Assembly: GCF_000423045.1 (NCBI RefSeq)
Contig: NZ_KE383972.1
Coordinates: 391,670 to 455,669 of the forward strand
Source: Christiangramia portivictoriae DSM 23547
GTDB lineage: Bacteria; Bacteroidota; Bacteroidia; Flavobacteriales; Flavobacteriaceae
DNA length: 64,000 nt
Direction: 5' to 3'
Part shown: positions 1 to 64,000 of the stretch, piece after piece
How positions within the stretch are numbered: the stretch's first letter is position 1
Layout: the number at the start of each line of letters is the position of its first letter
The notes under the pieces: generated by a model
Told to the model about the DNA's origin: nothing
The model's database searches: none
The model's input: only the letters and a program-made list of their open reading frames with translations
Translations under genes and position numbers: made by a program

Positions 1-1
1 A

Positions 2-1558
2 GATATCATGCGCGTTTACAATAAGTATATCAAAGATCAGCATTATATTATGACCAGCGTTATTCCCAAAGGCAGCCTGAACCTGGCTATAAATAATTCA
101 GAAGAAGCCAACGTGTGGATTGAAGAAGTCAAGAAAGATGTAGCCAGCGAGGAGGTTAGCCAGGGAGAGGAAGCTGTATACGACAAAACTCCGTCCAAAT
201 ATGATCGAAGTGAACCTGAATTTGGCGATCTGCCTTTATTCAAGGCACCGCAAATCTGGACAGCAGAACTTGAAAATGGAATAGAGATTTATGGAATTGA
301 GAATAACGAAATACCGCTTGTACAGTTTGATATTACAATTCCAGGTGGACAACGACTGGATCCAGATGGAAAAGAAGGTGTGTCGTACCTGCTAAGTGAT
401 TTAATGTTACAGGGAACAGCCACGAAAACTCCGGCAGAATTAGAAGAAGCTCTCGGACTTTTGGGAGCTAATGTATACATAAGTACCGGAAATGAAGACT
501 TTCGTATTTCAGGCACCTGTTTAAGCAAGAACTTAAAGGCAACGATGAAACTCGTGAAGGAAATATTATTGCAACCAAGATGGGATTCAACAGAACTATC
601 GAGATTAAAACAAGCTCTTGAGACCAGTTTGAAGGATCGAGAAGCGAATCCACAGGCAATTGCCTCTACAGCGTTCTATAAGCTATTATATGGAGAGGAG
701 CATAGTTTCGGAGTGCCGGTAAATGGTACTTTAAAAACAACTGCAAATATTACTATGAATGATTTAAAAGCTTATTATGCTAAATTATCTCCTGAAGATG
801 CCAAATTTCATATAGCAGGTGCGGTTGGAAAAGATCAGGTAATAGACATTGTTTCCAATTTAGAAACAGATTGGGATACTGCAGCTCCTGAAATATCTAC
901 CTCTGAAATAGATGCGCCAGGCGAACCGGGAACTTTATATTTTATAGATGTTCCAGACGCTAAACAATCTGTGATCATGGTGGGCAAACTGGTACTTTCA
1001 GAAAATGATGAGAATGCCAGTAAACTTGCTTTTGCTAATGAGATCCTGGGTGGTGGTTCGAGTGGTAAACTATTTCAGACTTTAAGAATTGAAAAAGGTT
1101 ATACCTACGGAGCATACTCTGGTATTGCCCAGAATGAAACAATTTCACCATTTTATATCTCAACCAGTGTTCGTGCAAACGCTACTTTACCCTCCCTGGA
1201 GATCATCGAGAAGATGCTGACTAATTATGCTGAAGATTTTGGTGATGAAGAAGTTGAACTGACGCAGAACAAGCTATTAAAAGAAAACACTCGTTCTTAT
1301 GAGAGTCTGGGAGCTAAGCTGGGTATGCTGAATGATATAAGCAAGTATAAGAAAGCTGCAAATTTTATTGAATTACAGCAGGAGGAACTTATGAATATGA
1401 CAGAAAACGACTTCAAGTCTATTATTAAGCAATATATTGACGAAACAGGAATGATCTATTTGGTGGTTGGCGACCGGGCAACACAACTAGATGAAGTCAG
1501 GAAGCTGGGGAAACCTGTGGTTGAACTTGATATTTATGCCAATAAACTAAAAGAATAG
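2..1558 (+). CDS. M16 family zinc-peptidase-like protein, C-terminal part (5' truncated by the window)
   Basis: The reading frame is open to the left edge, so this is the 3' part of a longer gene. The roughly 517 visible residues match the second half of two-repeat M16 (insulinase/PqqL-type) peptidases. They include the inactive-half beta/alpha fold and, near nt 1081-1130, the conserved R-x-x-x-G-x-x-Y segment (RIEKGYTYGAYSG) that contributes to substrate binding. No HxxEH zinc motif is visible; in the family it lies in the missing N-terminal half. Such proteins in Bacteroidota are usually exported peptidases. An intrinsic terminator follows 27 bases after the stop. Confidence 0.85.
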   Translation, partial: DIMRVYNKYIKDQHYIMTSVIPKGSLNLAINNSEEANVWIEEVKKDVASEEVSQGEEAVYDKTPSKYDRSEPEFGDLPLFKAPQIWTAELENGIEIYGIENNEIPLVQFDITIPGGQRLDPDGKEGVSYLLSDLMLQGTATKTPAELEEALGLLGANVYISTGNEDFRISGTCLSKNLKATMKLVKEILLQPRWDSTELSRLKQALETSLKDREANPQAIASTAFYKLLYGEEHSFGVPVNGTLKTTANITMNDLKAYYAKLSPEDAKFHIAGAVGKDQVIDIVSNLETDWDTAAPEISTSEIDAPGEPGTLYFIDVPDAKQSVIMVGKLVLSENDENASKLAFANEILGGGSSGKLFQTLRIEKGYTYGAYSGIAQNETISPFYISTSVRANATLPSLEIIEKMLTNYAEDFGDEEVELTQNKLLKENTRSYESLGAKLGMLNDISKYKKAANFIELQQEELMNMTENDFKSIIKQYIDETGMIYLVVGDRATQLDEVRKLGKPVVELDIYANKLKE

Positions 1559-1584
1559 GGAAGAATTCGATTCTATAATTTAGT

Positions 1585-1620
1585 ACAACAGCGCGAAATT
1601 ATCGCGCTGTTGTTGTTTTG
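1585..1620 (+). terminator. Intrinsic terminator after the M16 gene
   Basis: A perfect 11-bp stem (1585-1595 with 1603-1613) encloses a 7-nt loop and is followed by a T-rich run (tgttttg). It lies directly downstream of the peptidase stop and separates it from the signalling operon. Confidence 0.85.
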
Positions 1621-1783
1621 TAAGACCTTTTAATCAGTTAATTAACAAATACTTATTCAAAGAATTAGTGATTTACAAATAATTAATAATATATTAGATA
1701 ATACATCGTATAAAACTAACTCACGGTAAGAAGATTCTTTCAATCTTCTAAAATGAAGTTTAGTTAGAATTTGTCAATTGTTT

Positions 1784-4700
1784 ATGTCTGGATCGTCAAG
1801 AATTCATCTCTTACATGTAGAGGACTCCAAAACAGATGCGTACTTACTACAAAGGCATCTGGAGAACACTGATATCCAGATTTACCTGGCGACAAGCAAA
1901 AAAGAGTTCGAATATTATCTCCACAATCATTCTTTTGATATTATTCTTTGCGATCATTACCTACCAGACCTTTATTCTAATGAAGCCTTGGAAACTGTTA
2001 GAAAAATGGATAGTGTCTTGCCATTTATAATATTTTCAGGCACTTTACCACCAGGTACAGCGGTTAAGCTTATGGAGAAAGGTGCCAACGATTTCATTTT
2101 TAAAGATAGGCCAGAAAGGCTCATACCTGCGATCCTTAATGCGATAAGTCGATGTAAGTTGGAACGTGAACGTGAGCAGATGGAGAAGCAGATTCGATTT
2201 AGCGAAAACAGATTCCGGAAACTGGTAGAGTCTTCCCACGAAATAATTTGCATTTTAAACCGTGAGGCTGAAATTATCTATTGTAGTCCTTCCATTAGAA
2301 ATTTATTTAATGATCATACTAAGGTCCTTGGATGTGCTATTGGTCAAATTATCGATTTCGAAAATCCAGTTCGATTCCTTGAATTATTCAATGAATGTAA
2401 AAACAAGAAACAGCGCATAGAGGATTTAGTATATGTCAAACTATTAAATTCAGTAGGTGTGTTCAGATGTATTTTAAGAAATCATTTGAACGACGAAGGA
2501 ATCAATGGTATCATTATTAAGTTTCGAGATATTACTGATGAAATATCAAAAGATAAGCAAATAAGGGAAAGAGATGAGAAACTGAGAGCTTTCTACGAAA
2601 ATAGCATTGATGGGATCATCATGGCGAAAACTAATGGAATTATTACTTCGGCCAACCCTGCGATGTGCAGGATGCTGGGAATGCAGGAATCTGAACTTAT
2701 CGGGCAGCATAGAAATATAATCATTGATACCGATAAAGATAGAGTTGCTGAATTACTCGAAGAACGCAGGAAGATCGGAAAAGCAAAATCTGAGCTCAAT
2801 CTAATTAGAAAAGATGGTACAGTATTTCCAGCTGAAGTTGCGTCCTCTATACTTCCTTTCAAGAGGGATGGTAGAAAGATTGAAAAAACTGCTACTATTA
2901 TTAGGGATATTACTGAACAAAAAGAAAACGTCCGGCAAATCAATGACACAGCGGAAAAGCTGCAGTATGCTGAAAAAATTGCCAGAATTGGATATCTGGA
3001 AATCAATCTTAAAGCGAATACCGTTTACTGCTCCGGGGAGGTTAGCAACATATTAGCTGTTGAAAATTGTGATGATTTAAAATAGAGGAATTTCGTAGCC
3101 TGATATTTAAGGAGGACATACACATATTTGAAGATCTAAAAAGCGCGGTTCTGGATAAAGCTGAAACAAAAAATATTGAATTAAGAATACACGTAAGAAA
3201 TTCAGAATTCAGGTGGTTGAATGTGATCGTAAGCCCTTTGATGGACGGAGAAGAGATCGTTGGAGGAAAAGGAACCTTACAGGATATTACAGAGAAAAAA
3301 GTAAACTTTGAAAAATTAGCAATTAGCGAGAACAGGTATAAAAGTCTAATCCAATCACAGACAAATTATTTCATCCGAATTGATTTGGAAGGAAACTTAA
3401 CATATTGTAATCAAAGGTACATCGATGATTTTGGATGGTTATACCCTAATCATGATCCCATAGGTAAAAATAGTTTGATAGACTCGCTTCCAAGCCAGTA
3501 CGAAAAAATCATGGCCCTTGGTGACAAATGCACCAGATTTCCATTCAAAAATTTCCAGCTGGAGATAGATAAGATAGGGAAGAATGATACGAGCAAGGCT
3601 ACCATATGGGACATCGTATATCTTAAAAATGAAAATGGCTCCGGTGAACTACAATGTGTTGGAATAGATATTTCAGACAGGGTGAAAGCTGAAGACGAGA
3701 ATAAATTTCAAGCTAATATTCTTAGCAAAATTGGGCAGGGAGTTGTAGCCACAGATGCTGAGGGAAAAATAAAATATTTTAATGCAGCCGCTGAAAAGAT
3801 CTACGGCTGGAAATATGAAGAGGTTAAAGATGAAAATCTTGTTGAATTAATGTTTCCAGATTTACACGAATCAGATCTGTTAGAAGAAATCCTGGAGAAG
3901 ATATCTTTTGAGCATACCTTCAGTAGTCAGTATCACGGAAGAAAAAGTGATGGGACAAGTTTCCCCGTCCAGGTTACTATGTCTGGAATCGTCGATCAAG
4001 AGCGTAATCTCAATGGTGTTATTTGCATCTTTTCAGATATTACCAAACTTAAAAAATCTGAGAATAAGCTGAGGGAGCTCAATAAGAATCTTACAAGTTA
4101 CACCAATGAGCTGGTAAGCGCGAACAAAGGTCTTGAGCAATTCAGCTATATTGTTTCTCATAACCTACGCGCACCGGTCGCCAATATTATTGGAATTGCT
4201 GAAATTATTGCAGATGAGGATATTGAGCCAATTATGCGGGATAAGCTTATAAGCGACATGTTGAATAACGTTCAGCGCGTGGATACTGTGGTAAGAGATC
4301 TTAATGATATTTTGAAGGTCAAAGCCGACTATAATAATTCCAGAGAGTTGGTTGATTTCCAGAGTTTAACCGATGATGTACTGCATATGACTGGATCACT
4401 AATCTCTGAAGATGAAATGACAGTGGATACTGATTTTGGTAGTTTTCCATCTATGTTAACCTCGAAAAGTTATCTCCATAGCGTCTTTTATAATATTATT
4501 CTAAATGCCATAAAATACAAACATCCGGACAGAGAGCTTTTTTTAAAGATCTCCAGTCATTCAGATGCCAGGTTCAATACGTTGACATTTTTAGATAATG
4601 GATTAGGAATCAAACTTGGTAAAAACAAAGAGGAGTTATTTGAACTTTATAAAAGACATCATCATCACATTGAGGGCAAGGGGATGGGCTTGTTTATGGT

Positions 4701-4809
4701 AAAGACTCAGCTTGATTTAATTGGAGGAAAAATTAATCTGGAAAGTGAACCTAACCAGTGGACTAAGGTATGCATTCAATTCCCGAATAAAATTACAAAA
4801 ACAGAATGA
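1784..4809 (+). CDS. Hybrid sensor kinase, REC-PAS(x5)-histidine kinase, expressed only through a -1 frame change near 3076-3085
   Basis: Two overlapping halves form one protein of about 1008 residues if a -1 shift occurs. The first half (ATG 1784 to TAG 3085) has a receiver domain (acidic pair Glu13/Asp14, phospho-acceptor Asp57, Ser85, Lys107), two complete PAS domains and the start of a third. The second half is in frame 1. It is open from just after a stop at 3073-3075 and continues the third PAS domain without loss (a 'TLQDITEKK' PAC end near 3280). Two more PAS domains follow, then a dimerisation helix with phospho-acceptor His (codon 4159-4161, SHNLRAP) and an ATPase domain with N, G1 and G2 boxes (NIILNAIKY, DNGLGI, GKGMGLFMV). 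The track-style start at 3217 (TTG) falls inside a PAS fold and is not a real start. ATG 1784 is preferred over TTG 1778. Either this is a programmed frameshift, a recent 1-base deletion in an A run, or a sequencing error. Confidence 0.75.
3076..3085 (+). promoter_or_regulatory. Candidate -1 ribosomal frameshift site, T TTA AAA then TAG stop
   Basis: In the frame of the upstream half the codons read GAT TTA AAA TAG. T TTA AAA fits the X XXY YYZ slippery pattern, and slipping back one base continues exactly into the downstream kinase frame (AAA then ATA GAG GAA). A purine-rich AAGGAGG lies at about 3109-3115, downstream of the site, which is not the usual stimulatory position. I did not find a strong downstream hairpin by eye. 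Adding one A to the four-A run would give the same protein, so an indel is the main alternative. Confidence 0.4.
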
Positions 4810-5210
4810 TGAGTACACATGATTACATAATTGTAGATGATGATCCTGTGAATAATCTCATCTGTAAGCTAGTGATTGAGAAATTCGATCCAAATGGGAA
4901 GGTAAACGTGTTTCAGCAACCAGAGAAAGGACTGGAGTTTTTGAAATCTTTTGTCATCGATGATTCTCAAGCAAAAATAGTACTGTTCCTGGATGTTAAC
5001 ATGCCTACCATGACTGGCTGGGATTTTCTTGATGAATTTCTGAAATTTGATGAAAGTCGGAGAAATTTGTTCGAAATATATATTCTAACATCAGCGATTG
5101 AAGATTTTGATCCGGAAAAGATTAAATATCCCATGGTAAAAGCTTTTCTCTCCAAACCTCTTCGGAAAACTACACTTGTTGAATTAAATTTAGACTTCTC
5201 TACCTTCTAA
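4806..5210 (+). CDS. Stand-alone response regulator receiver protein
   Basis: A single REC domain of 134 residues with no output domain. The acidic cluster is at Asp11-Asp13, the phospho-acceptor is Asp63 (FLDVNMP), the switch Thr is Thr95 (LTSA) and the conserved Lys is Lys117 (SKP). The ATG overlaps the kinase stop by ATGA, and a second ATG at 4809 is equally possible. The overlap implies translational coupling to the multi-PAS kinase, so it is likely a phospho-relay partner of that kinase. Proteins of this type often follow PAS kinases in Bacteroidota, but the downstream target cannot be read from the sequence. Confidence 0.9.
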   Translation: MMSTHDYIIVDDDPVNNLICKLVIEKFDPNGKVNVFQQPEKGLEFLKSFVIDDSQAKIVLFLDVNMPTMTGWDFLDEFLKFDESRRNLFEIYILTSAIEDFDPEKIKYPMVKAFLSKPLRKTTLVELNLDFSTF

Positions 5211-5274
5211 AATTTTATGATTTCATTTGATCCTCTCTAAGCTTTAGTTTTTAGATTTATAAAAAATTAAAGTT

Positions 5275-5715
5275 ATGAAAGGAATCATATACGCCGGAGT
5301 TTTTGCTTTAAGTATTAGTGTGATGAGCTGCCAGGAAAATAAAAGTGAGGAAGATACTGTACCCGAAGCGGTACAAAGCGCATTTCAAAAAAAATATCCT
5401 GGTGAAAATGATCCAGATTGGGAAAAAGATGATCATGGATATTGGGAATCTCATTTCAAAATAGATGGAGAGAAATATCGCGCAGATTTTAATGCTGATG
5501 GAACATGGGTAGAAACTGAAAATGACATTAAAAAGAAGGAATTACCCCAGGTCATATTAGATATCATCGCCAGTGAATATGCTGATTATGAAATTACTGA
5601 GGTAGAACATGTACAATCTGCAACCAAAGGGGAATTTTTTGATGTAGAATTTAAACAGAAGGGCAAGAACAAGGATGTAATGTTCAAAAAGGATGGAACA
5701 GTTATTACTAAGTAA
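5275..5715 (+). CDS. PepSY-like (BLIP-like) lipoprotein
   Basis: This 146-residue protein has a lipoprotein signal (hydrophobic stretch 4-17, lipobox VMSC with Cys19). It is followed by a charged linker and a repeat-like beta-rich domain with the aromatic-rich pattern 'YRADFNADGTWVETE', typical of the putative beta-lactamase-inhibitor-like PepSY_2 family common in Bacteroidota. It is probably an outer- or inner-membrane-anchored periplasmic protein. Its role is unknown; PepSY-type domains are often linked to metal stress or protease inhibition, but nothing here proves that. It lies about 65 bases after the receiver gene and may be a separate transcript. Confidence 0.75.
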   Translation: MKGIIYAGVFALSISVMSCQENKSEEDTVPEAVQSAFQKKYPGENDPDWEKDDHGYWESHFKIDGEKYRADFNADGTWVETENDIKKKELPQVILDIIASEYADYEITEVEHVQSATKGEFFDVEFKQKGKNKDVMFKKDGTVITK

Positions 5716-5826
5716 TAGGTAATATCCCAGCATTTATTTCCGAAGAGACCGTGGTTTGAATTAGGGTGATCATAGCACAATCATGTCGAGCAATATTGCA
5801 AATCCTGCATTAGAGTTAAATAGGAT

Positions 5827-6447
5827 TTAATCTATGGCTGTCGCCTTTAAGGTGACGTCGTATGGATACGCGAAATTTTTAAGTTCAGTGCCATTCAACC
5901 AGTTTTGATGGTCCTGAGCTTTTAAAATCACAGGCATTCGTTTCTTGTTGTTATGAATCTCGCTCATTAGTTCGTTAGCTTCAGTAGTGAGAATAGAGTA
6001 GGAGTTCACTATTGAATCATCATTAGGGTTTTGCCAGGTTGAAAAGATCCCCGCAAAAGCAAAAATTTCCTGATCCTGAGGTTCCAGCATAAATTTTTGC
6101 TTGGTTTTTCCTCTGGGATCTAGCCATTGCCACTCATAATAAGCTTCGGCAATTACGAGACATCTATTGCTGACAGAATTTCTGAATGCCGGCTTCTCTG
6201 CTGCTGTTTCAATCTTACTGTTGAGGGTCATTTTTTTTATGGAATCATCCTTGGCCCAGAATGGAATCAATCCCCACTGAAACATTTGTATTTCACCGGG
6301 AGAATCGTAAGTGATTACCGGAGTTTTAGAAAAACTAAAGGCATTAATTTCCAATTGTGGCTGGTATTTCTCAGGTTCCACAAATCTTGCGTCTAGCGAC
6401 TTTTCCAGTGAAAATATCTTTTTGTTCAACTTAGTACGGTAACACAT
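5827..6447 (-). CDS. SRAP-domain protein (YedK/HMCES family, abasic-site DNA-protein crosslinker)
   Basis: This 206-residue protein begins Met-Cys2. After Met removal the Cys becomes the N-terminal nucleophile that forms a thiazolidine crosslink with abasic sites in single-stranded DNA. Other family residues are visible: WGLIPFW at 58-64, Asn76, Glu105 in the AEAYYEW motif, and His165 before RMPVIL at 170-175. The loop after His165 is longer (HNNKKRMPVIL) than the usual HDRMPVIL. Length and motifs fit an intact SRAP protein. It is convergent with the PepSY-like gene, and no SOS-box-like site was recognised upstream. Confidence 0.92.
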   Translation of the reverse strand: MCYRTKLNKKIFSLEKSLDARFVEPEKYQPQLEINAFSFSKTPVITYDSPGEIQMFQWGLIPFWAKDDSIKKMTLNSKIETAAEKPAFRNSVSNRCLVIAEAYYEWQWLDPRGKTKQKFMLEPQDQEIFAFAGIFSTWQNPNDDSIVNSYSILTTEANELMSEIHNNKKRMPVILKAQDHQNWLNGTELKNFAYPYDVTLKATAID

Positions 6448-6509
6448 GATACAATTTTTTTAAATTTAATCATTTAGTGAGCCTAAAAACATAGTTAAAA
6501 GTTAATATA

Positions 6510-6983
6510 ATGATAATAGGTCTTGGAGGTGGTTGCCACTGGTGTACGGAAGCAGTTTTTCAGGCTATCAAAGGTGTCATCGATGTACGACAAGGGTATG
6601 TCTCTGCTAAGCAACGTAAAGATAGGCTCTATGAAGGTGTTTTGATCAAATACAATCCAGATATCATTGCGTTGGAAGATATCTTGCTAGTTCATTTAAG
6701 AACTCATCAAAGTATGAAAGACCATAGTATGCGACATAAATACAAGTCGGCAGTTTATGTTTTAGATCCTACCAAATTCGAGAGCACCAAAATTTCATTA
6801 GAGCATGCTGCCAAACAAATGGATTCAGAAATTGTGACTGAGGTATGTGAACTTGCTGAGTTTTCAGATTCCAGGAAGGCTATACGGAATTACTATAATT
6901 CTAATCCTGAGCGACCGTTCTGTACCAAATATATCCAGCCTAAGCTTGATTTACTACAAAGGGAGTATGCTTACTTATTATAA
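6510..6983 (+). CDS. Divergent MsrA-like protein (methionine-S-sulfoxide reductase family)
   Basis: This 157-residue protein retains the MsrA N-terminal signature GGGCHWCTEAVF with the catalytic-type Cys9 and neighbouring Cys12, plus later Cys113 and Cys138 that could act as resolving residues. It differs from classical MsrA in two places. The segment that normally carries TGHAE with the catalytic Glu is shortened to LYEGVLIKYNP. The usual G-T-Q-Y-R-S block reads MRHKYKSAVY. It may be a shortened MsrA paralogue with altered chemistry or substrate. It is the first gene of the plus strand after the SRAP gene, from which it diverges across a 62-bp gap. Confidence 0.75.
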   Translation: MIIGLGGGCHWCTEAVFQAIKGVIDVRQGYVSAKQRKDRLYEGVLIKYNPDIIALEDILLVHLRTHQSMKDHSMRHKYKSAVYVLDPTKFESTKISLEHAAKQMDSEIVTEVCELAEFSDSRKAIRNYYNSNPERPFCTKYIQPKLDLLQREYAYLL

Positions 6984-6990
6984 AACGATT

Positions 6991-7341
6991 TTAGTAATTG
7001 AGCTTATATAAGGCAAATGCCAGGTAGATATTAAAAATAGCATAAATAAATGATGGAGCAGATTGAATAAAATTATCCTTTATTTTTATTCTAACGCCAT
7101 ATCCAAAGATCATTAGTATAGCTAATCCCAGCGCTGCGCAAATAGCCAGAACTGGTTTGTAGTAATAACCAATCAGCAAACCCAAAGCACCAATTATCTG
7201 TAGTCCACCAACGAGCTTTACATAATTCTTCAAACCATAGCGTATAAATTCAGATTTCATATGTTCTGTGACAAAACAACTTATACCGAAAAAGATAAAA
7301 GATATGGATGAAAAAAAGATTAGAAAGGTTAGTGTGTTCAA
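6991..7341 (-). CDS. DoxX-like four-helix membrane protein
   Basis: This 116-residue, strongly hydrophobic protein has about four transmembrane segments (roughly residues 2-22, 42-60, 64-82 and 95-113) and the DoxX-like pattern 'KLVGGLQIIGALGLLIG'. The start used here is TTG; no in-frame ATG lies near the N-terminus, and residue 1 onwards fits the family's usual first helix. DoxX-like proteins are inner-membrane proteins, some tied to thiol or oxidative stress. The neighbouring MsrA-like gene is convergent with this one, so joint function is only a suggestion. Confidence 0.75.
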   Translation of the reverse strand: MNTLTFLIFFSSISFIFFGISCFVTEHMKSEFIRYGLKNYVKLVGGLQIIGALGLLIGYYYKPVLAICAALGLAILMIFGYGVRIKIKDNFIQSAPSFIYAIFNIYLAFALYKLNY

Positions 7342-7403
7342 AAGTTTGGCTTTAATATATCTGACCTATAACTTATATTATGTAAAATAGGATTTTTTGT
7401 TAT

Positions 7404-7886
7404 CTACTTCCTTTTATAAAAACCGCGATATGAAATATTATCCCGTTGATTCATTAATAACTGAAGATTGGTTTTGCCATTGGTATACATCGAGAGAATG
7501 TATCTTATTTGTTCTGTACCGGTATTTGTTTCAAATTTTAGCTCAACTTTATCTGTAAAACTTGAGTCTATCTCCAATTCCTCTACCAATCCTGAGTAAC
7601 GAATACCTGCTTCCGCATTATATCCGCCAGAGAACTGTCTAACTCCAAAGTATGGTAAGAATATTTGTACGGAATCATTACTAAACCTTAAATGATTTTC
7701 ATTTGTGACCAAATTAATCTGGGCACCCCGCAATGGTAATGCCCAGTTATTCTCGATCTCAAATGCTTTGGATTCTATTAAACTGAGCAAATCGGTTTTA
7801 TCTGTGTAAATGTTTTTACCTGTTTTGCAGGATATGCATGTGATCAGAAAAATAGAGATTATTCCAAAAAGAACGAAGTTTCTCAT
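7404..7886 (-). CDS. DUF4251 lipoprotein
   Basis: This 160-residue protein has a lipoprotein signal (lipobox ISC, Cys20) followed by a domain matching DUF4251. The marks are an early 'IESKAFEIEN' helix, 'ALPLRGAQINL', an 'IFLPYFGVRQ' strand and 'YNAEAGIRYSG'. DUF4251 is almost confined to Bacteroidota and its function is unknown. Its start overlaps the end of the 67-residue gene at 7883 by four bases, so the two are probably translated together. Confidence 0.8.
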   Translation of the reverse strand: MRNFVLFGIISIFLITCISCKTGKNIYTDKTDLLSLIESKAFEIENNWALPLRGAQINLVTNENHLRFSNDSVQIFLPYFGVRQFSGGYNAEAGIRYSGLVEELEIDSSFTDKVELKFETNTGTEQIRYILSMYTNGKTNLQLLMNQRDNISYRGFYKRK

Positions 7887-8086
7887 TCTTCTTCTGTTCC
7901 TTCAAGACTATCTAAAGTGTCCTGAATTGTTTGATCTTCCTCGTCTGATAGCCCTTCCCTTTCTTTTTTAATATGAAGATTACCGTTTTCTCCTTTGTAT
8001 AAGCTTTCATCCTTTTCATGAAAGTTGGAAGGTCTACCGGAATTCTTCTGCCAGTCTGCCTGATCTTTTTCGTTTTTGTTTCCCAT
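7883..8086 (-). CDS. Small highly charged hypothetical protein
   Basis: Sixty-seven residues, very hydrophilic and rich in Glu, Asp, Lys and Asn, with no hydrophobic core and a C-terminal acidic tail (LDSLEGTEEE). It looks intrinsically disordered and cytoplasmic. I do not recognise a family. The four-base overlap with the DUF4251 gene and an intact ATG support a real coding gene. Confidence 0.6.
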   Translation of the reverse strand: MGNKNEKDQADWQKNSGRPSNFHEKDESLYKGENGNLHIKKEREGLSDEEDQTIQDTLDSLEGTEEE

Positions 8087-8147
8087 AATTTCTTAGAATT
8101 TTCTTTAATACTTCTAAATTTAAATAAATCTAATTTGAATTTCTTCG

Positions 8148-9002
8148 TTAAAACTTGATGTTAAATACAAATGCTCTGTATTTCAATAATGCGACGAAAA
8201 CCGTGGCACCTACTGCATTGCCAGCTAAAGCAGTTGCCAGCGTTTTTAGGTATACCAGAAAGTTGATTTTATCAGATACCAGCATTCCCGCGAAAATTTC
8301 AATATGACCAATAATACTATGATGCAATCCCGTAAAACCCATAACCGCAGTAATAACATATATAATTAAAATCTCGGCCGTGGTTTCTTTTGATGACGTT
8401 ACCAGCCAGCTTAAAAGTCCCATTAACCATCCTGCCATTATCGCACTAAGAAATATGGTGAGTATATCATAATTCACGAAATGTTCACCAATCTTGGCTA
8501 CAACTTCTGCCGGAAATAAATTTAATCCAGAACCAAGCCATGAAACCGTTAGACCAATTAACATCCCGCCAGCTAAATTTCCCAGGATCACAATACCCCA
8601 GATCTGGAAAAGGCTCAATACGCTTCTACGGTTGTTTAATACTGGCAAAGCCAGTAACGAGGTTTGTTCGGTAAATAAGATTGACTTTCCCAAAACCACC
8701 AGAATAAACCCGATGGGATATACAAATGCGATCAATTTGAAAATGGTCTCCTCTGCAACCTTGCCCTCTAAAAAACTAAATAAGGAACACAACATCAGGA
8801 AACTAAAACCAATTTCTAAACCAGCTGTAAACGAACTTAATAAAATACTGCTTTTACTCCGATCATAAGTTTCACAACCTTCAATGATCTGTTCTTTAAG
8901 GATCTCACCATGGGTTTTGGTCATGGTTTTATCCTTAGAACCCTGATTATGTAATTCCTGATTGATCTTTCCTGTATTCTCTTTTTCTTTTTGCTTATCC
9001 AT
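8148..9002 (-). CDS. Formate/nitrite transporter (FNT) family channel, YfdC-like
   Basis: This 284-residue protein has a charged N-terminal extension of about 45 residues and then six transmembrane segments typical of the pentameric FNT channels. Family marks include the conserved pore region 'GNLAGGM' and the 'TGLHHSIIGH' loop carrying the central His equivalent. The closest functional type by flavour is the YfdC-like branch rather than FocA or NirC, so the transported anion is uncertain. The N-terminal extension is rich in Lys and Glu and looks disordered. It stands alone between the small charged protein and the deaminase, on the same strand. Confidence 0.85.
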   Translation of the reverse strand: MDKQKEKENTGKINQELHNQGSKDKTMTKTHGEILKEQIIEGCETYDRSKSSILLSSFTAGLEIGFSFLMLCSLFSFLEGKVAEETIFKLIAFVYPIGFILVVLGKSILFTEQTSLLALPVLNNRRSVLSLFQIWGIVILGNLAGGMLIGLTVSWLGSGLNLFPAEVVAKIGEHFVNYDILTIFLSAIMAGWLMGLLSWLVTSSKETTAEILIIYVITAVMGFTGLHHSIIGHIEIFAGMLVSDKINFLVYLKTLATALAGNAVGATVFVALLKYRAFVFNIKF

Positions 9003-9029
9003 ATTAATAATGGCGTAATTCTTAACTAG

Positions 9030-9485
9030 TTATTTTTGAGACCAGACCTTCAGGGCTTCATTACGACATAACTGTATCATTTTAAATTCCTCGTGTCTAT
9101 CTTCAGTAGAAGAATTATAATACATGTTGGAATAAACAAAACCAAATTCTTTTGCATCCTCGGCAGATGCCGCATAGTAAATATAATCGAAATTTGCCCA
9201 ATGTGCAGCTCCAAGGCACATCATACATGGTTCACAGCTCGTGTAGAGAACACAACCTTCCAGATTTGTGGTACCAAGTTTTTTGCAAGCCATTTGTATG
9301 GCGCGTAGTTCTGCATGTTGAGTACAATCCTGATCGCCATTAACATTGTTGTAAGTAGCTGCTATGATCTGCTCCCCTTTCGTGATCACTGCTCCAAAAG
9401 GACCACCATCTTCATTTGCAGCTCCTTTTTTTGCCAGGCAAATAGCTTTACCCATCATTTTCTTTGGAAAGTCTGTTGTTTTCAT
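9030..9485 (-). CDS. Guanine deaminase-like nucleoside/cytidine deaminase family protein
   Basis: A zinc-dependent deaminase of 151 residues. It carries GGPFGAVI, the zinc/proton-relay motif HAE and the second zinc motif TSCEPCMMCLGA, followed by the 'W-A-x-x-D-x-I-Y-Y-A' strand. The PFGAVI and CEPCMMCLG spacing and the C-terminal tail ending near Val-Trp resemble the domain-swapped Bacillus-type guanine deaminase (guanine to xanthine). A role on another base or on tRNA (TadA-like) is less likely. The start is set at ATG 9485; a longer frame to 9518 adds residues not seen in the family. Confidence 0.85.
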   Translation of the reverse strand: MKTTDFPKKMMGKAICLAKKGAANEDGGPFGAVITKGEQIIAATYNNVNGDQDCTQHAELRAIQMACKKLGTTNLEGCVLYTSCEPCMMCLGAAHWANFDYIYYAASAEDAKEFGFVYSNMYYNSSTEDRHEEFKMIQLCRNEALKVWSQK

Positions 9486-9622
9486 ATAGCAAAAATAAGG
9501 ATTGGTCCTACCCTGCAATGTTTGTTTTATTTTCTTTATCTATTAATTAGAAATACTTTAAGTATATAAAATCTGCCCTCTAAATAGTTTATTAAATGTT
9601 TGCTAAAAGAGCCATAACAGCC

Positions 9623-9654
9623 TTGGTGTCCCAATGGATATTCGGTTAATTTAA
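9623..9654 (+). promoter_or_regulatory. Candidate Bacteroidota promoter for hpf
   Basis: TTGG at 9623-9626 and TAATTTAA at 9647-9654 approximate the Bacteroidota -33 (TTG) and -7 (TAnnTTTG) elements, with a 20-base spacer and 22 bases before the ATG. The -7 match is imperfect. Confidence 0.3.
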
Positions 9655-9675
9655 ACAATCAAAAAATTGAACTAA

Positions 9676-9975
9676 ATGGAAACTGTATTTGAATTTGTAA
9701 ACATTGATAAAAGTGAAAATCTTGAGGCTTTTACTGAAAAGAAATTAGAGAAGCTGGAGAATAAATATGATTGGATCGTAAGAGCAAATATCTATTTTAA
9801 GCATGATGAAAATCAGAAGCCAAATGGCTATATCACTGAAGTTAGATTAAGCGCTCCTGGACCTGAAATTTTTGCTCAGTCCAATGAAAACTCTTACGAA
9901 GCTTCGATCGCAGAAACTGTTCGTGATTTAGACAGACAATGCGAAAAACGTAAAGCAAAAATGAGTTCTCACTAA
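9676..9975 (+). CDS. hpf: Ribosome hibernation promoting factor, short form
   Basis: This 99-residue HPF/RaiA-family protein has the expected beta-alpha-beta-beta-beta-alpha order. It begins 'FEFVNIDKSENLEAF', has a long basic helix with 'EKKLEKLENKYDWIV', and ends with the C-terminal helix 'EASIAETVRDLDRQCEKRKAK'. The length fits the short form, which blocks the ribosome decoding and P-site region and supports 100S dimers in slow growth. It is monocistronic, closed by a strong terminator shared with aconitase. Confidence 0.9.
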   Translation: METVFEFVNIDKSENLEAFTEKKLEKLENKYDWIVRANIYFKHDENQKPNGYITEVRLSAPGPEIFAQSNENSYEASIAETVRDLDRQCEKRKAKMSSH

Positions 9976-9990
9976 TATTGAGATCATATT

Positions 9991-10022
9991 AAAAAAGCCC
10001 TCTTTCCAGAGGGCTTTTTTTT
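9991..10022. terminator. Bidirectional intrinsic terminator between hpf and aconitase
   Basis: The stem gccctct (9997-10003) pairs with agagggc (10008-10014) around a TTCC loop, flanked by six A on the left and eight T on the right. It can therefore stop transcription of hpf on the plus strand and of aconitase on the minus strand. Confidence 0.9.
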
Positions 10023-10031
10023 ACTTAATTG

Positions 10032-12017
10032 CTAAGCTTTTAAATCCTGTTTTTCTAATTTCTCCTTGAATTCATTAATAATTCCTCCTTTTAACAAAAC
10101 CTGAATTTGTCGATCACTCATGGAGTGTTTTGTTTCAAAGCTTTGTTCATCACCATTTTCTTTCTTGACCACAACTTTAATATTGTTCCTATTCTCAATG
10201 TCTCTTTGCAAATTATCGAATTCTACAATATCTCCCTGTTCGATCTTTTCGTAGTCTGATATGTCTATAAATTCAAGCGGTAAAATCCCAAAGTTTACCA
10301 GATTCTGCCATGCGATCCGGGCATAAGAAATTGCAATAACTGCTACCTGCCCAAGATACTTAGGTGCAATGGCGGCGTGTTCTCTACTGGATCCCTGCGC
10401 GTAATTATCTTTGGCTACCACAATATGACCACCGTGGCTTTCTTTAGTGTCCATTGCCCGGTCGTAAAAGGTTTCATCTATTACGGTAAAAGCATATTTA
10501 CTAATTTCAGGCAAATTACTACGGAAAGGCAAAACTTCAGCTCCCGCCTTTAGGATTTCATCTGTAGATACATTATCACCCATTTTCAGAAGTACAGGAA
10601 CCTTGTATTTGTTGGAGATAGGATCTATATGAGGAAGGGATTGGATATTGGGTCCTTTCACAAGTTCCACATTTGTCCCATCTTCCGGAGGTGCAACCAG
10701 CATATCGGTATTGATGATCTCTATTTCGGGATGCTGGAATTTAGGATATTTCATATCATACAGTTTCTCCAGATCCCTGGGGTCTGTAATTTTTCCTGTT
10801 AAAGCCGAAGCGGCCGCAGTTTCAGGACTACATAAATGTACCTGATCATCCTTTGTTCCAGATCTGTCCGGGAAATTTCTAGGCATCGTTCTCAAACTGA
10901 TTGTTCCAGAAGCCGGCGCCTGTCCCATTCCAATACACCCCATACATCCAGATTGATGAAATCTTGCTCCCGCTTTGATAAGATTCGCAAACGCGCGATT
11001 TTCGATCATGTTTTGAATCATTTGTCTGGACGTGGGATTGATATCGAAAGAAACGTCTGTATTTACAGATTTTCCTTCAACAATAGCGCCAGCGATCCAG
11101 AAGTCTCGAAGCCCTGGGTTTGCTGAAGATCCTACAACTACCTGACTTATACTTTTACCTGCAACTTCAGAAACAGGCACAACATTACCGGGACTGGTTG
11201 GTAAAGCAATCAATGGAATAAGTTCATCCAGAATGATTTCATCATGGTATTCATATTCACAACCTTCATCGGCTAAAATCTCTTTCCAGTCAGATTCCCG
11301 ATCCTGAGATCTTAAAAATCTTTTAGTTTCTTCATCACTAGGAAATACAGTAGTAGTAGCTCCAAGTTCGGCTCCCATATTGGCAATAACATGACGATCC
11401 ATCGCACTTAAATTTTTGAGACCATCCCCATAATATTCTATTACCTTCCCTACTCCGCCTTTTACATCATAACGTCTTAGCATTTCAAGAATCACGTCCT
11501 TGGCACTTACCCAGTCTGGCAGATTTCCGGTAAGTTTTACTCCCATTACTTCAGGCATTTTCACATAATATGGTTGTCCTGCAATGGCAGATGCTACATC
11601 CAGACCTCCGGTTCCTATCGCAAGCATTCCTAATGAGCCAGCGGCAGGCGTATGACTATCTGATCCAACCATGGTTTTTCCCGGTTTTCCAAATCGCTGC
11701 ATGTGTACTGGATGGCTTACACCATTACCCGGTCTGCTATACCAAAGACCAAATCTTTCGGCTGCAGAATGTAGAAACAGGTGATCATCGGCATTTTTAA
11801 AATCGGTTTGAAGTAAATTATGATCTACATACTGTACTGCAACTTCTGTTTGAGCCTTTTTTAGCCCCATAGCCTCGAGCTCAAGTTGTACCAAAGTTCC
11901 GGTAGCATCCTGAAGCAGTGCCTGATCTATTTTGATTCCTATTTCTTTTCCTGGGGTCATCTCCCCTTCGAGAAGATGTTCTTTGATAAGTTTTTGAGTA
12001 ACGTTCAATTTTGCCAT
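10032..12017 (-). CDS. Aconitate hydratase, 661-aa Aquifex-type
   Basis: The aconitase of the TCA cycle interconverts citrate and isocitrate. The order is a large LeuC-like alpha/beta module (residues 1-440, GSDSHTPAAG at 118-127) and a C-terminal swivel domain (about 480-640, 'QGSSREHAAIAPKYLG'). At 661 residues it is shorter than the usual 750-900 residues and fits the putative 'Aquifex-type' aconitases. Two cluster cysteines are clear, Cys358 and Cys361 (SGCMGCIGMG). The position of the third canonical cysteine (normally GSC) reads GSS (Ser298). Cys396 (HLCSPET) is a candidate substitute. It stands alone on the minus strand. Confidence 0.9.
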   Translation of the reverse strand: MAKLNVTQKLIKEHLLEGEMTPGKEIGIKIDQALLQDATGTLVQLELEAMGLKKAQTEVAVQYVDHNLLQTDFKNADDHLFLHSAAERFGLWYSRPGNGVSHPVHMQRFGKPGKTMVGSDSHTPAAGSLGMLAIGTGGLDVASAIAGQPYYVKMPEVMGVKLTGNLPDWVSAKDVILEMLRRYDVKGGVGKVIEYYGDGLKNLSAMDRHVIANMGAELGATTTVFPSDEETKRFLRSQDRESDWKEILADEGCEYEYHDEIILDELIPLIALPTSPGNVVPVSEVAGKSISQVVVGSSANPGLRDFWIAGAIVEGKSVNTDVSFDINPTSRQMIQNMIENRAFANLIKAGARFHQSGCMGCIGMGQAPASGTISLRTMPRNFPDRSGTKDDQVHLCSPETAAASALTGKITDPRDLEKLYDMKYPKFQHPEIEIINTDMLVAPPEDGTNVELVKGPNIQSLPHIDPISNKYKVPVLLKMGDNVSTDEILKAGAEVLPFRSNLPEISKYAFTVIDETFYDRAMDTKESHGGHIVVAKDNYAQGSSREHAAIAPKYLGQVAVIAISYARIAWQNLVNFGILPLEFIDISDYEKIEQGDIVEFDNLQRDIENRNNIKVVVKKENGDEQSFETKHSMSDRQIQVLLKGGIINEFKEKLEKQDLKA

Positions 12018-12178
12018 AGTTGGTTGTTTTGTTCCTTAAAGTATAAAGTTTTGTCTGAAATTATTGGCAGTTTAACAGAACCTTAGTTTAAGCCGTTAGT
12101 TTGAATGACTTTCATCATTTTCTGTGTTGCGCTGCTGTGATCAAAATCAGCAATTTTTCATTCGTAATATGAAATAAA

Positions 12179-12265
12179 AAAGGTTGTTTTTGAGAGAAAT
12201 TATAGCGACGGATTTGCTGAATTCAGGGCAATCATGATCGTATACTTTCAGTCTAAACAACCTTT
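12179..12265 (-). other. Long-range 11-bp inverted repeat, possible terminator of the polyketide/MBL transcript
   Basis: AAAGGTTGTTT (12179-12189) and AAACAACCTTT (12255-12265) are perfect complements separated by 65 bases. Read on the minus strand, the second arm is followed by a T run (CCTTTTTTATTT), so it could end transcription coming from the gene at 12292. The loop holds two short palindromes (CTGAATTCAG at 12217-12226 and ATCATGAT). It might instead fold as a small structured RNA. The 274-base gap between the two genes holds nothing else that I recognise. Confidence 0.4.
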
Positions 12266-12291
12266 GTATAAATTATTTAAGAGTTTCTTGA

Positions 12292-13008
12292 CTAACTCTT
12301 CCCTAAAGAATTCAGGATATCTATCTGATGTCCTTCTTCTAAATTGAAACCTGGTTTCCCTTTTCGTGGAAAGATAAAACTGAATTCAGTATCGAATGCA
12401 GCCCAGCTTTCAGCCAGTCCAAAATCATTGTTCGCGTTGGTCTTTTCTGGCCTTGAAAATGTCGTTAATTCTGAAGAATAATCAGATCCTACGGCGTCTT
12501 CACCCGGAAACAACATTCCATCATTAATTTCTGAGTACACTACTACAGAAGCTCCGCTGGCGCCAGGAAGGTCAAAAATATTGATTGAAAAGCTATCAAG
12601 AACAGCATCCTTTTTAGTAATATCCTTCACCTTGAAGCTGTCCTTAAAATTATTTCTTGGATGTGCATAAATGGTAGCACCACCCGCGTCTTCAGAAATA
12701 GTCTTTAAGTCGGCATAGGCAGTTTTAAGAATGGAGTCACAGGTGATCAGGATTCCTTTTATCTGGTAACCTTCTTCCACAAATTTCTTCACTGCATTCT
12801 TTGTAGATTCTTCTACCACGTCGATAAGAAGAATATCTCTTCGATTTAAATGTCTTATAGCGTAGCCCTGGTTATATTTTCCATCTACTTCGTCACCCTT
12901 TATGATGAATGTATCCGGGATCATCTTTAAAAATTTGCCTTGTTCACCTTGTTCAATAAACTCAGCTGACTGACTGTGAACGATCTCCATTTTATCTACT
13001 TCTTTCAT
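12292..13008 (-). CDS. Metallo-beta-lactamase-fold protein lacking metal ligands
   Basis: This 238-residue protein follows the MBL fold order. There is an early 'GYAIRHLNRRDILLIDVV' strand pair, a strand-loop at 84-95 where the HxHxDH motif should be, a 'FDLPGASGASVVVYSE' segment where PGHTPGSV normally stands, and 'GMLFPGEDAVG' in place of LFTGD. All expected His/Asp metal ligands are replaced (ITCDSILKTA; PGA instead of PGH). It is therefore probably a non-catalytic or re-purposed member. ATG 13008 is preferred to the GTG at 13029. It lies 81 bases downstream of the PPTase gene on the same strand and may belong to the same transcript. Confidence 0.65.
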   Translation of the reverse strand: MKEVDKMEIVHSQSAEFIEQGEQGKFLKMIPDTFIIKGDEVDGKYNQGYAIRHLNRRDILLIDVVEESTKNAVKKFVEEGYQIKGILITCDSILKTAYADLKTISEDAGGATIYAHPRNNFKDSFKVKDITKKDAVLDSFSINIFDLPGASGASVVVYSEINDGMLFPGEDAVGSDYSSELTTFSRPEKTNANNDFGLAESWAAFDTEFSFIFPRKGKPGFNLEEGHQIDILNSLGKS

Positions 13009-13089
13009 AATTTTGATTTTTGATTTCACGATTGAAGATACAAAAGTGGTTGCCTGTCAACAATGGAGTTTTTAAATGTTTAACTGCTT

Positions 13090-13641
13090 TTAGCAGTTAA
13101 TTAACGGAAAGCAAACGGCGGCAAACCTGCCGTGGTGAGTGATGGAAACTGGCAACCTGGTGGAGTTGTTATTGAAGGCTAATTCTGGAATTCCGAATTT
13201 ATTTTTATAAATCTTAATGTCCTCAAGCTCTATACCGGTTCGATGGCAAAACTGCCTTGTAAAATCATTCCAGTAATCGCTACTATATGGAATTTTTATG
13301 TGATCTATAGGTTCAGTAGCAAGCCAGGCGTAGAGATGCTCTTTATCCTGATCTATTTTGATATCATAAATAGCAGCGTCCTTTTTAATATGAAGTTCGT
13401 TCAGGTCACAAATGTAACTTAAAGGATCAAATCTGGCTGTAAACTGAAAGATTCTTTGATGAGCCTTATATGCTGTTTCCTTCATCGCCCATATTTTCCA
13501 GATGGAAAGTTCCGGATTATCCTGTTTAGCAAGTTGAGAGATCTCTTTTTCTGAAAAAATTTTCGATAAAAACCGAATGTTCCGGATTCTTGGTTTTGCC
13601 AGGGCTATTTTTAGATCGATGATATCGTTTCCAATAATCAA
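13090..13641 (-). CDS. 4'-phosphopantetheinyl transferase superfamily protein
   Basis: This 183-residue enzyme is of the single-domain-to-Sfp-like PPTase superfamily. It shows the Mg-binding start IGNDIIDL (3-10) and the W-x-x-K-E-x-x-x-K motif (WAMKETAYK, about 51-59). Its role would be to load phosphopantetheine on the ACP encoded immediately upstream; the TTG start overlaps the ACP stop as TTGA, so the two are coupled. A separate AcpS elsewhere in the genome would serve fatty acid synthesis. A small hairpin (13082-13098) overlaps the stop codon but lacks a good T run. Confidence 0.85.
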   Translation of the reverse strand: MIIGNDIIDLKIALAKPRIRNIRFLSKIFSEKEISQLAKQDNPELSIWKIWAMKETAYKAHQRIFQFTARFDPLSYICDLNELHIKKDAAIYDIKIDQDKEHLYAWLATEPIDHIKIPYSSDYWNDFTRQFCHRTGIELEDIKIYKNKFGIPELAFNNNSTRLPVSITHHGRFAAVCFPLINC

Positions 13642-13889
13642 GTATTCAGTTTTTTAAGAATGATGTCCCTTGCATCGCCTACGGTCATCATCCCCTCCAT
13701 GGAATTGTTATCTATTTCAATATCGAATTCATCTTCGACGTCCAGTACTACATCTACAAGATTGGCAGAATTGATCTCAAGATCATTTAAGAAGTTTGTG
13801 CTTTCATTAAACTCTAAAAGACCTTCCCTGCGTTGTGTATAAGGAGTAACGATCGTTTTTATTTTGGCAATTATATCCTGATTGGTCAT
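13638..13889 (-). CDS. Dedicated acyl carrier protein
   Basis: This 83-residue four-helix ACP carries the pantetheine attachment Ser at Ser41. The motif is E-I-N-S-A-N-L instead of the common D-S-L, followed by the acidic helix 'VDVVLDVEDEFDIEID'. The altered DSL motif marks it as a specialised carrier rather than the housekeeping AcpP. It sits between the ketosynthase (3-base gap) and the PPTase (4-base overlap) and probably carries the chain made by the cluster enzymes. Confidence 0.92.
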   Translation of the reverse strand: MTNQDIIAKIKTIVTPYTQRREGLLEFNESTNFLNDLEINSANLVDVVLDVEDEFDIEIDNNSMEGMMTVGDARDIILKKLNT

Positions 13890-13892
13890 TTC

Positions 13893-15167
13893 CTAGTTAT
13901 TATAGCGTTTAAAGATAGTGACCGCATTTACATCTCCAAAACCAAAACTGGCTTTAGCGGCAATATTAATTTCGGTTTCTATTGTTTGCTTCGGAATACT
14001 TTGCGGGCTTATTAAACCGGCAATTTCAGCATGAGTATCTTCACAATTCATATTTTCAAAAACAAATTGATTTTTGATCTGAAGAATTGTTGCAACGCTT
14101 TCTATAGATCCGGAAGCGCTTAAACAGTGTCCGGTCATTCCTTTCAATGAATTTATTATTGGAAAGTCTTTCCCAGACCGGCCAAGTGCGGTTGTCCAGT
14201 TTTTAATTTCAGTAGCATCCCTGGTAGTTGCGGTAAGATGACCGTTGATATAGTCAATTTTATTCGGCTCTATTCCCGACGAGTTTAAAGCATCTGTTAT
14301 ACATCTTTGCACAGCATCATTATTTGCTGCGGTCATACTTCCACCAGATCTCTGGCCGCCACTATTAACCGCACCACCAAGAACTTCTGCATAAATAATC
14401 GCTCCTCTTGCAAGCGCAGACTCCAGAGATTCAAGCACCAAAGCTCCTGCTCCGCTTCCCGGCACGAAGCCTGTAGCAGTTGCACTCATGGGCCTCGAGG
14501 CTGCTTCTGGGTTATTGTTATAATTTCCTGGCAAAATTCTCATAGCATCGAATCCTCCCCAAACATATGGACCATCGTCACTACAACTACCAACGAGCAT
14601 TCTTTCAGCCTTCCCGGAAAGGATGCGATCATACCCCATGATGATCGCTTCTGTTCCTGTTGTACATGCCGAAGAATTGGTGGTGACCTGGTTTCCACAT
14701 CCCAGCATGCCTCCCAGATACGCGCTAATCCCGCTGGCCATCGTCTGTATCACACTGGTGCTTCCAAGTCTCCTTGTTTTACCTGCATCGATCAAATGAA
14801 TAGCTTCCCTGAATTTGTCCACTCCCAGGATACCAGTTCCAAATATAATCCCTGAATTCCAGTCTGGCCCCTCTTCCGAAGAAACCGGAAGCATTGCATC
14901 TTTCCATGCATCTACCCCGGCGATAACTCCATAAAGGAGTCCGCTGCTGTTTAAACCTTTCTGCTGAAGTGGAGTAAAATACTGGTCTACTATCTCCTGG
15001 TTTACAGGTGGCTTCCCTCCTATCTGGCAGCTAAAATTGAGATCTTTCAAAACCTGGTGAAATTTGATTCCGCTAACCCCATTCCTTAGAGCCTTTTCAA
15101 ATTTGTCAATTCCTATCGCATTTGGTGCGGCAACACCCAGTCCGGTGATCACAACTCTTCTTTTCAT
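13893..15167 (-). CDS. Beta-ketoacyl-ACP synthase, FabF-like
   Basis: This 424-residue condensing enzyme starts MKRRVVITGLG. The catalytic Cys168 lies in NSSACTTG, His311 in the GHLTATTRDATE segment, Lys343 in SLKGMTGH and His348, giving a full Cys-His-His set. Normal FabF has N-A-H-G-T-S-T-P; here it is N-G-H-L-T-A-T-T, a divergence typical of specialised KS such as those in aryl-polyene or other secondary pathways. ATG 15167 is preferred to the 27-residue upstream extension, which runs into the dehydratase gene. It extends the acyl chain on the cluster ACP. Confidence 0.9.
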   Translation of the reverse strand: MKRRVVITGLGVAAPNAIGIDKFEKALRNGVSGIKFHQVLKDLNFSCQIGGKPPVNQEIVDQYFTPLQQKGLNSSGLLYGVIAGVDAWKDAMLPVSSEEGPDWNSGIIFGTGILGVDKFREAIHLIDAGKTRRLGSTSVIQTMASGISAYLGGMLGCGNQVTTNSSACTTGTEAIIMGYDRILSGKAERMLVGSCSDDGPYVWGGFDAMRILPGNYNNNPEAASRPMSATATGFVPGSGAGALVLESLESALARGAIIYAEVLGGAVNSGGQRSGGSMTAANNDAVQRCITDALNSSGIEPNKIDYINGHLTATTRDATEIKNWTTALGRSGKDFPIINSLKGMTGHCLSASGSIESVATILQIKNQFVFENMNCEDTHAEIAGLISPQSIPKQTIETEINIAAKASFGFGDVNAVTIFKRYNN

Positions 15168-15169
15168 TT

Positions 15170-15610
15170 TTAAGGTTTTAGGATCATTCCTGAAATTTCT
15201 CCACGACACAAAACCTTTTCTTCTGCATTCGTCATGGTTACGTGACACTTCAGCTTGTTAAATCTGAAATACTGTTTTACAGATCTTACAAATACTTTTT
15301 CTCCGGGATACACGGGAAGTAAAAAATCTACATGAGAAGAGGTCATGGCTATTTGAAGAGGTTCCACCACTGTTTGTTCTATATCTAAAAGATAGATTCC
15401 TAGAGAGACCACTCCAATCTGTGCCATACATTCGGCCAGGATCACTCCCGGTGTTACGGGGAGATTCTTAAAGTGGCCACTATAAAAATCGTGTGTTCGT
15501 TTAAAAAGATAATTTCCTTCGATCTTATCCTTACTAACAGCAGTGATCTCATCTACAAAAAGGAAGGGATCTGTATAAGGCAACCTGGAAATGATATCAG
15601 TACTTTTCAA
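15170..15610 (-). CDS. FabZ-like 3-hydroxyacyl-ACP dehydratase (hotdog fold)
   Basis: This 146-residue protein has the FabZ active-site strand-helix 'YSGHFKNLPVTPGVILAE' with His46 and Glu60, the catalytic pair for removing water from 3-hydroxyacyl-ACP. The start is TTG at 15610, since no ATG is available between the in-frame stop and the first family-like residues. It is two bases from the KS start, so tightly coupled. A 3-ketoacyl-ACP reductase is not in the cluster and must come from elsewhere or from the neighbouring SDR. Confidence 0.88.
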   Translation of the reverse strand: MKSTDIISRLPYTDPFLFVDEITAVSKDKIEGNYLFKRTHDFYSGHFKNLPVTPGVILAECMAQIGVVSLGIYLLDIEQTVVEPLQIAMTSSHVDFLLPVYPGEKVFVRSVKQYFRFNKLKCHVTMTNAEEKVLCRGEISGMILKP

Positions 15611-15620
15611 AAGTGCGAAT

Positions 15621-16415
15621 TTACATTAAGTGTTCACCACCATTTACGGGAATGATGCTGCCGGTGATCCACGATGCTTCATCCTTACTCAAGAGATACA
15701 CCACATTGGCTACGTCATCTGGAACTGTTAATCTTTTAAATGGATTGTGCTTTAACGCATGTTCCCTTAGGGTTTGATTGCCTGGGATCATCTGGAAAGA
15801 CCTGGTCACGGTTATGCCTGCCTGGATGCAGTTCGCACGAATACCTTTCTCAGCAAATTCCAGGGCGATTGCCCTTGTCAAAGATTCCAGAGTTACCTTG
15901 GCTGCAGAAACTGCTGCGTAATTTTTCCATGCTTTCTGATTCCCTTCGCTGGTAAAAGCGATGATGCGCGCGTCTCTGGCAAATAAATCATGATGGTACA
16001 GCTCCTTGGTCCAGTCGTACAGACTTAACGCCATGGCATCTATGGTTAACTGAAAATCGATATTACTCAAATTTTGATCTGCTCCCAACATGGGTTTTAG
16101 ATTACCCTTCGCAATACTGTGCAATAGTGTTCTAACTTTACCGTGACTTCCAATAGTACTTTTAATACTGGCTACAAGTTCATTCCGGTTTTCCCTCTGA
16201 ATTGCGTCTGCATTGAAACTACGAAATTCCACACCGGTTTTGCGAATACTTTCAAATGCATCTTCAATCTCTTTCAATTCAGATCTCCTATCCCTATGAA
16301 TAATGATAACGTTCATCCCATGCAGAGCAAGTTTCTTTGCACTGGCATATCCAAGACCGCTGCTACCTCCAAGGATGATCGCCCAATAGTCTGTATTTCT
16401 GAATTCCTTTACCAT
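15621..16415 (-). CDS. SDR family oxidoreductase with enoyl-ACP-reductase-type active site
   Basis: This 264-residue Rossmann protein has the nucleotide motif G-G-S-S-G-L-G (16-22) and, instead of the common Y-x3-K, the pattern Tyr166-x6-Lys173 (YAAVSAAK). Tyr-x6-Lys is the enoyl-ACP reductase signature of the FabI/FabL type. Other features are 'HSIAKGNLKPM' and a C-terminal 'SWITGSIIPVNGGEHL' typical of SDRs. It probably reduces the trans-2-enoyl-ACP made by the adjacent dehydratase. It overlaps the type III PKS gene by 7 bases. A ketoreductase role cannot be ruled out. Confidence 0.8.
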   Translation of the reverse strand: MVKEFRNTDYWAIILGGSSGLGYASAKKLALHGMNVIIIHRDRRSELKEIEDAFESIRKTGVEFRSFNADAIQRENRNELVASIKSTIGSHGKVRTLLHSIAKGNLKPMLGADQNLSNIDFQLTIDAMALSLYDWTKELYHHDLFARDARIIAFTSEGNQKAWKNYAAVSAAKVTLESLTRAIALEFAEKGIRANCIQAGITVTRSFQMIPGNQTLREHALKHNPFKRLTVPDDVANVVYLLSKDEASWITGSIIPVNGGEHLM

Positions 16416-17461
16416 TCTATTAAAATTCTCTGCGCAGAAAATCCAGGACCAAAACTTAGCATCAAACCCTGTTCTCCTTTCGCAATATCTTTGTTCAAAA
16501 ATCTTTCGAGAACGTACAGCACTGTTGCGCTGCTCATATTTCCGAATAATTTAAGTACTTCACGGGTATCATTAATATTCTTACCTAAGTTACCAAAAAG
16601 TTCAGAAACAGTCTGCACTATTTTCTTACCTCCTGGATGAAATATCAAATGTTCCACCTTTTCTATGGAAGAGCCATGTTTGTCCAAAAATGGATGAATG
16701 ATCTGGGGGAAATGCTGAGAGATCGTTTCAGGCACTGCCGGATCAAGAATCATTTGCAAACCTTCGTTTTTAAGATCGAAACCCATCATTCGTGTGGCAT
16801 CGTAAAAATGGTACATTTCCTCACCAATGATCCTTGGAGACTGCAGGCCTTCTTCCGAAGATAATAAAACACAAGCGGCACCATCTCCAAAAATGGCGGC
16901 GCTAACCATATTTGCCATGCTTAAATCTGTAAGCTGAAAGGTTGCAGTTGGACTTTCAACTGCGATCACAGCCGCACGTTTCCCGGGATTGGATTTTAAG
17001 AATTGATGAGCGTAAATCATTCCAGAGATACCCGCAGCACAACCCATTTCTGTAACCGGCAAACGTGTTATATCCTGTTTTAAGTCTAACTCGTTGATCA
17101 GGTAAGCATCCAGTGAAGGAATCATGATGCCGGTACAACTTACAGTAATAATGAAATCTATACTTCGAGGATCCCAGTTTGCAGCGACCAGTGACTTTTG
17201 CAGGACCTGGCTACCCAACTTCTTTACCTCTCTTACATAAATATTATTCTTGTCTTCAAAAGAGGTGGCAGTAAAAACTTCTTCAGGATCCATGATAGAA
17301 TAACGCCTGTCCACCGCTGCGCCTTCAAAAATCTTTACGACTTTTCTTCGAAATCTCTCATCCTGCTCCCCAAGCCAATCATTTACCAGGGGAATAATAT
17401 CGCAGGTTTCCCGTGAATATTCAGGTAGTTGCTTCTCTACGTTAACTATATGTACGCTCAT
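16409..17461 (-). CDS. Type III polyketide synthase (chalcone/stilbene synthase family)
   Basis: This 350-residue protein carries the full type III PKS triad: Cys141 (EMGCAAG), His275 (FHPGG) and Asn308 (FGNMSSAT), with the C-terminal S-F-G-P-G loop at 337-341. Members condense an acyl starter with several malonyl units and cyclise the product to resorcinols, phloroglucinols or pyrones. The cluster ACP, KS, DH and ER suggest the starter is an acyl chain made in situ, as in the ars and srs alkylresorcinol operons of Azotobacter and Streptomyces. Chain length and cyclisation mode cannot be read from the sequence. Confidence 0.93.
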   Translation of the reverse strand: MSVHIVNVEKQLPEYSRETCDIIPLVNDWLGEQDERFRRKVVKIFEGAAVDRRYSIMDPEEVFTATSFEDKNNIYVREVKKLGSQVLQKSLVAANWDPRSIDFIITVSCTGIMIPSLDAYLINELDLKQDITRLPVTEMGCAAGISGMIYAHQFLKSNPGKRAAVIAVESPTATFQLTDLSMANMVSAAIFGDGAACVLLSSEEGLQSPRIIGEEMYHFYDATRMMGFDLKNEGLQMILDPAVPETISQHFPQIIHPFLDKHGSSIEKVEHLIFHPGGKKIVQTVSELFGNLGKNINDTREVLKLFGNMSSATVLYVLERFLNKDIAKGEQGLMLSFGPGFSAQRILIEW

Positions 17462-17463
17462 AA

Positions 17464-18171
17464 TTATTTTTTAATGATCCATAAATAACGAAATGCCCAT
17501 TTCCACTGGATTGAATAGGTGTCAACATTGATAGTATTCATATATTTATGAATATCATGTCGTTTAAAACCTCTTAAAATTGAGATTAGACCATCTTTTC
17601 GGGCGATTTCATTTTGCACAAAGACTGCACAGAAAAGTTTAAACAACCTGTAGGCTAATGCGGAACGTTGCAGATCGTTGATAATCACAGCAATATTAGA
17701 TTGGTCATAAAACTGATGCAATATTTCAGGAATTTGAGAATCCTTAAAGTGATGTAATGTAAGGGTACACATTAGCACATCAAACTGAGAGTTTCGAAAT
17801 TCTGCACTAAAGATGTTTTGAGTTAGAAATTCCAGTTCAGGATAATCCTGAGACAAATTGCAGGCAATTTTTATGGCGTGAGCATTTGCATCTACTCCCG
17901 TGAGCTTGAGTTTCAAGTTTTCCCTTCTGCCCCATTCAGCAATCTTCCGTAGCATCGCTCCATTTCCACAACCAACATCAACAATGGAGATTTCCCTGGT
18001 TGGATCGAGATCTAACTTTTTAAGACCATCAATACTAATTTGATTGCCACCAAGCAAAGAATTGACCCGTTCAAGATCATCCAGAGTAACTCTTAATTCT
18101 TCGCCTCTAAAGTCAAAATCGTCCATGATCTCTGGTTCCAAAGATCTTTTTGTGGTGTCTATTTTATACAT
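17464..18171 (-). CDS. Class I SAM-dependent methyltransferase
   Basis: This 235-residue methyltransferase has motif I 'VDVGCGNGAML', a post-I acidic residue in 'LTGVDANAHAI' and the motif-IV-like 'DVLMCTLTLHHF'. The C-terminal part has an unusual basic, partly hydrophobic region (about 180-235) that may contact membrane or lipid substrate. ATG 18171 is preferred, because an upstream extension to 18252 would overlap the FAD gene by 89 bases, whereas this start overlaps by 8. Its likely role is O- or C-methylation of the type III PKS product. Confidence 0.85.
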   Translation of the reverse strand: MYKIDTTKRSLEPEIMDDFDFRGEELRVTLDDLERVNSLLGGNQISIDGLKKLDLDPTREISIVDVGCGNGAMLRKIAEWGRRENLKLKLTGVDANAHAIKIACNLSQDYPELEFLTQNIFSAEFRNSQFDVLMCTLTLHHFKDSQIPEILHQFYDQSNIAVIINDLQRSALAYRLFKLFCAVFVQNEIARKDGLISILRGFKRHDIHKYMNTINVDTYSIQWKWAFRYLWIIKK

Positions 18172-19288
18172 GCATTTCCTTTCCGTGGGTTTTTTTGATG
18201 ATCTTTGGAAGCAATCCTGGTACGCGTTGAAGAATGCCTTGAGTGATATCACTCATCCTTTCGTGCAATAGTACCTTCTGAAGAATTCTGCCAGTACGCA
18301 TCCTCGAGCTAAAATTTTGTTTCCACGATTTAATATAGGTAGAAGCTATATTTGTACGATATCCAGGGTTTAATTCAAATTTCAGAAGAGCTTCAGAAAC
18401 CAGCTTCGCGCTACGTATGGCCATCGCCATACCATTTCCAGATAAAGGATGGACAAGACCTGCAGCGTCGCCAATCATAAGAATGTGATCTTCAACCTGA
18501 GTTTTACTGTCAAAAGAAATTTGGGCAATGCTCAGAGGTTTTTCAAATTCCAGCGTGGAGTTCCTGAAAAAATCGTTTAAATATGGATTTTCAGAAAGCA
18601 CCTTATGCTCAAAATCCTTAATCTTACCATGCTTTTGAAAAGATTCATAGGTAGCAAGATAACAGACGTTCACAGTACCAAGATCGGTTTTTGAAAGTCC
18701 GCAGTATCCTCCATTAAAATTGTGTAGAGCGACCAGATCGTCAGGAAATCTTTGATGATCATAATGCGCTTTGACAGCTATCCAGGCTGACCTCTTGTTG
18801 ATAAATCCTCGATCAAGGTTCTTATCCAGATTGGAACGTTTACCATACGCACCAATAACAAAATTCGCTTTTAGACTATGGCCGTTTTTACAGTTTACTA
18901 AGAATTCATCATTTTGAAAATTGCAGTTTTCCGCTGTAGTATGCATAAACTTACCGCCTGCTTTCAGGAATTGCTGAAAGAAGAGATGATCCAATGTGTA
19001 ACGGCTAATACCCAACCCACCTAGCTCCAACGTGCATTCCAGTAAGTTTCCCTTAGCGGTACTAAATTCCAACCTGGAAAGTTCTGGTACATGAGTATTC
19101 TGCAAGTCTACTCCCAGAAAATTTAAATACGGTTTTACTTCGTTGGATAAATATTCTCCGCAGACCCTATGTCTGGGATATGAATCTTTTTCAATCAGGC
19201 ACACAGTAGCTCCAGATTTTAATAGATGAATACCTGCCACCAAACCAGCAAGCCCTCCACCCAAAATAACTACATCTGCTGAATTCAT
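18164..19288 (-). CDS. FAD-dependent oxidoreductase, geranylgeranyl-reductase-like
   Basis: This 374-residue flavoprotein has the dinucleotide motif GGGLAG (10-15), the PRHRVCGEYLS motif (38-48) of the geranylgeranyl reductase/CbrA-like branch, and the second FAD motif 'GDAAGLVHPLSGNGMAMAI'. Members reduce or hydroxylate lipid-like substrates. ATG 19288 (MNSADVVILGG) is preferred because the longer frame begins within the T run of the upstream terminator. As first gene of the operon it may hydroxylate the aromatic ring or reduce a side chain. Which of the two is unknown. Confidence 0.88.
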   Translation of the reverse strand: MNSADVVILGGGLAGLVAGIHLLKSGATVCLIEKDSYPRHRVCGEYLSNEVKPYLNFLGVDLQNTHVPELSRLEFSTAKGNLLECTLELGGLGISRYTLDHLFFQQFLKAGGKFMHTTAENCNFQNDEFLVNCKNGHSLKANFVIGAYGKRSNLDKNLDRGFINKRSAWIAVKAHYDHQRFPDDLVALHNFNGGYCGLSKTDLGTVNVCYLATYESFQKHGKIKDFEHKVLSENPYLNDFFRNSTLEFEKPLSIAQISFDSKTQVEDHILMIGDAAGLVHPLSGNGMAMAIRSAKLVSEALLKFELNPGYRTNIASTYIKSWKQNFSSRMRTGRILQKVLLHERMSDITQGILQRVPGLLPKIIKKTHGKEMHV

Positions 19289-19312
19289 ACATTGAATGTA
19301 AGTAATAAACAT

Positions 19313-19337
19313 AAAAAATCCCGGTTAATACCGGGAT
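19313..19337 (-). terminator. Intrinsic terminator after the OmpA lipoprotein gene
   Basis: Read on the minus strand, ATCCCGG pairs with CCGGGAT around a TATTAA loop and is followed by six T. It separates the OmpA/lipocalin operon from the polyketide cluster, whose first start codon lies only about 25 bases further on. Confidence 0.85.
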
Positions 19338-19364
19338 CTTTCAAATTATATTTAATGTGGTGTA

Positions 19365-20069
19365 TTAATTACCATTTTGTTGCTCTGCCTGTTCTTTAGC
19401 CTTCTCCTTTAATTCTTCATTTGCAACTATGGCAAGTTCTACCCTTCTGTTCTTCGCTCTGCCTTCTGCGGTAGAGTTATCATATTTTGGCTGGGTTTCA
19501 CCATACCATTTGGTTGTAAACCTGCCTTTTTCAATACCATTATCAACAAGGTAGCCTGTTACTGCCTGTGCTCTGTTCTTTGATAAAGTTAAATTGTAGC
19601 TATCGCTTCCCGTATTATCGGTATGACCTTCTACTAAAACATTGGTTTGAGGATATTCTTTGAAAATTCCTACCAGTTTGTTTAAAGTTTCCTGTGATTT
19701 AGCGTTGATCGCATACTTTTCGGTATCAAAATAAACACCACTATTTTCATCAAAAGTAACGTTGATACCTTCTCCAACTCTTTCTACTTCAGCTCCAGGA
19801 ATTTCGTTCTCGATCTTCTTGGCCTGTTCGTCCATTCTGTTACCAATAATGGCTCCGGCTGCACCACCAACAACACCACCAATAATAGATCCAAGAGCGG
19901 TATTTCCATCACCGGTATTATTACCAATAACACCACCAATTACCGCACCTCCCGCAGTACCTATTACGGCACCTTTTTGTTTATTGTTAGCGTTCTGCAC
20001 TGCATCACATCCAAATAAAAGTGTGGATGCGAAAAGTATTACGAACATTCTATTAATTACTGTTTTCAT
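19365..20069 (-). CDS. OmpA-family lipoprotein with glycine-zipper segment
   Basis: This 234-residue protein has a lipobox LFGC (Cys21) and a glycine-zipper-like region (about 33-78, repeats of 'GGVIGNNTG' and 'GGVVGGAAGAIIG' type). It also has a C-terminal OmpA-like peptidoglycan-binding domain with 'VEGHTDNTG' and 'NRRVELAI'. It is likely anchored in the outer membrane and bound to peptidoglycan (Pal-like). A charged tail (KEKAKEQAEQQ) follows. It lies 13 bases downstream of the lipocalin-like gene and is probably co-transcribed. Confidence 0.9.
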   Translation of the reverse strand: MKTVINRMFVILFASTLLFGCDAVQNANNKQKGAVIGTAGGAVIGGVIGNNTGDGNTALGSIIGGVVGGAAGAIIGNRMDEQAKKIENEIPGAEVERVGEGINVTFDENSGVYFDTEKYAINAKSQETLNKLVGIFKEYPQTNVLVEGHTDNTGSDSYNLTLSKNRAQAVTGYLVDNGIEKGRFTTKWYGETQPKYDNSTAEGRAKNRRVELAIVANEELKEKAKEQAEQQNGN

Positions 20070-20082
20070 AGCTTCTGTATAA

Positions 20083-20565
20083 TTATAGTTTAGTAAAATT
20101 CATATTAATTGTAAACGGTGAGCCGTCAAGACTTACTGTTTGTGACCAGGTCATATTATTATCAGTTAAACTCTGTAAATTCAGTCTGAATCCTTCATTT
20201 CCTGTTGTAGATTTGTAATTTTCATTAGTAGGCTTCAAAAGAAAATCATAGATACCCTCAGGAGTGTTATCTTCATCTATAGACCATATAAAATAATTCG
20301 CCTCACCATCACAACCTGTTCCTGAAACAGTATAGGTACCACGATTATTATTGGATACAAAATCCCAGGTACTATTTTCAAAACAGGAAGCCTGTGCTTC
20401 ATTAAATAAGGTCACATTAAACTGTCCTGGATTATTAGGATAGGTAACACTTGTCAATGTCCATTCACCGTCAAAAGTTTTTCTGGCTTCTTTCGCAACT
20501 TTGCTGGTTCCACCACAAGATGCTAGCAGTACCACTGCTGTAAGTAAAATAAATATCTTTTTCAT
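20083..20565 (-). CDS. Lipocalin-like lipoprotein
   Basis: This 160-residue protein has a lipoprotein signal (LASC, Cys17) followed by a beta-rich domain with a 'GEWTLTSVTYP' start and 'FENSTWDFVSNNNRGTY', typical of Bacteroidota lipocalin-like (DUF4923/Lipocalin_4-type) proteins. Two Cys (in 'EAQASCFENS' and 'VSGTGCDGE') may form a disulfide. The ligand is unknown. It probably forms an operon with the OmpA lipoprotein. Confidence 0.8.
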   Translation of the reverse strand: MKKIFILLTAVVLLASCGGTSKVAKEARKTFDGEWTLTSVTYPNNPGQFNVTLFNEAQASCFENSTWDFVSNNNRGTYTVSGTGCDGEANYFIWSIDEDNTPEGIYDFLLKPTNENYKSTTGNEGFRLNLQSLTDNNMTWSQTVSLDGSPFTINMNFTKL

Positions 20566-20647
20566 GTAGAATTTGAATTAAATTTAAAAATCCAATGCGA
20601 CAGAAAATAGTTCCAGAGCACATTGGATTTAAAATGTTATTGTTCGA

Positions 20648-20809
20648 TTATCTTCTGAATAAACGACTTAGTAAAGAAATTACTAACAGTACAAGGAAGA
20701 TATAGAAAATGATCTTCGCGATATCCGCTGCGCCGTCTGCAATTCCTCCAAAACCGAAGATTGCGGCCACGATAGCAATAATCAGAAAAATGACGATTAA
20801 ACGTACCAT
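20648..20809 (-). CDS. DUF1328 (YtjA-like) small membrane protein
   Basis: A 53-residue frame starting [14 protein letters not shown] and ending in a basic tail (SRLFRR). It has two hydrophobic helices and the '[20 protein letters not shown]' segment that defines the DUF1328/UPF0391 family. It accounts for the otherwise empty 374-base gap 20566-20939. A TTG/TAnnTTTG-like pair lies upstream at 20838-20870. The function is unknown; the family is often induced by envelope or osmotic stress. Confidence 0.92.
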
Positions 20810-20837
20810 AATGTATAGATTTATTGATTAGTTGAAT

Positions 20838-20870
20838 CTAAATTACAGCAGTAGTAAAGCGTCAACAAAA
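20838..20870 (-). promoter_or_regulatory. Candidate Bacteroidota promoter for the DUF1328 gene
   Basis: On the minus strand TTTTGTTG (20863-20870) and TAATTTAG (20838-20845) fit the -33/-7 elements with a 17-base spacer, about 29 bases upstream of the ATG. The -7 box matches six of eight positions. Confidence 0.4.
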
Positions 20871-20939
20871 GATTATTAATTATTTAACAGAGAATGTGTT
20901 AAGTATTCTTAATTATCTCAATCTAATGGTAAAAGACTG

Positions 20940-22946
20940 CTAATAATTCAATAACTCCTGCAACTTCAGTTTGAATCTTTCCTTCGGAAGATATTGGTTT
21001 TCCAACGCTTTTGCGAATGGGATCGGTGTTTCCAAAGAGCCAACTCTGCAAACCGGTGCGTCGAGTCTCTCGAAACAATTTTCAGAAATTAAAGCTGCAA
21101 TTTCTGAAGCAAAACTATTAACCAAAGAGTCTTCTGTAAGGACAATCGCCTTTCCTGTTTTTGAAACAGACTTATAAATGGCTTCCTCATCGAGTGGTTG
21201 TAAACTTCGAAGATCTATTAGGTCTGCATCAACTATACCCAATTCATCCAGAATTTCCAAGGCCCAGTGTACACCAGCACCATAAGTTACGATACTTACC
21301 TGATGGCCCTCCCGAACTAAGGAAGCTTTTCCAAATTCCAGGGTGTAATATCCTTGTGGGACTTCCTGCCTGATACTTCTGTACAATGCTTTATGTTCAA
21401 AAAATAGAATTGGATTAGGATCGTTAAAGGCTGTATTCAACAAACCTTTCGCATCGGCTGGAAAAGCTGGGTAAATTACTTTTAGACCAGGAATCTTTGT
21501 GAACCAGGCTTCGTTGGTCTGACTATGAAATGGGCCGGCACCCACACTTCCACCACAGGGCATTCGAATCACCACATCGGCATTCTGGTTCCAGCGATAA
21601 TTTACTTTTGCCAGGTAGTTCACAATGGGATTAAATCCTGAACTTACAAAATCACTAAACTGCATTTCTACCATTGCTTTTATGCCCTTAATAGACAATC
21701 CCATGGCTGTGCCAACTATAGCCGACTCACATATTGGTGTATTACGTACTCTCTCCTTGCCAAATTTGTTCAGTAAACCTTCGGTTATCTTAAAAACACC
21801 TCCATAATCTGCTATGTCCTGTCCCATCAATACAAGTTCGAGATGCTTCTCCATCGATTCGGAAACAGCTTCAGCGATAGCGTCAATAAATCGAATTTCT
21901 GAAGTCTTGGAGTCCGGTAAAACTTCTTCATAAGTATACTTAGCAAAGACGTCGTTCAGTTCGGTTTCGATATCTGCGGAAATCATAGCTTCAGAATTGG
22001 CAATCTCCAGATGTTCGTTGATCTCATCCAATATTGTTGCTTTTATTTCTGAAATTTTATCTGCTGAAATGACCTCATGTTCCAGAAGATAGCTTTCAAA
22101 ATTAATTACAGGGTCCTTTTCCTTCCATGCATTCATTAATTCCTTGGGAACGTATTTGGTGCCACTAGCCTCCTCATGTCCCCGCATTCTAAAAGTTTTA
22201 AATTCTATCAGGACAGGCCTTGGTTCTTTGCGCATACTCTCAGCAATTGCCGAAATTTTTTCGAAAACCTCCATTACATTGTTACCATCTATGATATGTG
22301 ACTCCATACCATAACCAGCCCCGCGATCGGCCAGATCTTTGCATCTGTATTGCTCGGTTGTTGGAGTGGAAAGCCCGTAACCGTTGTTTTCAATGCAGAA
22401 TAATACCGGAAGATCCCATACAGAAGCGATATTCAATGCTTCATGAAAATCACCTTCGCTGGTACCACCCTCACCGGTAAAAACTGTGGTAACAGCTCCT
22501 TCTTTATGAAGCTTGCTTGCCAGCGCAATACCATCGGCAACTCCAAGCTGAGGTCCAAGATGAGAGATCATTCCAATAATTTTGTACTCCTGCGTTCCAA
22601 AATGAAAGCTTCGGTCTCTACCCCTGGTGAAACCAGAAGCTTTTCCCTGCCATTGGGCAAAAAGTCGATGCAATGGAATGTCCCGGCTGGTAAAGACGCC
22701 GAGATTTCTATGCATAGGCAAGATATACTCATGCCGATGCAAAGCTTTGGTTACTCCTACCGAGATAGCCTCCTGCCCTATCCCACTAAACCATTTACTA
22801 ATTTTACCCTGGCGAAGTAAGATCAGCATTTTTTCTTCGATCATTCTTGGCTTGAGAATGGCGGTATACAGATCTAAAAGAATCTCAGGATCCAGGTTAC
22901 TATGGTTGTTTTTGATAATGGTTTGTGTGATATCTACAGAAGACAT
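20940..22946 (-). CDS. Branched-chain 2-oxoacid dehydrogenase E1, fused alpha and beta subunits
   Basis: This 668-residue protein has an E1-alpha module (residues 1-330) with the thiamine diphosphate motif 'GEGGTSEGDFHEALN' through 'NNGYGLST', and an E1-beta module (about 345-668) with 'MGQDIADYGGVF', 'CESAIVGTAMG' and the C-terminal 'LRSLQPLDEEAI'. Two polypeptides in most bacteria are one here, a fusion typical of Bacteroidota. It decarboxylates branched-chain 2-oxo acids to feed the E2/E3 complex and gives primers for iso-fatty acids. It is divergent from the 2OG oxygenase. Confidence 0.92.
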   Translation of the reverse strand: MSSVDITQTIIKNNHSNLDPEILLDLYTAILKPRMIEEKMLILLRQGKISKWFSGIGQEAISVGVTKALHRHEYILPMHRNLGVFTSRDIPLHRLFAQWQGKASGFTRGRDRSFHFGTQEYKIIGMISHLGPQLGVADGIALASKLHKEGAVTTVFTGEGGTSEGDFHEALNIASVWDLPVLFCIENNGYGLSTPTTEQYRCKDLADRGAGYGMESHIIDGNNVMEVFEKISAIAESMRKEPRPVLIEFKTFRMRGHEEASGTKYVPKELMNAWKEKDPVINFESYLLEHEVISADKISEIKATILDEINEHLEIANSEAMISADIETELNDVFAKYTYEEVLPDSKTSEIRFIDAIAEAVSESMEKHLELVLMGQDIADYGGVFKITEGLLNKFGKERVRNTPICESAIVGTAMGLSIKGIKAMVEMQFSDFVSSGFNPIVNYLAKVNYRWNQNADVVIRMPCGGSVGAGPFHSQTNEAWFTKIPGLKVIYPAFPADAKGLLNTAFNDPNPILFFEHKALYRSIRQEVPQGYYTLEFGKASLVREGHQVSIVTYGAGVHWALEILDELGIVDADLIDLRSLQPLDEEAIYKSVSKTGKAIVLTEDSLVNSFASEIAALISENCFERLDAPVCRVGSLETPIPFAKALENQYLPKERFKLKLQELLNY

Positions 22947-23029
22947 AAATTATAGATTTGTTTGATAAATGTAAGTAAAATTATAAAGCTGTATAAAGCC
23001 TTTGAATCTATGGTTTGCTTAATTTTACT

Positions 23030-23037
23030 TAACTTTG
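23030..23037 (+). promoter_or_regulatory. Candidate -7 element upstream of the 2OG oxygenase gene
   Basis: TAACTTTG matches the Bacteroidota -7 consensus TAnnTTTG exactly, 29 bases before the ATG at 23067. A TTTG at 23001-23004 is the nearest possible -33 element, with a longer than usual spacer (25 bases). Confidence 0.45.
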
Positions 23038-23066
23038 TTTGTTACCTAAAATTTTAAAAGCGCTTT

Positions 23067-24023
23067 ATGGCAATGAATAATATTCCCAGTGTAGATCTAG
23101 CCGATTTTCTTTCGGAAGATCCTAAAAGAAAAGAGAAGTTTGTTAATGAGATCGGTAAGGCTTATGAGGAAATAGGTTTTGTAGCTCTTAAAAATCATTT
23201 TTTGAGTGATGATCTGGTTGACAATCTATATAAGGAAGTAAAAGACTTTTTTGATCTGCCGGTTGAAACTAAAAAGAATTACGAGATCGAAGGCCTGGCT
23301 GGGCAAAGAGGTTATATATCCTTCGGAAAAGAACATGCTAAAGGTAAAAAAGAAGGAGATCTTAAAGAATTCTGGCATTTTGGACAGGAACCTTCAGAAG
23401 ATGCCAATCTTTCTGAAGACTATCCTGAAAACGTACAGGTTCAGGAATTACCAGATTTTAATAAAATCGGGATGGAAGCATATAGAAACCTGGAAAAAAC
23501 CGGTATCTATGTGCTCCGCGCCCTTGCTTTATACATTGGATTAGAGGAGCATTATTTCGATCACTGGGCAAGTAATGGAAATAGTATTTTAAGACCTATT
23601 CACTACCCACCTATTACCGAAGAACCGAAAGGAGCTGTAAGAGCCGGGGCCCATGGTGACATTAATTTGATCACGCTGTTGATGGGGGCCTCTACGGGAG
23701 GTTTACAAGTACTTCGGAAAGATGGCGAATGGATCGATGCTATTCCAAAAGAAGATGAGCTGGTTATTAATGTAGGAGACATGCTGGAAAGACATACCAA
23801 TAATAAACTGCGTTCCACCATTCACCGCGTAACGAACCCGCCAAAGGAACAATGGGGCAAACCAAGATACTCCATTCCTTTCTTTATGCATCCCCGTAGT
23901 GACATGAGGCTTGATTGTCTTGAAGAGTGTATCGACGAGGACAATCCGAAGCAATATGAAGATATTACCGCTGGAGAATTTTTACATCAGCGTCTTGTGG
24001 AAATAGGTCTCATCAAAAAATAG
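23067..24023 (+). CDS. 2-oxoglutarate/Fe(II)-dependent oxygenase, isopenicillin-N-synthase-like
   Basis: This 318-residue protein has the DIOX_N-like N-terminal module (IPSVDLADF... EIGFVALKNH) and the double-stranded beta-helix core. The iron ligands are His196 and Asp198 (AHGDIN) and His253 (TIHRV), with Arg267-x-Ser269 (RYS) for 2-oxoglutarate. The whole signature set is intact. The substrate is unknown; bacterial members act on amino acids, small molecules or antibiotics. It is 2 bases from the SUI1 gene and probably co-transcribed. Confidence 0.88.
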   Translation: MAMNNIPSVDLADFLSEDPKRKEKFVNEIGKAYEEIGFVALKNHFLSDDLVDNLYKEVKDFFDLPVETKKNYEIEGLAGQRGYISFGKEHAKGKKEGDLKEFWHFGQEPSEDANLSEDYPENVQVQELPDFNKIGMEAYRNLEKTGIYVLRALALYIGLEEHYFDHWASNGNSILRPIHYPPITEEPKGAVRAGAHGDINLITLLMGASTGGLQVLRKDGEWIDAIPKEDELVINVGDMLERHTNNKLRSTIHRVTNPPKEQWGKPRYSIPFFMHPRSDMRLDCLEECIDEDNPKQYEDITAGEFLHQRLVEIGLIKK

Positions 24024-24025
24024 TT

Positions 24026-24382
24026 ATGGCGAAAAAGAAATTAGGTCTGGAAGATCTGGGAGGTTTCGTTTTTTCGACTAATGATGAATTTGATGAATCA
24101 TCATATACCAATGATGATTCGCAGGAAGATATTTCTCCTGAAGATCAGCAACTGGAAGCACACTTCAGCAATAAAGGAAGAGGAGGCAAAACCGTTACGA
24201 TCATTAAAAACTTCCAAGGTCCCGATGAAGAACTGATCAAGCTTGGAAAATTGTTGAAGAAGAAATGTGGTGTTGGAGGAAGCACCAAGGATGGCGAGAT
24301 AATTATCCAGGGTGACGATCGTGAGAAAATAATGCAGATCCTGGAAAAGCAAGGATATCAGGTTAAACGTGTTGGAGGTTAA
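24026..24382 (+). CDS. SUI1/eIF1-like translation factor (YciH family)
   Basis: This 118-residue protein has a variable acidic N-terminus (residues 10-45) and a SUI1 domain (about 53-118) with 'KTVTIIKNFQG' and 'KKCGVGGSTKDGEIIIQGD', the hallmark of YciH/eIF1 proteins. These affect start-site fidelity. It follows the oxygenase by 2 bases, and its stop codon lies inside the loop of a strong terminator hairpin. Confidence 0.9.
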   Translation: MAKKKLGLEDLGGFVFSTNDEFDESSYTNDDSQEDISPEDQQLEAHFSNKGRGGKTVTIIKNFQGPDEELIKLGKLLKKKCGVGGSTKDGEIIIQGDDREKIMQILEKQGYQVKRVGG

Positions 24383-24398
24383 TTCCAGCACGTTTTTT
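24366..24398 (+). terminator. Intrinsic terminator straddling the SUI1 stop codon
   Basis: AACGTGTTGGA (24366-24376) pairs with TCCAGCACGTT (24384-24394) with one G-U pair and a 7-base loop that contains the TAA stop, followed by a T run to 24398. It probably ends the oxygenase-SUI1 transcript, leaving DUF1835 to a separate start or to read-through. Confidence 0.75.
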
Positions 24399-24409
24399 AT
24401 ATCTTAAAT

Positions 24410-25339
24410 ATGAGCAAAAGGACCTTACACATAGTTAACGGTGATGGCTTAGCTGAACAAATGCAGAAGCTGAATTTACCGGGCGAACTAATTATATGGC
24501 GTGAACTTCTATGTGAAGGACCCACAAGCAGGAAACTGAATGATAAGTTTTTTAATATTCGGAAGAAGTTCCTGTTTGAAACCTATGCTATTACAGAAGA
24601 AAATTACGAAGCGCGATTTATAGCTGAAGTAGAAAGACTAAAATCCATGCAGGATTATGATTCAGTGTATCTCTGGTTCGAGTATGATCTGTTCTGCCAT
24701 ATAAATATGCTGGCCGCAATACAGGTACTGGCTAACAAAAAAATGGATATGCCCGTTTATCTGGTTAGCAGTAAGAAGCTAAAGGCAGATAAAGAGTTTC
24801 AACCCTTGTGTCAGCTTTCAACTTCAGAATTAAGGAATCACTATGAAAAAAGTATTGCTTTAACTACTGAAGATATAGAGATCGCATTACTAGTCTGGGA
24901 ATTGTATTGTAGTGACGATCCTTTAAAATTGAAAGCTCAGATCAAGACAAAGTCAAATTTTGAATACCTGTCCAGTTGTATTAGGGCACATATTGAAAGA
25001 TTTCCAGACAGCTCTACCGGTATTAACTCCCTGGAGAAGAATATCCTGAAACTAATTGAATCAAGAGCAATTACCAGTAGAAATCATCTGTTAGGTTATG
25101 CGCTTCAGCATCAGGGATACTATGGATATAGTGATAGCCAGATGCAACAGATTCTGGACAGGCTCTCCCTGTTCTTTTCTGAAAAAGAAAATAAAATACA
25201 ACTTACTGAAAAAGGTTTGCAGGTTCTTAGTGGTAAGAAAAATTTCTATCGTGAACTTGCAAATGATCAGGTCTACGGCGGAGTACGAAAGTTCGATTTC
25301 CTCTATGATCCTGAATTAAACAGATTATTAAAATTATAG
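24410..25339 (+). CDS. DUF1835 domain protein
   Basis: This 309-residue cytoplasmic protein begins with the DUF1835 start 'LHIVNGDGLAEQM', which matches the conserved H-x-x-N-G-D motif. It continues with 'WRELLCEGPT' and 'WFEYDLFCHINML', both family marks, and a C-terminal winged-helix-like region (about 210-275). The function is unknown. It is one base from the uridine phosphorylase gene. Confidence 0.8.
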   Translation: MSKRTLHIVNGDGLAEQMQKLNLPGELIIWRELLCEGPTSRKLNDKFFNIRKKFLFETYAITEENYEARFIAEVERLKSMQDYDSVYLWFEYDLFCHINMLAAIQVLANKKMDMPVYLVSSKKLKADKEFQPLCQLSTSELRNHYEKSIALTTEDIEIALLVWELYCSDDPLKLKAQIKTKSNFEYLSSCIRAHIERFPDSSTGINSLEKNILKLIESRAITSRNHLLGYALQHQGYYGYSDSQMQQILDRLSLFFSEKENKIQLTEKGLQVLSGKKNFYRELANDQVYGGVRKFDFLYDPELNRLLKL

Positions 25340-25340
25340 A

Positions 25341-26210
25341 ATGAGTTTAAAAGCTTCAGAATTAATCCTCAACGAGGATGGTTCCATATATCACCTTGGT
25401 TTACTACCGCACGAAATTGCAGATACAGTGATCACTGTTGGTGACCCCGCAAGAGTGGAAAGAATTTGTGCCTATTTCGATAAGATTGAGATCACCAGGA
25501 TGAAACGTGAATTTTGTACCCATACTGGACTACTCGATGGTAAAAGGATCACCGTTATGTCCACGGGAATGGGTACCGACAATATTGATATTGCTTTAAC
25601 CGAGTTGGATGCCCTGGTAAATATCGACCTGGAGAAAAAAGAAGTCAAGGATGAGCTGAAGTCTTTGGATATCATAAGAATTGGCACAACGGGTTCCATT
25701 AGGGAAGAGATCGCATTGGACTCCTTTCTCGTAAGTGAACTGGCAATGGGTTTTGATGGCCTGATGCATTTTTACAAAAGTGACGCATTTTTACAACATG
25801 ATCTTGCCGAGGAATTTGTGAAGCAAACAAACTGGTCTTCTAAGAAAGCCTATCCATATGTAGTCGCTGGAAGCGATCAGCTTATCGAAAAATTCTCATC
25901 AAAGGATACAGTAAAAGGCTTTACTGCTACCAATATTGGATTTTATGGACCTCAGGGCAGAGTACTTAGAAACGCCATTCCTGAAACAGATATGAACAAT
26001 CATATTGCTGCCTATAAACACAATGGGAAAGCAATTACCAATCTTGAAATGGAAACTTCAGGAATCTATGGAATGTCCAGACTTTTAGGGCATCACGCTG
26101 TCTCTATGAATGCGGTATTGGCCAATAGAGCAACCGGAGAATTTTCAGCAGATCCAAAGAAACTTGTGGACAATCTTATAAAATACTGCCTTGAAAGGAT
26201 CGTTTCTTAA
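25341..26210 (+). CDS. Uridine phosphorylase-like nucleoside phosphorylase
   Basis: This 289-residue protein belongs to the PNP/UDP superfamily. It has the phosphate-binding 'TVGDPARVERI', 'GMGTDNI' and 'IRIGTTGSI' motifs and the substrate Glu-Met-Glu segment 'NLEMETSGIYGM'. It splits a pyrimidine or purine nucleoside with phosphate; the sequence flavour suggests a uridine-type phosphorylase. The neighbouring DUF1835 gene is one base upstream, suggesting an operon. Confidence 0.88.
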   Translation: MSLKASELILNEDGSIYHLGLLPHEIADTVITVGDPARVERICAYFDKIEITRMKREFCTHTGLLDGKRITVMSTGMGTDNIDIALTELDALVNIDLEKKEVKDELKSLDIIRIGTTGSIREEIALDSFLVSELAMGFDGLMHFYKSDAFLQHDLAEEFVKQTNWSSKKAYPYVVAGSDQLIEKFSSKDTVKGFTATNIGFYGPQGRVLRNAIPETDMNNHIAAYKHNGKAITNLEMETSGIYGMSRLLGHHAVSMNAVLANRATGEFSADPKKLVDNLIKYCLERIVS

Positions 26211-26277
26211 CGTGCTTATTTAACAATATATTAAAAGCTCTGCATGGCTTACTTTGTATTTTTGATCAAACAAATGA

Positions 26278-28341
26278 ATGCCCATGCCGCAACCTAGTGA
26301 AAACCGATTTAGACATCGAGATCTAAACTGGTTAAGTTTTAACGAAAGGGTACTACAGGAGGCTGCAGATAAAATAAATCCTCTTTACGACAGGATGAAG
26401 TTCCTGGCTATTTTTTCATCCAATCTGGATGAATATTTTCGTGTGCGCGTGTCTCAGTTACGCCAAATGAAAAGGGTCAAGAAGAGTATCAGGAAAAAAC
26501 TAGCCTTAAAACCTTCAAAGATCACTAAACAGATCATTGAAGAAGTTAAAAAACAACAGAACCAGTTTGGCGAGATTTATAAAAAAGAGATAATCCCGGA
26601 ACTTGCGGCGAATAATATTTATTTACTGGAGGCAGATCATTATGATGAAGAGCATGCTGTATTTGCCATGAATTATTTCAAAGAACATGTACAAAAACAT
26701 CTTGAGCCTGTAATTATACATTTGGATGATGAGAATGAGTTATTTTTAAAGAACTCCATCCTGTATTTTCTGGTTACTTTCAAGAATGATCAAAAGTTAG
26801 CGATTGTCAATATACCGGTGGAAGAATGTGGCCGCTTTGTGACTTTTGAAGCTAACGCGGGAAAACATCAGGTCACTTACCTGGATGAAATATTGCGACA
26901 CCAAATGTTCAGTATTTTTTCTGAAGATGAAATCACCGGAATTTATGAGATCAAATTATCCCGTGACGCTGAACTTTATATCGATGATATTTATGAAGGT
27001 GTTCTAGCCGAAAAAATTTACGAATCTTTGAAGCAAAGAACAGATGGCCAGCCAACGCGACTGCTATACGATGCGAGCATGCCAGATGAGGTGCATCGCA
27101 AAATCAGAAAGTTGCTTAATTTAGGAAAGATCGATATGATGCCGGGAGGTAAATATCACAATTTCAAGGATTTCTTTACTTTTCCAGATCCCGGGGGGAA
27201 CAAATATTTGCATTTTAAAGAATTACCACCGCTCCCGCATAAAACTCTGGAGAAAAGTACTAATTACTTCAAATCAATTCTGGAAAAAGATCAGGCATTG
27301 CATTTTCCTTTTATGTCTTTTGATTACGTTGAGCGATTTGTAGAACAGGCAGCTGCAGATACAAAGGTTACAGATATAAGTATCTCGCTTTACCGGGTGG
27401 CAGATGAGTCAAAGCTTACCAATTCACTTATGCAAGCCCTGGAGAATGGTAAAAATGTAACCGTTTTCGTTGAAGCTAAAGCAAGATTTGATGAAGAAAA
27501 CAATATTAGCTGGGGAAGAAAATTCGAGGAAAAAGGTGCTCACGTTATATACTCGTATCCGAAGGTAAAAGTACATTCCAAAATCATGTTAGTGAAAAGA
27601 TTGGAGAATGACGAAACTGTAAGATATGCTTATATTGGCACCGGAAATTTTAATGCAGAAACTTCTGAGATCTACTGCGATCACGCAATTTTCACAGCGA
27701 ATAAACTGATCACGAAAGAACTTGACCGTTTATTCAAGGTGCTCGAAGGTGAATTGATTATTCCAAGAGAAAAGAACCTATTGATCTCTCCATTTTCTAC
27801 CAGGCAGAAATTCACCAAATTGATCTACAATGAGATCGAAAATGCCAGAAATGGTAAGCCAGCGAAGATTACTGCCAAAATGAACAGCCTTGAAGATGAG
27901 GAAATGATCGAGTTATTATACCGGGCGAGCGAAGCCGGCGTAGAAATTAGAATGCTTATTCGCGGCTTTACCTGTCTCATTCCAGGAGTTAAGGGAATGA
28001 GCGAAAACATTTATATTACCAGTGTCGTGGATAGGTTTCTGGAACATGGAAGAATTTATCTTTTTGAAAATGGTGGTGAAGAGAAAATGTTTTATGGCAG
28101 TGCAGACTGGATGAGTCGTAATCTAGATCGCAGGATTGAGGTGATTTCACCAGTTCTGGATAAAGATATTTTCAATGAATTCAAGGATATTCTAAATATT
28201 CAGTTGAGTGATAATGTAAAAGCACGGATTCAGGATCAAAATGAATCCAACACCTACGTGCAGAAAGAAGAAGGCGAAAACTCAGTTCGGTCACAGTACG
28301 CCATTTATGATTATCTAAAAGAAAAACATTCAAATGACTAG
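26278..28341 (+). CDS. ppk: Polyphosphate kinase 1
   Basis: This 687-residue PPK1 has the usual N-terminal motif 'HRDLNWLSFNERVL', a head region to about 110, the phospho-histidine (codon 27574-27576) in 'KVKVHSKIM' and the second conserved His in 'FLEHGRIYLF'. It transfers the gamma-phosphate of ATP reversibly to polyphosphate. The gene overlaps the next frame by 8 bases, so the two are coupled. The length is normal for the family. Confidence 0.95.
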   Translation: MPMPQPSENRFRHRDLNWLSFNERVLQEAADKINPLYDRMKFLAIFSSNLDEYFRVRVSQLRQMKRVKKSIRKKLALKPSKITKQIIEEVKKQQNQFGEIYKKEIIPELAANNIYLLEADHYDEEHAVFAMNYFKEHVQKHLEPVIIHLDDENELFLKNSILYFLVTFKNDQKLAIVNIPVEECGRFVTFEANAGKHQVTYLDEILRHQMFSIFSEDEITGIYEIKLSRDAELYIDDIYEGVLAEKIYESLKQRTDGQPTRLLYDASMPDEVHRKIRKLLNLGKIDMMPGGKYHNFKDFFTFPDPGGNKYLHFKELPPLPHKTLEKSTNYFKSILEKDQALHFPFMSFDYVERFVEQAAADTKVTDISISLYRVADESKLTNSLMQALENGKNVTVFVEAKARFDEENNISWGRKFEEKGAHVIYSYPKVKVHSKIMLVKRLENDETVRYAYIGTGNFNAETSEIYCDHAIFTANKLITKELDRLFKVLEGELIIPREKNLLISPFSTRQKFTKLIYNEIENARNGKPAKITAKMNSLEDEEMIELLYRASEAGVEIRMLIRGFTCLIPGVKGMSENIYITSVVDRFLEHGRIYLFENGGEEKMFYGSADWMSRNLDRRIEVISPVLDKDIFNEFKDILNIQLSDNVKARIQDQNESNTYVQKEEGENSVRSQYAIYDYLKEKHSND

Positions 28342-29194
28342 GATCAAAGTTGGAGGTGTACCGGAACACTTTAATTTACCGTGGCATCATTGTATCGAGA
28401 ATAAAAGTTTCACAGAAGCAGGAATAGATCTGAAATGGCAGGAAGTTCCGGAAGGAACGGGTGCCATGTGCAATCTTTTGCGGGAAGATGACTTAGACGT
28501 AGCCGTTATTCTTACAGAAGGGATTACTCGCGATATTATTAACGGCAACCCTAGTAGGATCATTCAGAATTATATTGGAAGTCCGCTCATCTGGGGAATA
28601 CACGTAGATGGCAGATCTTCTTATAAAAACATTAATGATTTGAAAGACACCAAGGCCGCAATTAGTCGCGAGGGAAGCGGCTCGCATTTGATGGCCTATG
28701 TAAATGCGGAAAATGTTGGCTGGGATACAGCTTCGCTTCAATTTGAGATCGTTCACAACCTGGATGGAGCCATTAAGGCATTAAAAAGTGATGAGGCGCA
28801 ATATTTTATGTGGGAACATTTTACCACCAAACCGCTGGTAGATAATGATACCTTCAGGCTAATTGCCGACTGCCCTACCCCATGGCCGTGTTTTGTTATC
28901 GCAGCTTCTGAAAAAGCAATCAATGAAAAACCTGATGAGCTTCAAGAAATGCTACAAATTCTTAATGCTGAAACGAGTGAATTTAAAATTCAGCGTAATA
29001 TAGATGTTGAATTAGCTGAGAGATATGGACAAAAACTGGAAGATATCAGAAAATGGCTGGATTTAACCCATTGGAGTCAGGAACAAATTTCAAGTGAAGA
29101 TCTCACTGAAGTTCAGGAAAATTTAAAAAGACTCAATCTTATTTCAGAAAAGGTAGATTATAACGAATTAATTCATAATTTCAGAGGCAAATAA
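28334..29194 (+). CDS. Solute-binding-fold protein without a signal peptide
   Basis: This 286-residue protein resembles a periplasmic substrate-binding fold (NMT1/ABC-type), with 'VGGVPEHFNLPWHH', 'DDLDVAVILTEG', 'SREGSGSHLMAYV' and 'WEHFTTKPLVDNDTF'. It has no signal peptide or lipobox, so it is cytoplasmic. The ATG overlaps the ppk stop by 8 bases, coupling it to polyphosphate kinase. It may sense a phosphate-containing or pyrimidine-like ligand; that is inference. No transporter genes are nearby. Confidence 0.7.
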   Translation: MTRIKVGGVPEHFNLPWHHCIENKSFTEAGIDLKWQEVPEGTGAMCNLLREDDLDVAVILTEGITRDIINGNPSRIIQNYIGSPLIWGIHVDGRSSYKNINDLKDTKAAISREGSGSHLMAYVNAENVGWDTASLQFEIVHNLDGAIKALKSDEAQYFMWEHFTTKPLVDNDTFRLIADCPTPWPCFVIAASEKAINEKPDELQEMLQILNAETSEFKIQRNIDVELAERYGQKLEDIRKWLDLTHWSQEQISSEDLTEVQENLKRLNLISEKVDYNELIHNFRGK

Positions 29195-29207
29195 TCTACC
29201 TCTAATA

Positions 29208-29774
29208 ATGAAATTATTTCTATCCTGCTTGCTAATGGCAACAGCTTCTTTGGCATTCTGCCAGACGACCGACAGTATTACCAACCAAAATTCCAGGGAA
29301 TTCGGAAAACAGGAATTGAGCCTGAATGCATTCAATCTTGTGGCCTTTGGAATTGTTGATATTACATACGAACGTATAATTTCTGAAAATTCTACCTGGG
29401 CGATTGAAGCTTTCTACCATCCGTCTAAAGATGACTATTTAGATGAAGCTTACTATAAAGAGCTGTCGTTGACCGGTAAATACAAGCACTTCTTTAGCTC
29501 TAAATATGCCCGGGGTTTTTATGTACATGGATTTGGAATGTTATCCAATGGTGAATATGACGATGGATATTACTATAATGAAAGCATCGATGAGTATGTA
29601 TATGACACCTATGATTACACAGATTTTGCCATAGGTTTTGGTCTGGGTGGCAAATTTGTTTCCAAAGGCGGTTTTTTATTAGACCTAAGCGGTGGTATTG
29701 GAAGAAATTTATTCAGCGACAGATCCCCGACCATTGCGGGTCAGTTCATGGTGAATCTGGGATATCGATTCTAA
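29208..29774 (+). CDS. Outer-membrane beta-barrel-like protein
   Basis: This 188-residue protein has a signal peptide (1-19, ends in FCQ) and alternating hydrophobic/aromatic strands. It ends in Phe after 'MVNLGYRF', a typical outer-membrane signature. It resembles DUF3575-type small barrels. No enzymatic feature is seen. It follows the solute-binding gene by 13 bases and may be in the same transcript. Confidence 0.7.
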   Translation: MKLFLSCLLMATASLAFCQTTDSITNQNSREFGKQELSLNAFNLVAFGIVDITYERIISENSTWAIEAFYHPSKDDYLDEAYYKELSLTGKYKHFFSSKYARGFYVHGFGMLSNGEYDDGYYYNESIDEYVYDTYDYTDFAIGFGLGGKFVSKGGFLLDLSGGIGRNLFSDRSPTIAGQFMVNLGYRF

Positions 29775-29779
29775 CCAGC

Positions 29780-30445
29780 TTACCAGTTGACAGGCTGTTT
29801 ACCTTTCGATTCTAAATACCTGTTCGCTTCACTAAAATGCCTGTTGCCAAACCAGTAACCTCTATTTGCGCTTAATGGTGAAGGGTGACCACTGGTTAAA
29901 ACGAGATGCTTTGAACTATTGATAAGCTTGGATTTTTTCTTGGCATAACCACCCCAAAGCATAAATACTACGTGTTCTTTTTCTTCAGAAATAAGCCTGA
30001 TTACTTCGTCTGTAAATGTTTCCCAACCTTTATTTTGATGAGAACCTGCCTGGTGAGCCCTAACAGTAAGTGTGGCATTGAGTAACAGTACTCCTTGATC
30101 TGCCCATCTTTCCAGATTTCCGCTGGAGGGAGCCGGCTTATTCAGGTCTGATTCAATTTCCCTAAAGATATTAACGAGTGACGGGGGAATCTGGACATGA
30201 TCACGAACCGAAAAACATAAACCGTTCGCCTGCCCTACTCCATGATATGGATCCTGACCCAGAATGACCACCCTAGTATTATCAAAAGTGGAGTGATCAA
30301 AAGCAGCAAAAATCTCACTACCGGGAGGAAAACATTTATGCTCTGTATATTCCTTCTTTACATATTGGATTAAATTCCTGAAATAGTCCTTTTCAAATTC
30401 AGCATTTAGAACTTTTTTCCAGCTTTGATCTATTCTTACGTTCAT
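29780..30445 (-). CDS. ung: Uracil-DNA glycosylase
   Basis: This 221-residue family-1 UDG has the catalytic 'GQDPYHG' motif with Asp, 'GLCFSV' for uracil binding, and the leucine-loop motif 'HPSPLSANRG'. It removes uracil from DNA. The gene is convergent with the barrel gene (5-base gap) and divergent from mutS2. Confidence 0.97.
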   Translation of the reverse strand: MNVRIDQSWKKVLNAEFEKDYFRNLIQYVKKEYTEHKCFPPGSEIFAAFDHSTFDNTRVVILGQDPYHGVGQANGLCFSVRDHVQIPPSLVNIFREIESDLNKPAPSSGNLERWADQGVLLLNATLTVRAHQAGSHQNKGWETFTDEVIRLISEEKEHVVFMLWGGYAKKKSKLINSSKHLVLTSGHPSPLSANRGYWFGNRHFSEANRYLESKGKQPVNW

Positions 30446-30492
30446 GAGAATTGAGTAACTTTGTAGATCCTCAAATGTAGGGAAAAATTGAT

Positions 30493-32679
30493 ATGATAAA
30501 AATTAGTTCCAGGAGTCTGGATGATTTGGAATTTCCAGTAGTATGTTCGCAGGTAAGTGAACTTTGTATTACAGGACAGGGAAAAGAAAAGGCTCTAAAG
30601 ATTCAACCATACCCGAGTTTTCAAAAGACCGTTTTTGGACTCGATCAAACCAATGAATTTATTAAATCGAAAACACAGGATGAAGCGATCCCAAATCATG
30701 GGTTCGATAGTATTCAGTCTGAACTTCGGTTATTGGCTATAGAAGAGTCTGTTTTAGAGATAGGAGGTTTCAGAAAGATCTCCTCTCTTAATGAAACTGT
30801 AAACAATCACCTTAAATTCTTCAGAAAATACGCGCATTTATATCCGGCATTATCTGAGACTGTGTCGCATCTGGAATATGATCTCAGCCTTGTAGAAAGG
30901 ATCAATTCAGTTATAGACCGATTTGGAGAGATGAAAGATGACGCTTCTACTTATTTACAACAGTTACGAAGATCTATTAATGCAGTAAAAGGCCAGATCA
31001 ACTCAAGTTTTAATTCAGCATTAACCACCTATAATGGGTATGGCTATCTTGACGAGATCAAGGAAAGTGTGGTCGAAAATGTGCGAGTACTTGCTGTAAA
31101 ATCCATGTATCGCCGTAAGGTAAAAGGTGGAATTATGGGTAATTCCAAAACCGGCAGTATTGTATATATTCAGCCTGAAGCAACTCATCGCCATACACGG
31201 GAACTCAACAATCTTGAATATGAGGAAAAGGAAGAGATCAAGCGAATATTAAAGGAACTTACTGAATTCACCAGGCCTTATCGTGAAGTGCTTGCAGATC
31301 ATCAGGATCTTCTTAGTGAAATGGATGTAATCGCAGCAAAGGCAAAATATGCCAATAAGATTAACGGTATTTTACCAAAGATTACTAAAGACAGGGAATT
31401 ACACCTGAAGGATGCGTACCATCCATTATTACTTCTAAATAATAAGAAAAAGAACGAAAAGACCTATCCACAAAGCATTGAGTTATCTGCCAGTAACAGG
31501 ATTATGGTCATCTCAGGTCCCAATGCCGGAGGTAAAAGTATTACCTTAAAGACTGTTGGTCTTCTACAGGTGATGCTACAAAGCGGAATGCTGATTCCGG
31601 TTCATGAATACAGCCGAATGTGCCTGTTCTATAAAGTTCTCACTGATATTGGTGATAACCAGTCCATTGAAAATCACCTGAGTACGTATAGCTACCGCTT
31701 GAAAAACATGAATTATTTTCTACGGAAGTGTGATAATAAAACCCTTTTCCTGATTGATGAATTTGGAACCGGAAGTGATCCTGAACTTGGAGGTGCGCTG
31801 GCCGAAACCTTTCTGGAAGTTTTCTATGAAAAAGGTAGTTTTGGTATACTTACCACGCATTACGCCAACCTCAAGAAACTGGCTAATGAATTGCCAGAAA
31901 TGAGCAATGCAAATATGATGTTCGACAGCCAGACCCTGGAACCAGTGTACAAGCTGCAGGTAGGAGAAGCCGGAAGTTCATTCACTTTTGAAGTTGCCCA
32001 GAAGAATGGGATTCCATATAGCCTAATCAACCGTTCCAAGAAGAAGGTAGAACGTGGTAAGATCAGGTTTGACAGAAGTATCGCCAACCTTCAAAAAGAG
32101 CGTTCTAATCTTCGAAAAACTACCGACAGCCTTAAAACCAAAGAGGAAAAAGCTGCAGCAGAGAAAGAGAAGCTGGAAGAAATAAATACCAGGATTCAGC
32201 AAAAACTGGAAAGCTATCAGGAGCTTTATGACACCAATCAACGCATGATCTACCTGGGTCAAAAGATCAACGATTTAAGTGAAAAGTATTTCAGCAATAA
32301 GAAAAAGAAAGAACTTATTGGTGAATTCATCAAGTTGGTGGAGATAGAAAATTCCAAACGAAAAAAGGAAAGTGCCAAAAGGCTGAAAGCTAAGAAGAAT
32401 AAAGAAGAGCAGCTTAAAAAAGAGGTTCAGAAAAAAATTGAGCCTATCAGGCAAAAGAAGAAAGAAGAAAAGAAAAAAGAAACGCAGTTAAAAAAGCAGG
32501 AAGCTAATAAACCAAAAGCGAAACTAAAAATTGGAGATCGTGTTCGACTGGAAGATGGAAAAGCGGTTGGAACAATCGATAAAATTGAGAAGGATAAAGC
32601 GCTGGTGAATTATGGTATGTTTACCACTTCGGTTGGAATGGCGCAACTGGAACTCGTACAAGCTGCTAAAAAGAAATAA
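30493..32679 (+). CDS. MutS2-like ATPase without a C-terminal Smr domain
   Basis: This 728-residue protein matches the MutS2 order. It has an N-terminal core (1-300), an ATPase with Walker A 'GPNAGGKS' and Walker B 'LFLIDEFGTGSD', and a long lysine/glutamate-rich coiled coil (about 520-675) with a KOW-like end at about 677-728. The usual C-terminal Smr nuclease domain is absent: the protein ends after 'VGMAQLELVQAAKKK'. It may still act on branched DNA or stalled ribosomes. The DCC gene follows 2 bases later. Confidence 0.85.
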   Translation: MIKISSRSLDDLEFPVVCSQVSELCITGQGKEKALKIQPYPSFQKTVFGLDQTNEFIKSKTQDEAIPNHGFDSIQSELRLLAIEESVLEIGGFRKISSLNETVNNHLKFFRKYAHLYPALSETVSHLEYDLSLVERINSVIDRFGEMKDDASTYLQQLRRSINAVKGQINSSFNSALTTYNGYGYLDEIKESVVENVRVLAVKSMYRRKVKGGIMGNSKTGSIVYIQPEATHRHTRELNNLEYEEKEEIKRILKELTEFTRPYREVLADHQDLLSEMDVIAAKAKYANKINGILPKITKDRELHLKDAYHPLLLLNNKKKNEKTYPQSIELSASNRIMVISGPNAGGKSITLKTVGLLQVMLQSGMLIPVHEYSRMCLFYKVLTDIGDNQSIENHLSTYSYRLKNMNYFLRKCDNKTLFLIDEFGTGSDPELGGALAETFLEVFYEKGSFGILTTHYANLKKLANELPEMSNANMMFDSQTLEPVYKLQVGEAGSSFTFEVAQKNGIPYSLINRSKKKVERGKIRFDRSIANLQKERSNLRKTTDSLKTKEEKAAAEKEKLEEINTRIQQKLESYQELYDTNQRMIYLGQKINDLSEKYFSNKKKKELIGEFIKLVEIENSKRKKESAKRLKAKKNKEEQLKKEVQKKIEPIRQKKKEEKKKETQLKKQEANKPKAKLKIGDRVRLEDGKAVGTIDKIEKDKALVNYGMFTTSVGMAQLELVQAAKKK

Positions 32680-32681
32680 TT

Positions 32682-33095
32682 ATGGAAAATTCTTCCAGAC
32701 ATAAGATCATCCTTTTTGATGGAGTATGCAATTTGTGTAATAATGCAGTGCAGTTTATCATTAAACATGACCCTAAAGATCGTTTCAGATTTGCGTCCCT
32801 GCAAAGTGATACCGGGAAACAACTAATTGAAGAGAGAGGTTTTAATCCTGAAGATCTGGATTCTATTATGCTTATTGAACCAGGGGTGGCTTATTATAGA
32901 AAATCTACTGCAGCCCTTGAAATCTCGAGAGACCTTAATGGTGGATATTCCTTATTAAAAAATTTCCTGTTTCTTCCGGAAGGTTTTAGAGATAGCATCT
33001 ACGATTTTGTGGCTAGTAATCGATATAAATGGTTCGGGAAGAAAGATCATTGTATGATCCCTACTCCCGAACTAAGATCTAAATTTTTAGATTAA
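32682..33095 (+). CDS. DCC-family thiol-disulfide oxidoreductase-like protein (DUF393)
   Basis: This 137-residue protein carries the family start 'FDGVCNLCNNAVQFI', with the C-x-x-C active site after the D of FDGVC. It continues with 'FASLQSDTG' and a C-terminal 'DFVASNRYKWFGKK' typical of the family. Members are predicted redox proteins of unknown partner. The gene overlaps the symporter stop by the TTAA tetramer (33092-33095). Confidence 0.9.
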   Translation: MENSSRHKIILFDGVCNLCNNAVQFIIKHDPKDRFRFASLQSDTGKQLIEERGFNPEDLDSIMLIEPGVAYYRKSTAALEISRDLNGGYSLLKNFLFLPEGFRDSIYDFVASNRYKWFGKKDHCMIPTPELRSKFLD

Positions 33096-34411
33096 GCAGT
33101 TTGCTCATTTTCAGGATGATAATCATCATCCCAATCTTTTACGTTGGGTGGCCCCATCATATCGACAGATTTTGCTACCATTAGAGACACCGCAGCATCA
33201 CCAGTAACGTTTACCGTGGTTCTGCACATATCCAGTGGTCTATCCACGGCGAATATCAACGCCAGTCCGGCTTCAGGAATACCAGCCTGTGCCAGTACGA
33301 TTACCAGCATCACCATTCCGGCACCAGGAACTGCGGCAGAGCCTATTGAAGCTAGCGTAGCAGTCGCAATGATACCTAATTGCGCACCCAGGGTAAGATC
33401 CATTCCAAAAGCCTGTGCTATAAAAACTGCAGCGACTGCCTGGTAAAGACTGGTACCGTCCATATTGATCGTGGCACCAATAGGAAGCACAAAACTTGTA
33501 ACTTCCTTATTTACACCCATATGTTCTTCGACTCTTTCCATGGTAACAGGAAGTGTAGCGGCGCTGGAACTCGTAGAAAATGCAAGAAGCTGGGCTGGCC
33601 CAATACCATTTAGAAAAAAGGAAGGAGTGTTCTTTGTAAAGATCCATACCAACAGTATATATACTCCAATCATGAGCGCAAGACCAATTAAAACTGTCAA
33701 TGCATACATTGCAAGAGCCGCAAATAAATCTGCACTCGGTGATTCCACCACCAGGGCGGCAAGCAAGGCAAACACCCCATACGGTGCCGTTAGCATGATA
33801 AGATCGATCATTTTCAGAATGACTTCGTTAAAGCCATCAAAGAAATCTTTTACAGGTTTTGCTGTTTTTTCAGGTATAAGTATAAGTCCCAGTCCAAAGA
33901 ATATCGCAAAAAATATAACCTGAAGCATATTTCCATTATCGCTGGCAGCACCAAAAATATTACTTGGCACAAGATCCTCGAGAGCCTGCAAAGGTCCGGC
34001 ATCCTTCTGCTTTTGAGCATCGGTAATTCTAACCGAAGCGTCCCCCTCATAGCTGGCAATAAGATCACTGCGTGTTTCTTCACTAATTGCTTTTCCTGGC
34101 GCAATAAGATTGACTATAAGCAAACCAATGGAAACTGCTATAACGGTGGTGACTATATAAGTAGCAATGGTTCTTGTCCCCATTTTGGACAACTTGGAAA
34201 TATCTTTTAGATCTGAAATTCCCTTGATAAGTGACGCCAGGATCAAGGGCACCGCAATTAACTTTAAGGCATTGATAAAGATATTTCCGAAAGGTTTGAT
34301 CCAATCCTCAGTAAAGTCTGGTCCCCAACTAAAATTAGTCATGATAAGTCCAAAGATGACCCCTGCAGCCATTCCTAAAAGTATCTGCCAGTGCAATGCG
34401 AGTTTTTTCAT
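33092..34411 (-). CDS. Dicarboxylate/amino acid:cation symporter
   Basis: This 439-residue DAACS protein has the hydrophobic helices and HP-loop motifs of the GltP/DctA family. Examples are the serine-rich 'AFSTSSSAATLPVTM' re-entrant loop, the 'GATINMDGTSLYQ' segment and 'VDRPLDMCRTTVNVTGD', where Asp binds substrate and sodium/proton. It likely imports C4-dicarboxylates or glutamate/aspartate. It is convergent with the DCC gene. Confidence 0.92.
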   Translation of the reverse strand: MKKLALHWQILLGMAAGVIFGLIMTNFSWGPDFTEDWIKPFGNIFINALKLIAVPLILASLIKGISDLKDISKLSKMGTRTIATYIVTTVIAVSIGLLIVNLIAPGKAISEETRSDLIASYEGDASVRITDAQKQKDAGPLQALEDLVPSNIFGAASDNGNMLQVIFFAIFFGLGLILIPEKTAKPVKDFFDGFNEVILKMIDLIMLTAPYGVFALLAALVVESPSADLFAALAMYALTVLIGLALMIGVYILLVWIFTKNTPSFFLNGIGPAQLLAFSTSSSAATLPVTMERVEEHMGVNKEVTSFVLPIGATINMDGTSLYQAVAAVFIAQAFGMDLTLGAQLGIIATATLASIGSAAVPGAGMVMLVIVLAQAGIPEAGLALIFAVDRPLDMCRTTVNVTGDAAVSLMVAKSVDMMGPPNVKDWDDDYHPENEQTA

Positions 34412-34429
34412 ATACCTGTTGTTCTACTA

Positions 34430-35494
34430 TTAAATTTTAGATGATTTATTCTGAAGAAAATAGTCGGCCATCACTATGGCTGCCATGGCTTCTACGATTG
34501 GTACTGCGCGGGGAACAACACAGGGATCATGTCTTCCTTTTCCCTGCATGTCTACCTGTTCGCCTTTGGAATTGATGGTTTGTTGCTTTTGCATAAGCGT
34601 GGCAACTGGTTTAAATGCTACCCTGAAATAGATATCCATCCCATTGCTTATTCCTCCTTGAATTCCACCGCTTAGATTTGTTTTCGTAGAGCCATCCTGA
34701 TTAAACTGGTCGTTATGCTCACTACCTTTCATAGCAGTTCCGGCAAACCCACTACCGTACTCAAAACCCTTGACAGCATTGATGGAAAGCATCGCCTTCC
34801 CAAGTTCAGCATGTAATTTGTCAAATACAGGTTCTCCTAAACCTTTTGGCACGTTTTTAATGACACAATCTACAATTCCACCCACAGTATCACCGCTGGA
34901 GCGAATCTCTTTAATGTAACTTTCCATTTCTGAAGCCTTAACAGGGTCTGGACAGCGAACCGGGTTATTTTCAATTTCTGAAAAATCCAGATCCTGATAG
35001 TTCTGGTCGAGCTCAATATGCCCTACTGATGATACGTAAGCATTAAACTGAAGTGAACTCAAAAGTTGCTTTGCTATGCTTCCTGCAACTACCCTGCATG
35101 CCGTTTCTCTGGCTGATGATCTTCCGCCGCCGCGATAATCCCGAACACCATATTTTTCGTCGTAAGTGTAGTCGGCATGGGAAGGCCTGTAAGTATCCTT
35201 TATGTGAGAATAATCCTTGGATTTCTGGTTGGCATTTTTGATCACAAAACCAATAGGCGTTCCAGTGGACTGTCCTTCAAAAATTCCTGAAAGAAACTCC
35301 ACGGTGTCCGGTTCTTTTCGCTGGGTTACGATAGCAGATTGCCCGGGGCGCCTTCGATCCAGGTCATTCTGGATTTTATCAAGATCTAATTTTACACCAG
35401 CAGGACAACCATCAATCACACCGCCAATGGCCACACCATGAGATTCACCAAACGTAGTTAATCTAAAAAGTGTACCTATAGAATTTCCTGCCAT
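34430..35494 (-). CDS. aroC: Chorismate synthase
   Basis: This 354-residue enzyme starts '[18 protein letters not shown]', with FGESHG the canonical signature, then 'RRPGQS' and '[11 protein letters not shown]'. It catalyses the last shikimate step to chorismate with reduced FMN. It is 18 bases from the symporter on the same strand. It feeds aromatic amino acid and menaquinone synthesis. Confidence 0.97.
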
Positions 35495-35616
35495 TTATTC
35501 GATTTTGAACAAATGTAATTTTTTAAGAACATATTTGAAAGTGGAATCCTATATATTACTAATAGTGCCACAAGGTCTCGTGTAATTTAGAAATATGATA
35601 GGTCTTCTATACCGTA

Positions 35617-36003
35617 TTAAGAACTGGCAGATTCTCCGCTTTTATCTCTCGCAAGTACTTCAGTAACTCTGTTCAGGAGCGTATCCATATCAAAAGGCTT
35701 CGGAATAAATTCCACGGCGCCTACAGATTTACAAAGTTCACCAACATTATGCAGTGCAGACATCATGATGATAGGCACATGCGCAACTTCCGGGTCTGCT
35801 TTGAGTTCTGCACAAACATCAGTTCCATCTACACCAGAGATAAGCTTATCCAGCAATATGAGTTCAATATCATTTTTGATGATATTTTCCTTGGTCTGCT
35901 TAGGTTGCTGAGATACAGTGACTTTATGATCTGAAAACTCAAGTATATCTTTAAGCATCAGTCCAATAGTTTGATCGTCATCTACAATTAAAATTCTGGC
36001 CAT
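35617..36003 (-). CDS. Stand-alone response regulator receiver protein
   Basis: A 128-residue REC domain with acidic residues DDD (7-9), a phospho-acceptor aspartate in the 'LILLDKLISGVDG' strand, and the conserved 'PKPFD' Lys region near the end. It has no output domain. It overlaps the kinase stop by one base (TAATG), so it is coupled to the PAS kinase at 36003-37964 and is its likely target. Confidence 0.92.
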   Translation of the reverse strand: MARILIVDDDQTIGLMLKDILEFSDHKVTVSQQPKQTKENIIKNDIELILLDKLISGVDGTDVCAELKADPEVAHVPIIMMSALHNVGELCKSVGAVEFIPKPFDMDTLLNRVTEVLARDKSGESASS

Positions 36004-37964
36004 TACTGTGATTGATTTAAGGGTAGTAGAAAAGTGAATTCTGATCCTGTTCCAGGTTCACTTGTCACTGTTATTTTTCCTTGATGTTTTTCAATTATTT
36101 CATTTGACAGATATAGTCCAATCCCGAAGCCTTCATAGGTGTCATCATTATTGCCGGAGACTCTGTAGAAACGTTTGAAAATTTGTTGCTGTTCCTTTAA
36201 GGCGATCCCAATGCCGTAGTCTTTAACACTTACGGCTGCCTGGTTATCCTGAGTCTTAAAAATTCTTACCGATACCTTTTTTGCATCTGGAGAATATTTG
36301 ACCGCGTTGGTTATTAGATTTGATATCACCTGCCCTATTCGCTCCCTATCTGCTCTAATTTCAATATGTTCTTCATGGTCTATATCTATCTGCATTTCGC
36401 AGTGAGAGAATGACAGATCTTCAATTACGGTTTCAACCTGTTTGTTCAGCTCAAAGTCGCTGAGTTCCAGAATAAGTTCATTTTGCTCAATTCTGCTTAG
36501 ATCAAGCATTTCTGAAATTAACCGGATGAGCCGTTCAATCTGACTCTCGATTCGATTTAAATATGGTTTTACTGGAATATCTCTGGAATCTGTTTTAATT
36601 TTTTCAGGTAAAACAGTTTGTAGTAACTGAATATACCCTTTAATGGAAGTTACAGGAGTCTTCAGCTCATGACTTACTAGTTTTAAAAAGCCTTCCTTGT
36701 GCACTTCTTCATCTTTCATACTCTGGATTTCGGTACAGGAAGTAATCCAGGATGAAATTGTATGATTTCCTTTAACAGGAACAGATTTCATTAGATGCCA
36801 TCTGTACTCGTTCTCCTTATTCAGAAGACGAGCTTCAAACTCAAATTCCCTGCCCTGCTCTTTAAATTGACTTAGCTCCTTATCCAGATGTATATATTCC
36901 TCTGGGTGAACAAGGCTTAACCAGCCTTTATTCACAAGTTCTTCCGGTTCAAGACCGGTATAATCCAACCAGTTTTTGTTATAATAAAACGAATCCCCAT
37001 TTTCTGTAGCGATATTGATCTTATTCGGGATCAGATTTACCAGTTCTCTGAATTGGGCTTCGTTCTTCTTGATCTTTTCATTGAGCAGTGCCTGGTTTGT
37101 CACATCACTTGAAATGTTGGCAACACCTATGATGTTTCCGTCACCATCTCTTTGCGGTTGATATATAATATCAAAATATCTGTCTTGTTGAACTCCATCG
37201 ATAGTCAGGGAAACATGTTTTTCGCTGGCGTGAAAAGCTTCGCCTGTTTCATACACATGGTTTAGCAGGTCTACCAGGCCCTGTTCTTCTATTTCAGGTA
37301 ATACTTCCAACAGTGGTTTTCCCAATACATCCTTTCCCTTTCCCCAAACCTCAATAATAGCATCATTAGCCATATCGACAATATGATCTGGTCCAAGAAA
37401 AATGGCTATTAAACTTTCTGAAGAATAGAAAAGATCATGGAATTGCTGCTGACTCTTTTTTAGATTATCCTGTGCAATTTTGCGTTTGGTAATGTTTTCA
37501 ATACTTAATAATATGCAATGTTCATTTTGATCTGATAACTTGATCTTGCTGGCGTTTAATAGCAAATGCTTTACTTGCCCATTGCTTCCATCCACCTGCA
37601 TCTCAAAATTATTCATCTTACTACCGGAAGGCAGTATCATTTCCAATACGTTTTGCAGCTGCGGAATTTTCCACTGTGAAATGTCAAGCTCGTAGATCAA
37701 GCGATCAACAATAGCCTCTGAAGTGGTCTTAAAAGTTTTGCAGAAATTTTGATTGGCAAAGACAACTTTCAGATCACAATCCAGTATAACAACAGGGTGA
37801 TGCAAATGGTCGATAACAGACTCCTTAAGTTCTAAAAGATTATTGGAAAGCGATCTTACGGTTTCTACACCAGCAATTGAATTCGCATTCTCCAGCTCTC
37901 GAATTTTACGGTTGGCCTGTTGTAGGTCTTGCTCAAGTTGTGCAATTCGGGATTTATCGTCCAT
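36003..37964 (-). CDS. Multi-PAS sensor histidine kinase
   Basis: This 653-residue protein starts with a coiled coil (1-45) and has three PAS/PAC modules (about 45-170, 170-295, 300-415). These are followed by a HisKA with His in 'KLVSHELKTPVTS' and a HATPase with 'VISNLITNAVKYSP', 'VKDYGIGI' and 'FGIGLYLSNEIIEKH'. There are no membrane segments, so it is a cytosolic sensor. It pairs with the downstream receiver gene. The signal is unknown. Confidence 0.93.
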   Translation of the reverse strand: MDDKSRIAQLEQDLQQANRKIRELENANSIAGVETVRSLSNNLLELKESVIDHLHHPVVILDCDLKVVFANQNFCKTFKTTSEAIVDRLIYELDISQWKIPQLQNVLEMILPSGSKMNNFEMQVDGSNGQVKHLLLNASKIKLSDQNEHCILLSIENITKRKIAQDNLKKSQQQFHDLFYSSESLIAIFLGPDHIVDMANDAIIEVWGKGKDVLGKPLLEVLPEIEEQGLVDLLNHVYETGEAFHASEKHVSLTIDGVQQDRYFDIIYQPQRDGDGNIIGVANISSDVTNQALLNEKIKKNEAQFRELVNLIPNKINIATENGDSFYYNKNWLDYTGLEPEELVNKGWLSLVHPEEYIHLDKELSQFKEQGREFEFEARLLNKENEYRWHLMKSVPVKGNHTISSWITSCTEIQSMKDEEVHKEGFLKLVSHELKTPVTSIKGYIQLLQTVLPEKIKTDSRDIPVKPYLNRIESQIERLIRLISEMLDLSRIEQNELILELSDFELNKQVETVIEDLSFSHCEMQIDIDHEEHIEIRADRERIGQVISNLITNAVKYSPDAKKVSVRIFKTQDNQAAVSVKDYGIGIALKEQQQIFKRFYRVSGNNDDTYEGFGIGLYLSNEIIEKHQGKITVTSEPGTGSEFTFLLPLNQSQ

Positions 37965-38099
37965 TAAATCTGTAACATTCTAAAACAATTAATTCCATTT
38001 TTACCAAACGCTAAATTTACTGTTTTGAACGAGTCGGCATCTACAATGTCCTGGTATTAACAAAACTTTGCATTTTATATTAGAGCATGGTAGAGAATG

Positions 38100-40994
38100 C
38101 TAACCGGATGTTGGGCTGTCCTTCCGGTTCCCCTTGATCTGATGCCTGCAACTTGTACCATTCGCAGAAATGATCGTATTTTCTTTAGATTTTCTAATGG
38201 CTGGAAACAGGCTGTTTTCACCAATCCTCATACTAATTTCATAATGTTCTTTTTCATAGCCAAAAGAACCTGCCATCCCACAGCAGCCGGAGGGAATGAT
38301 TGTTACCTTATAATTTTCAGGTATATTCAGAATATCAAAGGTTCTAGAAGTATTGGATAGGGCTTTTTGATGACAATGACCGTGAATTTTGATAGTTGCC
38401 GGTGCCTGGGTGAACTGCTCCTTACTAATGTTACCGGCTGAAAGCTCCTGTTTTAAAAATTCTTCGACGATAAAACAATGATCGGCCAGATTTTTTGCAG
38501 CTTGCTTATCTCTAGCCAGTCTTAAATACTCATCCCTGAAGCTTAAGATAGCTGAAGGCTCCACTCCAAGTAATGGAGTTTTATGGTTTATAATAGGGTT
38601 AAATATCTGAATATTCTCATTAGCAAGTTTTTGAGCTTCGTCCAGAAATCCTTTGGAAAGATAGCTTCTACCACTCTCGGGATGATCTGTCATTTCCACC
38701 TGGTATCCCAATCTGCTTAGAAGTTTAAGTGCATGTATCCCAACTTCCACATCCAGAAAATTTGTGAATTCATCATTAAAAAGATATACTGTCTTCACCG
38801 GATTTTTGACTTTTAACTGGTCTTTATGTGCCAGGTAATATTTCTTAAGTGTGGTTTTTGCAACTACTGGAAGTTCCCTTTCCTGTGCCACACCAAGTAA
38901 CTGCTTGGCTATGCCGGAAGTAAATTTGTTCTGCATTACAAATCGGGATATTCCGGGAGCCTTGGACGCCAAAACGTTTTGCCTGGTAATGCCAGCGAAT
39001 GTTCGATCCCTCAGACCAGGCTTATTCGATTTATAATATTGGTACTGAAATTCAGCCTTCAGAGCGGCCATATCTACATTGGATGGACATTCACTTTTAC
39101 ATCCTTTACAGCTAATACACAAATCCAAAACTTCCTTCAGCTCGGGTTGGTCAAATCTATTCTCCTTGTCTGAATTGGTAAGAAATTCTCTCAATGCATT
39201 GGCTCGGGCCCGCGTGGTATCTTTTTCATCCCTGGTAGCTCGATAACTGGGACACATGGTACCACCTGCTTCTACAGATTTGCGACAGTCTCCACTTCCA
39301 TTGCATTTTTCAGCTAGTTTAAGCATTCCTTCAGCATCAGAAAAATCCATGATGGTTTCAATCTTTGGCTCTATTCGATCTGGCACATATCTTAAAGAAG
39401 TATCCATCGCCGGGGCGTCTATGATCTTACCTTTGTTGAAAATATAATCGGGGTCGAAAGCTTGCTTGAGCTCCTTCAGTAAAGCGTATACTTTCTGTCC
39501 ATACATGAGCTCAATGAATTCAGCTCTTAATCTTCCATCACCATGCTCACCACTAAGAGAACCATTGTATTTTTTTACCAGCTTTGCTACGTCCAGCGTT
39601 ATACTTCTGAATAAACCAACATCTTCAGACTTTTTCAGATTCAGTATAGGTCTTAGGTGTATTTCTCCTGCCCCAGCATGCGCATAGTATACCGCTTGCT
39701 GGTCGTAGCTCTCCATAATCCTGGTAAATTCCGCAATATAATCTGCCAGCACCGGTATGGCAACGGCTGTATCTTCTATACACGCAACCGCTTTGCGATC
39801 ACCTTTCATATTGCCCAGTAATCCAAGGCCAGCTTTCCGAAGTTCCAGCGCAAGATCTATTTGGTCTCCATACAGCACAGGAAATGCATAGCCCAGATTA
39901 GCGTTCTGTAGAGTGTTCATCAAATCTTCAAGCTCCATTTCAAGTTTTTGCTGACTCTCTGCTCGTATTTCCAGCATCAGGATGGCTTCGGGATCATCCT
40001 CTATAAAAAACCTGTTCTCGCGATATTTTAAGTTATCACTGGTACAGTCCAAAATGATCTTATCCATCATTTCACAAGTAAAAAGCGAATGCTGCATGGC
40101 AGGAACAACGGCCTGCATACAAGCGTCTATAGATCGAAAATGTACAGCGATCATTGCCTTTTCCGGAGGAGGCAATGTATCCAGTTTTAGAGTGATTTCG
40201 GTAATAAATGCAAGGGTGCCCTCGCTACCGGCAATGAGATCGCAAATATTCAGTTTACGTTCGGTGTCCTGAAACACTTCGGTGTGCAATAGTTCATCCA
40301 AAGCATAACCAGTATTACGCCGATGCAATTGCATGGGAGGAAAATTACTGATAATTTCTTTCTGATTGTCTTCTGAAGCTAGGATCTCATAAATCTTACG
40401 ATAGATATCTCCCTCCAATCCAGCGCTCTCTAATTTATGCTGAAATTCGGTTTTATCAAGATCTTTAAATTCAACTTCAGTTCCATCGCTCAACAGTGCT
40501 TTAAGGGATTTGATCCTGTCCCGGGTCGTACCGTATTTTATAGAAGTGGTTCCACTGGAATTATTACCTACCATCCCTCCTATCATACAACGATTGGATG
40601 TTGAAGTATTAGGACCAAAGAAAAGTTTGTGCTTATGTAACTTCCTGTTGAGATCGTCACGAATTACTCCGGGTTGTACAGTAACTGTCCTGTTCTCCGG
40701 ATCGATCTTAATGATATCTGTAAAATGTCTTGAAACATCCACCACAATACCGTCTCCGGTACATTGCCCAGCCAGGGAAGTTCCGGCGGTTCTTGGGATG
40801 AGTGTAGTATTGTTTTCCCTGGCAAACTTTATGAGATGAATTAAATCATTTTGAGATTTGGGAATGCTTACCGCTAAAGGAATTTCCCGATATACAGAAG
40901 CATCGGTCGCGTAAATAGTTCTCCAGAGCTCATCAGTATATAGCTCACCATCCAGGTTTTTTGCAAGTTTCAACAGGGAATTCTTCAATTTCAT
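38100..40994 (-). CDS. FAD-linked oxidase and Fe-S fusion protein (D-lactate/glycolate-oxidase-like)
   Basis: This 964-residue fusion has, in order, a PCMH-type FAD-binding module (about 30-250, 'PRTAGTSLAGQCTGDGIVVD'), a long C-terminal oxidase cap (to about 510, 'GSLSGEHGDGRLRAEF'), a two-cluster ferredoxin-like segment ('CNGSGDC' and 'CISCKGCKSECP') and a C-terminal CCG domain ('HGHCHQKAL', 'GCCGMAGSFGYE'). It resembles YdiJ/DLD-type fusions that oxidise 2-hydroxy acids and pass electrons to quinones. ATG 40994 is preferred over the TTG at 41009. Confidence 0.9.
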   Translation of the reverse strand: MKLKNSLLKLAKNLDGELYTDELWRTIYATDASVYREIPLAVSIPKSQNDLIHLIKFARENNTTLIPRTAGTSLAGQCTGDGIVVDVSRHFTDIIKIDPENRTVTVQPGVIRDDLNRKLHKHKLFFGPNTSTSNRCMIGGMVGNNSSGTTSIKYGTTRDRIKSLKALLSDGTEVEFKDLDKTEFQHKLESAGLEGDIYRKIYEILASEDNQKEIISNFPPMQLHRRNTGYALDELLHTEVFQDTERKLNICDLIAGSEGTLAFITEITLKLDTLPPPEKAMIAVHFRSIDACMQAVVPAMQHSLFTCEMMDKIILDCTSDNLKYRENRFFIEDDPEAILMLEIRAESQQKLEMELEDLMNTLQNANLGYAFPVLYGDQIDLALELRKAGLGLLGNMKGDRKAVACIEDTAVAIPVLADYIAEFTRIMESYDQQAVYYAHAGAGEIHLRPILNLKKSEDVGLFRSITLDVAKLVKKYNGSLSGEHGDGRLRAEFIELMYGQKVYALLKELKQAFDPDYIFNKGKIIDAPAMDTSLRYVPDRIEPKIETIMDFSDAEGMLKLAEKCNGSGDCRKSVEAGGTMCPSYRATRDEKDTTRARANALREFLTNSDKENRFDQPELKEVLDLCISCKGCKSECPSNVDMAALKAEFQYQYYKSNKPGLRDRTFAGITRQNVLASKAPGISRFVMQNKFTSGIAKQLLGVAQERELPVVAKTTLKKYYLAHKDQLKVKNPVKTVYLFNDEFTNFLDVEVGIHALKLLSRLGYQVEMTDHPESGRSYLSKGFLDEAQKLANENIQIFNPIINHKTPLLGVEPSAILSFRDEYLRLARDKQAAKNLADHCFIVEEFLKQELSAGNISKEQFTQAPATIKIHGHCHQKALSNTSRTFDILNIPENYKVTIIPSGCCGMAGSFGYEKEHYEISMRIGENSLFPAIRKSKENTIISANGTSCRHQIKGNRKDSPTSG

Positions 40995-41107
40995 ACTCAA
41001 ATTTAGCAAGTTTCAGAATACCTGCTTAACAGATTCTTAATTAATATTAACAATACATTTACTAGCCTGAACGTTCTCATATTGGTAAACGGCATAAATT
41101 TGCCGTG

Positions 41108-41626
41108 ATGAATATAAAACAATCAAAAATGAGAAAAGTAGTTCTTTTTGCAGCTTTAATTTTCGGAGCTGTTTTTCTGAATGAGGCAAATGCACAGCAA
41201 ATCTCTCAAAACGCACTTGGTTTAAGAGTGGGTGATGGGGGTGGATTTGGAGCTGAAGTTTCATATCAGAGAGCAACACGTGAGAACAACAGGTTGGAGT
41301 TCGATCTTGGATGGAGAAATGACAGTAATTACGATGCCATTAAGCTTGTTGGGTTGTACCAATGGGTTTGGAACATTGAAGGAGGTTTCAACTGGTATGC
41401 TGGTGCTGGTGCAGGACTTGGGAATTATGACGATAACCGGAGAGGTGATATAGATCGTAACGATGGAGTTTTTGCTTTACTGGCAGGTAACGTTGGGATA
41501 GAATATAATTTTGACTTCCCCCTATTATTATCGCTGGATTTCAGACCTGAAATTGGATTCTCAGATTATGATGATCACGATGAGTTTACTCCAGATATCG
41601 CTCTAGGTATTAGATACCAATTCTAA
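41108..41626 (+). CDS. Small outer-membrane beta-barrel protein
   Basis: This 172-residue protein has a signal peptide (ends around 'NEANA-QQ') and regularly spaced aromatic-rich strands. It ends in Phe with 'DIALGIRYQF', a typical outer-membrane C-terminus. It is rich in Asp-Asn-Arg loops (DDNRRGDIDRND). ATG 41129 (MRKVVLF) is an equally likely start. Terminated by the hairpin at 41647-41672. Confidence 0.7.
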   Translation: MNIKQSKMRKVVLFAALIFGAVFLNEANAQQISQNALGLRVGDGGGFGAEVSYQRATRENNRLEFDLGWRNDSNYDAIKLVGLYQWVWNIEGGFNWYAGAGAGLGNYDDNRRGDIDRNDGVFALLAGNVGIEYNFDFPLLLSLDFRPEIGFSDYDDHDEFTPDIALGIRYQF

Positions 41627-41646
41627 TTGAAAAGAAGATATAAATA

Positions 41647-41675
41647 AAAAAGGAGCCAGCCAGCTCCTTTTTTTA
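41647..41675. terminator. Bidirectional intrinsic terminator between the barrel gene and bshA
   Basis: AAAAAGGAGC (41647-41656) and GCTCCTTTTT (41663-41672) pair around the CAGCCA loop and are flanked by A and T runs on each side, so it serves both the plus-strand barrel gene and minus-strand bshA. Confidence 0.9.
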
Positions 41676-42803
41676 TTTATTGCTCAATGCTATATTATAA
41701 AGCTCTTCGTACCTGGGAACGATCATATTAATGTCAAAATCCCGTGCTGTTTCCCCAGCCTGACGTTTGAACCTTTGTAAATCTTCATCGTTTTTCAAAA
41801 TGGAAACAGCGCTTTTTGCCATGGAATCCACATCACCCACATCATGCAAAAATCCTGAGACACTATCCTTGTTCACTTCCGGTAAACCACCTGTATTGGT
41901 GGAAATTACAGGGACTGAGTGAACCATTGCTTCAAGAGCAGCCAAACCGAAACTTTCTGTTTCTGAAGGTAGCAGAAACAGATCAGAAAAGCATAATATT
42001 TTATCAATCTCATTACTCTGCCCCAAGAAAAGAACTCTATCTTTAATGCCCAGTTCTCGAACCAGTTTTTCGGCTGTTTCTCTTTCCGGGCCTTCTCCTA
42101 CCATCATTAATCTGGCACCAATAGACTTCTGAATTTCGAAGAATATCTTCACCACATCATCCACCCTTTTGACTTTTCTGAAATTACTCACGTGAGTAAT
42201 GATCTTCTCATTGGAAGCCGCCATCAATTCTCTCTGGCAATCTGTAAAAGTCTTTTTCTGAAATTTAGATACATCGATAAAGTTCGGGATCACCTCTATA
42301 GCTGTTCTTACATCAAAATGCTTTAGCGTATCTTCCTTCAGGCTTTGTGAAACTGAAGTAACATAGTCACTTTTATTAATACTAAAAGTAACTGCAGGTT
42401 TATAAAATGGGTGATTTCCAACAAGAGTGATGTCTGTACCATGCAAGGTGGTTACCATTGGGATCCTGATTCCTTCCTCTGCGAGCATTTTCTTTGCCAT
42501 ATAACCAGCATATGCATGAGGAATGGCATAATGCACGTGCAAAAGCTCTATACCATAATTTTTAATAACGTTGACCAGCTTACTGCTCAAAGCAAGTTCA
42601 TAGGGCTGGTAATGAAACAATGGATATTCAGGAACGTTTACTTCGTGAAACCTGATATGGCTGGAGATTGTTTCCAGTCTTACCGGTTGCTTATAGGTTA
42701 CGAAATGCACCTCGTGCCCACGTCTGGAAAGTGCTAGGCCTAATTCTGTGGCCACTACTCCGCTACCACCAAAAGTAGGATAACAAACAATTGCAATCTT
42801 CAT
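41673..42803 (-). CDS. bshA: N-acetyl-alpha-D-glucosaminyl L-malate synthase
   Basis: This 376-residue GT4 glycosyltransferase starts 'CYPTFGGSGVVATELG' with the BshA-specific Y-P-T-F-G-G-S-G-V-V segment. It also has 'HVHYAIPHAYAGYMAK', 'TTLHGTDITLVG' and 'LLPSETESFGLAALEAM'. It makes the first intermediate of bacillithiol from UDP-GlcNAc and L-malate. It is 3 bases from the GH3 gene and ends the large envelope/redox block. Confidence 0.95.
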   Translation of the reverse strand: MKIAIVCYPTFGGSGVVATELGLALSRRGHEVHFVTYKQPVRLETISSHIRFHEVNVPEYPLFHYQPYELALSSKLVNVIKNYGIELLHVHYAIPHAYAGYMAKKMLAEEGIRIPMVTTLHGTDITLVGNHPFYKPAVTFSINKSDYVTSVSQSLKEDTLKHFDVRTAIEVIPNFIDVSKFQKKTFTDCQRELMAASNEKIITHVSNFRKVKRVDDVVKIFFEIQKSIGARLMMVGEGPERETAEKLVRELGIKDRVLFLGQSNEIDKILCFSDLFLLPSETESFGLAALEAMVHSVPVISTNTGGLPEVNKDSVSGFLHDVGDVDSMAKSAVSILKNDEDLQRFKRQAGETARDFDINMIVPRYEELYNIALSNK

Positions 42804-42806
42804 TAA

Positions 42807-45734
42807 TTAGAAATCTATAGATTCGTATATCACTTTCTGGATCTCAGACCGGATATCTTCCCTGATGAGCTTCCTGTTTGTTGAATCAGGAAAAGTTCTG
42901 TTTGATAAAAATACATAAACTATTTCTTCCTCAGGATCTGCCCAGGCAAAGGTACCTGTAAAACCACTATGGCCAAAACTTTTCATGGACACACAATTGC
43001 AAGTTGGTCCTGAGGTTCCAAGTTGTGGTTTGTCGAACCCCACGCCTCTTCTTACATCCTGTTCACAATAATAACAGGTATTGTACTTTTCGATAGTTTC
43101 TTCGCGTAAAAATCTTTTTCCGCCATAAGTACCGCCGTTAAGGTAGGTTTGCATTAATTTGGCAACATCATTGGCAGTACTGAACAAACCTGCGTGCCCA
43201 CCTATTCCACCCTGCATGGCAGCGCCCTGGTCATGAACATAACCTCGAACAATCTGTTTTCTCCAAAGTTGATCATTCTCTGTTGGAGCTATCTGTAAAC
43301 TATCAAACCTGGTTTTTGGTAAATATCCGGTATAATTCGCGCCCATTGGTTTGTAGAAATGCTCCTGAGCTATGTTCTGCAAGGAAGTTTCATAATAGCT
43401 CTCCAGGTAATATTTTAATAGATAATAAGGAAGATCACTGTATTTATAAGACCTTGTCTTTTCAAGGTCGCTAAGCCTGATGGTATTGATAATGCTATCA
43501 CTAATATCCTTTCTTATAAACATATTATCTGCTACCTGCGTATTGTAAGTTTCAGAGGGTAGAGCATTATAATAGGCGGTAGAAAGCTCTTTGGTTTTAG
43601 GATCCAGAGTAGAGATATAGAACGGGATCCAGGCTTGCAGGCGGGCGTAATGCATTAACATATCCTGTAACCTGATATTGGATTTATTCGAGCCTTTGAG
43701 TGATAGCAGCAATTCTCCAAGTTTCGTATCAAAATCCAATACTTCCTGCTCATCCAGTTCCATGACCAACGGTAAAGTTGCAAGAATCTTGGTAAGTGAA
43801 GCCAGGTCATATACAGTAGTATCTGTCACCGGCAGATCTTCGTTATAAGTTTGATATCCAAAATTCTTCTGATATATCACCTTTCCCTGGCGGGCTACCA
43901 GAATTTGTGCCCCCGGGGTCATTTTTTCTGAAATAGCATAGTTGATGATACTGTCAATCTTCTGAAGTTTGAAAGAATTCATTCCGACACTTTCCGGAGT
44001 CCCGTAGGCCAGCCTGTTCAAATCCTTCGTATTAAAGCCAGTCCCAACCGGAAATTCATTTTGAATACTTACTGGAAGACGACCTTTAGCCTGAGCTGCT
44101 CCAAAGATTATCTGCCCTACTTTTTGCTGGGCAATTGGATGATTTTGATAGCCAACGATAATTCCTTCAATATTAGTGAAACTCTTGATATCGAGTAAGG
44201 CATAAGGTCTGGCGAAAAGTGCAAGGATCGTTTTATTTTTACGAGCTATCTCGTGCAACCACACCAATTCGTTATTGGAAAATTTATAGGATGCCCATGG
44301 ACTAGCATTCGATTTATGAAATCCAATAATGACCCGATCATAATCCTCGAGTTTTTCCAGTAGTACAGCAAGCTTATCTGCCTGTACCCAATCTACCCTA
44401 GCATACTTTTTCAGTTGCTGAAGAAATATACTGCCATCGTCATCTCCAAAATTTACATAAGCGATTTTTTCCTGGGAAAGATCTTTAACCGGTACAACTG
44501 CTTTATTGTTTTTGATAAGGGTTACAGCATTTTCATAGAGTTTTTCCAGCAAAGCTTCGTCCCGCGAAGTATAAAGTTCCTCTATCAGGAAATTTGTATT
44601 AATTGGTTTAAAGTTGTGTAGACCAGCCTTATATTTAGCGTATAATATTTTCTTTACTGAAAGTGCCAGTCTATTTTCGCTGATTGTACCTGCATTCACC
44701 GCATCCATGATACTTTGAGAAGCCCTACCAATATCCTCACTCATAAGTAAGATATCATTACCTGCTCGAAAAGCATCCAGATCTACCTCGCCCGGTTCCA
44801 TATTTCTTGAAACGCCTTTCATATCCAGAGCGTCAGTGAATATAAGTCCATTGAATCCCAGTTCCTTTTTTAAAATATCTGTGATAATATCTTTAGATAA
44901 TGAGGCGGGTTTGCCATCCGTAGGCTCTAGGTCTGGAACATTAAGATGCGCTACCATGATACTGCTAAGCCCTTCCGGGATCAATTTCTTGTAAGGATAT
45001 AATTCAACACGTTCGATCCTTTCCGCAGAAAAATTGATGGTTGGTAAGGTTTTATGAGAATCGCTATCTGTATCTCCGTGCCCCGGAAAGTGTTTTGCAC
45101 TGCTAAGAGCACCTTCCCGATGCATTCCACGCATAAATACGAGTGATTTTTCAGTTACGTTCAGTTTATCTTCACCAAAAGATCTATTTCCAATGATTGG
45201 ATTATCCGGGTTGGTATTAATGTCTACTACGGGAGCAAAGTTAAAATGCACTCCTAATCTCCTGGTTTGTTTGGATATGGCTGCTCCGGCTTCCTCCACA
45301 AGCTGATTATCCTGTATGGCGCCAAGTGTCATATTCCATGGAAGTGCAAAAGTACTGTCGAGACGCATGGCAAGACCCCATTCCGCATCCATTCCAATAA
45401 GTAATGGAACACTAGACATTTCCTGAAACTCGTTGGTTAACTGCGCCTGTTTTACCGGGCCTCCTTTAGAGAATATAAGTCCGCCAATATGATGTTCTGA
45501 AATCAACTTGCGAATACTATCAGCTTCATTCTCATTTTTTGACCAGATACTTGCCATAAAGAGCTGTCCTACTCGCTCCTTCAAATTCATCGAATCATAA
45601 GTGCTGTCAACCCAGCGTTTCTGGGCCGCATGATCTTTAGTGAACAGCGGGTTTTTTACTTGCGAGAAAGCAGAGATACTGAACAGAAAGAAAACCAGAA
45701 CTGGTAATTTGAGGGGCAGGGATCTCAATCTCAT
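42807..45734 (-). CDS. Glycoside hydrolase family 3 (NagZ-like) fused to a beta-lactamase-type domain
   Basis: This 975-residue exported protein has a signal peptide (1-25). Its GH3 domain (about 35-600) carries 'KHFPGHGDTDSDSHKTLP', the NagZ-type catalytic loop. The C-terminal class C beta-lactamase-like domain (about 605-970) has S-x-x-K in 'ASLTKIL', a Tyr-Ser-Asp in 'YSDLPYYLL' and H-S-G in 'GHSGFTG'. It likely releases N-acetylglucosamine from muropeptides in the periplasm. It shares TAATG coupling with the gene upstream. Confidence 0.93.
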   Translation of the reverse strand: MRLRSLPLKLPVLVFFLFSISAFSQVKNPLFTKDHAAQKRWVDSTYDSMNLKERVGQLFMASIWSKNENEADSIRKLISEHHIGGLIFSKGGPVKQAQLTNEFQEMSSVPLLIGMDAEWGLAMRLDSTFALPWNMTLGAIQDNQLVEEAGAAISKQTRRLGVHFNFAPVVDINTNPDNPIIGNRSFGEDKLNVTEKSLVFMRGMHREGALSSAKHFPGHGDTDSDSHKTLPTINFSAERIERVELYPYKKLIPEGLSSIMVAHLNVPDLEPTDGKPASLSKDIITDILKKELGFNGLIFTDALDMKGVSRNMEPGEVDLDAFRAGNDILLMSEDIGRASQSIMDAVNAGTISENRLALSVKKILYAKYKAGLHNFKPINTNFLIEELYTSRDEALLEKLYENAVTLIKNNKAVVPVKDLSQEKIAYVNFGDDDGSIFLQQLKKYARVDWVQADKLAVLLEKLEDYDRVIIGFHKSNASPWASYKFSNNELVWLHEIARKNKTILALFARPYALLDIKSFTNIEGIIVGYQNHPIAQQKVGQIIFGAAQAKGRLPVSIQNEFPVGTGFNTKDLNRLAYGTPESVGMNSFKLQKIDSIINYAISEKMTPGAQILVARQGKVIYQKNFGYQTYNEDLPVTDTTVYDLASLTKILATLPLVMELDEQEVLDFDTKLGELLLSLKGSNKSNIRLQDMLMHYARLQAWIPFYISTLDPKTKELSTAYYNALPSETYNTQVADNMFIRKDISDSIINTIRLSDLEKTRSYKYSDLPYYLLKYYLESYYETSLQNIAQEHFYKPMGANYTGYLPKTRFDSLQIAPTENDQLWRKQIVRGYVHDQGAAMQGGIGGHAGLFSTANDVAKLMQTYLNGGTYGGKRFLREETIEKYNTCYYCEQDVRRGVGFDKPQLGTSGPTCNCVSMKSFGHSGFTGTFAWADPEEEIVYVFLSNRTFPDSTNRKLIREDIRSEIQKVIYESIDF

Positions 45735-46219
45735 TATTTCATAAAGCGTTTGTGCCAGCTTTCAGAAGCAGGAACCTCCCATTCTGAAAGATATTCGGCT
45801 TTGGTATTAACGAGATTATTGAACACGATCGTATTCATTGATACCGCTTTATCCTTTGCCATTTTTCTGAAATCGGTAAGAGTTTTATAGGCAACAAATT
45901 CTCCCTGTTTATAGGAAACATTCATTTTATCAAGCAGGTCTACTTTGTAATCTTTTTCTAACTGCTGTATGAATTGTACAGAAGTATCTATAGAGCAGCC
46001 TGTCGCAGCGTTCAGCTTTTGATCCAGGGCTATGGTAATAAATCTTTTGTACCTGATATCGTACGAAGCCTTAAGATCTCCACCATGAGCAGTCCACTTT
46101 TCAATGAACTCGTCTAACTTCAGGGAAATCTCCTGTAATTCCTCTTCAGTGAAAGATCTATTCGCCTGGTAAATCCAAACTCGTGAATCTTCTGGCAGGC
46201 TATCAAAAGGTACTAACAT
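45734..46219 (-). CDS. Conserved hypothetical protein (no recognised domain)
   Basis: This 161-residue cytoplasmic protein begins 'FDSLPEDSRVWIYQANRSF'. It has 'KWTAHGGDLKASYDIRY' and 'ATGCSIDTSVQFIQQLE', a pattern I know only as a flavobacterial conserved protein. Homologues are sometimes labelled 'ABC transporter ATPase', but I see no Walker A or B motif. It is coupled (TAATG) to the GH3 gene, so it may act in wall recycling. Confidence 0.6.
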   Translation of the reverse strand: MLVPFDSLPEDSRVWIYQANRSFTEEELQEISLKLDEFIEKWTAHGGDLKASYDIRYKRFITIALDQKLNAATGCSIDTSVQFIQQLEKDYKVDLLDKMNVSYKQGEFVAYKTLTDFRKMAKDKAVSMNTIVFNNLVNTKAEYLSEWEVPASESWHKRFMK

Positions 46220-46299
46220 AGGCTAAATTTGTGTTCCCACAAATCTAATTGATTTCGCCCTGCAGTCAAATAGAGACCGGTGTTTTAACTTTTATAAAC

Positions 46300-47091
46300 T
46301 TATAGTTCGTCTGCATTTGCAATCATTTCAGCAACATCCATAACCTCGATGCTATCTTCCTTCTCTTTATTCTTCACACCGTCTGTCATCATCGTATTGC
46401 AAAATGGGCAACCCGCAGCTATGATTTCAGGCTTTACCTCAAGAGCCTGTTCGGTACGTTCGATGTTGACATCCTTGTTTCCTGGCTCCGGTTCTTTGAA
46501 CATTTGTCCTCCACCGGCTCCACAGCACAGACCGTTCTTTTTGCATTTGCGCATTTCAACCAGCTCCACTTCAAGCTTTCGCAGAAGATCTCTAGGAGCT
46601 TCATATTCGTTATTTGCCCGACCTAAATAACAAGGATCATGGAAAGTAATTCTCTTACCTTTAAATTTCCCTCCTTCAACTTTCAAACGACCTTCATTTA
46701 AAAGATCTTTTAAGAACTGTGTATGGTGAATTACATCGTAATTTCCCCCTAGAACCGGATATTCATTTTTAAGAGTATTGAAGCAGTGAGGACAGGCAGT
46801 AACCACCTTTTTTATCTCATAGCCATTCAAAACTTCTATATTCGTTGCTGCCTGCATTTGAAAAAGAAATTCATTTCCAGCTCTTTTTGCAGGATCTCCT
46901 GTACAGCTCTCCTCGGTTCCAAGTACAGCAAAATCAACGCCAGCTTTATGTAACAATTTTACAAATGCCTTGGTGATTTTTTTAGCACGATCATCGAAAC
47001 TTCCTGAACAACCAACCCAAAATAAAACTTCAGGCTTCTTGCCTTCTACCATATATTCGGCCATTGTAGGTACCTTGAGTGCTTCTGCCAT
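46300..47091 (-). CDS. CCG-domain (Fe-S) oxidoreductase, HdrB/D-like
   Basis: This 263-residue protein has two cysteine-rich CCG motifs. The first includes 'WVGCSGSFDDRAKK' and 'VTACPHCFNTLKNEYP'. The second includes 'HDPCYLGRANNEYEAPRD' and 'GLCCGAGGGQMF'. These bind a non-cubane cluster in heterodisulfide-reductase-like proteins and in LldE-type electron-transfer subunits. The start is set at ATG 47091; the longer frame enters the upstream gene. It probably works with the membrane Fe-S protein encoded 29 bases upstream. Confidence 0.9.
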   Translation of the reverse strand: MAEALKVPTMAEYMVEGKKPEVLFWVGCSGSFDDRAKKITKAFVKLLHKAGVDFAVLGTEESCTGDPAKRAGNEFLFQMQAATNIEVLNGYEIKKVVTACPHCFNTLKNEYPVLGGNYDVIHHTQFLKDLLNEGRLKVEGGKFKGKRITFHDPCYLGRANNEYEAPRDLLRKLEVELVEMRKCKKNGLCCGAGGGQMFKEPEPGNKDVNIERTEQALEVKPEIIAAGCPFCNTMMTDGVKNKEKEDSIEVMDVAEMIANADEL

Positions 47092-47120
47092 AGTATCGTT
47101 CTTTAAATAATTCTTATGTA

Positions 47121-48461
47121 TTAATTTTCTTTGGCCCAATTCAAACGATCCATCTGGTTGTAAGGCCATGGAGCGCCGTTGTTTTCAATATTGGTCATCG
47201 CTATGGATAACTCGTTTGGAGCGGCACTCTGTTCCATTACCAGGTATCTTCTCATATCCAGAATAATAGACAAAGGATCGATCCCTACTGGACAGGCTTC
47301 CACACACGCATTACAAGTTGTACAGGCCCATAATTCTTCACGCAGGATATAGTTGTCCAAAAGTTGTTTCCCATCATCCTCGAATTTACCGTTTTTGGTA
47401 ATATTTTCACCAACTTCTTCAAGTCTGTCACGCGTATCCATCATGATCTTTCTAGGTGAAAGTTTTTTCCCGGTCTGGTTTGCAGGACATTCTGAAGTAC
47501 AACGTCCACACTCTGTGCACGTATACGAATTGAGCAACTGAACCTGGTTTAGATCAAAAACATCGGATGCACCAAATTTTTCTGGTTCTGCATCTTCTTC
47601 TCCTTCTGCAGGTGCAGCAAATGGATCTGCATTTGGATCCATCATCAAAGCAACTTCCTTCTGAACCGATTCCAGGTTATCAAATTTCCCCTGAAGGCTC
47701 AGCTTAGAAAAATATACGTTCGGAAACGCAAGTAAAATATGTAGATGCTTTGAATAATATAGGTAATTCAGAAAGAAAAGAATTCCTAAAATATGTAACC
47801 ACCACGCAGCTCTTTCAATAATAATAAGTGTAGCATTGCTCATTCCGTCGAAAAGAGGAAGCAAAAACTGACTTACCGGAAAACTTCCCATTATTCCAGC
47901 CTCGGAAGCATAATGATCTGCTCCATTCAATTGAAGCTGATAATCTGTAGCATTCATAATAAGAAACAGCGCCATAAGCACCATCTCAAAATACAGGATG
48001 TAATTAGCATCGTTCTTTGGCCAGCCCTTAAGTTCACGACCTAAGAATCGATAGATGTTCAATGCGTTTCTACGAATCCAGAATATTACCACGCCAACGA
48101 ATACCAGAAAAGCAAAAATTTCGAAGCTTGCAATCAACACATCGTACGTACCTCCTAAAAACGAAAAAATTCTATGAGTTCCAAAAATACCGTCGATAAC
48201 GATTTCGAGAACTTCGATGTTTATAATGATGAATCCAACGTAAACAATGATATGCAAGAAACCAGAGACAGGTCTTTTCACCATTTTGCTCTGCCCCAAA
48301 GCAATGCGAGCCATTTTCGCGAATCTTTCACCGCTATTATCTGTACGATCGATTTCCCGACCTAACTTGATATTGCGGATAAGTCTTTTAATATTTCTGG
48401 CAAAAAAGCCAACGCCCGCTAACAGAGCGATCACAAATAGGATTTGCGAAACAATTTGCAT
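47121..48461 (-). CDS. Membrane-bound 4Fe-4S dicluster protein, HdrE/NarI-like
   Basis: This 446-residue protein has about six N-terminal transmembrane segments (residues 5-25, 75-95, 105-125, 160-180, 215-240, with heme-ligand-like His). It then has a soluble Fe-S domain with two clusters, 'CTECGRCTSECPANQTG' and 'CTTCNACVEACPVGI'. It resembles quinone-linked heterodisulfide-reductase/NarI fusions. Together with the CCG protein it likely shuttles electrons between menaquinol and an unknown cytosolic acceptor. Confidence 0.88.
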   Translation of the reverse strand: MQIVSQILFVIALLAGVGFFARNIKRLIRNIKLGREIDRTDNSGERFAKMARIALGQSKMVKRPVSGFLHIIVYVGFIIINIEVLEIVIDGIFGTHRIFSFLGGTYDVLIASFEIFAFLVFVGVVIFWIRRNALNIYRFLGRELKGWPKNDANYILYFEMVLMALFLIMNATDYQLQLNGADHYASEAGIMGSFPVSQFLLPLFDGMSNATLIIIERAAWWLHILGILFFLNYLYYSKHLHILLAFPNVYFSKLSLQGKFDNLESVQKEVALMMDPNADPFAAPAEGEEDAEPEKFGASDVFDLNQVQLLNSYTCTECGRCTSECPANQTGKKLSPRKIMMDTRDRLEEVGENITKNGKFEDDGKQLLDNYILREELWACTTCNACVEACPVGIDPLSIILDMRRYLVMEQSAAPNELSIAMTNIENNGAPWPYNQMDRLNWAKEN

Positions 48462-48467
48462 GATGGT

Positions 48468-49421
48468 TTATTTTAAGGAATCTTTCGGTTCTTCGTAATC
48501 TCCAGGCTTCTTCCCGAAAACTGAGAAATGAACATAGCGCTTTGGATTGAGTTTTATATCCTGTAAGAGTTGTTCCAGCTGCTTGGTAGCCTGATCTAGA
48601 TTGTTGTATACAGCATCATCATTGATCAATTTCCCTGCGGTTCCTTCCTTGCTGTTCAATTTGTTCGAAATTCCTTCAAAATCTGCGATCACCTTTTCAA
48701 GATCTGAGGTGATCTTTCCTATATCCATGGTAGATAAAGTGTCTGAAAACTTATTAAAGTTCGTAGACATTTCGTCAAGATTCGTAAAAGTTCGGTCTAG
48801 CTTAGCACTGTTTCCTTTAACGATACCCTGAAGTTCATCTGCGGTAACCCTAAAAGACGATACCGTAGCATCGAGGTTTCTAAAAGTTCCTCTAATATTA
48901 TTTCTGGTAGAATCATCAAGAATCTCAGTAATGGCGGTCAACATGGAATCTGCACTGGTAATGGTGTTTTCCAGCTTATTTTGCAGTGGAGTAAGTTTGT
49001 CATTAACAAGTTCCATGATCCCTTCCTCCTTGTCACCCTGAAGCGTATCTCCAGACTGAGCCCATTCAGATTGTTGATCATATACGGGAACGATTGCCAG
49101 CGATTTTCCACCTATGATGCTACCACCATAAATATTTACCTTACTGTTTTTAGAAAACTGGAAATCATTCTTTACAGTAAAACTCACCACAAGCCTACCT
49201 GAATTATCTTTGAAATCTATACTGCTAACCTGCCCGACTTTGAGTCCATTGATGGTAACTTCAGAAGATGGCGAAAGTCCTTCAACATCATCATATTCAG
49301 CATAAAAAATTCGATTCTGGGCAAGAAGGTTTTCTCCTTTCAGAAAACTATAACCAAACAACAGAATGACTATCGCTACGATAGCTAGAACGGCAGTTTT
49401 TACCTCTCTGGAATATTTCAA
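48468..49421 (-). CDS. MCE/MlaD-family lipid transport protein
   Basis: This 317-residue protein has one N-terminal transmembrane helix (about 8-26) and an MCE domain (about 35-115, 'YDDVEGLSPSSEVTINGLKVGQVSSI'), followed by a helical region. It acts as a periplasmic tunnel for phospholipids between membranes. The start is TTG 49421 (KYSREVKT), since no ATG exists near the N-terminus. It is 6 bases from the Fe-S membrane gene and ends 56 bases after the amidase. Confidence 0.88.
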   Translation of the reverse strand: MKYSREVKTAVLAIVAIVILLFGYSFLKGENLLAQNRIFYAEYDDVEGLSPSSEVTINGLKVGQVSSIDFKDNSGRLVVSFTVKNDFQFSKNSKVNIYGGSIIGGKSLAIVPVYDQQSEWAQSGDTLQGDKEEGIMELVNDKLTPLQNKLENTITSADSMLTAITEILDDSTRNNIRGTFRNLDATVSSFRVTADELQGIVKGNSAKLDRTFTNLDEMSTNFNKFSDTLSTMDIGKITSDLEKVIADFEGISNKLNSKEGTAGKLINDDAVYNNLDQATKQLEQLLQDIKLNPKRYVHFSVFGKKPGDYEEPKDSLK

Positions 49422-49477
49422 AAGCAATTTTTTAAGTGAATACGCACAAATTTAGAAATAAAAATAGAAAAGCTGTT

Positions 49478-50602
49478 CTATTTTAGCTTTGATTTTAACG
49501 CATCATTAAGCGTTATTTTCTGCTCATTCCTAAAGGCTACGATATAACTATCTGGGTATCCACTTTTTACTGCTTCGGAGTGCATTCGCTGTATTTTCAG
49601 ATAATCTGAAGTTGCACCATAATAATACTTATAAAGTTTCCCTTCTTTCTCCCTGCTTACATCTTTAATCCCCTTGAAATTATAAGGTTTGGTGTCCAGT
49701 TTTTTAGATCCAGCCGCTAGCTGCACCCGAAAGAGAATATCTTTGAAAACCTGAGACTCTGGTAAAACGCCCTGATCAACAGTTTTATTCGATTGATCTG
49801 CAGATATTTGCTCAAGGGTATTTAAATTAATGGTTTTACTATATTCCAGGATCGCATTCGTGATAGCTCGAGCCATGTCATCCTTCCCTCTGGAACTATT
49901 TAAATAAGGCCCTTCCTGATTATTAGTTAGAAAACCTGTTTCCACCAGCACACTTGGCATATAGGTTTGATGCAATACGATAAGCCCCATTTGCTTCACT
50001 CCTCTATTCTTCCTTTTCAGCGTGTTGGTGAATTGTTTCTGAACAAGGTCTGCCAGAAGAATACTTTGATCAAGATATTCCTCCTGCATAATCGTAAGTC
50101 CAATAGTAGATTCTGGAGAATTTGGATCATAGCCAGCGTAAGTGACCTCATAATTATCCTCCAAATAGATTACAGAATTCTCCTTTTTCGCCACTTCAAA
50201 ATTTGTTTCGTTTCGGTTGAGACCCAGCACGAATGTTTCGGTTCCTGAAGCCTGTGAATTATGGGAATTACAATGAACGGATACAAAAAGATCGGCATTG
50301 GCTTCATTGGCAATTCTTCCTCGCTCAAAGAGTTCTACAAAAACATCAGATTTTCGAGTATAGACCACCTTGATATTCTTATATTTTTCAAGCTCAGCAC
50401 CAATCTTTAATATAATGCTAAGAGCTATATCCTTTTCCTTATAACCATTACCCATATTCCCGGGATCTTTCCCACCGTGACCTGCATCCAGAACCACCAC
50501 AAAATCATCCATATTAGGAGGAATTTCAGCAGAGAAAGTTGCTGTTGATGTTAAAAAGAAAAGACTTGTGAATACGAAAAGTTTAAGTAAGTTCGTTCTC
50601 AT
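49478..50602 (-). CDS. N-acetylmuramoyl-L-alanine amidase (Amidase_3)
   Basis: This 374-residue exported protein has a signal peptide (1-24) and an Amidase_3 zinc domain (about 32-245). Conserved residues are visible: His in 'DAGHGGKDPG', Glu in 'KEKDIAL', His in 'VSVHCNSH' and Glu in 'VLVETGFLTNN'. The C-terminal 110 residues look like a SPOR-like or cell-wall-binding domain. It cleaves the stem peptide from muramic acid. It is divergent from lptD. Confidence 0.93.
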   Translation of the reverse strand: MRTNLLKLFVFTSLFFLTSTATFSAEIPPNMDDFVVVLDAGHGGKDPGNMGNGYKEKDIALSIILKIGAELEKYKNIKVVYTRKSDVFVELFERGRIANEANADLFVSVHCNSHNSQASGTETFVLGLNRNETNFEVAKKENSVIYLEDNYEVTYAGYDPNSPESTIGLTIMQEEYLDQSILLADLVQKQFTNTLKRKNRGVKQMGLIVLHQTYMPSVLVETGFLTNNQEGPYLNSSRGKDDMARAITNAILEYSKTINLNTLEQISADQSNKTVDQGVLPESQVFKDILFRVQLAAGSKKLDTKPYNFKGIKDVSREKEGKLYKYYYGATSDYLKIQRMHSEAVKSGYPDSYIVAFRNEQKITLNDALKSKLK

Positions 50603-50681
50603 AGAAAGCTAACGCTAGTGTGGGGTGAATATTTTATTACTATTTTCCTGCAGTCTCAAAACTCAGCTAAAAAAATATATG

Positions 50682-50689
50682 TAATTTTG
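50682..50689 (+). promoter_or_regulatory. Candidate -7 element upstream of lptD
   Basis: TAATTTTG matches TAnnTTTG exactly, 48 bases before the TTG start. No good -33 element is visible upstream, so support is moderate. Confidence 0.35.
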
Positions 50690-50736
50690 GATTTGCAAAA
50701 AGCAAGCCAATCCGTACAAAAATAGCACTTAAAGCA

Positions 50737-53436
50737 TTGCAAACAAATATCCCCAATACACTTTTTTGCTTAGTTTTCGCGCTATTTATGACCTCCATTT
50801 TACCTGCCCAGGAGATCGGAAATAACTCGATTCCCGTTGAAAGTCAAAAGGATAGCATAGCTCCGGCAATTACTTCTGAAGAGATCGTTCAAAACCTGCA
50901 GGCGACCGATACCGTAAAACAGGATTCAGTTAAAAAATCTCAGTTTATTACCGATGTTGTGGACTATAGCGCTAAGGATTATATGCGCTTAAGCCCTAAG
51001 GAGAATAAGATATACCTATATAATGAGGCGAAGATCATATATGGCGATATGACCATTGAAGCCGGACTCATTGTAATTGATAATAACAAGAATGAGTTCT
51101 TCGCCTATGGAATAGAGGACTCCCTGGGAGAATATATCCAAAAACCCATTTTCACCCAGGCTACTAGAAAAGTGGAACCAGATTCGCTTCGATTCAATTT
51201 TGATACAGAAAGAGCTTTGGTTTATAACTCCCGAACCCAGGAGGCCGACTTTAATGTGAAAGGCATGGTGACCAAGCGTGAAAATGATTCGGTTTACTTC
51301 ATGAAGAACGTAAGGTTTACCACTTCTCAGGATGTAGATGACCCGGAGTATTTCTTCTATGCGAGGAAGATCAAGTTCGTACCTGAAAAGAAGATCGTGA
51401 CCGGCCTGGTGAATATGTACATTGCCGATGTTCCAACTCCCTTAGGACTTCCTTTTGGATATTTCCCGTTAACAGATGAGGAAACTTCAGGCTTCATCAT
51501 TCCGTCCTTTGGTGATTCCCAGTATGGATACAACCTTCAGAATGGTGGTTATTATTTTGCCATTAGTGATTACGTGGATCTCCTGGCTCTGGGTAGTTAT
51601 TACACAAACGGGTCATATACGCTGGAATTTTCTTCCAATTATGCGAACAGGTATAAATACCGCGGTAACGCGAGAGTGAGATTTGAGAAATTATTTACAA
51701 GCGAAAGAGGTTTTCCAGATTTTGCAGAAAGATCCAGCTATAACATCCAGTGGTCTCATAGCCAGGACCCAAAAGCCAGTCCCAACTCAAGGTTTTCAGC
51801 TTCGGTGAACTTAGGAAGCAGTGAATATTATGCTGAATCCATCAACCAGGCGAATACAGGGAATTACCTGAACAACGAACTGAACTCATCGGTCTCCTAT
51901 AGTAAAACCTTTCCTGGTGAGCCACAGGTGAATTTAAGTCTGGCAGCCCGACATTCTCAAAATACCAGGACCAATTCGGTAAACCTTAGTCTGCCTACCT
52001 TGCAGCTAAGCATGTCTCGTATTTACCCCCTAGCTCCTGCAACAGGAAGTAAGAAAGGATTTATAGAAAACATCAATCTGCAGTATAATTTACGCGCAGA
52101 AAACCAGATCAATACTGCAGACTCCCTTTTTCTGACTCCGCAAATGTTTGATGACGCCAGGCTGGGAGCACAACACAGTATTCCGCTAAACACCAACTTC
52201 AAGCTCTTTAAATATTTAAGTGTTTCTACAGGAACCAGTTATGAAGAAACATGGGTTTCAAGAACATTTGAAAGATCCTATGACCCAGTACTGGATGACG
52301 TGGTGATCGATACCATACGGGGATTTGATTCTTATCGCACCTATAACTTTAACACCAGCCTTGGAACCACTCTTTATGGTTTTAAAAACTTCGGAAAGGA
52401 TAAAAAAATACAGGCGATCCGCCACGTAATGAGACCTTCGGTAAGCTACAATATTAACCCAGGGTTTGATCAATTTTACGATCGATACATTCAGGAATCT
52501 GAAGATGAGAACGGTGAAATATTTGAAGAAATCGTAGATTATTCGCGATTTGACGGAACTTTATATGGAGCGCCGGGAAGAAATTTCTCCAGTTCGCTAG
52601 GTTTCAGTTTAAGCAACACCATAGAGGCAAAAGTAAGATCGAAAGACAGCACTGCCATAGAACCTGAAAAGATCACTTTACTTAATAACTTCAGTATTGG
52701 TACAAGTTATAATCTCGCAGGAGATTCCCTGCGCCTGTCTCCAATTTCACTTCGTGGATCTATTCCGGTAATCAAAAACAAGCTGGACATTAACTTTGGC
52801 GGGAATCTGGATATCTATGCGCTGGATAATAATAATAGAAGAATCGACAAGCTGAATATCGAAAATGGCGGAAGTTTGTTTCGTTTGACTGCAGGAAACG
52901 TAAACTTTGGCTATTCTTTCTCCAATAAAGATTTTGAAGGCGTAGAAGAGGAAGAAACCGATGATATGGATAATGAAACCTATAGAAACGGTGGCCGTCC
53001 AGATGATCTATTTGGAACAGGAATGGGCGAAGATGGCAGACTTTTCGACGAAGATCCATTTGAAGGTGAAGAAGAGGAAAACGAAAATGGCTGGTATAAC
53101 TATAATATTCCATGGGATGTACGGGTGGCGTATGCTATGAATTACACCAATTCTGCCCGGCAGAACACCGTATCAGCACATTCGTTGATGTTTAATGGAA
53201 ATATAGAGATCGCACCAAAATGGAAGATTGGAGCAAGTACAGGATATGACCTGGTAAACAGCGGGGTAACTCCTACCCAATTGCGTTTTCAACGTGATCT
53301 GGATAGCTGGTTGATGAGTTTTAGCTGGGTGCCTTTTGGACCAAGAAAATCCTGGAACTTCCTCATTAGGATCAAGGCAAGCGTCTTAAGTGACATAAAA
53401 TATGAAAAGCGACGAGATCGCGATAGAACCTTATAA
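50737..53436 (+). CDS. lptD: LPS assembly outer-membrane protein LptD-like
   Basis: This 899-residue protein has an N-terminal signal (1-25), an OstA/LptA-like periplasmic jelly roll (about 70-220, 'YNEAKIIYGDMTIEAGLIVI') and a C-terminal barrel (about 235-899). The barrel includes 'GLPFGYFPLTDEETSGFIIPSFGDSQYGYNLQNGG', a segment diagnostic of LptD (positions about 236-270). It would insert LPS into the outer leaflet. The start is TTG 50737; the frame is open upstream to 50671 with no ATG, GTG or TTG. An acidic loop (about 730-790) is unusual. Confidence 0.88.
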   Translation: MQTNIPNTLFCLVFALFMTSILPAQEIGNNSIPVESQKDSIAPAITSEEIVQNLQATDTVKQDSVKKSQFITDVVDYSAKDYMRLSPKENKIYLYNEAKIIYGDMTIEAGLIVIDNNKNEFFAYGIEDSLGEYIQKPIFTQATRKVEPDSLRFNFDTERALVYNSRTQEADFNVKGMVTKRENDSVYFMKNVRFTTSQDVDDPEYFFYARKIKFVPEKKIVTGLVNMYIADVPTPLGLPFGYFPLTDEETSGFIIPSFGDSQYGYNLQNGGYYFAISDYVDLLALGSYYTNGSYTLEFSSNYANRYKYRGNARVRFEKLFTSERGFPDFAERSSYNIQWSHSQDPKASPNSRFSASVNLGSSEYYAESINQANTGNYLNNELNSSVSYSKTFPGEPQVNLSLAARHSQNTRTNSVNLSLPTLQLSMSRIYPLAPATGSKKGFIENINLQYNLRAENQINTADSLFLTPQMFDDARLGAQHSIPLNTNFKLFKYLSVSTGTSYEETWVSRTFERSYDPVLDDVVIDTIRGFDSYRTYNFNTSLGTTLYGFKNFGKDKKIQAIRHVMRPSVSYNINPGFDQFYDRYIQESEDENGEIFEEIVDYSRFDGTLYGAPGRNFSSSLGFSLSNTIEAKVRSKDSTAIEPEKITLLNNFSIGTSYNLAGDSLRLSPISLRGSIPVIKNKLDINFGGNLDIYALDNNNRRIDKLNIENGGSLFRLTAGNVNFGYSFSNKDFEGVEEEETDDMDNETYRNGGRPDDLFGTGMGEDGRLFDEDPFEGEEEENENGWYNYNIPWDVRVAYAMNYTNSARQNTVSAHSLMFNGNIEIAPKWKIGASTGYDLVNSGVTPTQLRFQRDLDSWLMSFSWVPFGPRKSWNFLIRIKASVLSDIKYEKRRDRDRTL

Positions 53437-53448
53437 AATTATTGAGCA

Positions 53449-53832
53449 ATGAAAAAGATTATCAATACAGACAACGCACCAGCTCCAATAGGCCCTTATA
53501 ACCAGGCAATATTTGCCGGTAATACCTTATACATTAGCGGACAGATAGCGATTGATCCTTCCACCGGAGATTTGAAAACCGAAGATCTGGAAGCTGAAAC
53601 CACACTGGTTTTAGAAAATTTAAAAGCTATACTCACTGAAGCTGGATTGAGTCTAGATCATGTCATAAAAACCTCTATTTTTATAAGTGACATGAATAAC
53701 TTCGGAAAGATTAATGATGTCTATTCCAGATATTTTGATTCTGAAAACGCTCCAGCAAGAGAAACTGTGGAAGTTGCAAATCTTCCGAAATTCGTAAATG
53801 TTGAAATAAGCGCGATCGCAGTTAAGTTCTAA
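53449..53832 (+). CDS. ridA: RidA family enamine/imine deaminase
   Basis: This 127-residue protein has the RidA marks 'APAPIGPYNQA', 'LYISGQIAIDP' and the C-terminal 'NVEISAIAV' with conserved Glu. The catalytic Arg lies in 'APARETVEV'. It hydrolyses reactive 2-aminoacrylate-type intermediates. It follows lptD by 12 bases. Confidence 0.95.
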   Translation: MKKIINTDNAPAPIGPYNQAIFAGNTLYISGQIAIDPSTGDLKTEDLEAETTLVLENLKAILTEAGLSLDHVIKTSIFISDMNNFGKINDVYSRYFDSENAPARETVEVANLPKFVNVEISAIAVKF

Positions 53833-54198
53833 TCAAAGGCCCTGAATCAACAGTCTTGCGGTCGCCGGATTGGTCGCCAACGGAACATTATGCACATCGC
53901 AAAGGCGCATTAACATGAAAATATCTGGCTCATGTGGATGCTTATCCAGTGGATCTCTGAAAAATATGACCATGTCCACCTGTTTTTCAGCAATTCTGGC
54001 AGCGATCTGAGCATCACCACCTAAAGGCCCGGAAAGTAATTTCTCCACTTTGTAACCGGCTGCTTCGGTTTTTCCACCCGTAGTCCCCGTAGCAATGATC
54101 TTGATCTCTTTGGAATGGAGGATCTCTTTAAATTGATTCAGAAACTGAACCATTTCAGGTTTCTTCCCATCATGGGCAATAATCGCAATTGTTTTCAT
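53833..54198 (-). CDS. mgsA: Methylglyoxal synthase
   Basis: This 121-residue enzyme has the family 'IIAHDGKKPEM' N-terminus, 'ATGTTGGKTEAAGY', the catalytic 'GPLGGDAQIAARI' with Asp, and 'DPLDKHPHEPDI' with catalytic His. It converts dihydroxyacetone phosphate to methylglyoxal and phosphate, opening a bypass of lower glycolysis. Its ATG overlaps the pfkA stop by one base, so the two are coupled. RidA converges with no gap. Confidence 0.96.
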   Translation of the reverse strand: MKTIAIIAHDGKKPEMVQFLNQFKEILHSKEIKIIATGTTGGKTEAAGYKVEKLLSGPLGGDAQIAARIAEKQVDMVIFFRDPLDKHPHEPDIFMLMRLCDVHNVPLATNPATARLLIQGL

Positions 54199-55184
54199 TA
54201 AGTTGAGAGGATTTCAGAAATACGTAAAAGGTCTTTGTTAATCGTATGCTTACCCTTTAAAGCCTTGTCCAGACTGCAGCTTTCAATTTCATTGTTCATC
54301 ATTCCTACCATCAGGTCTCGTTTTCCATCCAAAAGCAATTCCACAGCTTTGACACTCAGCCTGCTGGCCAGTACTCTGTCGAAACAGGTGGGTCTTCCTC
54401 CTCTTTGAATGTGTCCCAGCACTGTAACCCGTGCGTCATAAAAAGGCAGGTTCTCCTTGACATATTCTGCCAGCTCAAAAACATTCTTTCCTATTTTATC
54501 ACCTTCAGAAACTACAACGATACTGGAGGTTTTTCCAGCTCTCCGGCTTCGCTCCAGTGAATCGAGCAATCTATCCAGACCAAGATCTTCTTCAGGAATC
54601 AAAATCTCTTCAGCTCCAGCGCCAATTCCGGTATTAAGCGCTATAAATCCAGCATCACGCCCCATAACTTCCACAAAGAAAAGTCTGTTATGAGAACTTG
54701 CGGTATCACGTATCTTGTCAATCGCCTCAATTACAGTATTCAATGCTGTATCGTAACCAATGGTATAATGCGTTCCAAAAATGTCATTATCGATAGTGCC
54801 TGGTACACCAATCACAGGATAATTGTGCTCTTCACTAAACACCTTACCTCCGGTAAATGTTCCATCACCTCCAATAAGGATCATAGCGTCCACGCCTTCT
54901 TTCTTCAAATTGGCAGCAGCCTTCGCCCGCCCCTCTTTGGTCATGAATTCCTTGGATCGTGCCGACTGTAATATGGTTCCTCCCTGGTTGATCGTATTTC
55001 GCACACTACGTGCGTTTAGTGGAATAAAGTCTCCCGAGATCATACCCTGGAAACCACGATAATATCCAACACAATCTATGTGGTAATATGCGCAGGTTCT
55101 AACCACCGCTCTAATGGCAGCGTTCATACCCGGAGAATCTCCTCCGGATGTCATTACCCCAATCTTCTTTAATTTCTTGCTCAT
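54198..55184 (-). CDS. pfkA: ATP-dependent 6-phosphofructokinase
   Basis: This 328-residue enzyme has 'MTSGGDSPGMNAAIRAV', 'IGGDGTFTGG' (Gly in GGDG fits ATP rather than pyrophosphate use), 'GTIDNDIFGT' and 'VLGHIQRGGRPTCFDR'. It catalyses fructose 6-phosphate to fructose 1,6-bisphosphate. It is followed by mgsA with a TAATG overlap and preceded by tamB at 94 bases. Confidence 0.97.
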   Translation of the reverse strand: MSKKLKKIGVMTSGGDSPGMNAAIRAVVRTCAYYHIDCVGYYRGFQGMISGDFIPLNARSVRNTINQGGTILQSARSKEFMTKEGRAKAAANLKKEGVDAMILIGGDGTFTGGKVFSEEHNYPVIGVPGTIDNDIFGTHYTIGYDTALNTVIEAIDKIRDTASSHNRLFFVEVMGRDAGFIALNTGIGAGAEEILIPEEDLGLDRLLDSLERSRRAGKTSSIVVVSEGDKIGKNVFELAEYVKENLPFYDARVTVLGHIQRGGRPTCFDRVLASRLSVKAVELLLDGKRDLMVGMMNNEIESCSLDKALKGKHTINKDLLRISEILST

Positions 55185-55278
55185 GAATGCTTTTCTTGAT
55201 CATCTAAAACTACAAACTTAATTTTAGGAAGCCAATCATTTGTTCTGCTAGATTTTCGTTAATTCTGAAGTTTTCAAA

Positions 55279-58200
55279 TCACTCATTTTCGTCTTCAGAT
55301 TTAAAATTCATGAAATCCGGAGCAGGTGACGGCGTTGCTGGTTCTTTTTCTTCTTCTTCTTCTGAATCATTAAAACCTTCAATAGTGGTGTTGGCGATCT
55401 TCCTGATCAATTCCTTGAAGGTATCAAAGTCTACATTATAGGATAACCCAACTCCCTGGGTAAAACCTATCTCTTCACCAATAAATTGAATGTTATTTTC
55501 ACGGTTGAAGACCGATGCCCTTAAACTACCATCTGCATTTAAAAGGAAGTCGATCTCCAGGTCTCCAATAATCACGGACTCTGTTACTCCGCCAATGGGC
55601 ACACCCACCTGGCCGTTGATTAATACACGATCTGATATCTGGGTAGATAATGTCAACCCAAACCTGTCCACGGTTTGTTGATCTGGTGTACGATCACCCT
55701 GTACGTAATTAACACCTACCTGGAATTTACCATCATCATCAGCAAAAATATCGTTAACAATGCTGGATGCTCTTTCGGCCAGGGTACCGTAGATTGCCGC
55801 TCCACGCAATCCAAACTCACTGTAGAACGTTCCCTGGGTTACCAGGAACAAAGCCTGTAATTCTGTAGTAGCCCTGTCGTCGATTCTATACTGCAATTCA
55901 GATTTTACGGTTGAACTGGCACTTGGAAAATCTATAGCGAAGCCAATTTCCGGCTGAGCGATCTCGCCCTGCAAATTAATAATGACATCTACCGGAATCT
56001 TCCTGTTTACCGAGGGGTTTTCCAGTAAAACTGCCGGGTTTGCATTGAGAGAATATACCGCACTTACATCCAGTTGCGCATCCATAGGGTCTCCGTCCCA
56101 GTTAATGCTACCTCCAGTTTCTACCGTAAAAACCTTTTGAACCAGTCCGGCATATTTAAAATTATACACACCTTCATAAACAATGAAGTCGCCCCACATA
56201 TTAAATTTACCATTGGTATTGATTTCCAGCAGCAGGTTTCCGGAGCCACGGCCCCGCAAAGTGCTACCACTCGTCTGGTCTACCACTACTTCAACTTCAG
56301 CATCATTGGTGATGTCAAGATCAAAGACCAGTTCGAGACCTTTTACTTCTGGAATTTCAATTTCTTCACCGGCAAGTCGGGCTGCTTTTTCCTCCGGACT
56401 CAAAAATCGTATAAATGAATTATCTCCCACAGATTCAGTATCACTTAGCGGAATCTTGAAAACAGTACCACGCTCGGTCGCCGCATTCACTTCTATCACC
56501 AGCTCATCTGTTGGTCCCATGATCGAGGCTTCCCCATCGATAAAGGCGGTTCCATAATAAAGAGCATCTTCGTCTGCCTCTGTATCCAGTACCAGCATCC
56601 GGTCTGAAACCAGGGTGAGATCCAGGAACCATTCAGAGAAATTGCGGTGAGAGATAAGGCCGTCCAGAGTTCCTCTGGTATCAAACTTGGTATCCACAAT
56701 ATCTATGTTATCAAAAACAAATTGCTGTTGGGTTAAATCTACTTCTGCATTTTGCTGAAAATCTATATCTACATTCAGGTAAGGAATCCTTAGTCCGGCA
56801 TCTGCAAGGCTTAACGATCCTGAGAAATCGGGGTTTTTGTAATTTCCGGTCACAAAGGCCCGCCCTGTGGCAAAACCTCGAATATCTGTAAGCACATCTG
56901 CTCCCAAAGGAGTAAATACGCCCATGTTTAGACGGTTCATATTCACTTCCAGATCGATTCTTGGTTCGCTACCGTTCACATTAATATCACCAATGGCAGA
57001 TAATGACTCGATCCCCTGTTTTTCGAGCTGAGCGTAAATGGAATAATTACTAAGATCCTGGTTTCCGGTGACATCCAGAGCCAGATTACCCATTACCAGA
57101 TCATTTACTTCAAATTTATCAATCCTCAAATTTGAAACCGGGAAATAAGCACCGTCTTCCTGAAGTAGTTCCAAATCACCATTAAGAATCCCAGCCAGGT
57201 CCAGGCTATCAATTTCTGGAGTGATCTTGCCAATATCCACTTCACTAAATTTCATTTTAAAGTTCTTGTAAGTGCTGTCACGCATATTCCCACTAAGCCT
57301 GATCTCCTCGTTTTTATGACTCATCACCAGAGAATCTATCTGCAGATCCCGGAAACTGTTATCAAAAATAATTTTGTTGCTGCGATCGCTATTTTCATTA
57401 AGGTACCAGACCTTTTCTTTGAACTTAAAATCTGATCGCTGGATACCCACCACAGATTTAGTATTCTCATTGATCGTATGAAAAAGGTTCAGGTTAAATT
57501 CATCAGTATTATTCTTTCCTCCTTTAAATTCTGAACGAATAAATAGAGTGTCACGCTGGGTCACATTAATAAAGCTGAACTCTGAGAATTTGTAAAGATC
57601 TGTTGAAACGCTATCGGCTTCGAAGAAGGTATTGTAAATAGGGTTAGTATTATCGACCTGCAGATTGATATCTTCGGCCATATTTTCAAAGAAATCGATT
57701 CTGGGCGATCTGAAGGTTAGTTTGAATTCAGATTCATCAGACTCCACCCTGCCACGAATAAACGTATTTGGTGCCAGTTCAATCTCAGGATAAAAAACTT
57801 CGACGATCTGGTTATAGATGTCAAAATCAAACTCCATATACTGGTTGGTCGTGATCGTTTTCGGTTGGTAATTAGTATAAATACTTCCTATGGAATTCTC
57901 AATAAGCGCCCCAACCTCATTCACTTTAAATATTCCGCTTACTTCTCCATTAATCACATCTGGAGAATTGATCGTAATCGTTCGCACAGGACCTTCAAAT
58001 GAGGAAGCTATGTTGAGATCATCAAAATAATAAAGATCGTTCTGGTTTTTGTAGGAGGTATTCAGCAACAAAATTTTCCCAAAAGCATTGTCAATATTGG
58101 TTCCCTGCATGTTCATGATGACGTCACCTTTAAAGACTGATACCGTATCTCTATTTACAAAATTAAGTGCATGTAGATCTGCATATCCTACAGAAGCCTC

Positions 58201-59697
58201 AAAATCATATACATTAATTTCTTCTGAAACATCTGCCAGACCATTAAATTCCATTTCCAGATTTGGATCATTCGATTTAAAATATCCATTAAATAGAGGA
58301 TTCCGAAGGTTCCCCATGATCTGGATGTTCGAATACGCATAATTATTGAATTCCAGTTTGGTAATGCTTCCTTTTAGCTGCGTGTTCAGGTTTTCCTGGT
58401 CCAGGCCTTTTCCGTCAAAATCGATATCGAAACTTGCTTTTCCCAGTTGAGAATTACCAATCAGGCGACCCAGATTAAAGTTTTTAAATATCAGTTTACC
58501 TTTGTAACTTGAGGCAGCTGAATTATTGAAATTATTCAGCTCAAAATCTGCATCTGCCGATCCAAGTTGAGTGCTCACGATCACATCTGCATCCAGAAAA
58601 CCGTTTGTTACCACCGTATTTCCTTTGATATTCACATTCCCAAAATCCCGAAGCGTTTCCGGTAACTGTCCTGCCAGTGCCCCTGGCAGAAAATTGATCA
58701 TATCGTAGTAATTGGTATTGAAATCTGAAAAACTACCGTCTAACTTGAATGAATTTGGTTCATCTGAAAATGATCCTACCACCTGAAAATTCCCATATAT
58801 CTCGGTTCTGTCCAGACCCTGGAGACGGAATCCTTCCAATTGAAAATCATTTAAAGTACCCGCAAGTTCTGTCTGGAATTTTACAAGTTGATTTTCTCCA
58901 AAACCATCGTAAAATGTGATCAGGTCATTCGTATTCAGAATACTTTCACGAAACCTGGCTTCTACCTGTACGAGGTTTTCAAAATCTGAAAAATCTGAAA
59001 GGTCATATTCAAAAGAAAGATCTGCATCCACCAGGGATCCGGGAGTTTGCAGGATCATATTTTGCAGGCTCATCCTGTTTGGATCGTAATGGAAAAGTGT
59101 AGAAAGCTGATCTATTCTTATTCCGCGATGTTCATAGCCTCTAAGCATTCCAATATCTATATCAATATTGGAATTGAATATTCGCAGCTCATTGGCGTAA
59201 ATATTAAGATCATCCACTACCAGAACATCAGAGCGGTCCAGGTTTTCATCTATAAAACTATAGCGGCTGTTCGTGATCTGCACATCTTCCGCAGTAAGCT
59301 GAAAATCCTTCGGGTCACCTGTGGGTTCTTTCTGAAGTTTTTGAATGAGCACGCCAAGGTTATCACGATCTTCACCTTTATACCTGCGCATATGCATGTT
59401 CAGGCCGTCTATTCTTGTATCACCTAGCTCTGGAGCGTTACTCATAAGTTTAGAGTAACTTAGAATGGAAGAGCTTATCTCATTTGCCGTAAATAAGGTA
59501 TCCTCATGATGATCTTCCACGTAAATGTCATTCAGCAGAATATCGCCGAAATAGCTAATAGAGACCCGACCAATGTTGATACGAACATCGCTATTCTCCT
59601 GAAGAGAGGTGGTAAGTTTTCGTGCTACCGAAGTCTGAACAGCAGGAATGGAAAACACGATCAATAAAATAATGAATAACAAAACAAGTGCAACCAC
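55279..59697 (-). CDS. tamB: TamB-like translocation and assembly module protein
   Basis: This protein of at least 1472 residues has an N-terminal transmembrane anchor, a very long beta-helix-like taco repeat region and the C-terminal DUF490 domain (about 1090-1420, 'GGSINWDGDPMDAQLDVSAVY'). It links inner and outer membrane in lipid or barrel assembly. The GTG used at 59697 leaves a hydrophobic start. The frame is open to 59736 and encodes a basic lead (KRIKKFWKILTKT), but no ATG/GTG/TTG is found there. The true start is unresolved. Confidence 0.9.
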   Translation of the reverse strand: MVALVLLFIILLIVFSIPAVQTSVARKLTTSLQENSDVRINIGRVSISYFGDILLNDIYVEDHHEDTLFTANEISSSILSYSKLMSNAPELGDTRIDGLNMHMRRYKGEDRDNLGVLIQKLQKEPTGDPKDFQLTAEDVQITNSRYSFIDENLDRSDVLVVDDLNIYANELRIFNSNIDIDIGMLRGYEHRGIRIDQLSTLFHYDPNRMSLQNMILQTPGSLVDADLSFEYDLSDFSDFENLVQVEARFRESILNTNDLITFYDGFGENQLVKFQTELAGTLNDFQLEGFRLQGLDRTEIYGNFQVVGSFSDEPNSFKLDGSFSDFNTNYYDMINFLPGALAGQLPETLRDFGNVNIKGNTVVTNGFLDADVIVSTQLGSADADFELNNFNNSAASSYKGKLIFKNFNLGRLIGNSQLGKASFDIDFDGKGLDQENLNTQLKGSITKLEFNNYAYSNIQIMGNLRNPLFNGYFKSNDPNLEMEFNGLADVSEEINVYDFEASVGYADLHALNFVNRDTVSVFKGDVIMNMQGTNIDNAFGKILLLNTSYKNQNDLYYFDDLNIASSFEGPVRTITINSPDVINGEVSGIFKVNEVGALIENSIGSIYTNYQPKTITTNQYMEFDFDIYNQIVEVFYPEIELAPNTFIRGRVESDESEFKLTFRSPRIDFFENMAEDINLQVDNTNPIYNTFFEADSVSTDLYKFSEFSFINVTQRDTLFIRSEFKGGKNNTDEFNLNLFHTINENTKSVVGIQRSDFKFKEKVWYLNENSDRSNKIIFDNSFRDLQIDSLVMSHKNEEIRLSGNMRDSTYKNFKMKFSEVDIGKITPEIDSLDLAGILNGDLELLQEDGAYFPVSNLRIDKFEVNDLVMGNLALDVTGNQDLSNYSIYAQLEKQGIESLSAIGDINVNGSEPRIDLEVNMNRLNMGVFTPLGADVLTDIRGFATGRAFVTGNYKNPDFSGSLSLADAGLRIPYLNVDIDFQQNAEVDLTQQQFVFDNIDIVDTKFDTRGTLDGLISHRNFSEWFLDLTLVSDRMLVLDTEADEDALYYGTAFIDGEASIMGPTDELVIEVNAATERGTVFKIPLSDTESVGDNSFIRFLSPEEKAARLAGEEIEIPEVKGLELVFDLDITNDAEVEVVVDQTSGSTLRGRGSGNLLLEINTNGKFNMWGDFIVYEGVYNFKYAGLVQKVFTVETGGSINWDGDPMDAQLDVSAVYSLNANPAVLLENPSVNRKIPVDVIINLQGEIAQPEIGFAIDFPSASSTVKSELQYRIDDRATTELQALFLVTQGTFYSEFGLRGAAIYGTLAERASSIVNDIFADDDGKFQVGVNYVQGDRTPDQQTVDRFGLTLSTQISDRVLINGQVGVPIGGVTESVIIGDLEIDFLLNADGSLRASVFNRENNIQFIGEEIGFTQGVGLSYNVDFDTFKELIRKIANTTIEGFNDSEEEEEKEPATPSPAPDFMNFKSEDENE

Positions 59698-59788
59698 TGT
59701 TTTCGTTAGTATTTTCCAGAATTTTTTGATACGTTTTTATGTTTTAACTTTGCGACTAATTTACAATATCTATTCCCAAATAAATCTG

Positions 59789-60811
59789 ATGGCTGATCAT
59801 TTAATAAACATTCTCGCAATAGAATCCTCCTGTGATGACACGGCGGCTGCCGTAATCTCCAACGGTAGAATTCTTTCCAATATTGTTGCGACCCAGGAAG
59901 TACACAAACAATATGGCGGAGTTGTTCCAGAACTTGCCTCAAGGGCGCATCAACAGAATATAGTTCCAGTGATCCACCAGGCTTTGGAAAAGGCAAATAT
60001 CGACAAAAAAGATCTCTCTGCAATCGCATTCACCAGAGGTCCGGGACTTATGGGCTCGTTGCTTGTAGGCACCTCTTTTGCGAAGTCTCTCGCGATGGGC
60101 CTGGAAGTACCTCTTATTGAGGTAAACCATATGCAGGCACATATCCTGGCACATTTTATTGAAGAAGATGGTTTTGACAAGCCTGAATTCCCTTTTCTGG
60201 CGATGACCATAAGCGGTGGTCACACCCAGATCGTTAAGGTTTCCAATTATTTTGAGATGGAAGTTATAGGTGAAACTCTTGATGACGCTGTTGGCGAGGC
60301 ATTTGATAAAAGCGCAAAAATTCTGGGACTGCCCTATCCTGGTGGTCCTTTGATCGATAAGTATGCCCGGGAAGGTAATCCCAAAGCATTTCAGTTTCCA
60401 AAACCTAAGGTTGATGATCTAAACTTCAGCTTTAGTGGATTCAAAACTGCAGTTTTATATTTCGTTCAGAAAAAGACAAAAGAAGATCCAGAATTTATTG
60501 AGAACAACCTGAAAGATATTTGCGCCTCCATACAATATGCGATCGTGGGAATTCTTGTGGATAAACTGAAGAAAGCAGTGAAAAGAACCGGGATCAACCA
60601 GGTAGCCATAGGTGGCGGAGTTTCAGCAAACAGCGGTATACGCCAGGCTTTAGTTGATGCCGAAAAAAAATGGGGCTGGAAATGTTTTATACCTAAATTT
60701 GAATATACTACAGATAACGCTGCCATGATCGGGATCGCTGGCTATCACAAGTATCTACAGCAGGATTTTGCAGATTTTTCAGTAACCGCACAGTCGAGAT
60801 ACAAAATTTAA
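59789..60811 (+). CDS. tsaD: tRNA N6-threonylcarbamoyladenosine biosynthesis protein
   Basis: This 340-residue protein has 'AIESSCDDTAAAV', the metal-binding 'VNHMQAHILAH' (HxxxH), 'SGGHTQIV' and 'AIGGGVSANSGIRQ'. It is the Kae1/TsaD protein of t6A synthesis at position 37 of ANN-decoding tRNAs. The start is ATG 59789 (MADHLINILAIESS). A longer frame to 59648 overlaps tamB and adds unrelated residues. One base to rsmE. Confidence 0.97.
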   Translation: MADHLINILAIESSCDDTAAAVISNGRILSNIVATQEVHKQYGGVVPELASRAHQQNIVPVIHQALEKANIDKKDLSAIAFTRGPGLMGSLLVGTSFAKSLAMGLEVPLIEVNHMQAHILAHFIEEDGFDKPEFPFLAMTISGGHTQIVKVSNYFEMEVIGETLDDAVGEAFDKSAKILGLPYPGGPLIDKYAREGNPKAFQFPKPKVDDLNFSFSGFKTAVLYFVQKKTKEDPEFIENNLKDICASIQYAIVGILVDKLKKAVKRTGINQVAIGGGVSANSGIRQALVDAEKKWGWKCFIPKFEYTTDNAAMIGIAGYHKYLQQDFADFSVTAQSRYKI

Positions 60812-60812
60812 C

Positions 60813-61526
60813 ATGCAATTATTCTATAATCCAGATATTTCAGAAAATGATAAGCAGGTAATATTTCCAAAGGAGGAAAGCAGACATATCGTTAAAGTAT
60901 TGCGAAAAACCGAAGGAGATGAATTAAGCATTACCAATGGAAATGGGGTGCTTTTTAAGGCGGAGATCATACAGGCAGATATGAAGCAATGTGTTGCCAG
61001 AATAAGTTCTTCTGAAAATCAGCCACCACCACCCTATTATTTACATATGATCGTTGCCCCTACCAAGATGAACGATCGCTATGAATGGTTTCTTGAAAAA
61101 GCCATGGAGATTGGGGTACACGAAATCACTCCGGTAATTTGTGATCATAGCGAACGCAAAACCGTAAAACTGGAACGATACCAAAGAGTACTTCTAAGTG
61201 CCATGAAACAGTCCCTGCACCTGCACTTCCCAAAATTAAACGAACCGGTTAGTTTTGCTGAATTGATGCAGAAACAATTGCAGGGCAATAAACTGATTGC
61301 ACACTGCGAGGAAGATGAAAAGAAACCCTATCTTCAAAACAAACTCAAGACAGGTGGAAGTGTTCATATTCTCATTGGACCTGAAGGTGATTTCAGTCCT
61401 CAGGAGATCCAAACTGCAATGGATGGAGAGTGGCAGCAAGTAAGCCTGGGAGATAGCAGGTTACGTACAGAAACCGCCGCGATCGCAGCCTGTCACACGG
61501 TTGCCCTAATCAATCAAACCTCATGA
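60813..61526 (+). CDS. rsmE: 16S rRNA (uracil-1498-N3)-methyltransferase
   Basis: This 237-residue SPOUT methyltransferase has an N-terminal PUA-like part ('ESRHIVKVLRKTEGDEL') and the C-terminal SAM knot with 'LIGPEGDFSPQEI' and 'SLGDSRLRTETAAI'. It methylates U1498 of 16S rRNA. It is one base from tsaD and overlaps DUF4159 by four bases (ATGA). Confidence 0.95.
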   Translation: MQLFYNPDISENDKQVIFPKEESRHIVKVLRKTEGDELSITNGNGVLFKAEIIQADMKQCVARISSSENQPPPPYYLHMIVAPTKMNDRYEWFLEKAMEIGVHEITPVICDHSERKTVKLERYQRVLLSAMKQSLHLHFPKLNEPVSFAELMQKQLQGNKLIAHCEEDEKKPYLQNKLKTGGSVHILIGPEGDFSPQEIQTAMDGEWQQVSLGDSRLRTETAAIAACHTVALINQTS

Positions 61527-62170
61527 GCAGGCTGGCATTTGTCATCTTAATTTTTGTATCCTTATCATGCAAGTTAAGCGCACAGGAAATTGCGGTTCTT
61601 AAATATAATGGTGGCGGTGACTGGTATGCCAACCCTACTGCTCTACCCAATCTCATAAAATTTTGTAATAAGTATTTACAAACTTCATTAGACGAAAAGC
61701 CAGAAACGGTCGCTCCCGGAAGTACAGATATCTTTCAATATCCATTCATACATATGACCGGGCATGGAAACGTGATATTTAGCGAGGCAGAGATGAAAAA
61801 TCTTCGGGAATACCTGGTGAGTGGAGGATTTCTTCATATAGACGACAATTATGGGATGGATGAATACATCAGACCTTTGCTGAAAGAATTATTTCCGAAT
61901 CAATCTTTACAGGAAATTCCTGTAGATCACGAAATTTTTAAAAATCATTATAAGTTCCCAAACGGCCTTCCCAAAATCCACGAACATGATGCGCAAAGAC
62001 CTCAGGCTTTTGGAATTTTCACAAACAGTAGATTAGTGCTCCTTTATACAGTTGAAAGTGATCTGGGAGATGGCTGGGAGAGTCAGGAGGTTCACAATGA
62101 CCCCGAAGAAGTCAGGGTAAAAGCTCTGCAAATGGGCGCGAACATTATTAAATACGCATTTGAAAATTAA
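61523..62170 (+). CDS. DUF4159 domain exported protein
   Basis: This 215-residue protein has a signal peptide (1-20) and matches DUF4159, with 'NGGGDWYANPTALPNLIKF', 'FIHMTGHGNVIFSEAEM', 'SGGFLHIDDNYGMDEY' and 'EVRVKALQMGANIIKYA'. The function is unknown; related proteins are seen with gliding or membrane complexes of Bacteroidota. It shares an ATGA overlap with rsmE and is 2 bases from the TrmH-like gene. Confidence 0.85.
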   Translation: MSRLAFVILIFVSLSCKLSAQEIAVLKYNGGGDWYANPTALPNLIKFCNKYLQTSLDEKPETVAPGSTDIFQYPFIHMTGHGNVIFSEAEMKNLREYLVSGGFLHIDDNYGMDEYIRPLLKELFPNQSLQEIPVDHEIFKNHYKFPNGLPKIHEHDAQRPQAFGIFTNSRLVLLYTVESDLGDGWESQEVHNDPEEVRVKALQMGANIIKYAFEN

Positions 62171-62172
62171 CT

Positions 62173-62676
62173 ATGCAGCTTACTCACGACACCACTAATT
62201 TTAACTCGAAGAAATTCCCGGTAATTTTACTTTTGGACAATATCACCAGCGAGGCGAACATTGGCAGTATCTTTCGGCTGGCAGATGCCTTTGGAGTTGA
62301 AAAGCTGTTATTTCATGGAACACCACCTAATCTTGACAGTAACCGGTTAAAACGCACGGCCAGAAACACCCATAAAACGGTAGACTTCGAAGTGTACGAG
62401 GACGCTACACCAATGATCACAGATCTCGTGGAAGATGGTTATAAGATGATTGCAGTCGAGATCACTTCGTCAAGCCAGCCAATATCAGATTTTAAAGCCG
62501 ATTCTGAAAAAATCCTTTTAGTAGGCGGAAACGAGAGGCATGGTATTTCCGAAGACATTTTAAAAAACTGCGATTTGGCATACCATATCGAGATGTTCGG
62601 GAAGAATAGCAGCATGAATGTCGCCCAGTCCCTGGGAATTGCTTTGTATGAAATTACAAAAGTACTGTGCAGTTAA
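62173..62676 (+). CDS. SpoU/TrmH-family RNA 2'-O-methyltransferase
   Basis: This 167-residue protein is a small SPOUT methyltransferase. Motif 1 is 'LDNITSEANIGSIFRLADAFG' (about 21-41), motif 2 'ILLVGGNERHGIS' and motif 3 'MFGKNSSMNVAQSLGIAL'. This resembles TrmH/TrmL-like enzymes that methylate tRNA or rRNA ribose. Target position cannot be read. It has no extra N-terminal domain. Confidence 0.9.
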   Translation: MQLTHDTTNFNSKKFPVILLLDNITSEANIGSIFRLADAFGVEKLLFHGTPPNLDSNRLKRTARNTHKTVDFEVYEDATPMITDLVEDGYKMIAVEITSSSQPISDFKADSEKILLVGGNERHGISEDILKNCDLAYHIEMFGKNSSMNVAQSLGIALYEITKVLCS

Positions 62677-62699
62677 TCTAGAAATAATATATTTACGCT

Positions 62700-63788
62700 G
62701 TGAAAGCAAAAGAATTCGCGAACGGTATTTTAAGGGCAGTGGGTATCATGATAGGTATCGTCCTGGCGCTTTATTTTCTATGGGAAATCCAATCGGTGAT
62801 CGTATATATCGCCATTGCCGGAATTATTGCTTTAGTGGGGCGACCCGTCGTTATTTTTCTTCGGAATAAACTCAAACTCCCCAACCAGATTGCCGTGATC
62901 ATAGTATTACTGCTGGTCTTATCGATATTTGTGGGTATCATTTTTGTTTTTGTTCCCATAATCATTGAACAAAGTAAATATCTGGGACAAATCGATGTAG
63001 AAGCTTTTAAAAGCGACCTTAACGATCTGAATGATCAGGTTAATAATTACCTGGGCGTAAACGAATTAAATTTAATCGAAGGTTTAAAAAGAAGTGAATT
63101 TGTAAGAAACTTTGATGTTGCCCTCATTCCGGAATTTCTGAACAATGTTTTCGGGATTTTAGGAACTACCCTGGTCGCCGTGTTTTCGATCATCTTTATT
63201 TCCTTTTTCTTTCTGAAGGATTCCAAATTAATGCTGAACAGTATTCTGGTATTTGCAAATCGTGGTGATGAGAAGAAGTTTCAAAGAGTTTTTAATAAGA
63301 TCAAGGTATTATTAAGTCGCTATTTTGTAGGGTTAACAATGCAAATTGCCGTTTTGTTTTTCCTCTATTCTATTCTGCTAAGTGTTTTTGAGATTAATAA
63401 CCCCATTGCGATCGCGTTTATTTGTGCGTTCCTGAATCTTGTTCCTTACCTTGGACCGCTTTTAGCCGGAATTTTAATGGCTTTATTCGTTATTTCCAGT
63501 TTTCTTGGAGCAGATTTCAGCAGTATTATTCTCCCCAGATTGATCTACGTAATGATGGGATATGCGATTTGTCAATTAATAGACAATTTTATTTCGCAAC
63601 CTATGATCTTTGGCGCCAGTGTAAAATCTCATCCTTTAGAAATATTCCTTATCATTCTCATCGCCGGCCTTTTGTTCGGGATCGCAGGGATGGTGGTCGC
63701 GGTTCCATTTTATACGGCGTTAAAAGTAATCGCCAAGGAATCTTTGAGTGAATACAAGATCGTGAAACGATTAACCCGAGACCTGTAA
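62700..63788 (+). CDS. AI-2E family transporter (PerM-like)
   Basis: This 362-residue membrane protein has about eight helices, with the family end motif 'FISQPMIFGASVKSHPLEIFLIILIAG' (about 300-327, PMIFGxSVxSHP). The start is GTG 62700. The family includes QS exporters and Na/H antiporters, so the substrate is not assigned. It is 23 bases from the methyltransferase gene and 5 from the next. Confidence 0.88.
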   Translation: MKAKEFANGILRAVGIMIGIVLALYFLWEIQSVIVYIAIAGIIALVGRPVVIFLRNKLKLPNQIAVIIVLLLVLSIFVGIIFVFVPIIIEQSKYLGQIDVEAFKSDLNDLNDQVNNYLGVNELNLIEGLKRSEFVRNFDVALIPEFLNNVFGILGTTLVAVFSIIFISFFFLKDSKLMLNSILVFANRGDEKKFQRVFNKIKVLLSRYFVGLTMQIAVLFFLYSILLSVFEINNPIAIAFICAFLNLVPYLGPLLAGILMALFVISSFLGADFSSIILPRLIYVMMGYAICQLIDNFISQPMIFGASVKSHPLEIFLIILIAGLLFGIAGMVVAVPFYTALKVIAKESLSEYKIVKRLTRDL

Positions 63789-63793
63789 AGCTG

Positions 63794-64000
63794 ATGCTAA
63801 ACAAGGCCCTTTTGGACGAGGAGGTACGGTCATTTATCAGGGAAAATCAACAAAAAGATCTGCCTGAATTGATTTTGAAAGGCAGTCCATTTTCTCAAAT
63901 TAGCATACAGGAACTTGCAACGCAAATAAAAGGAAGACGTGTTGCAGAAAAAAAGTTTCCGCTGCTTTTCCATAAACAGCGTATACTGTATCCGCCAAAA
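63794..64000 (+). CDS. THUMP-like class I SAM methyltransferase, 5' end (cut by window)
   Basis: The frame from ATG 63794 stays open for 69 codons to the window edge. The N-terminal sequence, including 'FIRENQQKDLPELILKG' and 'SIQELATQIKGRRVAEKKFP', resembles the start of a flavobacterial THUMP-like SAM-dependent methyltransferase. The catalytic part lies outside the window, so the assignment is from recall of the N-terminus only. Confidence 0.55.
   Translation, partial: MLNKALLDEEVRSFIRENQQKDLPELILKGSPFSQISIQELATQIKGRRVAEKKFPLLFHKQRILYPPK

Follow-up and report, generated by a model that had tools for sequence, protein, structure and literature searches.

The window, i.e. the whole stretch of 64,000 nucleotides analysed, contains an operon of eight minus-strand genes that code, in this order, for an FAD enzyme, a methyltransferase (MT), a type III polyketide synthase (PKS), an SDR, a dehydratase (DH), a beta-ketoacyl-ACP synthase (KS), an acyl carrier protein (ACP) and a phosphopantetheinyl transferase (PPTase). 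The family assignment of each gene was backed by Pfam. The features are listed by coordinate:

13090..13641, minus strand, 4'-phosphopantetheinyl transferase (ACPS family, 38.8 bits, cut-off 25)
13638..13889, minus strand, acyl carrier protein, attachment site Asn-Ser41 (Pfam, NCBIfam, alignment)
13893..15167, minus strand, beta-ketoacyl-ACP synthase (FabF/FabB-like), cassette clade (Pfam, NCBIfam, tree)
15170..15610, minus strand, hotdog dehydratase, FabZ-like (Pfam, NCBIfam, alignment)
15621..16415, minus strand, SDR, putative enoyl-ACP reductase (ER) of FabL type, Y166-x6-K173 (NCBIfam, PDB match, alignment)
16409..17461, minus strand, type III polyketide synthase, C141/H275/N308 (Pfam, alignment, structure model)
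17464..18171, minus strand, SAM-dependent methyltransferase (Pfam; best NCBIfam model PRK06202, below cut-off)
18164..19288, minus strand, FAD-dependent oxidoreductase of the geranylgeranyl reductase/aromatic hydroxylase superfamily (Pfam, NCBIfam)
19312..19343, minus strand, terminator-like hairpin of 14 pairs between an OmpA-like gene and the operon (pattern match only)

The FAD gene starts with ATG at 19288 and overlaps the MT gene (ATG at 18171) by 8 bases. Gaps of 2 (MT-PKS), 10 (SDR-DH), 2 (DH-KS) and 3 bases (KS-ACP) and overlaps of 7 (PKS-SDR) and 4 bases (ACP-PPTase) separate or join the other genes, with TTG as start codon of DH (15610) and PPTase (13641). The coordinates thus bear out the layout given in the original prediction, eight same-strand genes with junctions between an 8-base overlap and a 10-base gap. 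A scan of 12950-19450 yielded 10 terminator-like sites versus 4.8 expected, with the hairpin at 19312..19343 having by far the most pairs; sigma-70-like sites were not in excess (15 found versus 16.3 expected) with a consensus that does not cover Bacteroidota promoters. The gene at 12292-13029 was not assigned to the operon, as it had no Pfam or NCBIfam match and its cluster occurred in only 18 of 80 loci (best 80 of 249 relatives). Genes for TerC, an aldehyde dehydrogenase, a transposase, an alpha/beta hydrolase and others were inserted or located downstream in single relatives and were likewise not considered operon parts.

Alignments with the best 80 of 249 relatives, which were used for all active-site counts in this paragraph and the next, revealed conserved active sites, in keeping with the original prediction, which had judged those of KS, DH, SDR, ACP and PKS to look intact. 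The PKS belongs to the type III superfamily (PF00195, 69 bits; PF02797, 67.9 bits; cut-off 27) and its triad C141/H275/N308 was kept in 80/80; the structure model (pLDDT 84.4) gave PKS11 and CylI as best VIA structure matches. The His and Glu of DH were conserved in 78/78 and Ser41 of ACP in 74/74. The KS residues C168/H310/K342/H347 were present in 78/80, the remaining two rows being gapped there; the two histidines had been numbered one higher before (H311/H348). Halogenases head the fold-match list of the FAD enzyme (model pLDDT 85.0), and its Foldseek matches comprised flavin halogenases, hydroxylases and a GG-reductase-like protein. A function as halogenase was nevertheless discarded: WxWxIP, which we take to be the motif of flavin-dependent halogenases, was found in 0/165 FAD relatives. 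The enzyme may be a monooxygenase or a reductase.

Y166 and K173 of the SDR were conserved in 44/44, and a Val occupied the position of the FabG Tyr in all 44. The best NCBIfam model was FabL, at 137 of 328 bits, and the best PDB relative was also FabL. By these features the protein looks like a FabL-type enoyl reductase, and an assignment as ketoreductase (KR) was rejected on the same grounds. Read by the Y-x6-K pattern, which is that of enoyl reductases, the operon holds KS, DH and ER without a KR, i.e. it does not encode a complete type II fatty acid synthase (FAS; KS, KR, DH, ER and ACP). A FabG is encoded elsewhere in the genome (343.4 bits, cut-off 297.75), as are the housekeeping FabF and ACP; the cassette KS shares only 34% identity with its housekeeping counterpart. 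In the KS tree, in which the polyene row has a branch length of 10 and the root within the cassette clade is unsure, the cassette KSs formed a clade separate from FabF. From the type II mini-FAS proposed originally, a discrete set with its own ACP tied to the PKS is retained, but the set lacks a KR, and an ER was present in only 44 of the 80 loci.

The operon was found in 33 of 395 sampled Bacteroidota genomes, among them 30 of 41 from the Flavobacteriaceae, the family of the window. At thresholds of E below 1e-150 for PKS and below 1e-165 for KS, the 33 genomes with the PKS were exactly the 33 with the KS, and both genes lay on one contig at a distance of 1498-2653 bases. A second sample at class level (395 genomes, overlapping the phylum sample) had all of its 26 PKS genomes (E below 1e-100) within the 32 KS genomes. 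That no PKS of the phylum sample fell between 63% and 35% identity is a property of this sample, as PKSs at 51-59% occur in the class sample. Regular separation of the PKS from the ACP and KS genes, named beforehand as evidence against a joint system, was not observed from the PKS side (33/33 and 26/26).

Among the best 80 of 249 relatives, the recognised operon genes had the same order and strand in 80/80 loci, a conservation that is more than chance. By tblastn, FAD, MT, DH, KS or ACP were absent only in L009, L038, L057 and L080, because the contig ends there; the FAD-MT-PKS trio was together in all loci except the truncated L009 and L038. The ER was absent in 36 loci, and the PPTase was present in 56 and not seen in 24; both are optional operon members. 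After removal of a duplicate (L143 is the genome of L070), 105 loci became 104 distinct ones, of which 102 contained the cassette KS; the two others are probably L057 and L080, which are cut by contig ends. With the strict thresholds and the ORF caller used, all eight genes were found in only 28/104 loci; ORF picking had overlooked the ACP in L022, L067, L069 and L074 and the DH in L025, all of which were recovered by tblastn.

The association did not hold in the opposite direction, as 10 genomes carried the cassette KS without this PKS. There it lay beside DarB/DarH resorcinol genes (two genomes), GNAT and glycosyltransferase genes (three genomes), or other genes. The DH-KS-ACP block, accompanied by ER or PPTase, is a portable unit that is not exclusive to this PKS. 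This occurrence, together with the frequent absence of ER and PPTase and the use of acyl-CoA by many type III PKSs, would fit an operon serving two co-switched lipid jobs, in which the PKS would draw on general acyl-CoA or on the acyl-ACP of housekeeping metabolism while the KS-DH-ER-ACP block makes a separate lipid or only tunes chain length. We regard such a division as unlikely, since neither sample contained this PKS in a genome lacking the KS and the cassette also adjoins the resorcinol enzyme DarB.

We consider it reasonably probable that the product of the operon is a phenolic lipid that is methylated and oxidised or reduced; an alkylresorcinol-type compound is its most likely form, an alkyl hydroquinone or quinone a possible one, and its tail would derive from the acyl-ACP of the cassette. 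The PPTase would activate the ACP, on which KS, DH and ER, with FabG and malonyl transferase of the cell, would extend the chain and leave it saturated. The PKS would then take the chain from the ACP, add malonyl units and close the ring; methylation by the MT and oxidation or reduction by the flavoenzyme would follow. The PKS-KS linkage, the collinearity among the relatives and the intact active sites support this pathway, as do the location of the cassette beside DarB/DarH, the similarity of the PKS model to PKS11 and CylI, the ER rather than KR features of the SDR, the FabG, housekeeping FabF and ACP encoded elsewhere in the genome, and the low identity of the cassette KS to its housekeeping counterpart. 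The missing KR, the often missing ER and PPTase and the low number of complete loci argue against it, as does the ability of HidC, PKS11 and other enzymes to function with no cassette linked to them.

The resorcinol assignment is challenged by Pks11, the nearest relative by sequence and structure, which is described as an alkylpyrone synthase (PMC6274091). A pyrone tailored by MT and FAD enzyme would also agree with the Phe, rather than Trp, at the site mapped to ArsB Trp281 (Phe228; F in 104/105, Y in 1/105). However, an aromatic residue at this site is reported to favour aldol closure (PMC6274091), and trios of PKS, MT and oxidoreductase with a reported product yield alkylresorcinols or quinones (PMC10896814, PMC9927152), so that we judge a pyrone to be quite improbable. 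Residue 228 itself says little on the ring type, because Pks11, described as an alkylpyrone synthase, has Trp and the resorcinol synthase CylI has Leu at this position.

The FAD-MT pair also occurs in other Bacteroidota. In 47 loci, homologous FAD and MT genes accompanied a UbiA prenyltransferase in place of the cassette and a type III PKS from a different lineage (on average 27.0% identical to the operon PKS); T3, MT and FAD were all present in 47/47. The cassette KS was found in 0/47 of these, and UbiA in 0/105 operon loci, the loci having been chosen partly by type. The PKS tree placed the operon set nearer to an ICMT-linked set than to the UbiA set, with a support of only 81 at a point where long branches meet. 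A FAD match not belonging to the operon occurred in 70 genomes, 62 of which were examined: 59 giving 60 loci (G072 twice), plus G064, G111 and G033. G421, G437, G440, G520, G562, G602, G671, G705 and the second match of G703 were left out. Within five genes of the FAD gene, 43 of the 60 loci had PKS, MT and UbiA, the UbiA being called by a model built from L130, L131, L146 and L147 (Pfam-confirmed); three had PKS and MT, four MT only, one PKS only and eight none of these, and one had no FAD frame. Weak matches to the ER model (SDRs, 58-87 bits; 7/43 UbiA loci and 2/4 MT-only loci) and to ACP (36-37 bits; 2/43 UbiA loci) were not counted as cassette. Seven further T3PKS loci yielded nothing more; in L123, L126, L129 and L145 no ORF exceeded the model threshold.

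As the MT-FAD pair occurs with another type III PKS and UbiA, we infer that the greasy tail is supplied in one case by the cassette and in the other by UbiA. The low PKS identity, the 16/60 FAD loci without UbiA within five genes and the partial selection of loci by type could also mean that two unrelated pathways share common MT and FAD families, a possibility that we hold to be less likely but of real weight. For both FAD and MT, the distance to the UbiA set (39.8 and 31.7% identity) does not exceed that to the deepest members of the operon group (37.4 and 27.5%), the trio is complete in every UbiA locus, and 25 operon genomes have one FAD match each (E up to 1e-30), all of which speak for alternative tails. 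Bacteroidota may have two routes to a single type of greasy phenol or quinone. More tentatively, the routes might be interchangeable, a shared FAD-MT pair finishing the type III PKS ring of tailed phenolic lipids that form one class, possibly redox-active quinones resembling polyketide quinones, with an isoprenoid (UbiA) or acyl (cassette) tail; the PKS lineage would change with the route, and the cassette would also serve DarB-type resorcinol synthesis. If the two are truly alternative, both strain types allow a direct test of the role of the finished lipid. Should the cassette indeed feed the PKS, it would represent a compact type II route that provides a type III PKS with a dedicated acyl-ACP, and a natural part usable in the production of defined phenolic lipids.

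The operon is common in Flavobacteriaceae, yet no product of this eight-gene cluster was found in the literature searched, in line with the original prediction, which knew no characterised system with exactly this gene set. Surveys list T3PKS clusters in this family, and an Aquimarina T3PKS family in one of them had no MIBiG match; identity with the cluster described here is not implied (PMC7440613, PMC9860996). Koreenceine, which surfaced as a Flavobacterium/type III PKS literature match, is the product of a Pseudomonas type II cluster (PMC6498172).

Chain supply from an ACP has precedents, as ArsB/ArsC, GCS and SCO7671 are type III PKSs using acyl-ACP (PMC6274091). The ars system of Azotobacter likewise has dedicated fatty-chain synthesis, the ArsA FAS feeding ArsB/ArsC directly from its ACP (PMC6274091); it is a multidomain, PUFA-synthase-like type I system, whereas discrete type II enzymes and a free ACP are encoded here. 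In cylindrocyclophane synthesis (CylB/CylD/CylH/CylI; 26-27% identity), type I PKSs extend the chain, and CylI, close to the operon PKS model, is a resorcinol synthase fed from ACP and a type I PKS. The dialkylresorcinol/flexirubin (dar) clusters are linked through the cassette, which is divergent from DarB and DarH in G099 and G391, the only cassettes beside which DarB was found. DarB is of FabH/StlD type, unlike the type III PKS here; none of the eight operon proteins reached the DarB model cut-off, and the operon contains no Dar gene and hence no DarA-DarB pair. Likened by gene content, the closest systems are those in which a type III PKS is co-operonic with a methyltransferase and a flavin oxidoreductase, as was found here. 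These are hidABC (hierridin, cyanobacteria) and a Planctomycetota operon, which combine type III PKS, methyltransferase and (FAD) oxidoreductase (PMC10896814), with pentadecyl- and heptadecylresorcinols reported as PKS products in a heterologous host (PMC10896814), and srs (Streptomyces) and pkqABC (Mycobacterium smegmatis, Streptomyces), which share PKS, methyltransferase and hydroxylase/oxidoreductase and, for pkq, give products reported as electron carriers (PMC9927152). A linked acyl cassette is not described for srs and pkqABC in the accessible text of that source (PMC9927152), and the operon here differs from hidABC and its Planctomycetota counterpart by the order FAD-MT-PKS and the additional ER, DH, KS, ACP and PPTase. 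It can be grouped with the PKS-MT-oxidoreductase systems typified by hid, srs and pkq, as a variant that carries an acyl cassette.

The operon lies on the minus strand from position 19288 to 13090 and comprises, in this order, genes for an FAD oxidoreductase, a methyltransferase (MT), a type III polyketide synthase (PKS), an SDR, a dehydratase (DH), a KS, an ACP and a PPTase, with junctions from an 8-base overlap up to a 10-base gap. The family of each of the eight proteins was backed by Pfam; gene positions and families together bore out the original prediction of eight same-strand genes with tight junctions. The genome, 3.27 Mb in size, gave one match to PF00195, the operon PKS; the window lies on its contig C3. 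Features of the operon and its flanks:

19365-20565, minus strand: OmpA-like protein and small lipoprotein, upstream of the operon
19343-19312: 14-pair terminator-like hairpin, separating the upstream OmpA-like gene from the operon (pattern scan)
19288-13090, minus strand: the eight-gene operon
12292-13029, minus strand: conserved protein after the PPTase gene, present in 18 of 80 relatives' loci, with no match in Pfam or NCBIfam

For the PKS relatives, one genome per species was scanned and the best 80 of 249 were kept. By title names, all of these 80 were from Bacteroidota, and the closest among them were from Christiangramia (80-82% identity). Order and strand of the recognised operon genes were kept in 80/80 loci. 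In tblastn, FAD, MT, DH, KS and ACP were absent only in four loci at contig ends (L009, L038, L057 and L080). The SDR gene was found in 44/80 loci (missing in, e.g., Flavobacterium and Pedobacter) and the PPTase gene in 56/80 (missing in, e.g., Maribacter, Aequorivita and Kaistella); at stricter thresholds, 28 of 104 distinct loci had all eight genes. The clusters of the OmpA-like protein and the small lipoprotein occurred in 37/80 and 36/80 loci, respectively, mostly directly before the FAD gene, a sign of one inherited place.

In the sample of 395 genomes from the phylum, a PKS at E below 1e-150 was present in 33, of which 30 were among the 41 genomes of the window's family. A KS at E below 1e-165 identified the identical 33 genomes, with PKS and KS on one contig, 1498-2653 bases apart. 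The overlapping class sample (395 genomes) contained 26 genomes with the PKS (E below 1e-100), all 26 within the 32 with the KS, and the operon KS clade was found close to the PKS in 102/104 distinct operon loci. The original prediction had proposed a neighbourhood search across Bacteroidota; a PKS regularly apart from the KS was not found in it, the two being linked in 33/33 and 26/26 genomes. The operon is real and widespread. One operon KS (G084:C2) carries a single in-frame stop, through either decay or a sequence error, and a second MT-like gene lies close to the operon in two genomes (L170, 10096-10818; L175, 3111-3824).

The operon SDR is predicted to be of the enoyl-reductase (ER) type. 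Its top solved relative was an enoyl-ACP reductase (3oic, which we take to be FabL of Bacillus subtilis), and its top curated family was FabL, at 137 of 328 bits and hence under the cut-off. It shows the pattern Tyr-x6-Lys, and the place of the FabG Tyr is Val in 44/44 relatives. With an SDR of this type, the operon would hold KS, DH and ER and lack a ketoreductase. A FabG is encoded elsewhere in the genome (343.4 bits, above the cut-off of 297.75), as is a FabF-like KS, adjoined by an ACP, that is 34% identical to the operon KS. In the same genome, the stretch G000:C3:458000-476000, which begins about 2.3 kb beyond the window end, contains an aryl-polyene-like cluster with KS, ACP, DH, SDR, lyase-like and FAD genes (lyase and cluster names are our reading); its KS scored only 127 bits against the cassette KS model.

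The DH-KS-ACP block, here termed cassette, also occurred separately: ten genomes of the two samples had its KS (47-56% identity) and no operon-type PKS. In G099 and G391, ER-DH-KS-ACP-PPTase is divergent from genes for DarB and the acyltransferase DarH; DarB scored 634.8 and 614.7 bits against a cut-off of 550, and DarH 453.7 and 443.1 bits against one of 300. A 300-aa protein before DarB, without a family match, is presumably DarA. Glycosyltransferase and GNAT genes neighbour DH-KS-ACP in G127, G077 (here together with ER) and G046, GNAT and GT2 being Pfam-confirmed in the first two and look-alikes by sequence start in G046. The cassette adjoins no nameable partner in G399 and G471, one G399 copy being accompanied by a KAS III-like gene (our reading); the remaining genomes were G452, G537 and G705 (5.4 kb contig). 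In a quick-search tree, operon and cassette KSs were separate from four FabF-type rows (SH-aLRT 97) and the polyene row (99). The ACP site was Asn-Ser in 73/74 operon ACPs and in the ACPs of the DAR (2/2), f60 (2/2, plus the second G399 copy by eye), f75 (2/2) and G705 cassettes (f, GTDB-like family group), and Asp-Ser instead in 2/3 GNAT cassettes and the housekeeping ACP. In loci L187 and L188 the cassette precedes, by eye, glycosyltransferase-like and asparagine-synthase-like genes, possibly another use of acyl-ACP.

With the FAD protein as query, matches at E up to 1e-30 were obtained in 95/395 genomes class-wide, of which 25 were operon genomes with a single FAD match each. From the other 70 genomes 60 loci were fetched; 43 had, no more than five genes away, a type III PKS, the MT and a UbiA-family gene, and eight had none of these. 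Close FAD homologues without PKS, MT or UbiA within five genes are found in L189, L191, L195, L199, L200, L230 and L232, and one FAD homologue (G072:C26) has a single in-frame stop, again through decay or a sequence error. Four loci obtained earlier, with UbiA assigned by Pfam, brought the UbiA set to 47 loci, all with PKS, MT and FAD. The cassette KS was present in 0/47 UbiA loci and UbiA in 0/105 operon loci, a split that is partly due to choice because loci were picked by type: the operon loci by PKS or KS, the UbiA loci from the FAD matches that lay outside the operon. Independent of that choice, no locus of either kind contained the tail gene of the other. Some family groups hold both kinds in different genera, as in f59 (operon, G597; UbiA, G439, G470, G574 and G655) and f56 (operon, G395 and G672; UbiA, G467). 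This possible UbiA alternative would be the part most surprising to a specialist.

Mean identities within the operon set, within the UbiA set and between them were 71.7, 43.0 and 27.0 for the PKS, 50.9, 44.4 and 39.8 for FAD, and 46.9, 42.6 and 31.7 for MT. The seven deepest operon members shared 53.6% (PKS), 37.4% (FAD) and 27.5% (MT) with other operon members. FAD and MT are therefore as near to the UbiA set as to deep operon members (39.8 vs 37.4 and 31.7 vs 27.5), and the PKS is distant. Judged from these identities, the FAD-MT tailoring pair appears common to both kinds of loci, but the PKS does not. Operon rows fell on one side of a branch in the FAD tree (support 96) and of a long branch in the PKS tree (support 100, length 1.95), where they did not join the UbiA set (support only 81). 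We infer that the PKS may have been exchanged, or greatly changed, together with the tail supply. In other Bacteroidota (L112-L122 and further loci) a type III PKS is adjoined by a protein of roughly 160-180 aa, forming a Bps-like pair; in L112 and L117, the two loci checked, this protein is a methyltransferase of the ICMT family.

T3PKS clusters of Flavobacteriaceae are listed in surveys (PMC7440613, PMC9860996), and DAR and flexirubin genes have been described (PMC3992019). In the open-access literature searched, no paper was found that describes a type III PKS trio linked to a discrete type II cassette, or the UbiA counterpart; this agrees with the original statement, which knew of no characterised system with exactly this gene set. 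Type III PKS-MT-oxidoreductase trios are already known from hidABC and from Planctomycetota (PMC10896814, PMC8086630) and from srs and pkq (PMC9927152), and a dedicated acyl supply from Azotobacter (PMC6274091, PMC13291983) and for CylI (PMC8086630). The kind of trio is known, and its combination with a discrete type II cassette would be a new variant.
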